DNA of 44,293 nt. Origin: Desulfobacca acetoxidans. GTDB lineage: Bacteria > Desulfobacterota > Desulfobaccia > Desulfobaccales > 0-14-0-80-60-11. This document shows, piece by piece, positions 1-44,293 of this stretch (positions are counted from its first letter, which is position 1; every line of letters begins with the position of its first letter). The notes under the pieces were generated by a model. It had not been told where the DNA came from. It saw only the letters and a list, made by a program, of their open reading frames with translations, and searched no databases. The stretch spans positions 1-44,293 of the forward strand of contig DYLF01000001.1 of the NCBI GenBank assembly GCA_020722205.1. The letters run 5' to 3'. A program made the translations under genes and the position numbers.

Positions 1-151
1 GACGGCGGGCCGCCAGCTCCGGCACCACTCCGCCATATTGGGCGTGCAGTTCGATCTGGGTGGCCACTACGCTGGACAAAATGCGCCGGCCATCGACCAC
101 CACCGCCGCCGCGGTTTCATCACATGAGGTTTCCAAGCCAAGAATGACCAT
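1..151 (-). CDS. tsaD: tRNA N6-adenosine threonylcarbamoyltransferase TsaD, 5' part
   Basis: Only the first 50 codons are in the window; the gene runs off the left edge. The minus-strand translation begins [18 protein letters not shown] and continues with [17 protein letters not shown], which matches the well-conserved N-terminus of TsaD (Kae1/Qri7/YgjD family): the ASKHA ATPase phosphate-1 loop with the SCDETAAA signature and the GGVVPELA segment. TsaD transfers the threonylcarbamoyl group to A37 of ANN-decoding tRNAs in the cytoplasm with TsaB and TsaE. The ATG at 151 is preceded on the minus strand by a GAGAGG purine stretch that could act as ribosome binding site. It is separated from the upstream cpaB gene by about 250 bases. 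The identification rests on the N-terminus alone but this segment is highly diagnostic. Confidence 0.93.
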
Positions 152-281
152 CACAAACAAAACCCTCTCACCGCCACGAGGGTTGGGGGGAGGAGACTGC
201 TGATAATACTTTACCCGATGGCAAAAAGCCTGTCAGCAAATTCTTGAGTTTTCGGAGTATAAGGAGAGAATTGAAGCTCTA

Positions 282-317
282 GTGGTCACCGCCAAGTTTA
301 AGGATTGACTTGACCAC
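282..317. other. Inverted repeat between cpaB and tsaD
   Basis: GTGGTCA at 282-288 is exactly repeated in reverse complement at 311-317, with an alternative inner pairing CAAGT/ACTTG in the loop. It lies downstream of cpaB and upstream of tsaD on the minus strand. There is no U tract, so it is not a classical terminator. Its role is unknown. Confidence 0.3.
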
Positions 318-397
318 GCGCTGACCAAGGTGGCTGCGAGAAGTTGATTTTTCAGCTGGCTTAAAAAGAGAGGGATTGCTTTACCTGCGAGCCTGAA

Positions 398-1183
398 CTA
401 AAAACTAAGCACCTCCCGTTTGACTCCGCGAATGATCTCCACACCAGAATCCGACCCTTTCTTGCCCCCTTTCATCACCTGGTTAATGCCCACTCCTGCT
501 GAAGGTACCACCTCTTCGTCTTTCTGCCCCCTTAGGACAAGACGCAGATGGCCCTCCTGGGAAGCCACCGCCAGTATTTCTCCTTCCTCGGGGGTGACTT
601 CCAGAGTGACCGTGGGCACTACCTGAGGCTTTTCGCCCGGTGTCTTTTCGATCTTTTGTCCGGTGCCCAGCACCCGGATATCCTGCAAGACCGTTTTGGC
701 CAGGGGATTATCAGTGAATTGACCCTTATCCACGCTTACAATGACATCCACCCGATTATCCGGACTCACAAAGCCGGCCACCCCTGAGGCCTCGTCCACT
801 TTCACAGTCATCGCCCTCTTATGAGGCGGCAGCAGGGCGGTGAGTCCGGCTGTTGCCCCCTTGGGGGCCAACTTGCTTTCCAGGATAGGCTCTCCAGGGG
901 CAAAAGGGTAAGCCGTCACCCGGCCTTCCAGGTCCTTTATGGCGCCGAACGAACCTTTGGGCACATTTGGCGGCGGCCAGTGGTGAACCGCCAACTGGTC
1001 CCCCCCCAGAGAGACGGCAGTGCCGAGGTCTCTGGCCGCCACCACTACCGGAGCCAGGGTAGGGGTCTCCTTGATCTGCTTCTGAGACTGGTCTTTGAGC
1101 CACCCCATAGCCATGTAAGTGGCCAGGGTACCGGATATGATGGACAGCACCAACCACATCCAGGGAGGAAGGCGTCGGATCAT
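398..1183 (-). CDS. cpaB: Flp pilus assembly protein CpaB/RcpC
   Basis: The 261-residue product has an N-terminal membrane anchor (about residues 7-27, PPWMWLVLSIISGTLATYMA), a SAF-like domain (about 45-105, with VVVAARDLGTAVSLGGDQL and AYPFAPGEPILESKL) and an RcpC-type domain (about 115-225, with MTVKVDEASGVAGFVSPDNRVDVIV). It ends in the typical VEIIRGVKRE tail. CpaB/RcpC is a periplasmic, inner-membrane-anchored component of Tad pilus machines thought to work with the CpaC secretin. A GGAG seven bases before the ATG at 1183 supports the start. It is transcribed away from the tadE-tadG-cpaC genes, so it is not in one operon with its usual partner cpaC. Its last codons overlap a short 7-base tandem repeat. 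Confidence 0.9.
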   Translation of the reverse strand: MIRRLPPWMWLVLSIISGTLATYMAMGWLKDQSQKQIKETPTLAPVVVAARDLGTAVSLGGDQLAVHHWPPPNVPKGSFGAIKDLEGRVTAYPFAPGEPILESKLAPKGATAGLTALLPPHKRAMTVKVDEASGVAGFVSPDNRVDVIVSVDKGQFTDNPLAKTVLQDIRVLGTGQKIEKTPGEKPQVVPTVTLEVTPEEGEILAVASQEGHLRLVLRGQKDEEVVPSAGVGINQVMKGGKKGSDSGVEIIRGVKREVLSF

Positions 1184-1539
1184 ATCATGTCTCCACTTGG
1201 TATTACTGATGTTACTCTGTCACCTTATCGGAATTCCCCCCTCAGACTTAAAGGATATCTTGCATTTTCCCGGAAAGCCCGATGATGTCTCCAGGAGAAA
1301 AGAGGAAAAAAATTAAAGCCGGCCACCTTTCGCGCCGATAAAGACGATGAACGGTTCACTTTTTCCACCGCGGGTCCCCGGTAAGATTAGCTGTCCGTCT
1401 GAGGGATCGGGCAAGAAAAAACCAAAATAGTCGCCATGAGGGGCGGGCAACCAAATTTTCAACCTCGGATCTGGTCTCATCAAAGAAAGTGATGATCAGG
1501 GTCAACTTCCAGTGGAGGGCCGAAGGAAGGGACATTTCT
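1184..1539. other. Divergent intergenic region between cpaB and tadE
   Basis: This stretch of about 350 bases separates the divergently transcribed cpaB and first tadE gene and presumably carries both promoters. I saw no convincing -35/-10 pair, no strong hairpin and no small pilin-like ORF here. Reading frames in it show no recognisable protein, and no Flp-type prepilin sequence was found on either strand. Confidence 0.4.
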
Positions 1540-1983
1540 ATGCGGGCCGGCATTAGAAAGGCAGTCCGACGCTTCTGTCGTCAGACGGGCGGCAGCGTCG
1601 CCGTTGAGTTTGCCATATTGGCGCCAGTGCTGTTGCTGATAATTTCGGGTATTATTGATTTCGGCCACCTGTATATGATGGACCACCTAATCACCAACGC
1701 CACCCGAGAAGGAGCCCGCTACGGCATAGCATATCGGGTGGACGCCAACAACAACCGCATCCCACCCAGCAGTCAGACATCCGAGATAATCAGTGTGGTG
1801 AATAATTATCTGACCGGCAGGATGCCCCCGGGTTCCTGGTCTGTACCGAACCCAACGTATGACGCGGGTACCAAAAAACTCACAGTCACTGTCAACGCCC
1901 AAAAGACCTGGCTCGGTCCGTTAAGTTTGATATTGACCAATCCCTTTAATTTTTCGGCCTCCACCACCATGATTGCAGAGTAA
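1540..1983 (+). CDS. TadE-like pilus assembly protein (first copy)
   Basis: The product is about 147 residues with a TadE-like N-terminus: a short basic leader (RKAVRRFCRQTGG), then SVAVEFAILAPVLLLIISGIID, a hydrophobic segment preceded by the invariant Glu of pseudopilin-like processing. This is followed by the family hallmark ATREGARYG. TadE proteins are minor pseudopilins processed by the prepilin peptidase and needed for Flp pilus biogenesis. The ATG at 1540 was chosen over an upstream in-frame ATG at 1489 because a GGAAGG sequence lies about nine bases upstream and the family normally begins just before this basic stretch. It is followed after 40 bases by a tadG-like gene, and the pair is repeated downstream. 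Confidence 0.85.
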   Translation: MRAGIRKAVRRFCRQTGGSVAVEFAILAPVLLLIISGIIDFGHLYMMDHLITNATREGARYGIAYRVDANNNRIPPSSQTSEIISVVNNYLTGRMPPGSWSVPNPTYDAGTKKLTVTVNAQKTWLGPLSLILTNPFNFSASTTMIAE

Positions 1984-2023
1984 TCTGAGTACGAGGTAAT
2001 AACCTCGGGAAGGAGTATGGACC

Positions 2024-3370
2024 ATGCGTAAAATGAGGAAATTTTTTAGTGTTTTTTCTGATGAAGAGGGCATTGCGGCCCCTGTGACCGGCTTGCTGAT
2101 CACCACCTTTATTGTGTTTCTGGCCATCGCCATCGATCTCGGCCAATTGTATGTCATCAAAAATGAACTGCAAAACGCCGCTGATGGGGCCGCCTTGGCC
2201 GGAGCCAACGCCTTATCCCAACAATCCCAGTACATCGATGTCAACGCCATCAATACGGCGGTGCAAAATTGCGCCGCGCAAAACAAATCCATTGGCTTAA
2301 GCAGTCTTCAGGCCTTCATGGAAACGGGCAAATGGAATTTCGCCACGCAAACTTTTACCCCCATCCCCAACCCCAGTTATACAGTTGAGGTGAATGCCGT
2401 GCGGGTGCGGGTCAGTCGTATGGGGAGCGATGACGGCCAATCCAACAATCCCAAGGTGCCTTCATATTTTGCCAGCATCCTGGGCATCAATGAGCTGACC
2501 ACCACCGCCACCGCCGTGGCCTATCTGGGGATTACCGGTACCAGCTCCCTAGATATTCCTTTTGCCTTGCCGGACAGCATCCTGATCCCTCCCCAGGCCA
2601 ATCTCAGGCCAGGCTTATGGCAGCTTTTCTGGGACGCCATCTCTCCTCCGCAAGCTTATGCCCTGGCTCCCAAGACCCTGCCTTCCTGGCAGGACCTGGG
2701 CGGTTCACCTGACCCTTGGAACAACAATCTTGATCTGAGCCGCGGTACCTGGGTGGACTCCTCTTCCAGCCCCAGTTACAGCCGGGTGCTCAATTATATC
2801 AAGGGCACCACCAAGTTTCCCCAAGTCAAAGTGGCGGACAAACTCTACCCCATGAGCGAGTGGCGATGGGGCGGCAACGTCAAAAACTTTTTTAACGCCC
2901 TGAAAACCAGATACAACGCCAAGAAGGATGCCAACGGCAAGTGGCGGGTAACCGTCGCCATCTATGATCCCACCAAGCCCACGGCTGCCGCCCCGCCCGA
3001 AAAGCCCTGGACCAGGTTGGCCTTCTGGAAACCTTCTTTGATTTCCAAAGCATATGCCTGCGCCTCCTATAAAATCCCCGCCGTGTATATCGACGGCTTT
3101 GTGGCAGTGGATATTACTGGCGTCACCGTGAATGCAAGCTGTGTCACCACCTCTGGTACAAATTCTCAGGGGCAGTATTACCAGGTGGTAAATCCCAACA
3201 GCTGTCGGAATACCTGTTCGGTAGCGATGGAGATCCCGCCGCTTGACCAGAATCAACAAGCGACGGACGCCAACGCAATGGGGAACAATTTCCAACGCAC
3301 TTACCAGGACATGAATTCCTCCTCCAATCCTGTGGCTCTCTGGAACAAAGCCGCCAAGCTGGTGAAATAA
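2024..3370 (+). CDS. TadG-like pilus assembly protein (first copy)
   Basis: The 448-residue product has the N-terminal TadE/G-like module (about residues 14-60): a hydrophobic segment (PVTGLLITTFIVFLAIAIDL) followed by the diagnostic LQNAADGAALAGANAL. The remainder is a long, probably extracytoplasmic region without a recognised domain. It is rich in Asn, Ser and Pro and has several cysteines near the C-terminus (ASCV, NSCRNTC), which may form disulfides. TadG-like proteins are envelope components of Tad systems. An AGGAG upstream of ATG 2024 supports the start. The unusual length beyond the N-terminal module and the Pro-rich stretch around residues 320-340 set it apart from the second copy at 4088. 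Confidence 0.8.
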   Translation: MRKMRKFFSVFSDEEGIAAPVTGLLITTFIVFLAIAIDLGQLYVIKNELQNAADGAALAGANALSQQSQYIDVNAINTAVQNCAAQNKSIGLSSLQAFMETGKWNFATQTFTPIPNPSYTVEVNAVRVRVSRMGSDDGQSNNPKVPSYFASILGINELTTTATAVAYLGITGTSSLDIPFALPDSILIPPQANLRPGLWQLFWDAISPPQAYALAPKTLPSWQDLGGSPDPWNNNLDLSRGTWVDSSSSPSYSRVLNYIKGTTKFPQVKVADKLYPMSEWRWGGNVKNFFNALKTRYNAKKDANGKWRVTVAIYDPTKPTAAAPPEKPWTRLAFWKPSLISKAYACASYKIPAVYIDGFVAVDITGVTVNASCVTTSGTNSQGQYYQVVNPNSCRNTCSVAMEIPPLDQNQQATDANAMGNNFQRTYQDMNSSSNPVALWNKAAKLVK

Positions 3371-3413
3371 CCGCTCTGCCAGCCAGTAACCCGGCATTTT
3401 CTCCTCATTCTTT

Positions 3414-3446
3414 GGGGGCGGTCGGCAACCGCCCCCCAGACCGACC
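3414..3446 (+). other. Two overlapping alternative hairpins between tadG and the second tadE
   Basis: GGGGGCGGT at 3414-3422 pairs perfectly with ACCGCCCCC at 3428-3436. A second perfect stem, GGTCGG at 3420-3425 with CCGACC at 3441-3446, shares bases with the first, so only one can form at a time. No U tract follows. The position after a stop codon suggests a termination, processing or stability element, but the function is inference. Confidence 0.45.
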
Positions 3447-3651
3447 ATCCAGTCAAAGCCAGCGCAGCTCTTGGTCCTGCTCCTGATTGGCTGATCCGGC
3501 ATCTTCCTCGCCCATTGCCTCGGAGTCTCCGTCGCCTCCAAGTGAGGAAAAATTCAAGCCGCCCACCTTACTAGCCGATCTAGACGACAGAAGAATTCCC
3601 TGGCCACGTTTAGCCGATGTGATCCTGCCAGAAGGGAGGAAAAAGGTCATC

Positions 3652-4077
3652 ATGAGACGTTGCCGGTTAAGGTCAAGGCTTGGACGGGAAGATAAAGGGG
3701 CCGTCGCCTCTGAGTTTGCCATCATCATGCCGATCTTCCTGCTGCTGGTGGCCGGCATCATTGACTTCGGACATGCCTGGTACATGAAGCAGATGATCAC
3801 CATGGCAAGCCGAGATGGGGCGCGCTATGGGGCCAAGTACAACCCGGATGGCTTGCCGAGCAGTACCGAGATCCAAAATTTTGTCATCAACAATTACGCC
3901 AACATGCTGCCCAGCGATGCCAATCTGTCGGTGACTGCCAACGCTCCGGGAGCAAGTGGTCAAACACGAACGGTCACCGTCAACGCCATAAAGAACTGGT
4001 TTGTGTTGAGCGCTTTGGTTCCCGGTTTGGGAAGCAACGCCAACCTGTCCGCCTCCACCACCATGTTGATAGAGTAA
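3652..4077 (+). CDS. TadE-like pilus assembly protein (second copy)
   Basis: The product is about 141 residues from the ATG at 3652. After a basic leader (RCRLRSRLGREDKG) comes ASEFAIIMPIFLLLVAGIID, then MASRDGARYG, the same plan as the copy at 1540. The C-terminal end (SASTTMLIE) also mirrors the first copy (SASTTMIAE), so the two are paralogues. The open frame extends 55 codons upstream to 3487, but that extension is Pro/Ser-rich and unlike the family. The ATG at 3652 follows a GGGAGG element by about a dozen bases, slightly long spacing. It precedes a tadG-like gene by ten bases and is very likely co-translated with it. Confidence 0.83.
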   Translation: MRRCRLRSRLGREDKGAVASEFAIIMPIFLLLVAGIIDFGHAWYMKQMITMASRDGARYGAKYNPDGLPSSTEIQNFVINNYANMLPSDANLSVTANAPGASGQTRTVTVNAIKNWFVLSALVPGLGSNANLSASTTMLIE

Positions 4078-4087
4078 GGAGAAACGT

Positions 4088-5107
4088 ATGCTAGCGAGAT
4101 GGAGAAAATTTTTCAGCGACCACTCCGGCACCGTAGCAGTGGCGGCGGCCCTGGGGATCGTGCCCTTTCTGGGCCTGATGGCCGCGGCCTCCGATATGGG
4201 CACAATTTTAACCGTCAAACATGAACTGCAAAATGCCGCCGACGCCGCGGCGTTGGCTGGCACGCGAGCCTATGCCGCCCTCCCGGGTGATAATTTGGAT
4301 TTTACCTTCCCTGACTGGGGGCGCGGCCAGTCAACCGCGCAAACCATTGTGAGCCAGCACAAGGCCGAAGGACAAAGCCTCGCCGACGCCCAGATCAATG
4401 CCGGCTACTACAATCTGACCTCAAAAACCATGCAATCCACCGCCATCACTCCCACCGCCCAGGACGTGCCGGCAATGGAAGTGATTATCAACAAGCAGGA
4501 CGGGAAAAACGGCGGTCCGGTGAAACTGTTCTTTGCCCGCATCTTCGGGAAAAATACCACGGATGTGGCGGCCAGGGCCATCTCCATCATCTCCGGCCCT
4601 TCAAGTATCCGGCCGGGAGAAGGCTTCCCCCTGGCGGTGGCTCAAGCCCTGGTGCAGCAGTGGTGGAGTCTGAATCCGCCGGTCTCCTTCCGGATAGGTT
4701 CAGCCTACCATTATCCGGACGAATCGGCCGGACAATGGACTTCTTTCCTGGTGGATGCCAACAACGTCCCCATCATCAGAGACCTCATTGACAACGGCAA
4801 CCCCACAGAGGTAAAGATCGGCGACAATATCTGGATTGAGCCGGGGACCAAGACCACCCTCTTTCCATACGCGGAGAGCAAGGTCGGGCAGGTGGTGATG
4901 CTGCCGGTGGTCGAGACGGATTTCGACACCCATGCCTGGACGCCGGTGCTGGGTTTTGTGCCCTTCTATATCGAGGCCGCGGTGGGGGGGGACGACAAAT
5001 ACATCCAAGGCCATTTCGTAAAGAATTATACCAAGACGGTGGGGGACAAACCCAGCGGCGACGCGCCTTTTTACGGGGCGGCAACACCCCCGAAATTGGT
5101 TGATTAA
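4088..5107 (+). CDS. TadG-like pilus assembly protein (second copy)
   Basis: The 339-residue product begins with a short cytoplasmic tail and the membrane segment VAVAAALGIVPFLGLMAAASD, followed by the TadE/G signature ELQNAADAAALAGTRAYA. It is therefore a paralogue of the protein at 2024, with a different and shorter C-terminal part. The AGGAG that serves as its ribosome binding site overlaps the stop region of the preceding tadE, which indicates translational coupling. The extracytoplasmic portion has no domain I recognise; it contains aromatic and Pro/Gly-rich stretches. The two pairs are likely successive duplications of a tadE-tadG unit that have diverged. Confidence 0.8.
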   Translation: MLARWRKFFSDHSGTVAVAAALGIVPFLGLMAAASDMGTILTVKHELQNAADAAALAGTRAYAALPGDNLDFTFPDWGRGQSTAQTIVSQHKAEGQSLADAQINAGYYNLTSKTMQSTAITPTAQDVPAMEVIINKQDGKNGGPVKLFFARIFGKNTTDVAARAISIISGPSSIRPGEGFPLAVAQALVQQWWSLNPPVSFRIGSAYHYPDESAGQWTSFLVDANNVPIIRDLIDNGNPTEVKIGDNIWIEPGTKTTLFPYAESKVGQVVMLPVVETDFDTHAWTPVLGFVPFYIEAAVGGDDKYIQGHFVKNYTKTVGDKPSGDAPFYGAATPPKLVD

Positions 5108-5170
5108 TGCCATCTGCTTTTAACCCGCTCCTTATCTGATCTGAAAATTTATTTCTCCTTTTCTTTCTGA

Positions 5171-5203
5171 GAACAACAGTCAATGGCAACTTGGCTGTTG
5201 TTC
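5171..5203 (+). terminator. Hairpin downstream of the tadE-tadG pairs
   Basis: GAACAACAG at 5171-5179 pairs perfectly with CTGTTGTTC at 5195-5203. The stem can extend through a U-G pair and CAA/TTG to about 13 base pairs with a seven-base loop. It lies 60 bases after the second tadG stop and 165 bases before the secretin start. No clear U run follows, so it may be a processing or attenuation site rather than a strong intrinsic terminator. The AT-rich stretch after it (about 5245-5340) could hold the secretin promoter. Confidence 0.5.
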
Positions 5204-5369
5204 GCTTTGCCTAAGACGGCTCCTTCCGCTTACATCTTCCTCTGTTTCTAACTTATTTAAACTATTCAATAATAATTTTTTGCAAAAAAGCATTTAAGTT
5301 TAACTGCGGCTGAGACGATGAGATGAACGAGATTAATAATGTTCAATAAACAGGTCAACCGGAGGCGTT

Positions 5370-6935
5370 ATGGGTCTGTTGCCGAGATTCAGGTTTCGGC
5401 CATCTGAATGGGGACTAGGGTTGTGCCTCATATGCTGTCTGGGATTAGTTATTCCATGGTTTATGGTCCCTTCCGCGGCAGCCCAGAATTTATTGGAACG
5501 GATCAAGGATCAGGACATCTCCCAAACCCTGCGTCTCAAGGTGGGGCAGTCCAAGGTGTTGCGCACCGCTTTTCCCATCATCCGGATATCCGTCGGGAGC
5601 CAGGAAATCGCCGATGTGTTGGTGATATCTCAACGGGAGGTGTACATCACCGGCTTACAGGCAGGATATACCAATATCAGCGTCTGGGGGGAGCATGGCC
5701 GCCTGACCTCCAGCATAGTGCTGGTGGAGTTGGATGTCTCTCTACTCAAGGAAAAGCTTTATCAGGTCCTCCCCACCGAGAAGATTGCGGTCTATCCCAA
5801 TGGCAGATCCGTGGTGCTGGCCGGTGAGGTGTCCAGCCCCGTCGCTGCGCAAACGGCCATCTCGGTGGCCGAGGGCTTCTTGGGCATCAAGGCCGGGGGC
5901 GGCGGGGCAGTTGAGGACCCCAAGGCCTCCCAGACAAATGTGCAAACCAGCACCGGGCCTCAGGGGACCAGCCAGACGGCGGGGAGTGGGGCGCCTGAAA
6001 AGGGGCGGGTCATCAACCTGATGCATATCGGCGGGGTGCAGCAGGTGATGGTGGAGGTGCGCGTTGCCGAAATCAGCCGGGACGTCGGGCGGCAGATCGG
6101 CATCAATTTTTCCGGCATCTCCGGCACAGGCAATTTCGGTGTCAGCTTACTGGACAATCTTACCACTCTCAACAGCTTTTCCCGCAGTTTCACTTCCACC
6201 ACTTTAGACATGGCAGTGACCACAGCCATCAATGCCATGGGGGGGTGGAAGGCCGGAGGGATTCTTTGGACCGCCTTCTTTGCCACCCTGAAACGGGAGG
6301 GGCTGGGTCGGATACTGGCGGAGCCGAACCTGGTGACCACCAGCGGGCAGGAGGCAGAATTCCTGGCCGGGGGGGAGTTTCCTATCCCGGTGCCCCAAAT
6401 GATGGGTACTATTGGTGTCGAATATAAGAAATTTGGGGTAGGTCTGAAATTTCTGCCCATCGTCTTGGATAACGGCAAAATTTCTCTTAAGGTGGCTCCG
6501 GAGGTGTCTGAACTGGACCAGACCCTGGCCCCCATTAACTGGGCCGGCTACATCATCCCTGGTCTCAGGGTGCGGCGCACTTCCACCCAGGTGGAGGTCA
6601 AAGACGGTCAGACACTGGCCATCGCCGGTCTATTGTCCGACAATTACCGCACTATCATCAATAAATTCCCTGTCCTGGGTGACATCCCCATTCTGGGCAC
6701 GGTCTTTCGTTCCAGCCGGTTCCAAAAGAACGAAACAGAGTTGGTGGTCCTGGTCACCCCCTACCTGGTCAAACCAACCACTGCCAAAGATACCCGCCTG
6801 CCCACGGATGCCTACGTGGAGCCCAACGACTATGAGTTTTACCTGCTGGGCAAAAAAGAAGGCCGGGCAGCACCGCGGCCCAAGCCCAAGAAGGAAACTT
6901 TGCCGCCGGGATTCGGACCTGAAGTGGTGCGGTGA
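5370..6935 (+). CDS. cpaC: Tad-type outer-membrane secretin CpaC/RcpA
   Basis: The 521-residue product has a signal peptide (hydrophobic core about 14-32, ending PSAAAQ). A pilus-secretin N-terminal domain follows (about 45-115, LRLKVGQSKVLRTAFPIIRISV to GYTNISVWG), then a BON-like segment (about 125-165, VYPNGRSVVLAGEVSSPVAA) and a secretin domain (about 225-470, with LAEPNLVTTSGQEAEFLAGG and FPVLGDIPILGTVFRS). CpaC/RcpA forms the outer-membrane channel of the Tad pilus. A GGAGG six bases upstream of ATG 5370 fixes the start. A Gly/Gln-rich linker near residues 170-210 separates the BON and secretin parts. It heads a run of envelope lipoprotein genes and probably has its own promoter in the AT-rich region upstream. 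Confidence 0.93.
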   Translation: MGLLPRFRFRPSEWGLGLCLICCLGLVIPWFMVPSAAAQNLLERIKDQDISQTLRLKVGQSKVLRTAFPIIRISVGSQEIADVLVISQREVYITGLQAGYTNISVWGEHGRLTSSIVLVELDVSLLKEKLYQVLPTEKIAVYPNGRSVVLAGEVSSPVAAQTAISVAEGFLGIKAGGGGAVEDPKASQTNVQTSTGPQGTSQTAGSGAPEKGRVINLMHIGGVQQVMVEVRVAEISRDVGRQIGINFSGISGTGNFGVSLLDNLTTLNSFSRSFTSTTLDMAVTTAINAMGGWKAGGILWTAFFATLKREGLGRILAEPNLVTTSGQEAEFLAGGEFPIPVPQMMGTIGVEYKKFGVGLKFLPIVLDNGKISLKVAPEVSELDQTLAPINWAGYIIPGLRVRRTSTQVEVKDGQTLAIAGLLSDNYRTIINKFPVLGDIPILGTVFRSSRFQKNETELVVLVTPYLVKPTTAKDTRLPTDAYVEPNDYEFYLLGKKEGRAAPRPKPKKETLPPGFGPEVVR

Positions 6936-7066
6936 TAGCTGCGACCCGAAAGAAGCGAGAGGATTATTGATAATGTTGGGGGCGAGGAAAGAACTCTGGC
7001 TGAGCAACTTTAAATGGTGCCCAGGGCGCACTCTAACAATGACCGGTTAAGAGGAAGGAACCCCTG

Positions 7067-7375
7067 ATGGATAAGTCATTTTGGCATCTTATCAAAATTC
7101 TCCTGGCCGGGATGATCTTCTCCTGGTCGGTGGGATGCAGCTCCACCTGGGTCAGGGAGTGGTCTCAACCAGGCCTCACAGAACTGGACTATGGCCATTC
7201 GGTGTCCCATAATAAGGCCGAACAGATCGTCAATCCGCCGGGCGGCCGCTCCACCGGCCCGCCTCTGGGTTTAGCCCCGCAAACCGGGCAGACCGTTTAT
7301 AATACGTATAACAAGAGCTTCGAAAGGAAGGATCAGGAAAAACCTAAACCGGTGATTGTGGACCTTAGCCAGTAG
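7067..7375 (+). CDS. Small predicted lipoprotein in the Tad locus
   Basis: The 102-residue product has a lipoprotein signal peptide: MDKSFWHLIKILLAGMIFSW followed by the lipobox SVGC with Cys24 as lipidation site. The mature part is short, Gly/Pro-rich and without a domain I recognise (PPGGRSTGPPLGLAPQ). A GAGGAAGGA element before ATG 7067 supports the start. It lies between the CpaC secretin and two TPR lipoproteins. By position it may act as an accessory or pilotin-like protein for the secretin, in the way RcpB or CpaD do elsewhere, but I see no sequence match to those families, so this is inference. Confidence 0.7.
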   Translation: MDKSFWHLIKILLAGMIFSWSVGCSSTWVREWSQPGLTELDYGHSVSHNKAEQIVNPPGGRSTGPPLGLAPQTGQTVYNTYNKSFERKDQEKPKPVIVDLSQ

Positions 7376-7498
7376 GGTCTATGACGTAGGCAGCAACGGT
7401 GGTTTTTTCTGACTTCCTGGTTTGGACCAGAAGGCCCCGGCCGAGGCCTCCCATTAAGTGCACTGCCTTTTCACTGATTTGGGGAGAATGGTGGCATC

Positions 7499-8824
7499 AT
7501 GCATGGAAACAAATTGCAAAGCGCAAGTAGGCAACGGAATCAGTCAGCTTGGCAGGTTTCCGCCCTTAGGTTGATTATTGCTGTTTTTGCCGTCCTGATG
7601 CTGGCTCTGGGCTGTAGCAGCTCTCATCGGACCAACGGCCTCTTGGGAGACGGCAGCGAACTTCTGGAGATAAGGCCGTATTCCGGCGACCTCAACCGAC
7701 TCCTTAGAAACGCCCACTATTTGAAACTCATGGGTCGGCTGGACTTGGCCCTGAAGGAGCTGGAGGACGCCTGGCATCAGCAACCTCAAGACCCGAAAGT
7801 GGCCAATGAGCTGGCTCAATGCTATGAGGAACTGGGGCAATTTGAGCGAGCCGAGCAAGTCTATGTCGAGGCTCTGGCCCGCCACGGCGACCATGCTGCT
7901 TTGCATAATAATCTGTGTTTCTCCTATTATCAGGCCGGTCAATGGGACAAGGCGGAGGCCTGTTTCCGCCAGGTTCTGGACCGCCATCCTGACAGCGTCA
8001 CGGCCCGCAACAATCTCGGACTGCTGTTGTGCCGTCTGGGGCGCCAGGAGGAGGCGCAAACCCTCTGGCGGGCCGCCGAGGGGGAGTTGGTAGCCCGGGA
8101 GAAAGTGCAGCAGGTGTTGGCCGCCTTAGGAGGCCAGGAGCCTCAAACCTCAGGCACACATTGTGCGAAGGAACCGCCGACAGAGGCAGCAGCCATAAAA
8201 ACAGCTTCTTTAGAGAAAGCCCAAACGCCTCCCCCTGAGCCCGGCGATGAGGCTTCCAGAGAGAAGAAAGAGGTTCGGGTTGCCGCGGCGCCGGCCAACC
8301 CCAAAGTCGGTCTTAAACTCTGTCAGGCCACCACCGCCGCACCCCGCAAATCTCCTGAACCGACGGATTCTTCAGCCCCAGATACAGACCAGGAAGACGA
8401 AAGTGAGACACTCACAGATCAGAAACAGCCCGAACCACCCCCCTCCACGCCATTGACCACCCCGGCGGAGCCGACAATCAAGCCGGCCCGCACGAGATTA
8501 ACTGCCAAAGACTTAACGGACACCAACATTGAGGTCTTAAACGGCAATGGCGCAGTGAGGCTGGCAGCTCAGACACGCAGCCTATTGGACAGCGAAGGCT
8601 TCAGTGTCACCCGCATCGGCAACCATCGGGATTGGGGGGCTGAGAAAACCACCATCTATTATCGGCCGGAAGCGGAAAAAGTGGCCCAAGCCTTGCGAAG
8701 CCAGTTTTTCCAGCAGGCGCAACTACAGCCATATGAAAATCTTTCCCCAGAGGTTGATATTCGCCTGCTTCTAGGCCAGGATTTGAAGGACAGTCAAGAG
8801 CTGCTGGCCAAGTTGTCAGATTGA
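7499..8824 (+). CDS. TPR lipoprotein with C-terminal LytR_C domain
   Basis: The 441-residue product starts with a signal segment ending in the lipobox LALGC (Cys near residue 39). Three to four TPR units follow (about 65-200, for example LDLALKELEDAWHQQPQDP and AALHNNLCFSYYQAGQWDKA). A low-complexity Pro/Glu/Thr-rich linker comes next (about 210-335). A C-terminal LytR_C-like domain closes the protein (about 340-430, NIEVLNGNGAVRLAAQTRSLL and VTRIGNHRDWGAEKTTIYYR). TadD-like TPR lipoproteins are common in Tad loci; LytR_C is normally found in cell-wall-linked proteins. Its stop codon overlaps the upstream region of the next gene, so the two are probably translated together. GGGGAG lies 12 bases before the start, a rather long spacing. 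Confidence 0.82.
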   Translation: MHGNKLQSASRQRNQSAWQVSALRLIIAVFAVLMLALGCSSSHRTNGLLGDGSELLEIRPYSGDLNRLLRNAHYLKLMGRLDLALKELEDAWHQQPQDPKVANELAQCYEELGQFERAEQVYVEALARHGDHAALHNNLCFSYYQAGQWDKAEACFRQVLDRHPDSVTARNNLGLLLCRLGRQEEAQTLWRAAEGELVAREKVQQVLAALGGQEPQTSGTHCAKEPPTEAAAIKTASLEKAQTPPPEPGDEASREKKEVRVAAAPANPKVGLKLCQATTAAPRKSPEPTDSSAPDTDQEDESETLTDQKQPEPPPSTPLTTPAEPTIKPARTRLTAKDLTDTNIEVLNGNGAVRLAAQTRSLLDSEGFSVTRIGNHRDWGAEKTTIYYRPEAEKVAQALRSQFFQQAQLQPYENLSPEVDIRLLLGQDLKDSQELLAKLSD

Positions 8825-8838
8825 CGAAAGGAGAAAAG

Positions 8839-9813
8839 ATGAGCTTGTCGCGGCGTCTTTTGTTGGCCACCGTGGTGTTGCTTTTGCCTGTGGGGTTGTC
8901 TCAGTGCGCTGCCGGCAAAAACGCCTTGCACGATCGTGAACTAAAAACCATTGACCCTGCAGTCTGGGCGACATCCCCCCAATTTTCCAGCCAGCCCCCG
9001 GCTTTTCGGGGGCGGGAGGGCAAAAAACTGGGAGATGAAGATAGTGCCCGTCTGCTGGCCCAAGGCAACCTCTCCCTGGGATTTCGGGATTATCAGAGCT
9101 CCCTGCTGAACTATCTGGAAATTCTCAAAGTCCAACCGGAGCGCCACGATATCCGCTATCGTGTCGGGGTGATCTTCCTGCTCAACGGTCAGTTGGAGGC
9201 CGCAAAACATGAGCTCGCCCGGGTGCTGTTAAAGCGCCCTGACATGTTGGAGGCCCATGAGGCTCTGGCCCTGGTGCACCTCCAGGAAAAGAACTACTCC
9301 TTGGCCATTGAGGAGTTTCAGACCGTCTTGTCCAAGGACTCCGGCCGGGCCAAGGCCCATCATTTCCTGGGGATAACATATCTCTCCGCCGGTCAGACCC
9401 CAAGGGCTCTGGCCTCCCTGGAAACGGCAGTCCGCCTGGACCCAGAGCAACTCATGTCCTATGCCGTCCTGGGGCAGGTTAACCTAAAGTTAAAAAAATA
9501 CCCCCAAGCCATCGAGTGGCTGACCAAGGGCTTGCGTTTGGACCCAAAAAATCCCAAGATGAACCACCACCTTGGCATGGCCCTGGCCGCCCTAAAGCGT
9601 TATCCCGAGGCCCTGCAGGCCTTCCTGGCAGCCGGGGATGAAGCCCAGGCCCTGAACAACATCGGCGTCCATTATTATATGGAAGGACGTTATGATGAAG
9701 CAGCCAAGTGTTTCCAAAAGGCTATTGAACTGAGACCCACCTATTACGAGGAAGCCAGGATCAATCTCCACCGCGCCCTAGAAAAGTTGTACCAGACCGG
9801 AGACGCCGGCTAA
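8839..9813 (+). CDS. TPR lipoprotein, TadD-like
   Basis: The product is about 324 residues from ATG 8839, which is preceded by AAAGGAG at optimal distance; an in-frame TTG at 8821 is less likely. It has a lipoprotein signal (RRLLLATVVLLLPVG, lipobox LSQC). About seven TPR motifs cover most of the mature protein, such as AREVLLKRPDMLEAHEALALV-type units and YDEAAKCFQKAIELRP near the C-terminus. It is an outer-membrane-directed scaffold or assembly factor; TadD of Tad systems has this architecture and is needed for secretin or pilus assembly. The gene follows the LytR_C/TPR gene with 14 bases between stop and start and closes the pilus-associated run. Confidence 0.82.
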   Translation: MSLSRRLLLATVVLLLPVGLSQCAAGKNALHDRELKTIDPAVWATSPQFSSQPPAFRGREGKKLGDEDSARLLAQGNLSLGFRDYQSSLLNYLEILKVQPERHDIRYRVGVIFLLNGQLEAAKHELARVLLKRPDMLEAHEALALVHLQEKNYSLAIEEFQTVLSKDSGRAKAHHFLGITYLSAGQTPRALASLETAVRLDPEQLMSYAVLGQVNLKLKKYPQAIEWLTKGLRLDPKNPKMNHHLGMALAALKRYPEALQAFLAAGDEAQALNNIGVHYYMEGRYDEAAKCFQKAIELRPTYYEEARINLHRALEKLYQTGDAG

Positions 9814-9947
9814 GCTATCCCGCGTCCCCCCTTTTTTGCCATTCCTTACCGCCCTTTATTTTCCATTCTGCAGAATCATGTGATAATATGACAGCGGGAG
9901 AAGTCCTCCTGCACTTTCACCTTGTAAATTCCTTCATTGGAGACGGC

Positions 9948-10934
9948 ATGCCCACAGAAGACGATCCCTTAAATATGGCCCGGGCCTACTGGCAGAGCCG
10001 CGTCATTCTGACGGCGGCCGAGCTGGATCTCTTTACGCAGCTGCATACTAAACCCATGTCTGCCGCCAGGTTGGCTGCCATTGTCGGTCTGGACCTGCGG
10101 GCTGCCACCCGATTGCTGGACTGCCTGATCACCTTCGGCCTCCTCGCCAAAGACCAAGACGTTTATTGGGTGACGTCGGCCGGGGAGCCCCTGTCGTCCC
10201 GCCACCCCGAAACCATCCTACCCATGGTGTTGCACCTCAACCACCTGTGGGGCAATTGGAGCGGCCTCACCGAGGCAGTCAGAAAGGGCGGCAACCCTGC
10301 CCGGAGCACGGTCACCGAATGGAGCGGCAAAGAGCAGAAGGCCTTCATCGGGGCCATGCACGTCATGGGCCGCCGCCTGGCTCAAGAGCTAGCCGCTGCC
10401 TACGACCTCCGCCCCTTTCATTGTCTTTTGGACGTCGGCGGTGCCTCCGGCAGCTATACCATCGCCTTTCTGCGCCGTAATCCTGAGCTGCACGCCGTTC
10501 TCTTTGATCTGCCGGAGGTGATCCCTCTGGCTAAAGAAAGGCTCATCGAAGAGGGCCTGCTTCACCGGGTGAGACTGACGGCCGGCGATTTTTACCAGGA
10601 TGAACTTCCTGGCGGCTGTGATTTGGCTCTGCTCTCCGCCATTATTCATCAGAACAGCCCAGCGGAGAATCTGGAGCTGTTCCAGAAGGTCCAGCGCGCC
10701 CTGGCCCCGGGCGGGGTACTCCTCATCCGCGATCACATCATGGAAGAGAGCCGCACCCACCCGCCGACCGGCGCTCTTTTTGCACTGAACATGCTGGTCA
10801 ACACCCGGGGGGGCGACACCTATACCATGTCTGAGCTCACTGCCCTCCTGGAAGCCGCCGGCTTTCAGCGCATCCGACTGGTGCGCCGGGGAGAAAAAAT
10901 GGACTGTCTGGTGGAAGCCCAAAAGCCCTTGTAA
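9948..10934 (+). CDS. SAM-dependent methyltransferase (O-methyltransferase family 2 type)
   Basis: The product is about 328 residues from ATG 9948, which has GGAG seven bases upstream; the frame opens 20 codons earlier but without a ribosome binding site. The N-terminal third is a winged-helix dimerisation domain (SRVILTAAELDLFTQL through ATRLLDCLITFGLL). The C-terminal part is a Rossmann methyltransferase: motif I LLDVGGASGSYTIAFL, a DLPEVI acidic loop and PGGVLLIRDHIME. This architecture is that of plant-type caffeate, acetylserotonin and hydroxyneurosporene O-methyltransferases. The substrate cannot be read from the sequence. It stands alone between the Tad locus and a CpoB-like gene, and I see no biosynthetic partner gene beside it. 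Confidence 0.85.
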   Translation: MPTEDDPLNMARAYWQSRVILTAAELDLFTQLHTKPMSAARLAAIVGLDLRAATRLLDCLITFGLLAKDQDVYWVTSAGEPLSSRHPETILPMVLHLNHLWGNWSGLTEAVRKGGNPARSTVTEWSGKEQKAFIGAMHVMGRRLAQELAAAYDLRPFHCLLDVGGASGSYTIAFLRRNPELHAVLFDLPEVIPLAKERLIEEGLLHRVRLTAGDFYQDELPGGCDLALLSAIIHQNSPAENLELFQKVQRALAPGGVLLIRDHIMEESRTHPPTGALFALNMLVNTRGGDTYTMSELTALLEAAGFQRIRLVRRGEKMDCLVEAQKPL

Positions 10935-10936
10935 TA

Positions 10937-11101
10937 TTACGTTTTCTTAGCCAACCAAGGCTTTCCCGCCTCGGTCGCCGCTTTTTTCACCAGCGCCTTG
11001 ACAGCCGAGGCAGACAGCCCTAAGATGGGCAACGTATTTTTAGGGCGGCCCTTCACGGCCCGGTGGGCCACCCAAGGGGATGAAAAGTTTTTTTTCTTCA
11101 A
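10937..11101 (-). CDS. Possible small basic protein, 54 codons
   Basis: On the minus strand, between two plus-strand genes, a frame encodes AHRAVKGRPKNTLPILGLS, then ASAVKALVKKAATEAGKPWL and a short Lys-rich end. The third-position G+C is high, as in real genes of this region, and the composition is basic and Ala/Lys-rich. The start is uncertain: TTG at 11101 or an internal GTG are the options, and no good ribosome binding site precedes either. I recognise no family. It could also be a chance frame or a decayed gene; the function is unknown. Confidence 0.35.
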   Translation of the reverse strand: MKKKNFSSPWVAHRAVKGRPKNTLPILGLSASAVKALVKKAATEAGKPWLAKKT

Positions 11102-11141
11102 CTAACTATAGACTCAGAACTTTTGGACCAGGAGAGAACGG

Positions 11142-12008
11142 ATGATGCAATGGCAACCCCTTTTAAGCCTGTGGCCAGCCCGAGATCATAAAAAGTTTTC
11201 CCCCTTTTCCAAACTCAGCACTCAGCACGCAGAACTAAGAACATTTCAAGGCAGGGCTTGGCAGGTGGTCGCAACTTTTTTCGCCATGGTCCTCCTTTCG
11301 GCTTGTGAGACTTACACATATTTACCCTCCCGCACCAAGGTCGTTTCCACCCCCGCCGCCGCCCCGGAAGAACAGGCAGCACCCGCTTCACCGGTGCTTG
11401 CTCAGCCCACCGCACCCCCGAGTCTGGATCAACGACTTCGAGACCTGGAGGAGCGCCTGCAGAGGCTGGATGATCGTCTGAGCCAGTTAGAGGCCCCCAA
11501 ATCTGCCAAGCCCATTCGGCGAGAGACCGGACGTGTTCAGGAGCAAAAAGCTCGCGGGGAGAAAACTTACACCTCCAAAACCACTCACCCCGCCGCTGGT
11601 TATCCTGCCGGCCCAGACCCGCAGGAAAAGCTCTACCAGGAAGGCAAGCGCCTTTATGACTCCAAGAAATACTCCGCCGCCCGAGAGAAGTTTTCCCAAT
11701 ACCTCACCAAGCAAGCCAAAGGTTCAAAGTCTGCTGAAGCCCGCTATCATCTGGCTGATTCCTTTTACCAGGAGAAGCACTATCAGGAGGCCGCCGTGGA
11801 ATTTAACAAGCTGGTGCATCAACACCCCAAACATCTCTATGCTCCGGCAGCCCTCTTGCGTCAGGCCTATTGTTATGACCAGCTCAATAGGAAAACGGCT
11901 TATCGTCAAACCATGAGGAAACTGGTGGACAGCTATCCCCAGAGTCCCGAGGCCAAAGAGGCGGAAAAGGAACTGAAAGGTCAAGGCAAACGGCAGAAAA
12001 AGCCATAA
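11142..12008 (+). CDS. YbgF/CpoB-like TPR lipoprotein
   Basis: The product is up to 288 residues. A hydrophobic segment ends in the lipobox LLSAC (Cys near residue 53). A coiled coil follows (about 90-120, LRDLEERLQRLDDRLSQLE), then a linker and three TPR-like repeats (about 158-285, YQEGKRLYDSKKYSAAREKF and ARYHLADSFYQEKHYQEAA). This is the plan of CpoB/YbgF, the Tol-Pal-associated factor that coordinates outer-membrane constriction and peptidoglycan synthesis, although no tol or pal genes are adjacent. ATG 11142 has AGGAGA upstream. The roughly 45 residues before the signal segment are unusual, and their codons include a run of 7-base repeats (11212-11246), so the N-terminus may have been remodelled or the true start may lie downstream. 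Confidence 0.78.
   Translation: MMQWQPLLSLWPARDHKKFSPFSKLSTQHAELRTFQGRAWQVVATFFAMVLLSACETYTYLPSRTKVVSTPAAAPEEQAAPASPVLAQPTAPPSLDQRLRDLEERLQRLDDRLSQLEAPKSAKPIRRETGRVQEQKARGEKTYTSKTTHPAAGYPAGPDPQEKLYQEGKRLYDSKKYSAAREKFSQYLTKQAKGSKSAEARYHLADSFYQEKHYQEAAVEFNKLVHQHPKHLYAPAALLRQAYCYDQLNRKTAYRQTMRKLVDSYPQSPEAKEAEKELKGQGKRQKKP
11212..11246 (+). repeat. Heptanucleotide tandem repeat within the 5' part of the cpoB-like gene
   Basis: Five units in register: AACTCAG, CACTCAG, CACGCAG, AACTAAG, AACATTT. Period is exactly seven bases. Confidence 0.7.
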
Positions 12009-12120
12009 GTCGAGCCCCAGCCCCCCCACACCTCGTCTGCCGCTGGAAAGGAGGAAAAGACGTTGCCGAATTTAACAATCTGCGATATTTTCAGGGGTTA
12101 TCATTTCAGGATGACCTTTC

Positions 12121-12148
12121 ACGGCTCACGACCTACGGTTAACGGCTA
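12121..12148 (+). repeat. Heptanucleotide tandem repeat in the ppiD leader
   Basis: Four units: ACGGCTC, ACGACCT, ACGGTTA, ACGGCTA. The reverse complement (GAGCCGT, TAACCGT) is the same family as the repeats at 14050, 27341 and 28575. The array ends six bases before the ppiD ATG. Confidence 0.7.
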
Positions 12149-12154
12149 CTCTCC

Positions 12155-14044
12155 ATGCTGAAATGGCTGCGTAAATATTCCCGCTCCTGGTTCATCGCCC
12201 TGGCCATCGGGGCCATCGTCGTGGTTTTTATCTTTTGGGGTGTAGGCAGCTTCCGGTCGCCCCACTTTCAGGAAGTGGCCTCCGTCAATGGCACGCCCAT
12301 TTTATATCCCGCTTATCTCCGGCAGTATAACGACCTGATCAGAGCTTACCAGGAGAAAGCTCAGGGTGAGTTGACCGAGGAAAACCTCAAGGCCTTGCAT
12401 CTCAAGGAGGTGGCCCTCAACCGGTTGATTGAGGAGGCTTTGATTCTCCAGGCCGCCGATCGCTTGGGGCTGACGGTGAGCATCAGCGAATTGCAAGATC
12501 ATATTCGCCGTATGCCTTATTTTCAAGAAGATGGCCGCTTCAGCGAGCGGCGTTATCGCGCCCTGCTCTCTCGGCTACGCCTGACTCCGAGTGATTTTGA
12601 GGGCCAGGAACGCCAGCGCCTGCGCATGCAAAAACTCATCCAGATGATCACTGGTTTCGCCAAGGTATCTGACGGAGAACTTCAGGAGTTCTTTAATTTG
12701 GCACGAGAAGAGGTGGCGGTTCAGTACCTGGTGGTTTCCTGGAGAGCTTTTGCCTCCCGGGTGCATCCCCGCGCAGCCGAGCTGACCGCCTATCATCAGG
12801 AACATCAAGCCGAGTTCCGCCTTCCCGAGCGGCTGCGGGTGCGGTATCTCCTGTTTCGCCCGGAACAATATGAGTCCCAGGTAAAGGTGTCACCCTCGGA
12901 GGTGGCCGCCTACCTTGCCGAGCAGGGCGGCAAGTTGGTGCGCCCTGCCGTCATCCGGGTGCGGGAAGTCTTTCTGGCCCTGCCTCCCAAGGCCACCCCT
13001 GCCCAGCGGCGCCGTCTGGAACAGCAAGCCCAAAATCTGCTGACTCAGGCCAGAGCCGGGGCGGATTTTCTGCAACTGGTAGAGCACTATTCTCAAAATA
13101 ACGCCTCCCGGCAGGTTGGCGGCGATCTGGGCTATTTGAAAAGAGGCCAGCACCTTCCTGAGTGGGAGAAAGTGGCCTTTTCCCTGAATCTGCAGGAGGT
13201 CGGCTTGGCCGTCACCCCCAAAGGATTTCACCTCCTCAAGTTGGAAGAAATCAAAGAAACTGAAAAGCTGCCCGAGGCCGAGGCCAAAGCTATGGCCGCC
13301 CGGCAGCTGAAGGAGAAAAAGAGCCGGCGTCTGGCCCTCGAGGCGGCCCAGCAGGCCAGGGGAGAGCTGGCTGATCAGCCTTTTGCCGCCGTGGTGCAAA
13401 AACTGAAGGCAGCCGTTCAGGAAACGCCCCTCTTTGCCTTGGCTGACCCCATACCTGGTCTGGGGCGGCAGCGTACCTTTAATGAAGCCGCTTTCCGCCT
13501 CAAAGTCCAGGAACTGAGCGGCGTGGTGGAAGTGCCCCAAGGCTTTGTGATCATGCAATGTCAGGAGCGCCTGCCAGCTCTGGACCCCCCTCTGGCACAG
13601 GTGAAGGACAAGGTTCGCCAGGCAGTGGTTCAGGAACAGGCCAAAAAACTAGCGGCCCAAGAAGCCCAGCGTCTCCTGACGCGGCTGCGCCAAGGGCAGC
13701 CTATGGCAAAAGCGGCGGCCCAGGCCGGTCTGCCTCTGCAGCATAGCGGCCTCTTTACCCGGCGGCAAGGTTTCCTTAACCACCCCCAGGCTTTTGAGCT
13801 GACCAGCGCCGCTTTTCAATTGTCCACGGCAAACCCCTATCCCCCTCAACCCTTCGAGTGGCAGGGCGATTATTACCTCTTGGCTTTCAAGGAAAGACGT
13901 TTGCCCTCTCCTGAGGACTTCCGCCAACAGCAAGCAAAACTGCAAGAGGAGGCCCTGAAATACAAAAGACAGCTCCTCTTCGAAGCCTGGCTGGCCAACG
14001 AACGCCGACAAGCCAAAATCAAGATCTACGAACTCCCGTCTTAA
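12155..14044 (+). CDS. ppiD: Membrane-anchored peptidyl-prolyl isomerase PpiD-like
   Basis: The 629-residue product has a short basic N-terminus and one transmembrane anchor (about 13-32, WFIALAIGAIVVVFIFWGVG). A SurA/PpiD-type N-terminal chaperone domain follows (about 40-200, VNGTPILYPAYLRQYNDLI and EALILQAADRLGLTVS). A parvulin rotamase domain spans about 268-370 (IRVREVFLALPPKATPAQ and ASRQVGGDLGYLKRGQ). A second SurA-like region reaches the C-terminus. PpiD acts at the periplasmic face of the inner membrane in folding of exported proteins, often near SecYEG. The length is close to E. coli PpiD (623). No clear ribosome binding site precedes ATG 12155; instead a 7-base repeat array occupies the leader. 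Confidence 0.9.
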   Translation: MLKWLRKYSRSWFIALAIGAIVVVFIFWGVGSFRSPHFQEVASVNGTPILYPAYLRQYNDLIRAYQEKAQGELTEENLKALHLKEVALNRLIEEALILQAADRLGLTVSISELQDHIRRMPYFQEDGRFSERRYRALLSRLRLTPSDFEGQERQRLRMQKLIQMITGFAKVSDGELQEFFNLAREEVAVQYLVVSWRAFASRVHPRAAELTAYHQEHQAEFRLPERLRVRYLLFRPEQYESQVKVSPSEVAAYLAEQGGKLVRPAVIRVREVFLALPPKATPAQRRRLEQQAQNLLTQARAGADFLQLVEHYSQNNASRQVGGDLGYLKRGQHLPEWEKVAFSLNLQEVGLAVTPKGFHLLKLEEIKETEKLPEAEAKAMAARQLKEKKSRRLALEAAQQARGELADQPFAAVVQKLKAAVQETPLFALADPIPGLGRQRTFNEAAFRLKVQELSGVVEVPQGFVIMQCQERLPALDPPLAQVKDKVRQAVVQEQAKKLAAQEAQRLLTRLRQGQPMAKAAAQAGLPLQHSGLFTRRQGFLNHPQAFELTSAAFQLSTANPYPPQPFEWQGDYYLLAFKERRLPSPEDFRQQQAKLQEEALKYKRQLLFEAWLANERRQAKIKIYELPS

Positions 14045-14049
14045 AATTC

Positions 14050-14138
14050 GTGAGCCGTAAGCCGTTTTTAATTTAAGCTTAAATCCATAACCCATGTTAC
14101 TCAGTCCCTAACCTCAAAGCTGTAAGCTTATAAGCTGT
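14050..14138 (+). repeat. Heptanucleotide repeats after ppiD
   Basis: GTGAGCC, GTAAGCC (14050-14063) are followed by more degenerate units and, at 14117-14138, AAGCTGT, AAGCTTA(T), AAGCTGT. They fill most of the ppiD/14162 intergenic space. Confidence 0.55.
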
Positions 14139-14161
14139 AGCCTTTCCCGGGAGGAAATCTC

Positions 14162-14893
14162 ATGGCCGGCTTCCTGACCAGCATCGATTCCAGTATTTAT
14201 CTCCAGGTCGCCTTTTTCGTTATCTTCCTGCTTATCTATTATTATTACGAAAAGAGACTCCCCACCTTCCGCCTGCTAAGCCTGACCCTGGTCAGGCTGG
14301 TGATATTGGCTTTGGTGTTCTCCTACTTCTTCTTGACCTGGTCCAGCGCCGTCAACCCCTCTCTTCGCACCGCCAGTGTGTTTGGCATGTCCATCGTGAA
14401 CCTCTATCTTCTGTGGCAAATAATTCTCACCCGAGCAGAATTGCCCTTCCGGCTGGCCATGCAGGGCGCCTTCCGGGAGGCTGACCAAACCGAAGCCTTA
14501 CCTAAGATTATCCACACCGGCAAACGCTATTATTACCTCCGCCATTTCTGGCAAGCCCTGTTCAGCGGCAGTTTTTCCCGCCACTTCCTGCATGGCCTGG
14601 CCGCTGACCGGCTCCGCCAGGATCTCAAATCCATCCTGCACCAAAAAGGCATTGACAAAGACCTTATTACTTGGGAAACCCTCACGACCTTCCTAAAAAA
14701 TAAAATTATGGCCGATGCCACTTTGCCGCCGGAGTTTAAAGACCTCATGACCGGAACCATGGCTGATTTTTTCGGACACCCTTGGATCGGAGAGCAGATT
14801 AATCAGTTTCTGGCCCAGATCATGGACAGCCCGGAAGATTTTTTTACCGGTGAGTGGCAAAACCTCCTTAAATCAGTAAGCCATGAGTCGTGA
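14162..14893 (+). CDS. Membrane protein of unknown function
   Basis: The 243-residue product has three hydrophobic segments in its N-terminal half (about 13-27, YLQVAFFVIFLLIYYYY; about 38-62, LTLVRLVILALVFSYFFLT; about 72-88). A soluble, probably cytoplasmic C-terminal half follows with a Tyr-rich stretch (TGKRYYYLRHFWQALF) and several acidic/aromatic helices. I recognise no family. GGGAGG shortly before ATG 14162 is a good ribosome binding site. It lies between ppiD and the LutB/LutC-like gene. Its last codons (SVSHES) are provided by a 7-base tandem repeat, so the C-terminus has probably been replaced or extended by the repeat. Confidence 0.6.
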   Translation: MAGFLTSIDSSIYLQVAFFVIFLLIYYYYEKRLPTFRLLSLTLVRLVILALVFSYFFLTWSSAVNPSLRTASVFGMSIVNLYLLWQIILTRAELPFRLAMQGAFREADQTEALPKIIHTGKRYYYLRHFWQALFSGSFSRHFLHGLAADRLRQDLKSILHQKGIDKDLITWETLTTFLKNKIMADATLPPEFKDLMTGTMADFFGHPWIGEQINQFLAQIMDSPEDFFTGEWQNLLKSVSHES

Positions 14894-14936
14894 GCAGATA
14901 CTCCCGAACCGGTAGTTCAGCCGTAAGTCATGAAAA
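14876..14936 (+). repeat. Heptanucleotide repeats at the end of the membrane protein gene
   Basis: GTAAGCC, ATGAGTC, GTGAGCA (14876-14896) cover the last codons and stop of the gene at 14162; GTAAGTC, ATGAAAA (14923-14936) follow. Confidence 0.6.
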
Positions 14937-15041
14937 GCCGAGAAAAGTTTCCCCGGCCTTCTCCCCCCGCCTGGGGGGAAAGGGAAGAGGCCAAGAGGAA
15001 CTTTTCATGACATAGTTCTGCATCTTTGACCTGAGGTTAGA

Positions 15042-15062
15042 GACTTGGAACTTAAAACTTGT
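15042..15062 (+). repeat. Heptanucleotide repeat at the LutBC start
   Basis: GACTTGG, AACTTAA, AACTTGT. The TTG start codon at 15045 lies inside the first unit. Confidence 0.6.
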
Positions 15063-16985
15063 CAGGCCGTCCGAGTCGCCACCCACCGCGCCTTGGAGGC
15101 CAGGGAGCGTTTGCTTCAGGAATACCCGGCTTGGTCTTCCTGGCGTCAACAGGCCCACGCCCTCAAGGCCAAGGTCATGGCCCGCCTCCCTGACTACTTA
15201 GACCTCCTGGCCAAGCGGGTGCAGGAGTGGGGAGGCCAGGTCTTATGGGCCAAGGATGCCGCCGAGGCCCGCGCTCATATCCTGGCGGTGGCGAAAAGGC
15301 ATGGGGCGAAAAAGGTGGTCAAGTCCAAGTCTATGACCACTGAGGAGATTAAGCTGAACCCCGCCTTGCAAGACGCCGGCCTCACGGTTACAGAAACCGA
15401 TCTGGGTGAGTTTCTCATTCAACTGGCCGGGCAGCCCCCCTCACACCTCACCGCCCCGGCTCTGCACCTGGATCGGTATCAGATCGGCAGCCTGTTAAAG
15501 GAGCATCTGGGGCTTTCCTGCCCTCCTGACCCCCGGGCTTTGACGTCGGCTGCTTCACAGTACCTCAGACCGTGCTATGCTCAAGCCGATCTGGGAATTA
15601 CCGGCATCAACTTTGCCGCTGCCGAAGACGGCATTTTGATCATGATCGAAAATGAGGGCAACCTGCGGCAGTCAGCTTGCCGCCCGCCAGTACATCTGGC
15701 GCTCATGGGACTGGAAAAGTTGCTCCCCACCCTCCCGGATGTGGAAGTCTGCCTGCGGCTGTTGCCCGCCAGCGCCACCGGCCAACGCCTCACCGCCTTG
15801 GTGCACTTCCTTAAAGGGATAAAATCCGGTCCCCGGGGAGATCAGGTTTTTTATCTGGTCATCCTGGACAATGGCCGTCGCCGACTGGCAGCTCACCCCG
15901 ACCTTCAGGAGGGTCTGTTCTGTCTGCGCTGCGGCGCCTGCCTCAACATTTGTCCAATTTTTCAACTGGGCAGCGCCCATCTCTACCAACGGGTCTATCC
16001 CGGAGCCATCGGCATCCTCCTGGCCAATTATCTAGCGCCTCTGGGAGATATCTCCGATCTCTGCACCCAATGCGGCGCCTGCGGGGATATCTGCCCTGTG
16101 GCCATTGATCTCCCTGAAAAAATCCTGACAGTGCGTCGCCAAAGCAGCCTCTTCCGGCGGGTTCGTGCTTTATCCCGCCTGGCTGGCGGCATCCTGGCCC
16201 GACCGGCCAGGTATCGCCTTCTGGATGCCACTCTGCGACGGTGGTCGGCCCGATTGGCGGCCTCCTGCCCGGCTGCTTTCGGGGACTTTGCCCTCTCCCC
16301 GGAAAGTTTTCATCAACAAATGCGTCACTTCGGCAGACCCTTAAATGGGACCATCGACCCTGTCCACACCCCGGATCACGAGAGTGGCGGCGGCCGGGGA
16401 GTCATCAGAAGGTCCGGAGATAACAAAGCCGGCAAAGGATTGCCAAAGGAACTTCCCTTTTCTTCGACTAATCTCGTTCCTTCTCTCGAGTTGCTAAGGG
16501 AACGGTTGCAGACCGTGAACGGCGTTCTGCTTCAGGCCGCCGACTCCTCAGAGCTGGCATGCTTGCTGGCCCAAGGGACCACGTCGCCCTTGTGGCTGGA
16601 AGATCATCCCTGGCTCAGGGCAGCGGCTCCGATCCTGACAGCCCAGGGGGTGGGGGTATGTTTTCCGGAGAGCGAGTGGGCGCCTGAGGCGGATACCGTC
16701 GTCACCATCGCCCTGGGCGCAGTGCCGGAGTTGGGAGCAGTATTGGCCCCCGCCGGTGGCAGCCCGAATTCCTGGCTCCCCTTCCAGGCCCGCCGACACA
16801 TCGTTATCGTTCCCCACGACCAGGCCGGGCTGACTTTATCCCAGGCCCTTAAACGCACGGCAGAGGCCGAGACCCCCCTCATCACCTGGCTCACCGGTCC
16901 CACCCGCACCGCGGACATCGAAAAAGCCCTGCTCCTGGGTGCCCAAGGTCCTGCTGAAATGAAAGTGGTTATTTATTCTCCGTAA
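15045..16985 (+). CDS. LutB-LutC fused iron-sulfur lactate-utilisation-type protein
   Basis: The 646-residue product joins two proteins that are usually separate. Residues 1-290 form a LutB/LUD-type domain (GGQVLWAKDAAEARAHI, KSKSMTTEEIKLN, then GITGINFAAAEDGILIMIENEGN). Two ferredoxin-type clusters follow: C293-x2-C296-x2-C299-x3-C303 and C340-x2-C343-x2-C346-x3-C350. After a linker, residues about 470-646 resemble LutC (LTGPTRTADIEKALLLGAQGP). LutABC oxidises L-lactate to pyruvate. No LutA-type cysteine-rich partner is in the window, so the electron acceptor side is unknown. The TTG at 15045 is the start supported by the conserved N-terminus; it sits inside a 7-base repeat and has only a weak GAGG upstream. 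Confidence 0.85.
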   Translation: MELKTCQAVRVATHRALEARERLLQEYPAWSSWRQQAHALKAKVMARLPDYLDLLAKRVQEWGGQVLWAKDAAEARAHILAVAKRHGAKKVVKSKSMTTEEIKLNPALQDAGLTVTETDLGEFLIQLAGQPPSHLTAPALHLDRYQIGSLLKEHLGLSCPPDPRALTSAASQYLRPCYAQADLGITGINFAAAEDGILIMIENEGNLRQSACRPPVHLALMGLEKLLPTLPDVEVCLRLLPASATGQRLTALVHFLKGIKSGPRGDQVFYLVILDNGRRRLAAHPDLQEGLFCLRCGACLNICPIFQLGSAHLYQRVYPGAIGILLANYLAPLGDISDLCTQCGACGDICPVAIDLPEKILTVRRQSSLFRRVRALSRLAGGILARPARYRLLDATLRRWSARLAASCPAAFGDFALSPESFHQQMRHFGRPLNGTIDPVHTPDHESGGGRGVIRRSGDNKAGKGLPKELPFSSTNLVPSLELLRERLQTVNGVLLQAADSSELACLLAQGTTSPLWLEDHPWLRAAAPILTAQGVGVCFPESEWAPEADTVVTIALGAVPELGAVLAPAGGSPNSWLPFQARRHIVIVPHDQAGLTLSQALKRTAEAETPLITWLTGPTRTADIEKALLLGAQGPAEMKVVIYSP

Positions 16986-17256
16986 CGCAAATCTAAAACA
17001 CACAACCAAAAACAAGCCAAGGAGTTATTTATATTAACCCCAGCGGCTGAAGCCGAGCGGCTAACCAACCAAGTAACAATTGGCCGATGGATATTGGCTT
17101 CTTGAAGAGTAGTTTAAGATTGCTGCAAAAATCCAGCACCGAGACGCGGCGGACGTAGAGATGACGAATTTTGCAAGAACCTCCATTTTCTGTCCGCTAT
17201 TTCACCTGCAAAAATTATTGGCCTCGGAAAGCTGTGGTCTATGTTATGCTATGTAT

Positions 17257-18450
17257 ATGGAAGCATCTGTTCCCACCCGCGAAATTAGACAGCGCGTTGC
17301 TTACTTCCAGAACCTCCTGAGCGAGGCTGGCGTTGGCTTGGCCCTGCTGCGCCAGACGGCGGACCTTTTTTACTACACCGGCCAGGTGGCAGATGGGTTT
17401 CTGGCCGTCCCGGCTTCCGGGGAGCCGGTGTTCCTGGTGCGGCGTCCCCAGGAGCGCCTGACCGCAGCCGCCCCTGTATGGCCCCCGGTTTGTTACGCCG
17501 ATTTGCGGGAACTACCGCCACTGCTGGCCCCTATCCTGACTGTCTGGAAGGGCCCCCTGGGGCTGGAATTGGATGTTATCCCGGCCGCCCTCTATATGCG
17601 CCTGCGGGAACAGCTTTTCGCCGGGCGGGAGGTGTGCGATGTCTCACCCCTGATCCGCCGTCAACGGATGGTGAAAAGTCTCTACGAAATTGAGCAGATT
17701 CGTCAGGCGGCGGCCATTCTGGATGAGGTGCAACAGGCCGTGCCAGAGCTTTTAAAACCCGGCCTGAGCGAACTGGAACTGGCCGCCGCCCTGGAATACC
17801 GCCTTCGCCTGTCCGGGCATCAGGGTCTGGTGCGCCTGCGCAACTGGGACCTGGAGATGTTCTATGGCCATGTCCTCTCCGGCGAGTCAGGCCTGCATCT
17901 TTCCTATATCGACACACCCAGCGGCGGCCTGGGTTTTTCTCCTGCCTTTCCCCAGGGAGCCAGCCTGAAAAAATTGGCCCCCGGGGAGCCCATCAGCATC
18001 GACCTGGCCGCCTGTGTCAACGGCTATGTCGCCGACATGACCAGGATGTATGCGCTGGGAGATCTACCGGCGCAAGCTTGGCAGGCCTTTGAGCTGGTGG
18101 AAAACTTATTTGCAATCTTTGAGGAGTCAGCCCGGCCCGGGGTCATGCCCGGCGACCTCTACCGCCGCCTGGGAGAGGAAGTTCAGCGGCAAGGCTGGGA
18201 AGATTACTTCATGGGACAGGGTCCAGACCGGGTGCGTTTCCTGGGCCATGGGGTAGGCCTGGAACTGGATGAGTTTCCCATTATCGCCGCCCGGTTCCCA
18301 TATCCCTTGGCCCCTGACATGGTTCTGGCATTTGAACCTAAGTTCTTTTTGCCCGGAATCGGCATGGTCGGCCTGGAAGACACCGGCCGGCTTACACCGG
18401 AGGGGGTGGAGTGGCTCACCCTTGCTCACCGAGGGATAACTGTCATTTAG
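17257..18450 (+). CDS. M24 family metallopeptidase, Xaa-Pro dipeptidase/aminopeptidase type
   Basis: From ATG 17257 the product is about 397 residues; the frame is open from 17161, but the family N-terminus (TREIRQRVAYFQNLLSEAG) begins just after this ATG. A creatinase-like N-terminal domain (about 1-140) precedes the pita-bread catalytic domain (about 150-395). All five expected metal ligands are visible: Asp in ISIDLAAC, Asp in VADMTRMY, His in FLGHGVGLELDE, Glu in MVLAFEPKFF and Glu in VGLEDTGRL. It is probably a cytoplasmic aminopeptidase P- or prolidase-like enzyme with unknown substrate. There is no clear ribosome binding site. A weak promoter-like TATGTT lies within 30 bases of the start, so a leaderless mRNA is possible. 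Confidence 0.88.
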   Translation: MEASVPTREIRQRVAYFQNLLSEAGVGLALLRQTADLFYYTGQVADGFLAVPASGEPVFLVRRPQERLTAAAPVWPPVCYADLRELPPLLAPILTVWKGPLGLELDVIPAALYMRLREQLFAGREVCDVSPLIRRQRMVKSLYEIEQIRQAAAILDEVQQAVPELLKPGLSELELAAALEYRLRLSGHQGLVRLRNWDLEMFYGHVLSGESGLHLSYIDTPSGGLGFSPAFPQGASLKKLAPGEPISIDLAACVNGYVADMTRMYALGDLPAQAWQAFELVENLFAIFEESARPGVMPGDLYRRLGEEVQRQGWEDYFMGQGPDRVRFLGHGVGLELDEFPIIAARFPYPLAPDMVLAFEPKFFLPGIGMVGLEDTGRLTPEGVEWLTLAHRGITVI

Positions 18451-18530
18451 ACCCCGGCTGGATGCAGAAGCATGGTGGGTGAGTGGGTTAGTTAATGTTG
18501 ATTTAGTTTGGTCTTTGGAGTGTAGCAGCC

Positions 18531-19406
18531 ATGACCGAGATGTCTTTCCTCGATCATTTGCAGGAGTTGCGCAAGCGCCTTATTATCTCCCTTATTGCGC
18601 TGTTCATCGGCATGGCCGCGGCTTGGCCTCTCACCCCCACCGTGCAACGCTTCATCCAGCGCCCTTTACAGCAGCCCTCGATCACCCAGAAATGGCAGTA
18701 TGATCTGTCGATCTGGCTGACCCGGGCCTTCCCCCAAGTGGGCCGGTACCTGGGGTTGGCGCCGGAGCCCCCCCAGGTCACCCCCCACAAGCTTAACTAC
18801 ATGGCCCCCCTGGAACCATTTTTTGTCCAGATGAAAATCTCCCTGGTCACCGGCCTGGGTCTGGCATTCCCTGTCATCCTCTACCAATTATGGCTGTTTC
18901 TGGCTCCGGCCCTTTACCCCCAAGAGAAAAGATACGTTTATTTTTTCCTCCCCTTCGGCACGGTAGCCTTTATCCTGGGAGTCCTGTTTTTCTTCTATCT
19001 GGTCTGGCCCTTGATCATCTCCTTCTCTCTGGCCTATGAGAGCGACCTCCTTTTCTCCATGCTCAACCTCTCCCAGTATGTCAACTTCTGCCTCCGTCTG
19101 ATGCTGCTCTTTGGTCTGATCTTTGAGCTGCCGCTGCTTTTTCTGGTGCTGGCCCGGGCTGGCCTGGTCACCACGGACTTCCTGATCAGACAGCGGCGCC
19201 TGGCCATCCTGCTAAGCGCAATGATTGCCGCCTTCCATGCAGACGTAGTTACCATGACTGTGGTAGCTGTCCCCATTTATGCCATGTACGAGGTCTCCAT
19301 CCTACTCATCCGACTTTTGGGGGAGGGTCGGCCTTCGCCTACCTCTTCCCAAGCCGCCCCGATTCCTGTTACCGAGGCGGGTTCGGATTACCCCCCGGAG
19401 GCCTAA
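18531..19406 (+). CDS. tatC: Sec-independent protein translocase TatC
   Basis: The 291-residue product begins MTEMSFLDHLQELRKRLIIS, the highly conserved cytoplasmic N-terminus of TatC. Six hydrophobic segments follow, along with landmarks such as LNYMAPLEPFFVQMKISL, FPVILYQLWLFLAPALYPQEKRY and a Phe/Pro-rich periplasmic loop. TatC is the receptor for twin-arginine signal peptides in the inner membrane. The length is a little above E. coli TatC (258) because of an extra loop near residues 65-90 and a Pro/Ser-rich C-terminal tail. No tatA or tatB is adjacent. It lies 80 bases after the peptidase gene and 127 bases before the MetE-like gene. Confidence 0.94.
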   Translation: MTEMSFLDHLQELRKRLIISLIALFIGMAAAWPLTPTVQRFIQRPLQQPSITQKWQYDLSIWLTRAFPQVGRYLGLAPEPPQVTPHKLNYMAPLEPFFVQMKISLVTGLGLAFPVILYQLWLFLAPALYPQEKRYVYFFLPFGTVAFILGVLFFFYLVWPLIISFSLAYESDLLFSMLNLSQYVNFCLRLMLLFGLIFELPLLFLVLARAGLVTTDFLIRQRRLAILLSAMIAAFHADVVTMTVVAVPIYAMYEVSILLIRLLGEGRPSPTSSQAAPIPVTEAGSDYPPEA

Positions 19407-19440
19407 GGCCGTTTTCCACTTTTGCCGACCGTCTCCTTCC

Positions 19441-19469
19441 TTGACAACCTCTGGAAAACTGGTTAGGTT
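19441..19469 (+). promoter_or_regulatory. Weak sigma-70-like promoter candidate
   Basis: A perfect -35 hexamer TTGACA at 19441 is followed 17 bases later by TAGGTT, a poor -10. It would drive the MetE-like gene that starts at 19534. Only the -35 and spacing are good. Confidence 0.3.
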
Positions 19470-19533
19470 TTTAGCATCTTTTCATCCCGGCAGTAACTTT
19501 CCCTAACCCCAAGATGTCTTAAAGGAGGCCGCC

Positions 19534-20589
19534 ATGACCGCTCTCCCACCTCTGGCCCCCACCGGCATCGGCTCGGTGCCCTTCACTGACCTGGAATCTT
19601 GTGTAGCCCTCATCCTCAGAAACCTTGGGGAGATGCCTTTTTGGCCGCAGATGGTTCGGCTGGGCTATCAGGAGGACATGGTGCCCCAGGGAGCGGGCGG
19701 TCTCCCGGCCTTGAAGATTAAGAATGACCTCCGGGCTGTGACCGTTGACCCGGACGTCTCTCGGGAGAAAGCCTTGACCCGATTTTATGAATCTGTCTGG
19801 TCCGGCGATCTCTCGCCTTTTGCCTTGAAACCGGAGGAGGCCAGAGGGTTCTTCTACCTCTGCCAGAGTGTCGAGCGCGGCGACACTAAAGCCAAATTTC
19901 TAAAGGGGCAGGTGGTGGGGCCGGTGACCTTTGCCGGTATGATTAAGGATGAAACAGGCAAGCCGATACTGTATGATCGGGAACTGACTCAGGCTTCGTG
20001 TCAGGGCTTAGCCCTGAAGGCCGCCTGGCAGGCCAAACAGTTCCGGAATCTGGGCCGCCACCCCGTCATCTTTTTTGACGAGCCATTGCTCACGGGCTTC
20101 GGCTCCGCTTTTCTCACCATCTCCCGGGACGAGGTGGTCACCATCCTGACGGAAACCTTGGAGACAGCCCGTCAATTTGGCCCTCTCAGCCTGGGGGTGC
20201 ACTGCTGCGGCAATACCGACTGGACCCTGTTCCTGGAGACCCCCTTTGACATTCTTAGCTTCGATTCCTACGGGTATTTTGACAGCTTGTTGATTTATGG
20301 TCAGGCCTTACGGCGCTTTCTGCACAGGGGCGGCTGGCTGGCCTGGGGTCTTATTCCTACGCGAGATGAGCTGCAAACCGAAACTGCAGAATCGCTGTGG
20401 CAGAGGTTTCAGGGACAGGTGCAACAACTCGGCGCCCTTGGTCTAAAGCCCGCTCAAGTGCTGTCCCAAGCGCTCCTGACTCCGGCCTGCGGCCTGGGCT
20501 ACACGAGCCCCGAGGCTGCCACCCGGACCCTGGAGATGCTGGCCGATTTCAGCGCCCGGGGCCGGGAGTGGCTCAATAAAAGGTTATAG
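19534..20589 (+). CDS. MetE-core/UROD-fold methyltransferase-like protein
   Basis: The 351-residue product is a single (beta/alpha)8-type domain of the UROD/MetE superfamily. Zinc-site residues of the cobalamin-independent methionine synthase C-terminal domain are present: H223-x-C225 in GVHCCGNTD and C319 in LLTPACGLGY. An aspartate-rich stretch (FFDEPLLTGFGSAF) also fits that domain. It lacks the folate-binding N-terminal half of classical MetE, so it resembles short MetE-core proteins of anaerobes and archaea. These are thought to take methyl groups from a corrinoid protein or another donor; the donor here is unknown. AAAGGAGG directly upstream of ATG 19534 is the best ribosome binding site in the window. 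Confidence 0.75.
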   Translation: MTALPPLAPTGIGSVPFTDLESCVALILRNLGEMPFWPQMVRLGYQEDMVPQGAGGLPALKIKNDLRAVTVDPDVSREKALTRFYESVWSGDLSPFALKPEEARGFFYLCQSVERGDTKAKFLKGQVVGPVTFAGMIKDETGKPILYDRELTQASCQGLALKAAWQAKQFRNLGRHPVIFFDEPLLTGFGSAFLTISRDEVVTILTETLETARQFGPLSLGVHCCGNTDWTLFLETPFDILSFDSYGYFDSLLIYGQALRRFLHRGGWLAWGLIPTRDELQTETAESLWQRFQGQVQQLGALGLKPAQVLSQALLTPACGLGYTSPEAATRTLEMLADFSARGREWLNKRL

Positions 20590-20784
20590 GCAAGAGGTAA
20601 TGGGTTAGGGTTCAATGTAAGTGTTCAGATCTTAGTATCTAAAAATGAGTCTTTAATTAACAGCTGATTGCAAATAGTCAAAAGGACCGGCCAAGCCAAA
20701 TACTGGCATGGTCATGTTCCCCTCCCCAAAATTAATGGGGCAGAATCTTCTGGGCATGCGGCCCACCCGAAAACCATGCAAAGA

Positions 20785-20809
20785 TTTGTAGTACTGCCTA
20801 TCCTACAAA
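20785..20809 (+). other. Small hairpin upstream of the CBS gene
   Basis: TTTGTAG at 20785-20791 and CTACAAA at 20803-20809 form a perfect 7-bp stem with an 11-base loop, 54 bases upstream of the CBS gene start. It could be an operator or the end of the MetE-like transcript. No U tract follows. Confidence 0.35.
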
Positions 20810-20814
20810 CCTGA

Positions 20815-20835
20815 GACTTGGCACTTGCAACTTGA
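20815..20835 (+). repeat. Heptanucleotide repeat upstream of the CBS gene
   Basis: GACTTGG, CACTTGC, AACTTGA, the same family as the array at 15042, located 28 bases before the ATG. Confidence 0.6.
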
Positions 20836-20862
20836 ACCTTTTTCAAACAGGGAGTGAAAGGC

Positions 20863-21285
20863 ATGAAATTGGTGCGGGATATAATGGTGAGGGAAGTGGC
20901 GACCCTGGACGTCAATGACGAACTTAGCCTGGCCAATGATATCATGCGCCTGGGACGCATCCGCCACCTGCCCGTGGTGGAAGGTTCCAAGCTGGTGGGC
21001 ATTATCTCCGAGCGGGATCTGTTCCGTAGTTCCCTGGCCCAGGCCCTGGGTTACGGCACCAAGGCGAGCCGGGATCTGATGAAAACCATTCGGATCAGGG
21101 ATATCATGGTCTCGGAGGTACTCACTGTCCACCCCGACATGGCCTTGGGAGATGCCGTCAAAATCATGGTTGAGAAAAAGATCGGCTGTCTGCCGGTGGT
21201 GGAAGACAACCGACTGGTAGGCCTGTTAACCGAGACCGATGTTCTCTTACAATACTGTAAAGAGTTGGGAACCTGTGCGGCTTAA
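20863..21285 (+). CDS. Tandem CBS-domain protein
   Basis: The 140-residue product consists of two CBS motifs forming one Bateman module. The first (about 4-60) contains VRDIMVREVATLDVNDELS and HLPVVEGSKLVGIISERDL. The second (about 75-135) contains IRDIMVSEVLTVHPDMAL and CLPVVEDNRLVGLLTETDV. Such stand-alone modules bind adenine nucleotides and act as energy or ligand sensors; the partner is unknown. ATG 20863 is preferred over GTG 20854 because GGGAG lies eight bases before it. It is convergent with the HD-GYP gene, with a likely terminator between them. Confidence 0.9.
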   Translation: MKLVRDIMVREVATLDVNDELSLANDIMRLGRIRHLPVVEGSKLVGIISERDLFRSSLAQALGYGTKASRDLMKTIRIRDIMVSEVLTVHPDMALGDAVKIMVEKKIGCLPVVEDNRLVGLLTETDVLLQYCKELGTCAA

Positions 21286-21287
21286 CG

Positions 21288-21310
21288 TTCAGCCCGGTCA
21301 GGGGGCTGAA
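21288..21310 (+). terminator. Hairpin between convergent CBS and HD-GYP genes
   Basis: TTCAGCCC at 21288-21295 and GGGCTGAA at 21303-21310 form a perfect 8-bp stem with a seven-base loop, immediately after the CBS stop codon. The U tract is weak. Its place between two converging genes fits a terminator. Confidence 0.5.
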
Positions 21311-21367
21311 GACAGTTGGGGACCCATATTTTGCTAACTTTATTCCTTGCGCGGAAAAATTCCCCCA

Positions 21368-22405
21368 TTAGGTAATCGCCAGGAAGTGGATAAGTTTTTT
21401 TAGCACGGCAGGATCAAATACCAGCCCGGCGGCCCCACGCTCCTCCTGCATGATTTTCAGGGCCGCGAACGGTTTGAAAGCGGAGCGGTATGGCCGGGGG
21501 CAGGTGAGGGCGTCATAGCTGTCCAATGCTCGCAAAACCCGCGTGAAAGGATGCTGCTGGGACAAGAGAAGCCCCTGCGGATAGCCGGAACCGTCGGCGT
21601 TTTCATGATGTTCCAGAACTAAACGCAGAGCTTCGACGGGAAAGGCGGCGTTGCTTTTTAACATCTGATAACTATAACAGGGATGCTTCCTAAAGACTTC
21701 TTTTTCCGCCTCTGTCAGAGAATCAGTCTTGTACATCAGCTCCACCTTTATCCGAGTCATCCCCAGGTCATGAAACAGGCCGGCCAGCCCCATAATGAGA
21801 CTTTCTCTCCCTGTCTTTCTTAGAAAGACCATGACCGCCAGTCCCAGTAAGCTGACGTTCACCGAATGGCTGTATAAAGTGTAGTCATGATATAAAATCT
21901 GGCCGACCAACTGCCAGGCATTCGGTTTTCTTTGCAAATAGCCCAGGAATCGGTTCAAGGTTTTTTCGGCCAGATGTATATGGCGTCCCAGACTGGGAGC
22001 ACTGAAGGCCCGATACAAAGAGAGATGCAGGTGCTCCCGCAACAGAGTTAGCTTCTCCGGAGTAGGCTCTCCTTCGTTGTCCTGAAGACACAGAATATTA
22101 TTGAGATAAGCCAACACATGATCCAGGCTCTGGATATCTACGTAAAGGCGTTCTATCCCCAACCCTTCCAAAGCCTCCAACCCATCAGCCTGAAGGGTCT
22201 CCCCTTTTTTCCAGTACGGGAGAAAGGTGATGGAATTGCCTTCCTTCTGGCGGACTTTCACGAAAAGATCGAAGGTAATCCGCTCATTCGGCATCAGCCC
22301 GTCGACATGCAGGGGTAAAAACGGCGAATCTTTCAGATGGCCGGCCGGACATCTGAGAACTTTCAGTTTCTTGTCGGAGATCTGCTGGCGCAAAGTAAAA
22401 TTCAC
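21368..22405 (-). CDS. HD-GYP-like domain protein (first paralogue)
   Basis: The 345-residue product has an N-terminal domain of about 130 residues (FDLFVKV, then LEGLGIERLYVDIQSLDHV) and a C-terminal HD-GYP-like domain (about 155-340). The signatures are HSVNVSLLGLAV, GLFHDLGMTRI, LEHHENADGSGYPQGL and LDSYDALTCPRPYR. HD-GYP proteins hydrolyse cyclic di-GMP to pGpG or GMP. The usual HDxGK lysine is replaced by Met here, so activity may be altered. The start is a GTG at 22405 without an obvious ribosome binding site; alignment with the neighbouring paralogue supports it. It is about 396 bases downstream of that paralogue. Confidence 0.85.
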   Translation of the reverse strand: MNFTLRQQISDKKLKVLRCPAGHLKDSPFLPLHVDGLMPNERITFDLFVKVRQKEGNSITFLPYWKKGETLQADGLEALEGLGIERLYVDIQSLDHVLAYLNNILCLQDNEGEPTPEKLTLLREHLHLSLYRAFSAPSLGRHIHLAEKTLNRFLGYLQRKPNAWQLVGQILYHDYTLYSHSVNVSLLGLAVMVFLRKTGRESLIMGLAGLFHDLGMTRIKVELMYKTDSLTEAEKEVFRKHPCYSYQMLKSNAAFPVEALRLVLEHHENADGSGYPQGLLLSQQHPFTRVLRALDSYDALTCPRPYRSAFKPFAALKIMQEERGAAGLVFDPAVLKKLIHFLAIT

Positions 22406-22501
22406 CGCGGGTCCGTTTTCATGGTTCAGACATCAACTCGGCTGCCGCTTATTGCTTTGGGTTGAAATTCTGAAGTTTGCTGTTATTGATTAAAATGCCA
22501 T

Positions 22502-22585
22502 TTAAATTCTGGACAAACCCCCAGCGAAGAAGGCGGTGCCGCATTCCCCGCCTTTTTCAAGACCTACGGGTAGGTCATAATCCAT
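22502..22585 (-). CDS. Possible 27-residue small protein between the HD-GYP genes
   Basis: An ATG at 22585 on the minus strand is preceded six bases upstream by AAGGTGG and further up by AAGGAG. The frame reads MDYDLPVGLEKGGECG and then TAFFAGGLSRI before a TAA. The DNA at its 5' end contains a palindromic GACCTA/TAGGTC hairpin at 22561-22576, so an RNA-structure role is an alternative. I recognise no family. It follows a Fur-box-like sequence by about 60 bases. Confidence 0.35.
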   Translation of the reverse strand: MDYDLPVGLEKGGECGTAFFAGGLSRI

Positions 22586-22645
22586 AAGCAACCACCTTTC
22601 TCCTTAACCATCGGCTTTCCTCGAGGAAAAGTTAAAAGGTTAAAT

Positions 22646-22663
22646 GATAATGATATTATTATG
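22646..22663 (-). promoter_or_regulatory. Fur-box-like AT-rich inverted hexamers
   Basis: GATAATGATATTATTATG on the plus strand resembles the three-hexamer Fur consensus GATAAT-GATAAT-(C)-ATTATC: the first hexamer is exact, the second and third match 5 of 6 bases, and the central C is missing. It lies upstream of the 27-codon ORF and 241 bases upstream of the first HD-GYP paralogue. AT-rich sequence can imitate such boxes by chance. Confidence 0.35.
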
Positions 22664-22686
22664 TTTTTTCCTTCTTAAGCCCCGCA

Positions 22687-22714
22687 GGTCTATCTCCCAA
22701 AATCAAGATAGACC
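22687..22714 (-). other. Perfect 9-bp inverted repeat between HD-GYP genes
   Basis: GGTCTATCT at 22687-22695 and AGATAGACC at 22706-22714 are exact reverse complements separated by ten bases. The element is about 90 bases beyond the stop of the second HD-GYP gene. It lacks a following U run on either strand, so it may be an operator or an RNA hairpin rather than an intrinsic terminator. Confidence 0.5.
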
Positions 22715-22801
22715 AATCCAAGCACTAAATTATCCGCGTCAATCCTGAGCGTTCTTATCTTCCGTTGTCGGCTGACTTCTGAAAGCGGAGAACTTCTGGA
22801 A

Positions 22802-23860
22802 TCAGGAAAAAGCCAAGAAGCGAATCAGGTCCTTGAGTGTCTGCAGGTCATAGGCGGGACCGGACGACCCTCTTTTGCCCTGGAGGATTTTAAGGGCGGC
22901 ATAGGGAGTATAGGCTTGGCGATAGGGCCTATGGGTGGTAAGACCATCATACGCCTCTGCCAGACATAAGATCCGACTCAAAGGATGCTGCCGGTCCAGC
23001 AGCAGACCTTGTGGGTAGCCGGAGCCGTCAGCATTTTCATGGTGTTCCAGGACCAGGCGCAAGGCTCCCAGGGGCATCTCCAGATTGCCTTTGAGTAACC
23101 GGTAACCCAGAGTGGGATGTTGTTTCAGGAGTTCCCATTCTTCTGCCTTTAAGGGTTCTCTCTTGTTTACCAATTCTTCGTCCAGCTCCGTCAACCCCAG
23201 GTCGTGAAACAGGCCCGCCATACCCAGGATAAGGCAATCACGCCGGGATTTTTTTAAAAACAACCCCAGAGCCATGCTCAGGGTAGCCACATTGACGGAA
23301 TGCTGATAAATGGTGTAATCACGATACAACAGGTCCGAAATTAAACTTAAGTGCTTCACCTCCGGCACAAGCAGAGGCAAAAGATGCTCCAGGGAAGCTT
23401 TCACCTGGTGTAAGTGACGCCCTAAGTGGGGCGATTCAAAGGATTGGAGTAAACTCAGATTGAGATGCTCTCGCAAAAGATAATATTTCTCCCGACACTC
23501 TTCCGACTCGTTCGCTTTATTAAGGAGGTGATTATTAAGGTAGGCGATGACTTTGTCAACATCCCGGCGGTGAAAATAAAGGCGGTCAATGCCGGCCTTA
23601 GACAGGGCGGCTAGCCAGTCGGGGGCCAGGGTTTCGCCTTCCCTGACGTAGGTGAGAAACTTAATTTCCGGGCCGCCGGCCTCTCCTTTCTCCAGGCCCT
23701 TAAGAAAAAGGTTAAACGTTATTCTCTCTCCCCCCATCAGGACCTGCCGGCAAAGAGGCAGATAGACCGAGCTTCTGCCCTCATCCTGGAAGGGCTGGCA
23801 TTTTACCTTCAGTTTATTGCGGGCGATTTTTCGTCGGAGGCCAGAATGTTCCACTTGCAC
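22802..23860 (-). CDS. HD-GYP-like domain protein (second paralogue)
   Basis: The 352-residue product aligns along its full length with the protein at 21368-22405. The N-terminal domain has GGERITFNLFLKGL and LSKAGIDRLYFHRRDVDKV. The HD-GYP-like domain has HSVNVATLSMALG, GLFHDLGLTEL, LEHHENADGSGYPQGL and AEAYDGLTTHRPYR. The HDxGK lysine is Leu, and the usual Asp before the YDALT-like motif is Glu, so metal binding may differ from classical phosphodiesterases. The GTG at 23860 lacks a clear ribosome binding site; a nearby GTG two codons later is an alternative. The pair is a tandem duplication that has diverged considerably. Confidence 0.85.
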   Translation of the reverse strand: MQVEHSGLRRKIARNKLKVKCQPFQDEGRSSVYLPLCRQVLMGGERITFNLFLKGLEKGEAGGPEIKFLTYVREGETLAPDWLAALSKAGIDRLYFHRRDVDKVIAYLNNHLLNKANESEECREKYYLLREHLNLSLLQSFESPHLGRHLHQVKASLEHLLPLLVPEVKHLSLISDLLYRDYTIYQHSVNVATLSMALGLFLKKSRRDCLILGMAGLFHDLGLTELDEELVNKREPLKAEEWELLKQHPTLGYRLLKGNLEMPLGALRLVLEHHENADGSGYPQGLLLDRQHPLSRILCLAEAYDGLTTHRPYRQAYTPYAALKILQGKRGSSGPAYDLQTLKDLIRFLAFS

Positions 23861-24086
23861 GAAGGCACGAAACTTACAGAAAATTACTAGGGAATTGACT
23901 TTTTTATCGGCGGCTCAGCTCTGATACTTTAAGGAAAAAAATCTCACCTTGCTTGTTTTTTGCCAAGGCGTGGGGGAAATAGTGAACAGGTCATTAAATA
24001 CCCAGAGATGGTCGCAGTAGCGGCAACTCCTAAGGCAGCTCAGGCACCGGCAGCCTGATCAGAGCTCGGCAGAAAATAGTGAAAAC

Positions 24087-25004
24087 TCAGACGTATGCCA
24101 ACCACTTCTGATAGCGGGGATCCTGACCTTTGACCACTGCGAAAAAAGCGGATTGAAGTTTCTGGGTAATCGGACCGGGACGGCCAAGCCCGATCGTGCG
24201 GTTGTCCACTTCCCTGACCGGGGTCACTTCGGCGGCAGTGCCGGTCAGGAAAGCCTCGTCAGCCAAATACAATTCGTCTAACGTGAAGCGCTCCTCTTTT
24301 GATCGCAGGCCCAAATCAGAGGCCAGGGTGAGAATACTGTCCCGAGTGATGCCAGGCAGGATCCCTGTCGACGGGTGGGTCTTAAGAACGCCATCTCTGA
24401 CAATGAAGACGTTTTCTCCTGAGGCTTCCGAGACGTAGCCTTCGTTGTCCAGCAAGACGGCTTCGTCGTAGCCGGCCTGAATGGCCTCCCGTTTGGCCAG
24501 AATGGAGTTGACGTAGTTGCCCACCGTTTTGCTCATGGTCATCATGACGCGCACGTGGTGCCGGGTAAAGGCCGAGGTCTTAAGACGCACTCCCCGTTGC
24601 AATCCCTCCTCCCCCAAGTATGCTCCCCAAAGCCAGCTGATGATGGCCACCCTCACGGGGCTGTCGGCGGGGTTGAGTCCCATGACCCCAGCTCCTAAAA
24701 AGACCAGGGGCCGGAGGTAAGCCTCTTTCTGTCCGTTCAGCCGGAGGATTTCCATGCACACCCCTTCCAGCTCATTCCGGGAGAACGGGATGGCAATCTG
24801 CATGATGTGGGCTGAGTCAAAGAGGCGCCGGATATGCTCAGACAGGCGGAAAATGGCAGTGCGGCCGTCGGCAGTCTCATAAGCCCGGATGCCTTCAAAT
24901 ACCCCTAAACCGTAATGCAGCGTGTGAGTCAACACGTGCACCCGGGCCTCATCCCAGGGGATAAAGTTGCCGTCCAGCCAGATCCACTTGGCTTTTTCCA
25001 CCAT
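24087..25004 (-). CDS. ilvE: Branched-chain amino acid aminotransferase
   Basis: The product is about 305 residues, the normal length for bacterial IlvE (class IV, fold-type IV PLP enzyme). Visible landmarks are the N-terminal [13 protein letters not shown], the [17 protein letters not shown] segment containing the PLP lysine, [13 protein letters not shown] and the C-terminal [15 protein letters not shown]. It interconverts Leu, Ile and Val with their 2-oxo acids in the cytoplasm. ATG 25004 is chosen because GGAGG lies eight bases upstream; the in-frame GTG at 25013 would overlap that element. The gene is divergent from the Gfo/Idh-lpxB pair, and no other ilv or leu gene is adjacent. Confidence 0.93.
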
Positions 25005-25266
25005 CTTCTCCACCTCCGGATTGTTGTCCGATAATTTTTAACGCAGATATCCGAGCTTGTCAAATCCAATTTCCCGGGGGCCGGAAGCTGGGCCAGTGCC
25101 GAGTGATTTCTTGTTTAACCGCTTGCAATGTCAGTTTTCGTTGCCTCCTCTGGCCTTTTTTCAGTAAGATGGGTTATCAACTGGTGTTATGCCACCTAAT
25201 CAAAAGAGCAGAGAGGCGACGGTGTCAGGCTGCAACTCTAGGCTCCAGAACAAAGGTCAGGCAGAT

Positions 25267-26211
25267 ATGACAGGCAGGGTTAAAGCAGGCGTCATTGGGG
25301 TGGGCTACCTGGGGCGATTTCATGCCGAGAAATATGCACAGCTGCCCGAAGTAGAGCTGGTCGGAGTGGCGGATCTGCGCCCGGAACGAGCCGTAAGCGT
25401 AGCCGCCGCCGTCCATACCAGCGGGTACACTGACTACCGAAAGCTGCTCCCTCTGGTGGAGGCCGTGAGCGTAGCGGTGCCCACCACGGAGCATTATCAG
25501 GTGGTGCGGGCTTGCCTGGAGGCCGGCTGCCAGGTCCTGGTGGAAAAACCGCTGGCGGCCAAGGTGTCGGAAGCCCGGGAGCTGGTGGCGCTGGCCCGCC
25601 AAAGGCAGCGTCTCCTGATGGTGGGCCACCTGGAGCGTTTTCATGCCGCCATGGTGGACCTGCGCATGTCGGTGAGCGAACCGCGTTTTATTGAAAGCCA
25701 CCGGCTGGCCTTTTTCAAGGAGCGGGGCACCGATGTGGACGTGGTGCTGGATCTGATGATTCATGATCTGGACCATGTTTTGAGCCTGGTGAAGGCGCCA
25801 GTGCAGGAGATCAGGGCGGCAGGGGTGTCGGTCCTCACCGACACCATCGATCTGGCCAATGCTCGCCTGGAATTTGCCAACGGCTGCATCGCCAACCTTA
25901 CCGCCTCCCGCATGTCCTTAAAGAGTATGCGCCGCTTCCGCCTGTTTCAGCCGCAGGCTTATCTGGCCGTGGACTTCGAAATTCAGGAGCTGACCATCGC
26001 CGCCCGCCGCCCCGGAGCAGCTGGCCCGATACCGGGAGTGGCCCTGGACATACGCCGCTATCCCAAGGAAGACCCCCTGCTCAAAGAGATTGCCGCCTTT
26101 GTTAAGGCGGTGCAAAACGGCCAGGAGGCCCCGGTAAGCGGCGAAGACGGCTTGGCCGCCTTGTCTCTGGCGCTGGACATCAATGCCGCCATGCACGTGG
26201 CCAAGGGCTGA
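25267..26211 (+). CDS. Gfo/Idh/MocA-type NAD(P)-dependent oxidoreductase coupled to lpxB
   Basis: The product is about 314 residues from ATG 25267. The upstream frame to 25189 encodes a Ser/Asn-rich stretch unlike the family and is probably not translated. The N-terminal Rossmann fold begins VKAGVIGVGYLGRFHAEKY, and the family EKP motif appears in VLVEKPLAAK. The C-terminal domain contains LDLMIHDLDHVLSL. The gene ends four bases before the GTG of lpxB, so a role linked to lipid A is likely. In several Gram-negative groups such an oxidoreductase sits in the lpx cluster, in some cases as GnnA, which oxidises UDP-GlcNAc before amination to the 3-amino sugar. I see no partner aminotransferase (GnnB) nearby, so the specific function is open. 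Confidence 0.8.
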   Translation: MTGRVKAGVIGVGYLGRFHAEKYAQLPEVELVGVADLRPERAVSVAAAVHTSGYTDYRKLLPLVEAVSVAVPTTEHYQVVRACLEAGCQVLVEKPLAAKVSEARELVALARQRQRLLMVGHLERFHAAMVDLRMSVSEPRFIESHRLAFFKERGTDVDVVLDLMIHDLDHVLSLVKAPVQEIRAAGVSVLTDTIDLANARLEFANGCIANLTASRMSLKSMRRFRLFQPQAYLAVDFEIQELTIAARRPGAAGPIPGVALDIRRYPKEDPLLKEIAAFVKAVQNGQEAPVSGEDGLAALSLALDINAAMHVAKG

Positions 26212-26215
26212 ATCG

Positions 26216-27358
26216 GTGAACATCCTCATTGTAGCAGGGGAGGCTTCCGGGGATGCCCATGCCGCCAAATTGGTGGCCGCCCTCCAGGAGCTGGCGCCGC
26301 AGGCGGTCTTTCTCGGCATCGGCGGCCCTGCCCTGGCAGCTCAAGGCGTAAGGATTATCTTTCCGGCCGCGGCGCTGGCAGTGACCGGGCTCATCGAGGT
26401 CCTCGGCAGATTGCCAGCGATTGCGCGGGCCCTGCGGCTCGTTGCTCAAACCTTGAGAGAGACACGTCCCGCCTTGGTCATCCTGGTGGACTTCCCGGAC
26501 TTCAACTTTTGGGTGGCTCGTCTGGCCCGATATTACCAGGTGCCGGTAATGTATTATATCAGCCCCCAGGTTTGGGCTTGGCGCACTTATCGGGTGCACA
26601 CCCTGGCCCGGCTGGTCACACGGCTGGTGGTGATCTTCCCCTTTGAGGCCGAGTTCTACCGGCAAAGAGGCATGTTTGTAACCTACGTCGGACACCCCTT
26701 CCGGGAGCTGCTGCCCGCCCTGCCGCCGCGGGAACAACTGCTGACGCGCTGGGATCTTCCGGCTGACCGTCTCACTATCGCCCTGCTGCCCGGCAGCCGC
26801 GCCAGCGAAATTGACCGGATTCTGCCGGTCATGGCAGCGGGAGCGGAGCTGGCGACAAGAAGTATGAAGGATTGCCAATTTGTTGTCCCGGTGGCCCCCA
26901 CCGTGCCGGCGGAGTTGGTCCAGCGGCACCTGAAAGATTTTCCAGGAAAAATCAGGATAATTCCTGGCCCGGCCTATATCGTCTTGGCGGCCAGCCATTT
27001 GGCCGTGGCCGCCTCCGGCACCGCCACCGTAGAGGCCGCTTTGGCCGCCACCCCCACCATTATTGTGTACCGTATTTCCCCCTTGAGCTTTGCCGTGGGG
27101 AAAAAGCTCATCAGAGTTGACCACATCGGCATGGCCAATCTCCTGGCCGGGGAACGTCTGTTTCCTGAACTCATCCAGGACGACTTCACCCCGGCACGGC
27201 TGGCCGAGGAAATGGTAACGCTACTTACCCAGCCGGAGCGTCTCGGCTTTCTTAAGCAAGGGCTGATCCGGATTATTTCGCGACTTGGCGGGCCGGGGGC
27301 CTCCCGACGGGCGGCCCAGGTGGCTATGGAGTTGTTAGCCGCAGGCCGTGAGCCGTAA
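26216..27358 (+). CDS. lpxB: Lipid-A-disaccharide synthase
   Basis: The product is about 380 residues from a GTG at 26216, the expected length for LpxB. It begins VNILIVAGEASGDAHAAKLV with the family motif GEASGD. Later features are SPQVWAWRTYRV, YVGHPFRELLP and LPGSRASEIDRI. LpxB is a GT-B glycosyltransferase at the inner membrane that joins UDP-2,3-diacylglucosamine and lipid X into the lipid A disaccharide. AAGGG precedes the start, four bases after the preceding gene's stop. Its presence shows a lipopolysaccharide-bearing outer membrane. The last residues (LAAGREP) are encoded by a 7-base tandem repeat at 27341-27361. Confidence 0.94.
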   Translation: MNILIVAGEASGDAHAAKLVAALQELAPQAVFLGIGGPALAAQGVRIIFPAAALAVTGLIEVLGRLPAIARALRLVAQTLRETRPALVILVDFPDFNFWVARLARYYQVPVMYYISPQVWAWRTYRVHTLARLVTRLVVIFPFEAEFYRQRGMFVTYVGHPFRELLPALPPREQLLTRWDLPADRLTIALLPGSRASEIDRILPVMAAGAELATRSMKDCQFVVPVAPTVPAELVQRHLKDFPGKIRIIPGPAYIVLAASHLAVAASGTATVEAALAATPTIIVYRISPLSFAVGKKLIRVDHIGMANLLAGERLFPELIQDDFTPARLAEEMVTLLTQPERLGFLKQGLIRIISRLGGPGASRRAAQVAMELLAAGREP

Positions 27359-27361
27359 ACC
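27341..27361 (+). repeat. Heptanucleotide repeat at the lpxB 3' end
   Basis: GCAGGCC, GTGAGCC, GTAAACC. The lpxB stop codon lies in the third unit. Confidence 0.6.
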
Positions 27362-27516
27362 TTTTTAATGTTTTTTCCTCCAACACTAAGGGGGTTTTTG
27401 AGGTCTTCCTATTTGGCAAGAAAAGAAGTATGAAAGAGGAACAGGGAAGGAGGGCAAAAAGCTCCAAAGCCGCTGATGGAATAACACCCTGCTATCTTTA
27501 GAAAAAGGACACGACC

Positions 27517-28569
27517 ATGCTTAAAAAAATCCAGAGCATTTTAGGACCTGAGGATGAGGACCTACTGACCTACCAATGCACCGGCTTTCCCAAAGAATCC
27601 TTGCATCTGCCGGGGCCGGACTTCATAGACCGAGTCTGGGTGCCCAGTGACCGGCCCATCGGAGTGCTGCGCTCCCTGTCGGAGTTGTTCAACCACGGGA
27701 GGCTGGCGGGCACCGGTTATCTCTCCATTTTGCCGGTGGACCAGGGGGTGGAGCATTCGGCGGCGGCCTCCTTCGCCCCCAATCCTCTGTACTTTGACCC
27801 CGAAAACATCGTCAAGCTGGCGCTAGAGGGGGGTTGCAACGCGGTGGCCTCCACTTTGGGGGTCCTGGGGATCGTGGCTCGCCGGTATGCCCACAAGATT
27901 CCGTTTATTGTCAAGATTAACCATAACGAGCTGCTGACCTATCCGAGCATTTATGATCAGACCCTGTTTGCCCGAGTGGAACAGGCCTTTGACATGGGGG
28001 CGGTGGCGGTGGGGGCCACCATCTATTTCGGTTCGGCTGACTGCCGGCGACAAATCCAGGAAATCAGCGAGGCCTTTGAAAGGGCACACGAACTGGGGTT
28101 AGCCACTATCCTCTGGTGTTACCTGCGCAACCCGGCCTTTAAGACCGCGGCCAAGGATTATCATGATGCGGCAGACCTCACCGGCCAGGCCAACTATCTG
28201 GGCGTGACCATCCAGGCCGATCTCATCAAGCAGAAACAGCCGACGCTCAACGGTGGTTTCACGGTGCTGAATTTCGGCAAGACCCACCCCCGAGTGTACG
28301 ATGATCTGGCCGGTAGCCATCCCATCGATATGACGCGCTACCAGGTGGCCAATTGCTTCATGGGGCGTTGCGGTCTGATCAATTCGGGGGGCGCCGCCGG
28401 CGCCAATGACCTGGCGGCCGCCGTCCATACCGCAGTCATCAACAAGCGGGCCGGCGGCATGGGGCTGATCCTGGGGCGCAAGGCCTTTCAGCGACCCATG
28501 GCGGAAGGCGTCAAGCTCGTGGAGGCGGTGCAGGACGTCTACCTTTGCAAGGAAGTGACCATCGCCTGA
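27517..28569 (+). CDS. fbaB: Class I fructose-bisphosphate aldolase, DhnA/FbaB type
   Basis: The 350-residue product is of the archaeal/DhnA type. Visible segments are [38 protein letters not shown], a substrate-phosphate region [14 protein letters not shown] and [15 protein letters not shown], where the Schiff-base lysine is expected. It performs the reversible cleavage of fructose 1,6-bisphosphate in glycolysis and gluconeogenesis without a metal. AAAAAGGA upstream of ATG 27517 supports the start. It lies alone, but a phosphofructokinase and GpsA are encoded 10 kb downstream. Confidence 0.92.
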
Positions 28570-28574
28570 GGGGC

Positions 28575-28602
28575 GTAAACAATAAGCCGTAGGCCTTAAG
28601 CC
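28575..28602 (+). repeat. Heptanucleotide repeat after the aldolase gene
   Basis: GTAAACA, ATAAGCC, GTAGGCC, TTAAGCC in exact 7-base register, six bases after the stop codon. Confidence 0.7.
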
Positions 28603-28650
28603 GGAGTAGGAAAAGAGAAGAGGGAGCAGAAAGCGGTACAGTTTAAGGGG

Positions 28651-28694
28651 AAGCAGGCTTCCAGCCTGTTCCAGAGCACCGGCAAGATGCCGGT
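28651..28694 (+). repeat. REP-like double hairpin
   Basis: Two adjacent perfect stem-loops: CAGGCT (28654-28659) with AGCCTG (28663-28668), loop TCC, then ACCGGC (28678-28683) with GCCGGT (28689-28694), loop AAGAT. This arrangement resembles widespread bacterial intergenic palindromic repeats. Whether it recurs in this genome cannot be judged from one copy. Confidence 0.5.
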
Positions 28695-28794
28695 ACCTTC
28701 GGGGAAGGGTGGAGGACTTTTGCAATGGAGGCAGATGCGGTTGGATGGCCAACGCCCGCAGTTTCCTAATTTACCTCGGTTTCACCTGCCATAC

Positions 28795-29001
28795 TCAGAG
28801 GTGCCGGCCAGGGGGGGGTGGAAAAGGGGAATGGATGTGGTGGGGCCTTAGGTTGATGGGCAGTGGCTGCTGAAGCAAGGTCTGGCGGTATTTAGGCTGC
28901 ATCTGCCCGATAAAGAGGTCAATGGCTTGGCGAATCAAGGCGCTCTGGCTTTTGCCGGTGTGCGCGGCGATTTTTAGGAAGCGCTGCGGAGAGGCCAGCA
29001 C
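28795..29001 (-). pseudogene. Remnant of a ribbon-helix-helix (CopG-like) protein
   Basis: The translation contains FLKIAAHTGKSQSALIRQAI, which strongly resembles the helix-helix part of RHH/CopG antitoxins and repressors (AxxTGxSxSxLIRxAI). The N-terminal beta strand that contacts DNA in this family is absent: the frame is closed by a stop ten codons before the only available GTG. The C-terminal part is Pro/His-rich and unlike the family. No toxin gene is adjacent. I take it as a broken gene, though a shortened functional protein is not excluded. Confidence 0.4.
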
Positions 29002-29233
29002 GGCGGCGGCAGCGGGGGAGGGTTGTCAAGGGAGACTTCCGGGAGTATCGCCACAGAGCTGGCCCATCATGGTTTTATTTACCAATTTCAGGAGGCCGCT
29101 GCTGGTGGTGAGGAAACCGATGGGGCCAGACCAGGGCTCAAGAGAATTAGCGAGAGTGTGGCGCTTTTAGCCTTCCGGGACTCCGGCGCACAATGCCGCC
29201 ACAGATCTTGGCAGGTCAACCAGCCGGTCGATG

Positions 29234-30448
29234 TCAGAAAAAAGAGTGCTGTCTGGCCAGGGAGATTTTTTCAAAGTGACCGCGGTTGACGGGGGGAACA
29301 GGGGCTTGAGCCACCCACAGAGTCAAATCGGCCGGAGCGCAGAAGGTGCAGACCACGCTGCCGGGGTTGGCGATCTGAGGGTCGGCCAAGATTTTTTTTA
29401 AGGTGGCGGGGGTCAGGGGAGGTCGCGCGAGTTGTTGGAGACGGGTGTTGCGGGCCTGGCTGTATGCTTCAGAAAAGTAATAAGAGGGTAGGACGGAGAG
29501 GGGAGGCCGGCGGGGGAAACGGCCTTTGACGGCGGCCATCGCCACGCTCTGGTAGTGATTGGTGACGGTGAGGAGGCCGTTGACCGGGTGGCGCACGGCG
29601 GCATGGCGGGCGGAGATTTCCAGCACTAAAGCACCCTGGGGGCCGCACAGCAGGACATTGTTGCCGATGGTCGCCGGGGCCTGCAGGATGCGGACGGCCA
29701 CTTCCTGGACATTATCAGCCTTTTCCAGGGCCTGGCGGAAGCGTAGGGCTGCGGGCATGCCTCGGAGAGAGCATTCCCGGCTCATGGCTGAGAGCTGGGT
29801 AAGGGAGACGCCAGCGCGGTTCAGGCCGGTGCACACCCCGATATAACCGGGCCAGGCCAGGGAGGCCAGGGGGAGTCCCTGGTGCGGACGGATAACAAAA
29901 AGGGTCTGCAACTCCACCAAAACGTCAGTAAATAGAGGGTAATCCAAATTGCGACCGGTGAGCCAGGCGCCGGTCTCTGTGAGGTCAGGCCCCACCGCCA
30001 AAGCAGAACAACGGGGGAAATTGTTGGCCAAATCATCGAGGACATTAATGAGGAGGAGAAAAGTCGGTTCCAGGTGGGCCCCGGCCGCCAGTCCCCGAAT
30101 CTCCTCCCTGAAACTTGAAGGGATGAAAGTCCAGAAGCGGCGGGAGAAGAAGAGTAGAAGCCCCAGCACTGGGGCCAAGCCGACCAAGCCGGTGACCTTA
30201 AGCAGGTAGCTGAGCAAAGCCCGGCGCATGCGGCGGATTTCAAGGGCCAGAAGTTCACCATGGCGGCGGCCGCGTTGCATGGGGTCGCCGGCCAATTCGA
30301 TGATCCTTAGGGGCATAAAAGGGCTTAGTAAATTACCGGTCGCACCTTGATAAATTTCTGTCGGCCAATCGTGGTAAAGGGTGCTGATCTTAAAGTGTAG
30401 CAGAAAGGGAGGCTGTCGGCTATTCGGCGAGCGATCACCAGCCTCCAT
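29234..30448 (-). CDS. C45-type Ntn-hydrolase/acyltransferase-like protein in the pab operon
   Basis: The product is up to 404 residues. The core begins MPLRIIELAGDPMQRGRRHG (residue 45), typical of the C45/acyl-CoA:6-aminopenicillanate acyltransferase-like family. The expected autoprocessing nucleophile is C147 in NNFPRCSALAVGPDL, followed by LTGRNLDYPLF. Later segments (TGLNRAGVSLTQLSAM and VTNHYQS) also fit. Members cleave or transfer amide-linked acyl groups; the substrate here is unknown. The ATG at 30448 overlaps the pabC stop as TAATG, suggesting coupling, but the first 44 residues are unlike the family, and the ATG at 30316 is the alternative start. A hydrophobic stretch at about 86-102 may associate with membrane. 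Confidence 0.75.
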   Translation of the reverse strand: MEAGDRSPNSRQPPFLLHFKISTLYHDWPTEIYQGATGNLLSPFMPLRIIELAGDPMQRGRRHGELLALEIRRMRRALLSYLLKVTGLVGLAPVLGLLLFFSRRFWTFIPSSFREEIRGLAAGAHLEPTFLLLINVLDDLANNFPRCSALAVGPDLTETGAWLTGRNLDYPLFTDVLVELQTLFVIRPHQGLPLASLAWPGYIGVCTGLNRAGVSLTQLSAMSRECSLRGMPAALRFRQALEKADNVQEVAVRILQAPATIGNNVLLCGPQGALVLEISARHAAVRHPVNGLLTVTNHYQSVAMAAVKGRFPRRPPLSVLPSYYFSEAYSQARNTRLQQLARPPLTPATLKKILADPQIANPGSVVCTFCAPADLTLWVAQAPVPPVNRGHFEKISLARQHSFF

Positions 30449-31350
30449 TACTTTCCCGACGGCTCGGCGGCCGCGGCCAGACAGTCCCGGAGGAAGGAAG
30501 TGGCTTGGGGAGAGAGGGGCACCGGGGCGCCATCCAGGGAGGACACCGGCATGAGGCCCAGCAGCGAATTGGCCAGCCAGAGTCCATTGGCGGCCCGCAG
30601 GCGGGAGATAGCGGTGGGGAGGTATTTAAGTCCTTGCCCTCGCCGGGCCAGGGCTTGGGAGAGCACCGCCAGGGTGACGCTGGGCAGGGCGCTGGCGGCA
30701 GCTGGGGTAAATAACCGCTCCCCTTCCAGGTACACCAGACTGGTGGCCGCCCCTTCCGAAACCAGTCCGTCGCTTTCCAGGACGATGGCTTCCCGGGCCC
30801 CCCGGTCCAGGGCATATTGTCGAGCAGTAAGATAGAAGAGATAATTGAGGCTCTTATGGCGGCCGACGAAGATGGAACGTCGCTGGGGGAAGACCGCCAC
30901 TGGCCAGCCGCTGGCATACTCCGCCGGGCTGGGCGGAGTATAGGGCCGGGCGTATATGACCAGGGTGGGCGAGGGCTGGGCGGGCAGACCCAGCTCCGGG
31001 TGCGTGCCCCGGCTGATAAGAATCTTTACTGCCGCCAAGCCATCCTTCAGCCCGTTGGCCGCCAGCACCCGCGCCAGACGCTCCTCCCAGGGAACGCCTT
31101 CCGGAAAGGCAATCCTGAATTCCTGGGCCGAAGCTTTAAGTCTCTCCATGTGCTCCGTCAGAAAAAGGGGGCGTCCGGCCTCCGCCCGCAAAGTCTCGAA
31201 AAACCCGTCCCCGTAAAGAAAACCCCGGTCCTGGACGGAGACCCGGGCTTCGGCCAGGGGCAAAAGCTCATCATTCAGCCAGACGTACTCAAGACTCGGA
31301 GGGTGGGGACCGGAGATGGGAGAGGGGAAGTGGAGGTTAGGTGATTTCAT
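30448..31350 (-). CDS. pabC: Aminodeoxychorismate lyase (class IV aminotransferase family)
   Basis: The 300-residue product belongs to PLP fold-type IV enzymes. It has VSVQDRGFLYGDGFFETLRA near the N-terminus, the PLP lysine in VGRHKSLNYLFYLT, and GLVSEGAATSLVYL. PabC removes pyruvate from 4-amino-4-deoxychorismate to give p-aminobenzoate for folate. Location directly after pabB, with three bases between stop and start, favours this over a branched-chain or D-amino-acid aminotransferase; a separate IlvE is encoded at 24087. The N-terminal 20 residues are Pro-rich and may be an extension. Confidence 0.88.
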   Translation of the reverse strand: MKSPNLHFPSPISGPHPPSLEYVWLNDELLPLAEARVSVQDRGFLYGDGFFETLRAEAGRPLFLTEHMERLKASAQEFRIAFPEGVPWEERLARVLAANGLKDGLAAVKILISRGTHPELGLPAQPSPTLVIYARPYTPPSPAEYASGWPVAVFPQRRSIFVGRHKSLNYLFYLTARQYALDRGAREAIVLESDGLVSEGAATSLVYLEGERLFTPAAASALPSVTLAVLSQALARRGQGLKYLPTAISRLRAANGLWLANSLLGLMPVSSLDGAPVPLSPQATSFLRDCLAAAAEPSGK

Positions 31351-31353
31351 TGT

Positions 31354-32784
31354 TTATCGCCTTTTGTCTCCCACCGCTTGCCCCCCGGCTCCGGCTTCCC
31401 GCCTGTCGCCTATTAACCGGAACAAGGTGCGGCCTTTATGAAGGGTTTCCTCGTATTCTTCTTCTTCGTTGGAGTCATAGACCACGCCGCCACCCACCGA
31501 AAAATGGGCCAAGCCCCGGGAGATGACGGCGGTGCGGATGGCCACGTTCAGATCAAGATTGTCATGCAGCCCCAGATAACCTATAGCCCCGGTGTAAACA
31601 TGGCGAACATGGGGCTCCAGTTCATCAATAATCTCCATGGCCCGGATCTTGGGGCAACCGGTGATGGAGCCGCCGGGAAAGGTGGCCCGAAGGATATCCA
31701 CGTGACCGACTTCCGCACGCAAAGTCCCAGTGACGATGGACACCAAGTGATAAACGTTCTGGTAGGCCTCCAGACGCTTGTGTTCCGCCACTTTGACGGT
31801 GCGGGCGCGGCAGACCTTCCCCAAATCGTTGCGCAACAGATCCACGATCATGGACAGCTCGGCATCGTCTTTTACACTGGCCGTCAGCTCCCGCCGCAGG
31901 GCTTCGTCCTCGGCCGGGCTCCGCCCCCGGGGGCGGGTCCCTTTAATGGGCCGGGTCTCCAGGTACTGGCCCTGGCGAAAGAGAAAGCGCTCCATGGAGG
32001 TGGAGAGAATAACAAAATCCCGACAATTGAGGTAGGCAAAAAAAGGAGCCGGGTTCAAAGCAAAAAGCCGCCGGAAGAGGGAATAAGGTTCCCCGGCCAG
32101 GGGAAAGGAAAAACGTTGGGAGAGGTTGACCTGATAGACGTGCCCCCGGCGGATGTACTCCCGGATGCACCGCACGGCCTGGAGGTACCCCTCCCGGGTA
32201 AAATTGCTGCGCAGAGCGCCCACCTGATAGCCGTCCCGGTCCGGCTGACTGACAGGCAAAGACTTTGAGGCCGGAGGGTGAACACCTCCTCGGGCGTCTT
32301 CGTAAATTATGGCCACCTCCCAGAATCTTTGGCTCCGGCGGTCATGCACCACCAACCGGGATGGGAAGGCAAAGACCATTTCCGGCAGGTGGAGGTCGTC
32401 TCTCACAGTGACCGGCAGCCTCTCTAGGTGGTTTTTCAGGTCATAGGCCAAAAACCCTAAACCGGCGGCGCTCACCGGAAAAAGGGGGGTTGGTCCGGGA
32501 AGGGACAGCTCGGCCAAAAGGTCTGCCAGGAGGTGGAAGGGATCAGCTTGATGAAGCCGACTGTAGTTGCCGGTGTGAATCTGCACTCGGCGGCCCTTGG
32601 ACCTGATGACCAGAAAAGGGGCCCAGCCCATGATTGAGTAATGAGCGCAGTCCAAATCGCCCCCACTCAACAGAAGCATGGCGTAAGGGTAGCGGCAGAG
32701 GGGGGTAAAAAGGTCGGCCAAATCAGCGACGCCCGCCGGGGGATGGAAGGGTTTTATTTCCAGGTCAACAATGCGGCCGAACAT
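31354..32784 (-). CDS. pabB: Aminodeoxychorismate synthase component I
   Basis: The 476-residue product is a chorismate-binding enzyme. The active-site motif is PIKGTRPRG with K281, the lysine that marks PabB against TrpE (PIAGT). Further conserved blocks are DDAELSMIVDLLRNDLG, TFPGGSITGCPKIRAMEIID and TGAIGYLG. The N-terminal half carries the binding region for the glutamine amidotransferase subunit. Together with PabA it makes 4-amino-4-deoxychorismate from chorismate. It is read after pabA, with a 71-base gap that contains a perfect hairpin. Confidence 0.93.
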   Translation of the reverse strand: MFGRIVDLEIKPFHPPAGVADLADLFTPLCRYPYAMLLLSGGDLDCAHYSIMGWAPFLVIRSKGRRVQIHTGNYSRLHQADPFHLLADLLAELSLPGPTPLFPVSAAGLGFLAYDLKNHLERLPVTVRDDLHLPEMVFAFPSRLVVHDRRSQRFWEVAIIYEDARGGVHPPASKSLPVSQPDRDGYQVGALRSNFTREGYLQAVRCIREYIRRGHVYQVNLSQRFSFPLAGEPYSLFRRLFALNPAPFFAYLNCRDFVILSTSMERFLFRQGQYLETRPIKGTRPRGRSPAEDEALRRELTASVKDDAELSMIVDLLRNDLGKVCRARTVKVAEHKRLEAYQNVYHLVSIVTGTLRAEVGHVDILRATFPGGSITGCPKIRAMEIIDELEPHVRHVYTGAIGYLGLHDNLDLNVAIRTAVISRGLAHFSVGGGVVYDSNEEEEYEETLHKGRTLFRLIGDRREAGAGGQAVGDKRR

Positions 32785-32811
32785 CAGAGCGCCTTGCTAA
32801 TAATTATTTAG

Positions 32812-32838
32812 GTTGGGGTGAGCATGGCGAACCCCAAC
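32812..32838 (+). repeat. Perfect hairpin between pabA and pabB, terminator-like on the plus strand
   Basis: GTTGGGG at 32812-32818 and CCCCAAC at 32832-32838 are exact reverse complements with a 13-base loop. On the plus strand the stem is followed by TTTTCTTTATT, the form of an intrinsic terminator, although both flanking genes are on the minus strand. The GGTTGGGG...CCCCAAC form resembles a palindromic repeat common between bacterial genes. On the minus strand it might modulate pabB expression. Confidence 0.5.
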
Positions 32839-32855
32839 TTTTCTTTATTGTGGGT

Positions 32856-33416
32856 TCATAGTCTCAAAAAATTGGCTACCAAGGCAACACCGCCCTGAGT
32901 CAGAAAAGATTCAGGGTGGAACTGTACGCCGTGCAGGGGAAAGCGCCGGTGGCTGAGTCCCATGACCACTCCGTCCCTGGTCCAGGCGGTGATCTCCAGC
33001 TCCGGAGAGCAAGGCCTTGCCATCAGGGAGTGGTAGCGCGCGGCCCAGAACGGGGAAGGGAGCCCGGCAAAAATTCCCTGACGCTGGTGGAAGACCTGGG
33101 AACGCTTGCCGTGCACCGGCACCGGCGCGCAAGTGGTGGCGCCGCCAAAGACTTCGTTGATGGCTTGATGCCCCAGGCAGACTCCTAAGATAGGGAGATC
33201 CTGATAAAAATGGGCGATCACCGCTTTGCTGATGCCGGCTTGGGCCGGATCCTTGGGTCCTGGTGAGATGCAGAGCCAACGAGGGTGCAAGGCCGCAATC
33301 TCGGCCAGCGTAATGGCGTCGTGACGGAAGACCAGGACTTCAAGATCGAATTCATAAAAGAGTTGCACCAGGTTGTAGGTGAAGGAGTCGTAATTGTCGA
33401 TCATTACCAGGCGCAT
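32856..33416 (-). CDS. pabA: Aminodeoxychorismate/anthranilate synthase glutamine amidotransferase subunit
   Basis: The 186-residue product is a class I glutamine amidotransferase of TrpG/PabA type. It begins MRLVMIDNYDSFTYNLVQ. The catalytic triad is visible as C80 in GVCLGHQAI, H167 and E169 in VQFHPESF. It supplies ammonia to PabB. Because pabB and pabC follow, I call it pabA, although such subunits can serve both the folate and tryptophan enzymes. GGAGG four bases before ATG 33416 is a strong ribosome binding site. The leader contains a promoter, a leader ORF and a terminator-like hairpin. Confidence 0.93.
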   Translation of the reverse strand: MRLVMIDNYDSFTYNLVQLFYEFDLEVLVFRHDAITLAEIAALHPRWLCISPGPKDPAQAGISKAVIAHFYQDLPILGVCLGHQAINEVFGGATTCAPVPVHGKRSQVFHQRQGIFAGLPSPFWAARYHSLMARPCSPELEITAWTRDGVVMGLSHRRFPLHGVQFHPESFLTQGGVALVANFLRL

Positions 33417-33475
33417 ACGGCCTCCTCAAAAAGAAAAGCCACCCAGGGGGAGCCTGGGTGGCTGTCGCCTGACAT
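33404..33475 (-). CDS. Putative 23-residue leader peptide of the pab operon
   Basis: A 24-codon frame starts with ATG 33475, two bases after AAGGAG, and ends with TAA at 33404-33406, inside the first codons of pabA in another frame. It begins MSGDSHPGSPWVAF and ends CAW. The hairpin at 33437-33463 lies entirely within it, so translating ribosomes would unfold the terminator-like stem. It has two Trp codons (positions 11 and 23). The spacing of two bases to the Shine-Dalgarno element is short, and the start of transcription may fall close to it, so translation is uncertain. Confidence 0.4.
   Translation of the reverse strand: MSGDSHPGSPWVAFLFEEAVCAW
33428..33463 (-). terminator. Attenuator-like terminator in the pabA leader
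   Basis: AGCCACCCAGG at 33437-33447 and CCTGGGTGGCT at 33453-33463 form a perfect 11-bp stem with a five-base loop. On the minus strand it is followed directly by TTTTCTTTTT, the form of an intrinsic terminator. The next upstream gene is divergent, so no other transcript can end here; it lies between the pab promoter and the pabA ribosome binding site. Confidence 0.75.
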
Positions 33476-33488
33476 AACTCCTTTTTAA

Positions 33489-33517
33489 ATTTTATGCTAT
33501 TGATGGCAGAGTGTCAA
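33489..33517 (-). promoter_or_regulatory. Strong sigma-70 promoter of the pab operon
   Basis: On the minus strand TTGACA (33517-33512) is followed after exactly 17 bases by TAAAAT (33494-33489), one mismatch from consensus. The transcript would start near 33482, about 65 bases before the pabA start. Confidence 0.75.
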
Positions 33518-33670
33518 GTTATTTCTGAGCCTTTGGGTTCTAGAGAAGAGGCGCGGTAATTAACCGGCAGCCAAAACCAAAAAAGCTTATAACCGATAGC
33601 CATCTCACCGGTTTTTTAGTATGATAAGTTTGTTCTCAGTTAATTCCCCAACCAAGACCCAGAGGCCGAA

Positions 33671-34801
33671 ATGATCAACTGCGCGATTATCATTTGGTGG
33701 GCGCTTTTAAGCCTGGTTGTCCTGGCATTGCCCATGAGCTCGGTCGCGGCAGCCCCGGTGAAGCTGGGGTTGTATCTGCCCATGACGGGCACCGCGGCGG
33801 CGATGGGACAAATGGTGTGGGAAGGGGTGCAGCTCGCCCGGCAGCTCAAACCCCAGGTGTTGGGCCAGCCGGTGGAGCTGATCCTGGTGGATACCAGAAG
33901 CGATAAGATCGACGCAGCCAACGCCGTGAGCCGCCTGATTGAAAAGGAAAAAGTGGTGGCCCTTCTCGGCGAGGTGATCAGCAGCGACACCCTGGCCGGC
34001 GTGCCGATTGCCGAAAGGGCCGGCGTGCCCAACATCACCCCGACGGCCACCAATCCCCTGGTGACGCAGGGCCGACGTTTTGCCTTCCGGGCCTGCTTTG
34101 TGGATGACCTCCAGGGCCGGGTGGCAGCGCGCTTTGCCCGGGAGCACTTGAAGGCCAACAGGGCGGCGGTGCTCATTGACCAGGCTCAGGATTACTGTGT
34201 GGGTTTGGCCAATTTTTTTATGGAGGAATTCAAACACCGTGGTGGCCAGATCGTCGCCATTAGTTATATTCAGACGGGAGACCAGGATTTTACGGCCCAA
34301 CTAGCCTCTTTTAAAGGAAAAAAACCAGATCTGATCTATGCCCCCAACTATTATGCCGAAAACGCCCTCTTGGCCCGGCAACTTCAGGACCTGGGGATGA
34401 CGACGCCCATCCTGAGCGGCGACGGCGCCCAGGTGCCGGAACTCTTGAGTCTTGGCGGGCAGGCCGTGGAAGGCATGTACTTTACCGCCCATTTCCACCG
34501 GCAGGGGGCGACCACCCCCTTGGCTCGCTCCTATCGAAAGGCCTATGAAGACCTCTACCACAAAGACCTGGACGCCTTTTCCGCCCTGGGCGCGGACTGC
34601 TATTTCCTCCTGCTGCACGCCATCGAACAGGCTGGAGGTCTCTCCGGCGACAAAATCGCCAAGGCTTTGTCCCAGGTTGAAAACTTCCCCGGGGTCACAG
34701 GGGCAGTTACCATGGGGCCAGACCACAATCCGCTTAAAGGGGTGGTCGTGATTCAGGTGAAAAACGGCGTCTTTGCCTACCAGACTACTATTAATCCGTG
34801 A
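33671..34801 (+). CDS. ABC-type branched-chain amino acid binding protein (LivK-like)
   Basis: The 376-residue product has an N-terminal signal peptide (hydrophobic core about 7-24, ending SSVAAAP). A type I periplasmic-binding-protein fold follows. Visible blocks are [52 protein letters not shown], and [20 protein letters not shown]. These match the Leu/Ile/Val-type receptors (PF13458-type). No permease or ATPase gene of such a transporter is in the window. GAGG five bases before ATG 33671 supports the start. The stop overlaps the GTG of gyrA as GTGA, an unusual neighbour. Confidence 0.88.
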
Positions 34802-37275
34802 AGGACAAGCCGGCTCCACAGCAACTAACCTTATTCCCCATGGAAGCACGCACCGTACCCATAAACATTGAGGACGAAATCCGCAAGTCATATCTGGAAT
34901 ATGCCTTAAGCGTCATCATCGGCCGGGCCTTGCCCGACGTCCGCGACGGGCTCAAACCGGTTCACCGCCGTATCCTTTTCGCCATGAGCGAAACCGGCAA
35001 CGATTGGAACCGCCCCTATCGCAAATCGGCCCGCATCGTCGGCGATGTCATCGGTAAATACCATCCCCATGGTGATACCGCGGTCTATGAGGCAGTGGCC
35101 CGCATGGCCCAAGACTTTTCCCTGCGCTATCCCCTGATCGACGGCCAGGGCAACTTCGGCTCCATTGACGGCGACGCCCCGGCGGCCATGCGGTATACCG
35201 AGGTGCGACTGTCCCGGCTGGCCCATGAACTCCTCCAGGACCTGGATAAAGAGACAGTGGACTTCGTGGCCAACTATGACGGCTCCCTCAAAGAGCCCCT
35301 GGTGTTGCCCACCCGGCTCCCCAACCTCCTGGTAAACGGGGGCTCCGGGATTGCCGTGGGCATGGCCACCAACATCCCACCCCATAATCTGGGGGAGGTC
35401 TGCGAAGCCTTATTGGCGCTGCTCGCCAATCCGGAGATCACCTTGCCCGAGCTGTTGGCCGTTTTGCCGGGGCCAGATTTCCCCACCGGCGGCTTTATCT
35501 ACGGTTCAGAAGGCATTGCCGAGGCCTACCGGACCGGCCGGGGTCTCCTTCGCCTCCGGGCGCGGGTAGTGGTGGAGCGCAAAGGGGGCCGGGAAAGCTT
35601 GGTGATTCGGGAGTTGCCTTACCAAGTCAATAAGGCCCGTCTGATTGAACGTCTGGCCGAGCTGGTCAAAGAGAAAAAGATTGAGGGCATCTCGGATGTC
35701 CGGGACGAGTCGGACCGGGAGGGCCTCAGGGTCGTTATCCAGCTGAAAAAAGATGAACCCGCCCAGACCATCCTCAACCAGCTTTATCTGAACACCCAGA
35801 TGCAGATAAGCTTTGGCATCAACCTGGTGGCTATTGTCCACAACCGTCCAGAGCTTCTGACCTTAAAAGACCTGTTGTCCCACTACTTGCAGCACCGCCG
35901 GGAAGTGATCATCAGAAGGACGCAGTTTGAACTGAAACAGGCCGAGGCCAGGGCTCATATTCTGGCCGGCCTGCTCATCGCCCTGGCGCATTTGGACCAG
36001 GTCATCGGGCTCATCCGGGCCGCAGCCAACGCCGCCGTGGCCAAAGAGCAGCTCATGAAGCGCTTCGCCCTGAGCGACCCTCAAGCCCAAGCCATTCTGG
36101 ATATGCGCCTGGCACGGCTCACCGGGCTCGAACGCCAGAAGATCGAACAGGAGGCCCAGGAGGTGGCGGCAGCCATTGAACGCTTCCGTCAGATATTGGC
36201 GGACGAGGAGCAGGTCAAGGCCTTGATTGCCCAGGAATTGAGGGAGTTGCAAGCAGCTTACGGCGACAGCCGCCGCACCGAGATCATCCCCCAGGCGCAG
36301 GAATTTACAGCGGAAGACCTTATCGCCGATGAGGAAATGGTGGTGACCATCAGCCACCGCGGTTACATCAAGCGGACTCCCTTGAATATTTACCGCAGCC
36401 AACGCCGCGGCGGCAAAGGCCGCTTGGGGATGTTTACCCGCGATGATGATTTTGTCTCCCAGCTCTATATTGCTTCCACTCATAGTTATTTTTTGATCTT
36501 CACCAACTCCGGACGGGTTTATTGGCTGAAAGTCCACACCCTGCCAGTGGGTTCACCGGCGGCCCTGGGTAAGGCGGTAGTGAACCTTGTCTCTTTTGCT
36601 CCGGAGGAAAAGGTGGCCACCATTTTGGCGGTGCGGGAATTTGTGGAAGGCCCCTCCGTGGTCATGGCCACTCGCCGTGGTCTGGTGAAGAAAACCGACC
36701 TCATGGCCTTCCGGCGCCCCCGGACCGGTGGCATCATCGCCTGTTCCCTGGAAGAAGGCGATGAACTGGTGGGGGTGGCCCTGGCCGAAGCAGAACAGGA
36801 TATACTCCTGGTCACCCGCCACGGCAAGGTGATTCGCTTTCCGGCCGCGGAGGTGCGGGATATGGGACGGGGGGCCCGAGGTGTCAAGGGCCTGGAGGTA
36901 GCGAACGACGATGCCGTAGTGGGCATGGAGGTGGTGCAGGCGGACGGCGCTATCCTCACCGTCACTGAAAGGGGCTTCGGCAAACGCACTCTCCTCACGG
37001 ATTATCCTCGCCATCACCGAGGTGGACAGGGGGTGCGGGGAGTTAACATCACCGACCGCAATGGCCAGGTTATCGGCTTCCTGCAATGCCGCGGGGATGA
37101 GGAAATCATGTTGGTGACCGACCGCGGCAAGATCGTGCGGCTGGCGGTGACAGACATCCCTGTGATCGGCCGGGTCACCCAGGGAGTCAAGCTGGTGGAT
37201 ATGGAACCGGAGGAACGCCTGGTAAGCCTGGCCGGAGTGGCTGAAAAGAACGATGACCCCGAAGCAGTTTCCTAA
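34798..37275 (+). CDS. gyrA: DNA gyrase subunit A
   Basis: The 825-residue product has the normal length of GyrA. The breakage-reunion domain carries the catalytic tyrosine Y133 (GTG-start numbering) in [11 protein letters not shown], and [18 protein letters not shown], the quinolone-resistance region with Thr and Glu at the E. coli 83 and 87 positions. The C-terminal pinwheel has a GyrA box, [12 protein letters not shown], which marks GyrA rather than ParC. It introduces negative supercoils with GyrB; no gyrB is in the window. The GTG at 34798 overlaps the preceding stop, while the ATG at 34840 ([13 protein letters not shown]) matches the usual GyrA start better; neither has a good ribosome binding site. 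Confidence 0.95.
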
Positions 37276-38302
37276 ACCGCTTGATTACGGGCCGGTGGCC
37301 GTTATCGGGGCCGGCAGCTGGGGCACCACCCTGGCGCAATTACTGGCAGACAAGGGAATGCCGGTGCGCTTATGGGTATTTGAGTCGGAAGTCTATAATT
37401 CTCTCTGCCGGAAGCACATCAACCACATTTTCCTGCCGGGAGTGCTCCTGTCTTCCCAGATCATTTACACCCAGGAATTTGCGGCCGCCTTGCAAGGAGC
37501 CAGCATCGCCCTACTTGCGGTGCCATCCCACGTCTTTCGAAATGTTTTGCAACAGCTCCGCCTTCATCTGCCCCCTGGAATAGTTCTGGTGAGCGCCACC
37601 AAGGGCATTGAGATCGAAACCCAGCTCACTATGGAAGGAGTGGTGCGGGAGGAATTGGGCATTGCCTTCCCCTACGCCGTCCTTTCGGGCCCAAGTTTTG
37701 CGAGGGAAGTGGCCCAGAAACAGCCCACCGCGGTGACCGTCGCCTGCCGCCAGCAAAACATCGCCCGGCGCCTGCAGCATCTGTTTTCCACCCCATACTT
37801 CCGGGTTTACACCAGTTTTGACGTCACCGGAGTGGAGTTGGGAGGGGCGCTGAAAAACATCTTTGCCATCGGCAGCGGCTGTCTCGCCGGCATGAATCTG
37901 GGAGACAACCCCCGGGCCGCACTCATTACCAGAGCCCTGGCGGAGATGACCCGCCTCGGCGTACGGCTGGGGGCCAATCCCATGACTTTGATGGGCTTAT
38001 CCGGAGTGGGAGACCTGACCCTCACTTGCACCAGTCGGACAAGTCGCAACTATCAAGTGGGGTTCAGGCTGGGTCAGGGACAAACCCTGCCTGAAATCCT
38101 GGCCAGCATGAAGATGGTAGCCGAAGGGATCAAGACCACGCAGGCGGTCCACTCCCTGGCTCAACGCCTAGGAGTGGAGATGCCCTTGGTGGACACGGTG
38201 TATCGCATCCTCTACGAAGGCTTGACGCCGCGGGAGGCTATTAAAAAGCTGATGTCCCGGGAACTCAAAGACGAACTCGAAGCTATGACTGAAACCTGGT
38301 AA
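37253..38302 (+). CDS. gpsA: Glycerol-3-phosphate dehydrogenase [NAD(P)+]
   Basis: The 349-residue product has an N-terminal Rossmann fold ([17 protein letters not shown]), the ATKGIE motif, [11 protein letters not shown] and [20 protein letters not shown], which contains the catalytic lysine, and a C-terminal helical domain. GpsA reduces dihydroxyacetone phosphate to sn-glycerol 3-phosphate for phospholipid synthesis. Its ATG overlaps the last 23 bases of gyrA in another frame, which indicates translational coupling with gyrase. A 7-base repeat lies shortly downstream of its stop. Confidence 0.94.
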
Positions 38303-38343
38303 GGTGGATTTTTAGGTCTAAGTTCTGGGAATGATCATTTATC

Positions 38344-38357
38344 CCCGAACCCGGAAC
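38344..38357 (+). repeat. Heptanucleotide repeat before the phosphofructokinase gene
   Basis: CCCGAAC, CCGGAAC, two units only, between gpsA and the phosphofructokinase gene. Confidence 0.4.
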
Positions 38358-38382
38358 CCCATCAAATCCCAAGAGGAACGCT

Positions 38383-39768
38383 ATGGGAAAAGCCGAGAAC
38401 GCAATGGTTAGAGAGGATAGCCGGCCTGGCCTGCCTCATGTGTGGTTCGACACCACCATCCCGAATCTGGGGGAACCTAAGGTGGACTCGCCTATCCGGA
38501 GCATCCCGTTGTTCACCCGCAACGGCGCCCTGGTAGAGAAGATTTTTGTCCAGGACTCGGAAAAGATTCTGGTATATGACTCCTTGGAGTATCTTAAGCA
38601 ACTCAAACCTGGAGAAGAACCCCTGGCCTTTGAGTTGGCCGGTCCCCGGGCCAAGATCTTTTTTGACCCCTCCAAGGTGCATTGCGCCATCGCCACCTGT
38701 GGTGGCTTGTGCCCAGGCACCAATGACGTGATCCGAGCCATAGTCCTGGAGTTGCATTATCTTTACAAAGTGCGGCACATTTACGGAGTGCGTTACGGCT
38801 TCCAGGGCTTTATTCCCAAATACGGCCACGACCTGCTTGACCTGACCCCGGAAGTGGTGGCCAATATTCACACCTTTGGGGGCACCATCCTGTCGTCCTC
38901 CCGGGGTGCCCAGGATATCCGTGAGATTGTGGATGCCCTGGATCGCCTTAATGTTCACATCTTATTCCTCATCGGGGGAGATGGCACGCTCAGGGCTGCT
39001 ACCAAAATCTGCGAGGAGATCGCCCGCCGCGAGATGCGCAAAAGCGTCATCGTCATTCCCAAAACCATTGACAACGACATTCCGCTGGTGGCCCGCTCAT
39101 TCGGTTTCGACACCGCAGTGGAAATGGCCACCGATGCTATCCGGGCGGCGCACACCGAAGCCTTGGGGGCGCCCAATGGTATCGGCCTGGTGAAGCTCAT
39201 GGGGCGCTACGCTGGCTTTGTGGCCGCCAACGCCGCCCTCGCCCTACGGGAAGTAAATTTTGTCCTGATTCCGGAGTCGGATTTTGACCTGGATGGAGAG
39301 GATGGCCTATTGGCCCATCTGGAAAGAAGATTAAAAGCGCGCAACCATGCCGTCATTTTGGTGGCCGAAGGCGCCGGTCAAAAATTCTTCCGGGAAGAGG
39401 ACCTCCCCCGGGACCCCTCCGGCAACATCAAGCCCGGAGACATCGGCCTGCTGTTGGTGGAAAAGATTAAAGAATATTTTTACCAGCGCCAGATGGAAAT
39501 CAACCTGAAATACATCGACCCCAGCTACATCATCCGGAGCATGCCCGCCAATTACAATGACCGCATCTATTGTGGCTTTTTGGGGCAAAACGCCGTGCAC
39601 GCCGGCATGGCCGGAAAGACAGCCATGCTGGTGTCCCGTTGGCACGGCCATTATGTACATGTACCCATTAAGGCCACCGTTGGCAAAAGCAAAGAAGTGG
39701 ACCTGGATTCCATCCTGTGGCGCAGCGTCCTGGAATCCACCGGCCAACCGCCGCTAAAAAACATGTAA
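38383..39768 (+). CDS. ATP-dependent 6-phosphofructokinase, TP0108 type
   Basis: The 461-residue product belongs to the longer phosphofructokinase clade found in plants, trypanosomes and some bacteria. It contains IATCGGLCPGTNDVIRAI, the GGDGT motif at 198-202, PKTIDND at 226-232, and LMGRYAGFVAANAAL. Gly rather than Asp in GGDGT favours ATP over pyrophosphate as phosphoryl donor, while the Lys in PKTIDND is also found in pyrophosphate-dependent enzymes. The N-terminal 90 residues are an extension relative to E. coli PfkA. AGAGGA lies a few bases before ATG 38383. The gene follows gpsA and precedes a pyruvate-kinase-like domain. Confidence 0.9.
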   Translation: MGKAENAMVREDSRPGLPHVWFDTTIPNLGEPKVDSPIRSIPLFTRNGALVEKIFVQDSEKILVYDSLEYLKQLKPGEEPLAFELAGPRAKIFFDPSKVHCAIATCGGLCPGTNDVIRAIVLELHYLYKVRHIYGVRYGFQGFIPKYGHDLLDLTPEVVANIHTFGGTILSSSRGAQDIREIVDALDRLNVHILFLIGGDGTLRAATKICEEIARREMRKSVIVIPKTIDNDIPLVARSFGFDTAVEMATDAIRAAHTEALGAPNGIGLVKLMGRYAGFVAANAALALREVNFVLIPESDFDLDGEDGLLAHLERRLKARNHAVILVAEGAGQKFFREEDLPRDPSGNIKPGDIGLLLVEKIKEYFYQRQMEINLKYIDPSYIIRSMPANYNDRIYCGFLGQNAVHAGMAGKTAMLVSRWHGHYVHVPIKATVGKSKEVDLDSILWRSVLESTGQPPLKNM

Positions 39769-39843
39769 GCTGGGCAATCGCCGATGAGCAAGGTGCAGAG
39801 GGCGAAGGCTTTGAGAAATTTTTTCTAGAAAGTGAGGAGCAAT

Positions 39844-40413
39844 ATGATTCGGCGAGAAACGTGGTATTTTGACCAGCCGGGGCCGGAAAACACTTCAGCC
39901 TGCCTTGAGCTGATGGCAAAAGCGGTCAACGAAGGTTATAAAAACCTGGTGGCAGCCTCCACCACCGGGGACAGCGGCGCCCGGGCGGCCAAACAGTTGG
40001 CCGCCCGAGACCTCAACCTGGTGGTGGTGGGGCATAGCGTGGGCTTCAAGGGGCCGAATATTGATGAATTCCTGCCCGCCAACTACGAGGCCATCACCAA
40101 GGCCGGCGGGAAGGTGCTGAAGGCCACCATCCTGACCCACTCTTTGGAAACCAGCCTTGCCGACCAATTTAAGGGCAGCGCCCCCACCCTGCTTATAGCC
40201 AACACTCTGCGCCGCTTGGGGCAGGGCCTTAAAGTTTGCTGCGAAATCGTCATGGAGGCGGCGGATGCCGGCCTTATCCCGGAGGGGGAAGAAGTGGTGG
40301 CCGTAGGAGGTACGGCCCGGGGCTGGGACACAGTGGCCATCATCCGGAGCGCAGCCTCCAAGCGTTTCCTGAAGCTGGCAGTGCTGGAAATCTGGGCCAA
40401 ACCTAGAGGATAG
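39844..40413 (+). CDS. Stand-alone pyruvate kinase C-terminal-like domain protein
   Basis: The product is about 189 residues from ATG 39844, preceded by GAGGAG. It has the fold of the pyruvate kinase alpha/beta C-terminal domain (PF02887-like): KNLVAASTTGDSGARAAKQL, LVVVGHSVGFKGPNIDEF, and VVAVGGTARGWDTVAII. The catalytic barrel of pyruvate kinase is absent, so it cannot be a kinase by itself. Similar stand-alone proteins exist in archaea and bacteria, with unknown function. Its place next to a phosphofructokinase suggests a link to glycolysis, such as ligand sensing or a separate regulatory subunit; that is inference. Confidence 0.8.
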   Translation: MIRRETWYFDQPGPENTSACLELMAKAVNEGYKNLVAASTTGDSGARAAKQLAARDLNLVVVGHSVGFKGPNIDEFLPANYEAITKAGGKVLKATILTHSLETSLADQFKGSAPTLLIANTLRRLGQGLKVCCEIVMEAADAGLIPEGEEVVAVGGTARGWDTVAIIRSAASKRFLKLAVLEIWAKPRG

Positions 40414-40426
40414 GTGCTGGCTTTCA

Positions 40427-40556
40427 GGTTCTGGGTTCTGGGAGGAGGACATCGACTGATCTGGATCTGCACTGAAACCTCTATGGACGCCTGCCCACCC
40501 CCCGGATGAAAAAATCCTTCCGTAGAGCCGGGTCAGAGTTCAAAGTTCAAGATAGA
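40427..40556 (+). repeat. Heptanucleotide repeats before polA
   Basis: GGTTCTG twice and GGAGGAG (40427-40447), then GAGTTCA, AAGTTCA, AGATAGA (40536-40556). Together they occupy much of the 205-base space before polA. Confidence 0.55.
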
Positions 40557-40618
40557 GGGCAGAATTTCCACGACCCGGGATAGCCCCCAAATCCATAGGG
40601 GGTGTTAGCTAGCGCAGC

Positions 40619-43318
40619 ATGAAACCAAAAACCAAAAACCAAAAATCCCTCCTTGCCCGCACCGCCCCGGTTTTAGCGATCATTGATATCAGCTCCTATT
40701 TTTACCGGGCTTATCATGCCTTGCCCAGCCTCACCACCTCCCGGGGCTTACCCACCAACGCCATCCTGGGGGTAACCAATATGCTGCTGAAGGTCTTGCG
40801 GGAGCGTCAGCCACAGTACTTGGCCTTGGCCTTTGACTCAAAAGGCCCGACCTTCCGCCATCAGCGCTATGCTGCCTACAAAGCCCAGCGGCCTGGTATG
40901 CCAGAGGAGCTGGTCAGGCAACTTCCTTACATATATCAGATTATTGATGCCTTGAAACTCCCGACCTTAGCCCGGCAGGGCTACGAGGCAGACGACCTTA
41001 TCGGCACCTTGGTTAACAAAGCCAAATCCCAGGACCTAGAGGTGGAGATCATCTCTGGAGACAAGGATCTCCTGCCTCTGGTTCAGGAAGGGGTAACCAT
41101 GTGGGACCCCATGAAGGAGATCCGGTGGACTGAAGCGGTCGTGCAAGAAAAGTTCGGTCTGTCTCCGTCTGAGTTGATTGAAGTGCGGGCCCTGGCCGGC
41201 GACGCCTCCGATAACATTCCAGGAGTGCCGGGGATTGGAGAGAAAACCGCCATAAAGCTCATCCGCCGCTATCACACCCTGGAGAACCTACTGGCTCATG
41301 CGGAGGAGCTGCCGGAAAAGACTCTCAGAGCCCGTCTCCGAGAACACGCTGCCACTGCCCGGCTGAGCCGGGAATTAGTGACCTTAAACGATCAGGCGCT
41401 GCCGGATCTAAACCTGAGTGAACTGCGCCCGGGGCGTCCGGATCGACAGGCTTTACAAAAAATCTTTCTGGAACTGGAATTCAGCAAGCTGCTCAAAGAC
41501 CTGGGGGTTGAAACGGTCAGATCAGAAGCCTTCCACGTGGTCAGGGACGCCGGGCACCTGGCCGAGGTAGCAGCCGCCATCCGGTCTGCCGGGCAAGTGG
41601 CCCTTTTTTTCCTGGTCGGAGATGGGCATCCGGTACTGGCGCCAGTAGTTGGCTTGGCCTTATCCTGGCGACCGGGGGAGGGGACTTATCTGCCCTTGCG
41701 AGAAGGCTGGACGCCCGAAAAACTGTGGGCAATCCTGGGGCCGGTGTGGCAGGACGCGACCATCGCCAAAGTGAGTGCCGACCTGAAAACCGCCCTGCTG
41801 CTGAGCGAACGCTACGGCCAAAAATTGGCCGGGGCGGTGGGGGATGTGTTGTTGGCTTCTTATCTACTTAATCCCGCTCGTTACGAGCAGACCCTGGACA
41901 ACGTGGCCCTGCACCATTTGGGAATTAACCTTCCCGGCGTCCGGGATCTGGCCGGGGGGCCCGGGCCAGCTTCAGATTTGCCGGTGGAGCTGGCCTGCCA
42001 ATATGCCTGTGAGCGGGCGACGGCAGCTCTGCAGGCCTGGCCTCTATTAAAAGCAGAACTGGGAAAAGAGGAACTCTGGGCACTCTACCGCGACCTGGAG
42101 CTGCCGCTGACAGCGGTATTGGCTCGTATGGAGGCTCAAGGCATCGCCCTAGACCAGTGTTTCCTGCAAAGCTTCGGGGGAGAGCTTAAGAGGGCCTTGC
42201 AGAATCTGTCCCAGGAAATATTCGCTTTGGCTGGAGAGTCCTTCCTGATTCAGTCGCCGCAGCAGTTGGGGCGCATACTATTCGAAAAACTTAAATTGCC
42301 CCCCCAGAAAAAGACCAAAGGCAAAACTCATTACTCCACTGACGGTGAGGTCCTGCAAAGCCTGGCGGAGCAGGCTCCCATTGCCGGTTTGGTCCTGGAA
42401 TACCGCCGCTTGGGGAAGCTGAAGGCCACCTATGTGGATGCCCTGCTCAAACTGGCGCATCCGGTCACCGGCCGGGTGCACACCACCTTCTTACAAGCGG
42501 TGGCCGCTACCGGCCGGTTGTCCAGCCGAGATCCGAATTTGCAAAATATTCCGGTGCGGGGGGAGTTGGGCTCTCAGATCCGCCAAGCCTTTGTGGCCGC
42601 CCCCGGCCATCTTTTCCTGAGCGCGGATTACTCGCAGATGGAGCTCCGCCTCCTGGCCCACTTTTCACAAGATCAGACCCTTCTCAAGGCTTTTCAGCAA
42701 GGAGTGGACATCCACCGGGAGACCGCCGCGGCAGTCTTTGGCATCCATCCCGAGCTGGTGAGTGCGGAGATGCGGCGGCAAGCCAAGGTGATCAATTTCG
42801 GCATCATTTACGGGATGAGTGCCTTTGGCTTGGCCAAACAATTGGGGGTGGGGCAGCGTTTGGCCCAGGATTTTATTAATCGCTACTTTGCCCGCCATCC
42901 CCAGGTTAAGGCTTATTTAGACAAAACTCTGGCAGAGGCCCGACAGCGGGGATGGGTGACCACTTTGCTGGGGCGCCGTCGCCAGATTCCACAGCTCCAC
43001 AGCCCCAAACGGCTGGTGCGTCAAGAAGCCGAACGCAGCGCCATCAACACCCCCTTGCAGGGATCAGCGGCAGACCTGATAAAAAAGGCCATGCTCTCTA
43101 TAGACCAAGGGTTGTCAGCAGCGGGATTCTCGGCCCGAATGTTGTTGCAGCTTCATGACGAGCTGCTGTTAGAAATACCGGCGGCAGAACTGACAGATAC
43201 GGCCCGACTGGTCAAGCAGACGATGGAGGCGGTGGCTTCTCTCCGGGTGCCCCTGACGGCGGAATTGAGGGTCGGAGATAACTGGGGCAATTTGTCACGA
43301 TTGGCAATTGACAAGTAA
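40619..43318 (+). CDS. polA: DNA polymerase I
   Basis: The 899-residue product has all three PolA regions. The 5'-3' exonuclease (about 1-300) has AFDSKGPTFRHQRYAAYKAQ, YEADDLIGTL and SGDKDLLPLV. The 3'-5' exonuclease-like domain (about 305-480) lacks the first DxE catalytic motif (ALFFLVGDGHPVL stands in its place), so proofreading is probably absent. The polymerase domain has motif A (SADYSQMELRLLAHFS), motif B (RRQAKVINFGIIYGMSAFGL) and motif C (LQLHDELLLEIP). It fills gaps and removes RNA primers. The ATG at 40619 lacks a clear ribosome binding site and is followed by a Lys/Asn-rich leader of about 14 residues. A terminator follows. Confidence 0.95.
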   Translation: MKPKTKNQKSLLARTAPVLAIIDISSYFYRAYHALPSLTTSRGLPTNAILGVTNMLLKVLRERQPQYLALAFDSKGPTFRHQRYAAYKAQRPGMPEELVRQLPYIYQIIDALKLPTLARQGYEADDLIGTLVNKAKSQDLEVEIISGDKDLLPLVQEGVTMWDPMKEIRWTEAVVQEKFGLSPSELIEVRALAGDASDNIPGVPGIGEKTAIKLIRRYHTLENLLAHAEELPEKTLRARLREHAATARLSRELVTLNDQALPDLNLSELRPGRPDRQALQKIFLELEFSKLLKDLGVETVRSEAFHVVRDAGHLAEVAAAIRSAGQVALFFLVGDGHPVLAPVVGLALSWRPGEGTYLPLREGWTPEKLWAILGPVWQDATIAKVSADLKTALLLSERYGQKLAGAVGDVLLASYLLNPARYEQTLDNVALHHLGINLPGVRDLAGGPGPASDLPVELACQYACERATAALQAWPLLKAELGKEELWALYRDLELPLTAVLARMEAQGIALDQCFLQSFGGELKRALQNLSQEIFALAGESFLIQSPQQLGRILFEKLKLPPQKKTKGKTHYSTDGEVLQSLAEQAPIAGLVLEYRRLGKLKATYVDALLKLAHPVTGRVHTTFLQAVAATGRLSSRDPNLQNIPVRGELGSQIRQAFVAAPGHLFLSADYSQMELRLLAHFSQDQTLLKAFQQGVDIHRETAAAVFGIHPELVSAEMRRQAKVINFGIIYGMSAFGLAKQLGVGQRLAQDFINRYFARHPQVKAYLDKTLAEARQRGWVTTLLGRRRQIPQLHSPKRLVRQEAERSAINTPLQGSAADLIKKAMLSIDQGLSAAGFSARMLLQLHDELLLEIPAAELTDTARLVKQTMEAVASLRVPLTAELRVGDNWGNLSRLAIDK

Positions 43319-43382
43319 TCTAAACAAGTTAGCGAAAAGGAAATTTTTTTCCCTGGCAGAGATTATTCTGCGGCTTAAAAGG

Positions 43383-43414
43383 ATAAAAAAAAATGCAAAA
43401 GAGCATTATTTTTT
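43383..43414 (+). terminator. Terminator of polA
   Basis: AATGC (43392-43396) and GCATT (43403-43407) form a short stem extended by an A tract before and a T tract after (ATTTTTT), giving a symmetrical, intrinsic-terminator-like structure about 75 bases beyond the polA stop. Confidence 0.55.
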
Positions 43415-43415
43415 C

Positions 43416-43444
43416 TTGATATTTTCGCAACCCTGATATTTAAT
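43416..43444 (+). promoter_or_regulatory. Strong sigma-70 promoter for the Ala-rich lipoprotein genes
   Basis: TTGATA at 43416-43421 and TTTAAT at 43439-43444 each match consensus at five of six positions and are exactly 17 bases apart. Transcription would start near 43451, about 40 bases before the first lipoprotein start. Confidence 0.65.
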
Positions 43445-43491
43445 GTAGGACAGCTTTATCCTTAAACTAACTCTTTGAGAAGGGGGGATAG

Positions 43492-43770
43492 ATGATGAGA
43501 AAGGGTTTTGCGTTGATGATTCTCATGGCGTTTGTCCTCGCCATGGGAGCTGGCTGCTGTGACGTCTGCAAAAAATACGTAGACGAAACCAAAATGTATG
43601 CGGACCAGGCAGCGGCTTCAGCTTCTAAGGCGGACAGCGCGGCTCGGAACGCCGAGATGGCAGCGTCTGATGCTAAGGCTTCGGCTGATAAAGCTGAGGC
43701 GGCGGCTGATCGGGCTGAGGCGGCAGCGGCTAAGGCCGAAGCTTGCCTGATGAAGAAGATGCGGAAGTAG
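43492..43770 (+). CDS. Ala-rich murein-lipoprotein-like protein (first copy)
   Basis: The 92-residue product has a signal peptide with lipobox AGC (Cys22) and a mature part made of Ala-rich heptads (AAASASKADSAARNAEMAAS). This arrangement of Ala at core positions is that of Braun's lipoprotein and Pseudomonas OprI, which form trimeric Ala coiled coils in the periplasm. It ends MKKMRK, with a terminal Lys as in proteins cross-linked to peptidoglycan. AGGGGGG stands before ATG 43492. A strong promoter and a short leader suggest abundant expression. A paralogue follows. The link to peptidoglycan is inference. Confidence 0.7.
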   Translation: MMRKGFALMILMAFVLAMGAGCCDVCKKYVDETKMYADQAAASASKADSAARNAEMAASDAKASADKAEAAADRAEAAAAKAEACLMKKMRK

Positions 43771-43824
43771 GCGCCGGAGCAAACAAAGAGGGGAGATTCG
43801 TTCTCTTCCGAAAGGGGGTAATCG

Positions 43825-44187
43825 ATGAGGAAGCCGTTATTGAAAAAAGGCTTTGTGTTGGCGCTCCTCGCGGTCTTTGCCCTGGTGCTGGGAGGTGCTG
43901 GCTGCTGCCAAAAGTACTATGATCAGTGTAAGATGTACTCGCAGCAAGCCAAGGCTTCCGCGGAAAGGTCCGGCGCCTCGGCAGTGAAGGCAGAGGCGGC
44001 CGCAAATGATGCCAAGGTCCCGGTACCGCGGGCATCGGCTGCGGCCAACAAGGCTGAAGCGGCTGCGGCCAGGGCAGAAGACGCGGCGGAAAAAACCTGC
44101 GCCAAGGTCAAAAAGGTCAGGGGCAAGAAGGCCAAAAAAGGCAAGAAGGTCAAAAAGGCCAAAAAAGCCAGAAAAGCCAAAAAGTAA
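43825..44187 (+). CDS. Ala-rich lipoprotein with Lys-rich tail (second copy)
   Basis: The 120-residue product has a signal peptide ending in lipobox GAGC (Cys27). Its mature region repeats the Ala heptad plan of its neighbour (SQQAKASAERSGASAVKAEA), interrupted by a VPVPR segment. A tail of about 25 residues is almost entirely Lys, Ala, Gly, Val and Arg (KKAKKGKKVKKAKK). The shared start of the mature part (CC, K, Y, KMY) shows it is a tandem duplicate of the gene at 43492. The tail could bind acidic polymers of the envelope or several peptidoglycan strands. GGGGG lies upstream of ATG 43825. Confidence 0.65.
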   Translation: MRKPLLKKGFVLALLAVFALVLGGAGCCQKYYDQCKMYSQQAKASAERSGASAVKAEAAANDAKVPVPRASAAANKAEAAAARAEDAAEKTCAKVKKVRGKKAKKGKKVKKAKKARKAKK

Positions 44188-44233
44188 TTATCTCGACCTT
44201 ATTGGGAATTATTTCCCGAACCACAAGAAAGAG

Positions 44234-44275
44234 GGTGTGGTTGGAGGTTGCCTCCCCACACCTTCTGTCTTCTTA
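44234..44275 (+). terminator. Terminator after the lipoprotein pair
   Basis: GGTGTGG (44234-44240) pairs with CCACACC (44256-44262), and inside it GGAGG (44243-44247) pairs with CCTCC (44251-44255), giving a 12-bp stem with a two-base bulge. It is followed by a T-rich TTCTGTCTTCTT. A smaller stem GGGAA/TTCCC lies just before (44204-44217). Confidence 0.7.
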
Positions 44276-44293
44276 GAACATTTTCCCCTCAGC

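Follow-up and report, generated by a model that had tools for sequence, protein, structure and literature searches.

The window, i.e., the whole 44,293-nt stretch of Desulfobacca acetoxidans DNA analyzed here, carries the genes for p-aminobenzoate synthesis behind a short leader (Table 1). A sequence-only reading had described this leader as attenuator-like, with an overlapping leader ORF, and the parts it named (promoter, Shine-Dalgarno-like AAGGAG, ATG, 23-codon frame, 11-bp hairpin and U-tract, then pabA) were all confirmed on the minus strand. The AAGGAG lies between the promoter and the ATG at 33475, and GAGGAGG precedes the pabA ATG at 33416. It was also confirmed that the leader frame stops inside pabA, at 33404, and that the upstream neighbor, a gene at 33671, is divergent.

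Table 1. Features of the p-aminobenzoate operon and its leader, in positions of the window.
Feature	Position	Strand	Remarks
Sigma-70-like promoter TTGACA-17-TAAAAT	33489..33517	minus	match 11/12; predicted start approximately at the first base of the RNA motif
Promoter boxes TTGACA and TAAAAT, 17-nt spacer	33517-33512 and 33494-33489	minus	
Conserved RNA motif (putative aptamer/antiterminator), 31 nt, GAGUUAUGUCAGGCGACAGCCACCCAGGCUC	33450..33480	minus	covariance model R1, 50.5 bits; alignments A1, A5, A6
P1 5' strand GAGU	33477..33480	minus	paired in 100% of 96 sequences; variants G-C/A-U, A-U/G-U/G-C, U-A/U-G/G-C/C-G
Internal loop J1/2 UAUGUCA	33470..33476	minus	AUG and A before P2 invariant (column counts, alignment A6)
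P2 5' strand GGC	33467..33469	minus	100% paired, C-G/U-G
P2 3' strand GCC	33460..33462	minus	common to P2 and terminator 5' arm
Internal loop J2/1 ACCCAG	33454..33459	minus	A of GCCA in 100/100; its terminator partner not T in 10/100
P1 3' strand GCUC	33450..33453	minus	sits in terminator loop
Intrinsic terminator hairpin, perfect 11-bp stem and 5-nt loop	33437..33463	minus	mutually exclusive with P2
U-tract TTTCTTTTT	33428..33436	minus	directly 3' of hairpin
23-codon leader frame, ATG 33475	33404..33475	minus	ends inside pabA; judged incidental, frame not conserved
pabA, glutamine amidotransferase	32856..33416	minus	separate trpG paralogue elsewhere in genome
pabB, aminodeoxychorismate synthase component I	31354..32784	minus	TIGR00553 337 bits, cut-off 328; trpE separate
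pabC-like aminodeoxychorismate lyase (class IV aminotransferase)	30448..31350	minus	scores below equivalog cut-offs
C45-family autoproteolytic acyltransferase/hydrolase	29234..30448	minus	directly after pabC
LivK-type substrate-binding protein	33671..34801	plus	divergent neighbor of pabA

Four promoter-like sites were found in the promoter scan compared to 0.5 expected, the leader promoter being one with 11 of 12 positions matched. The terminator scan returned one terminator where shuffles gave 1.4; by single-sequence statistics the hairpin is therefore unremarkable, and it is conservation in relatives that gives it meaning. We gathered pabA orthologues from 59 related genomes and compared their upstream DNA. 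A conserved block stood ahead of all 27 same-order orthologues fetched and of one from a different family, consisting of GAGUUAUG, 2 to 4 nt, AGGC, a variable loop, GCCACCCAG(A/G)CUC, the terminator 3' arm, and a U-run. The consensus of the motif, 31 to 34 nt long, is GAGUUAUG-N1-3-YAGGY-loop-GCCAYCC(A/C)GRCUC. Among 163 distinct occurrences, mean pairwise identity was 0.97 over the first 8 nt and 0.93 over the last 13 nt, compared to 0.27 in the 30 nt upstream. A promoter-like site preceded the motif in 84 of these 163 relatives (24 in shuffles), with the -10 box mostly ending 6 to 9 nt before it, and transcription should therefore begin approximately at the G of GAG.

The same occurrences bear on the proposal that a leader peptide couples pabA output to translation efficiency or aromatic amino acid supply. 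Its basis in the window is the Shine-Dalgarno-like AAGGAG, the ATG and two Trp codons, and the AUG is invariant among relatives. The spacer after the AUG, however, is 2 nt in 46, 3 nt in 17 and 4 nt in 100 of the occurrences, so that no reading frame is kept, and 65 of the 163 reach a stop within two codons, often as ATG TAA TAG. The Trp codons are not conserved, the ORF lengths are scattered, and in relatives GAG stands just 2 nt ahead of the AUG. With its frame lost through the variable spacer and early stops, the leader peptide is not a conserved feature, and the invariant AUG is better read as an internal-loop residue of the RNA than as a start codon. Leader-peptide attenuation was rejected on these grounds, and we regard it as very improbable. 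A regulated promoter-proximal terminator before pabABC survives from the earlier description, while the overlapping leader ORF and attenuation through translation coupling or Trp codons do not. Put in terms of what defines such attenuators, a terminator with a competing antiterminator is present, and a conserved ORF with regulatory codons is absent.

The sequence-only reading had seen no clear antiterminator stem. Two stems, P1 (GAGU:RCUC) and P2 (GGY:GCC), were found at 33480-33450, too short to be spotted without relatives. In 96 distinct aligned sequences, fitted to the model in a way that favors the structure, standard pairs occupied every cell of both stems, compared to only 7 to 53% for slid-control pairings in the same alignment. 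Compensatory changes on both sides were seen in three P1 pairs, a result reached in 0 of 500 shuffles, and alignment A1, built without the model, gave the same P1 pairs with one compensatory change. P2 is short and mostly invariant; its support consists of one wobble change and of stem extensions in members with a long P2 loop (mean 1.28 extra pairs versus 0.51 in shuffled loops). Little or no variation was seen at loop residues AUG, A-GG and GCCA-CC (alignment A6). The 5' leader is thus a structured RNA conserved with covariation, and from these comparisons we take it to be a cis-regulatory RNA, the pabA motif, with the hallmarks of a riboswitch.

A terminator-like hairpin follows the motif in 99 of 99 distinct relatives, and its 5' arm, GCCAYCC, is the 3' half of the motif. 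As the 3' strand of P2 is also terminator 5' arm, P1 plus P2 and the terminator exclude each other, i.e., the expression platform and the putative aptamer compete for the common GCC. The Y position covaries with the terminator 3' arm (C-G 66, U-A 19, U-G 15, C-A 0), while the A of GCCA is invariant although its terminator partner has changed in 10 of 100 members, which argues that one strand serves two structures. Per column, conservation was 0.93 to 0.97 in the 5' half of the motif versus approximately 0.4 to 0.7 in the terminator 3' arm. In one leader on the minus strand of JAAELO010000330.1, the motif stands before pabA without a terminator 3' arm or U-run; this is perhaps a translational or decaying version.

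Median energies were -4.2 kcal/mol for P1 plus P2 and -24.8 kcal/mol for the full leader. Because P1 plus P2 is weak compared to the strong terminator, termination is the expected default, and readthrough would need P1 plus P2 to be stabilized; by the logic of the pfl RNA (PMC2864571), this favors an ON switch. P1 alone leaves the sign undecided: a pseudoknot between GAGU and the terminator loop would be an alternative contact. A riboswitch of opposite sign would use that contact: folate, dihydropteroate or p-aminobenzoate would bind the terminator hairpin, with GAGU as a pseudoknot in its loop, and the stabilized termination would bring about feedback repression. An H-type pseudoknot between GAGU and RCUC is possible, and the P1 covariation fits both folds. 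End-product feedback is the commoner logic for biosynthesis, and biosynthetic genes are less often under ON switches, which counts against the ON reading. An aptamer embedded in a terminator also has a precedent in the HMP-PP riboswitch (PMC6478431). However, GGY is invariant, pairs with GCC, shows U-G variants, and belongs to a P2 that is extended in long-loop members, none of which a pseudoknotted terminator needs; the A of GCCA, moreover, stays fixed where its terminator partner has changed. We therefore consider an OFF switch rather unlikely.

The covariance model R1, built from the motif alone, had a single match in its own genome, the only one at E<=10. Across the host phylum, it matched 60 of 395 genomes, once in each. 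A match in genome G294 scored 27.8 bits. The motif was also found in 6 of 296 Spirochaetota genomes and in 7 of 20 genomes of a small candidate phylum, again one per genome, and it spans at least three bacterial phyla. A pattern scan of named genomes placed it on at least 119 public contigs, with Desulfosarcina, Desulfatibacillum alkenivorans, Desulfopila aestuarii, Desulforhopalus, and Desulfatitalea among the contigs listed. False positives are rare, as shown by one doubtful match in 350 genomes of the Anaerolineales phylum and none in the other 290 Spirochaetota. That doubtful match (DFBK01000009.1; L107/L254) has a hairpin and no U-tract and was set aside as chance or a divergent member; its downstream gene encodes an isochorismatase-family (RutB-like) hydrolase. 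A Paracidovorax match (L191) inside a coding region was set aside as chance.

A folate- or nutrient-sensing RNA-binding protein could in principle block the terminator by binding P1/P2, and a small hairpin whose loop is conserved is a typical binding site for proteins. Such protein-dependent antitermination nevertheless fits poorly with one site per genome over at least three phyla, and a non-systematic look at the neighbors of these loci revealed no conserved RNA-binding gene; we judge it quite improbable.

Downstream of the motif, pab genes were found on 97 of the 119 contigs listed, an SSS symporter on 7, and a LivK-type ABC transporter on 8, with 5 loci cut by contig ends and 2 with other genes. 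Among the 60 motif genomes of the host phylum, 50 were pab-linked, 9 transporter-linked and 1 left unassigned; an SSS symporter lay under the motif in 6 of 6 Spirochaetota and in 6 of 6 readable loci of the candidate phylum. The symporter has PanF as its nearest named family, scoring below the cut-off, and at LivK-type loci the gene under the motif encodes an ABC substrate-binding protein. Of the host-phylum genomes with the strong PabB type, 50 of 54 carry the motif. In genomes G231, G064 and G042, which have this PabB type, the motif was not detected, and in G042 the DNA upstream of pabA lacks it. As for gene fusions, PabA and PabB form one 717-aa frame under the motif in Syntrophobacteraceae JALOPI010000055.1 (L161), and PabB-PabC fusions of approximately 745 to 795 aa are common in other families.

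The motif-associated PabB type was absent, with at most TrpE present, from 16 of 17 transporter-type genomes examined, a count to be read against an uncalibrated background frequency of PabB loss across the phylum, since other PabB types are common and not cleanly told apart, and many genomes are MAGs, some incomplete. In the one remaining genome (G159), a PabB-PabC fusion of another kind lies on a 6.4-kb contig. Dihydropteroate synthase scored above cut-off in 14 of the 17, so these genomes need p-aminobenzoate from somewhere. The motif accompanies genes of one metabolic theme across lineages, and the simplest account is one RNA placed over import or synthesis of the same precursor. From the gene context, the SSS and LivK-type transporters probably carry p-aminobenzoate or a close relative; no bacterial p-aminobenzoate importer in either family was found by name in the literature searched. 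The LivK-type protein encoded next to pabA in the window shares only ~25% identity with the substrate-binding proteins that pabB-less genomes carry under the motif, and its position is probably a coincidence.

Across phyla, the motif consistently stands in cis to pab genes or to transporters of pabB-less genomes, which also bears on whether the leader is just a promoter-proximal terminator, or the source of a trans-acting sRNA, with no sensing. Promoter and terminator together imply a transcript of approximately 55 nt, as either would produce, and terminators are common; given this linkage and the better conservation of the motif 5' half than of the terminator 3' arm, such a role is extremely improbable.

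Taking conservation, covariation, mutual exclusion, distribution, and gene association together, we infer a ligand-binding ON riboswitch, with a probability of roughly 0.7. The transcript would begin at about the first base of the motif, and its first 31 to 34 nt would fold into P1, the conserved asymmetric internal loop, and P2 (GGY-loop-GCC), forming a putative small-molecule pocket. Without ligand, the strong terminator would win and transcription would end; bound ligand would hold P1 and P2 long enough for RNA polymerase to pass, giving readthrough into pabABC or, in genomes without pabB, into a p-aminobenzoate importer. The ligand should report the need for p-aminobenzoate. Hydroxymethyl-dihydropterin pyrophosphate, the condensation partner of p-aminobenzoate, would suit this, as would another pterin or ZTP, and p-aminobenzoate itself or a folate is also possible. 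We consider it fairly likely that the motif represents a new riboswitch class and one of the smallest known, responding to a folate-pathway metabolite that signals a lack of p-aminobenzoate. It would turn on pabABC or, where bacteria of several phyla lack pabB, import through a previously unassigned SSS symporter and a LivK-type ABC transporter. If so, a very small riboswitch class would act in the pathway targeted by sulfonamide drugs, and it would indicate that two transporter families include bacterial p-aminobenzoate importers, where the pattern of synthesis or import under one RNA makes the assignment of transporter function directly testable.

Searches of Rfam 15 at gathering score (THF-I, ZTP, preQ1, HMP-PP, and others) with the window and 16 related loci gave no match, including to the folE family (THF-II), and at E<=10 only weak unrelated matches appeared, far below gathering scores. 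In the literature searched, with the 224 motifs of Weinberg 2017 compared via Rfam only, no p-aminobenzoate riboswitch or pabA leader RNA was found. Several known systems are nevertheless comparable. The preQ1-I riboswitch, whose minimal aptamer is approximately 34 nt and often comes with a terminator, is of similar minimal size but differs in its genes, no preQ1/queuosine genes lying downstream of the pabA motif. The trp-operon attenuator likewise combines a promoter-proximal terminator with an alternative structure in a chorismate-branch operon, whereas the pabA motif has no conserved leader peptide or control codons. A guanidine-IV variant (PMC9788692) was set aside, with no Rfam match and different genes. 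Like the pabA motif, the HMP-PP (thiS) riboswitch is very small, merged with an intrinsic terminator, and upstream of precursor biosynthesis, but the conserved stems of the pabA motif form only in place of the terminator and are not part of it. THF-II (folE motif) consists of P1, an asymmetric conserved internal loop and P2, and controls an early folate gene (PMC6800512), an architecture and setting shared with the pabA motif; it differs in being translational, with the RBS in P1, upstream of folE in Rhizobiales. The pocket strands of the Mesorhizobium loti RNA (G16 U U C A A C U C G25 / C43 U A C46, including C22 and U44; PMC9881143) did not match UAUG-n-YA / AYCC(A/C)G of the pabA motif by eye, and THF-II was excluded as a relative on account of these differing pocket sequences. 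In the ZTP (pfl) riboswitch, a Rho-independent terminator overlaps the 3' part of the aptamer, and an ON switch was predicted for that reason (PMC2864571); the folate link and the overlapping terminator are shared, while ZTP RNAs differ in sequence, are much larger, and serve purine and one-carbon rather than pab genes. The pabA motif is similar in logic or architecture to the ZTP and THF-II riboswitches but has no family signature in common with either.
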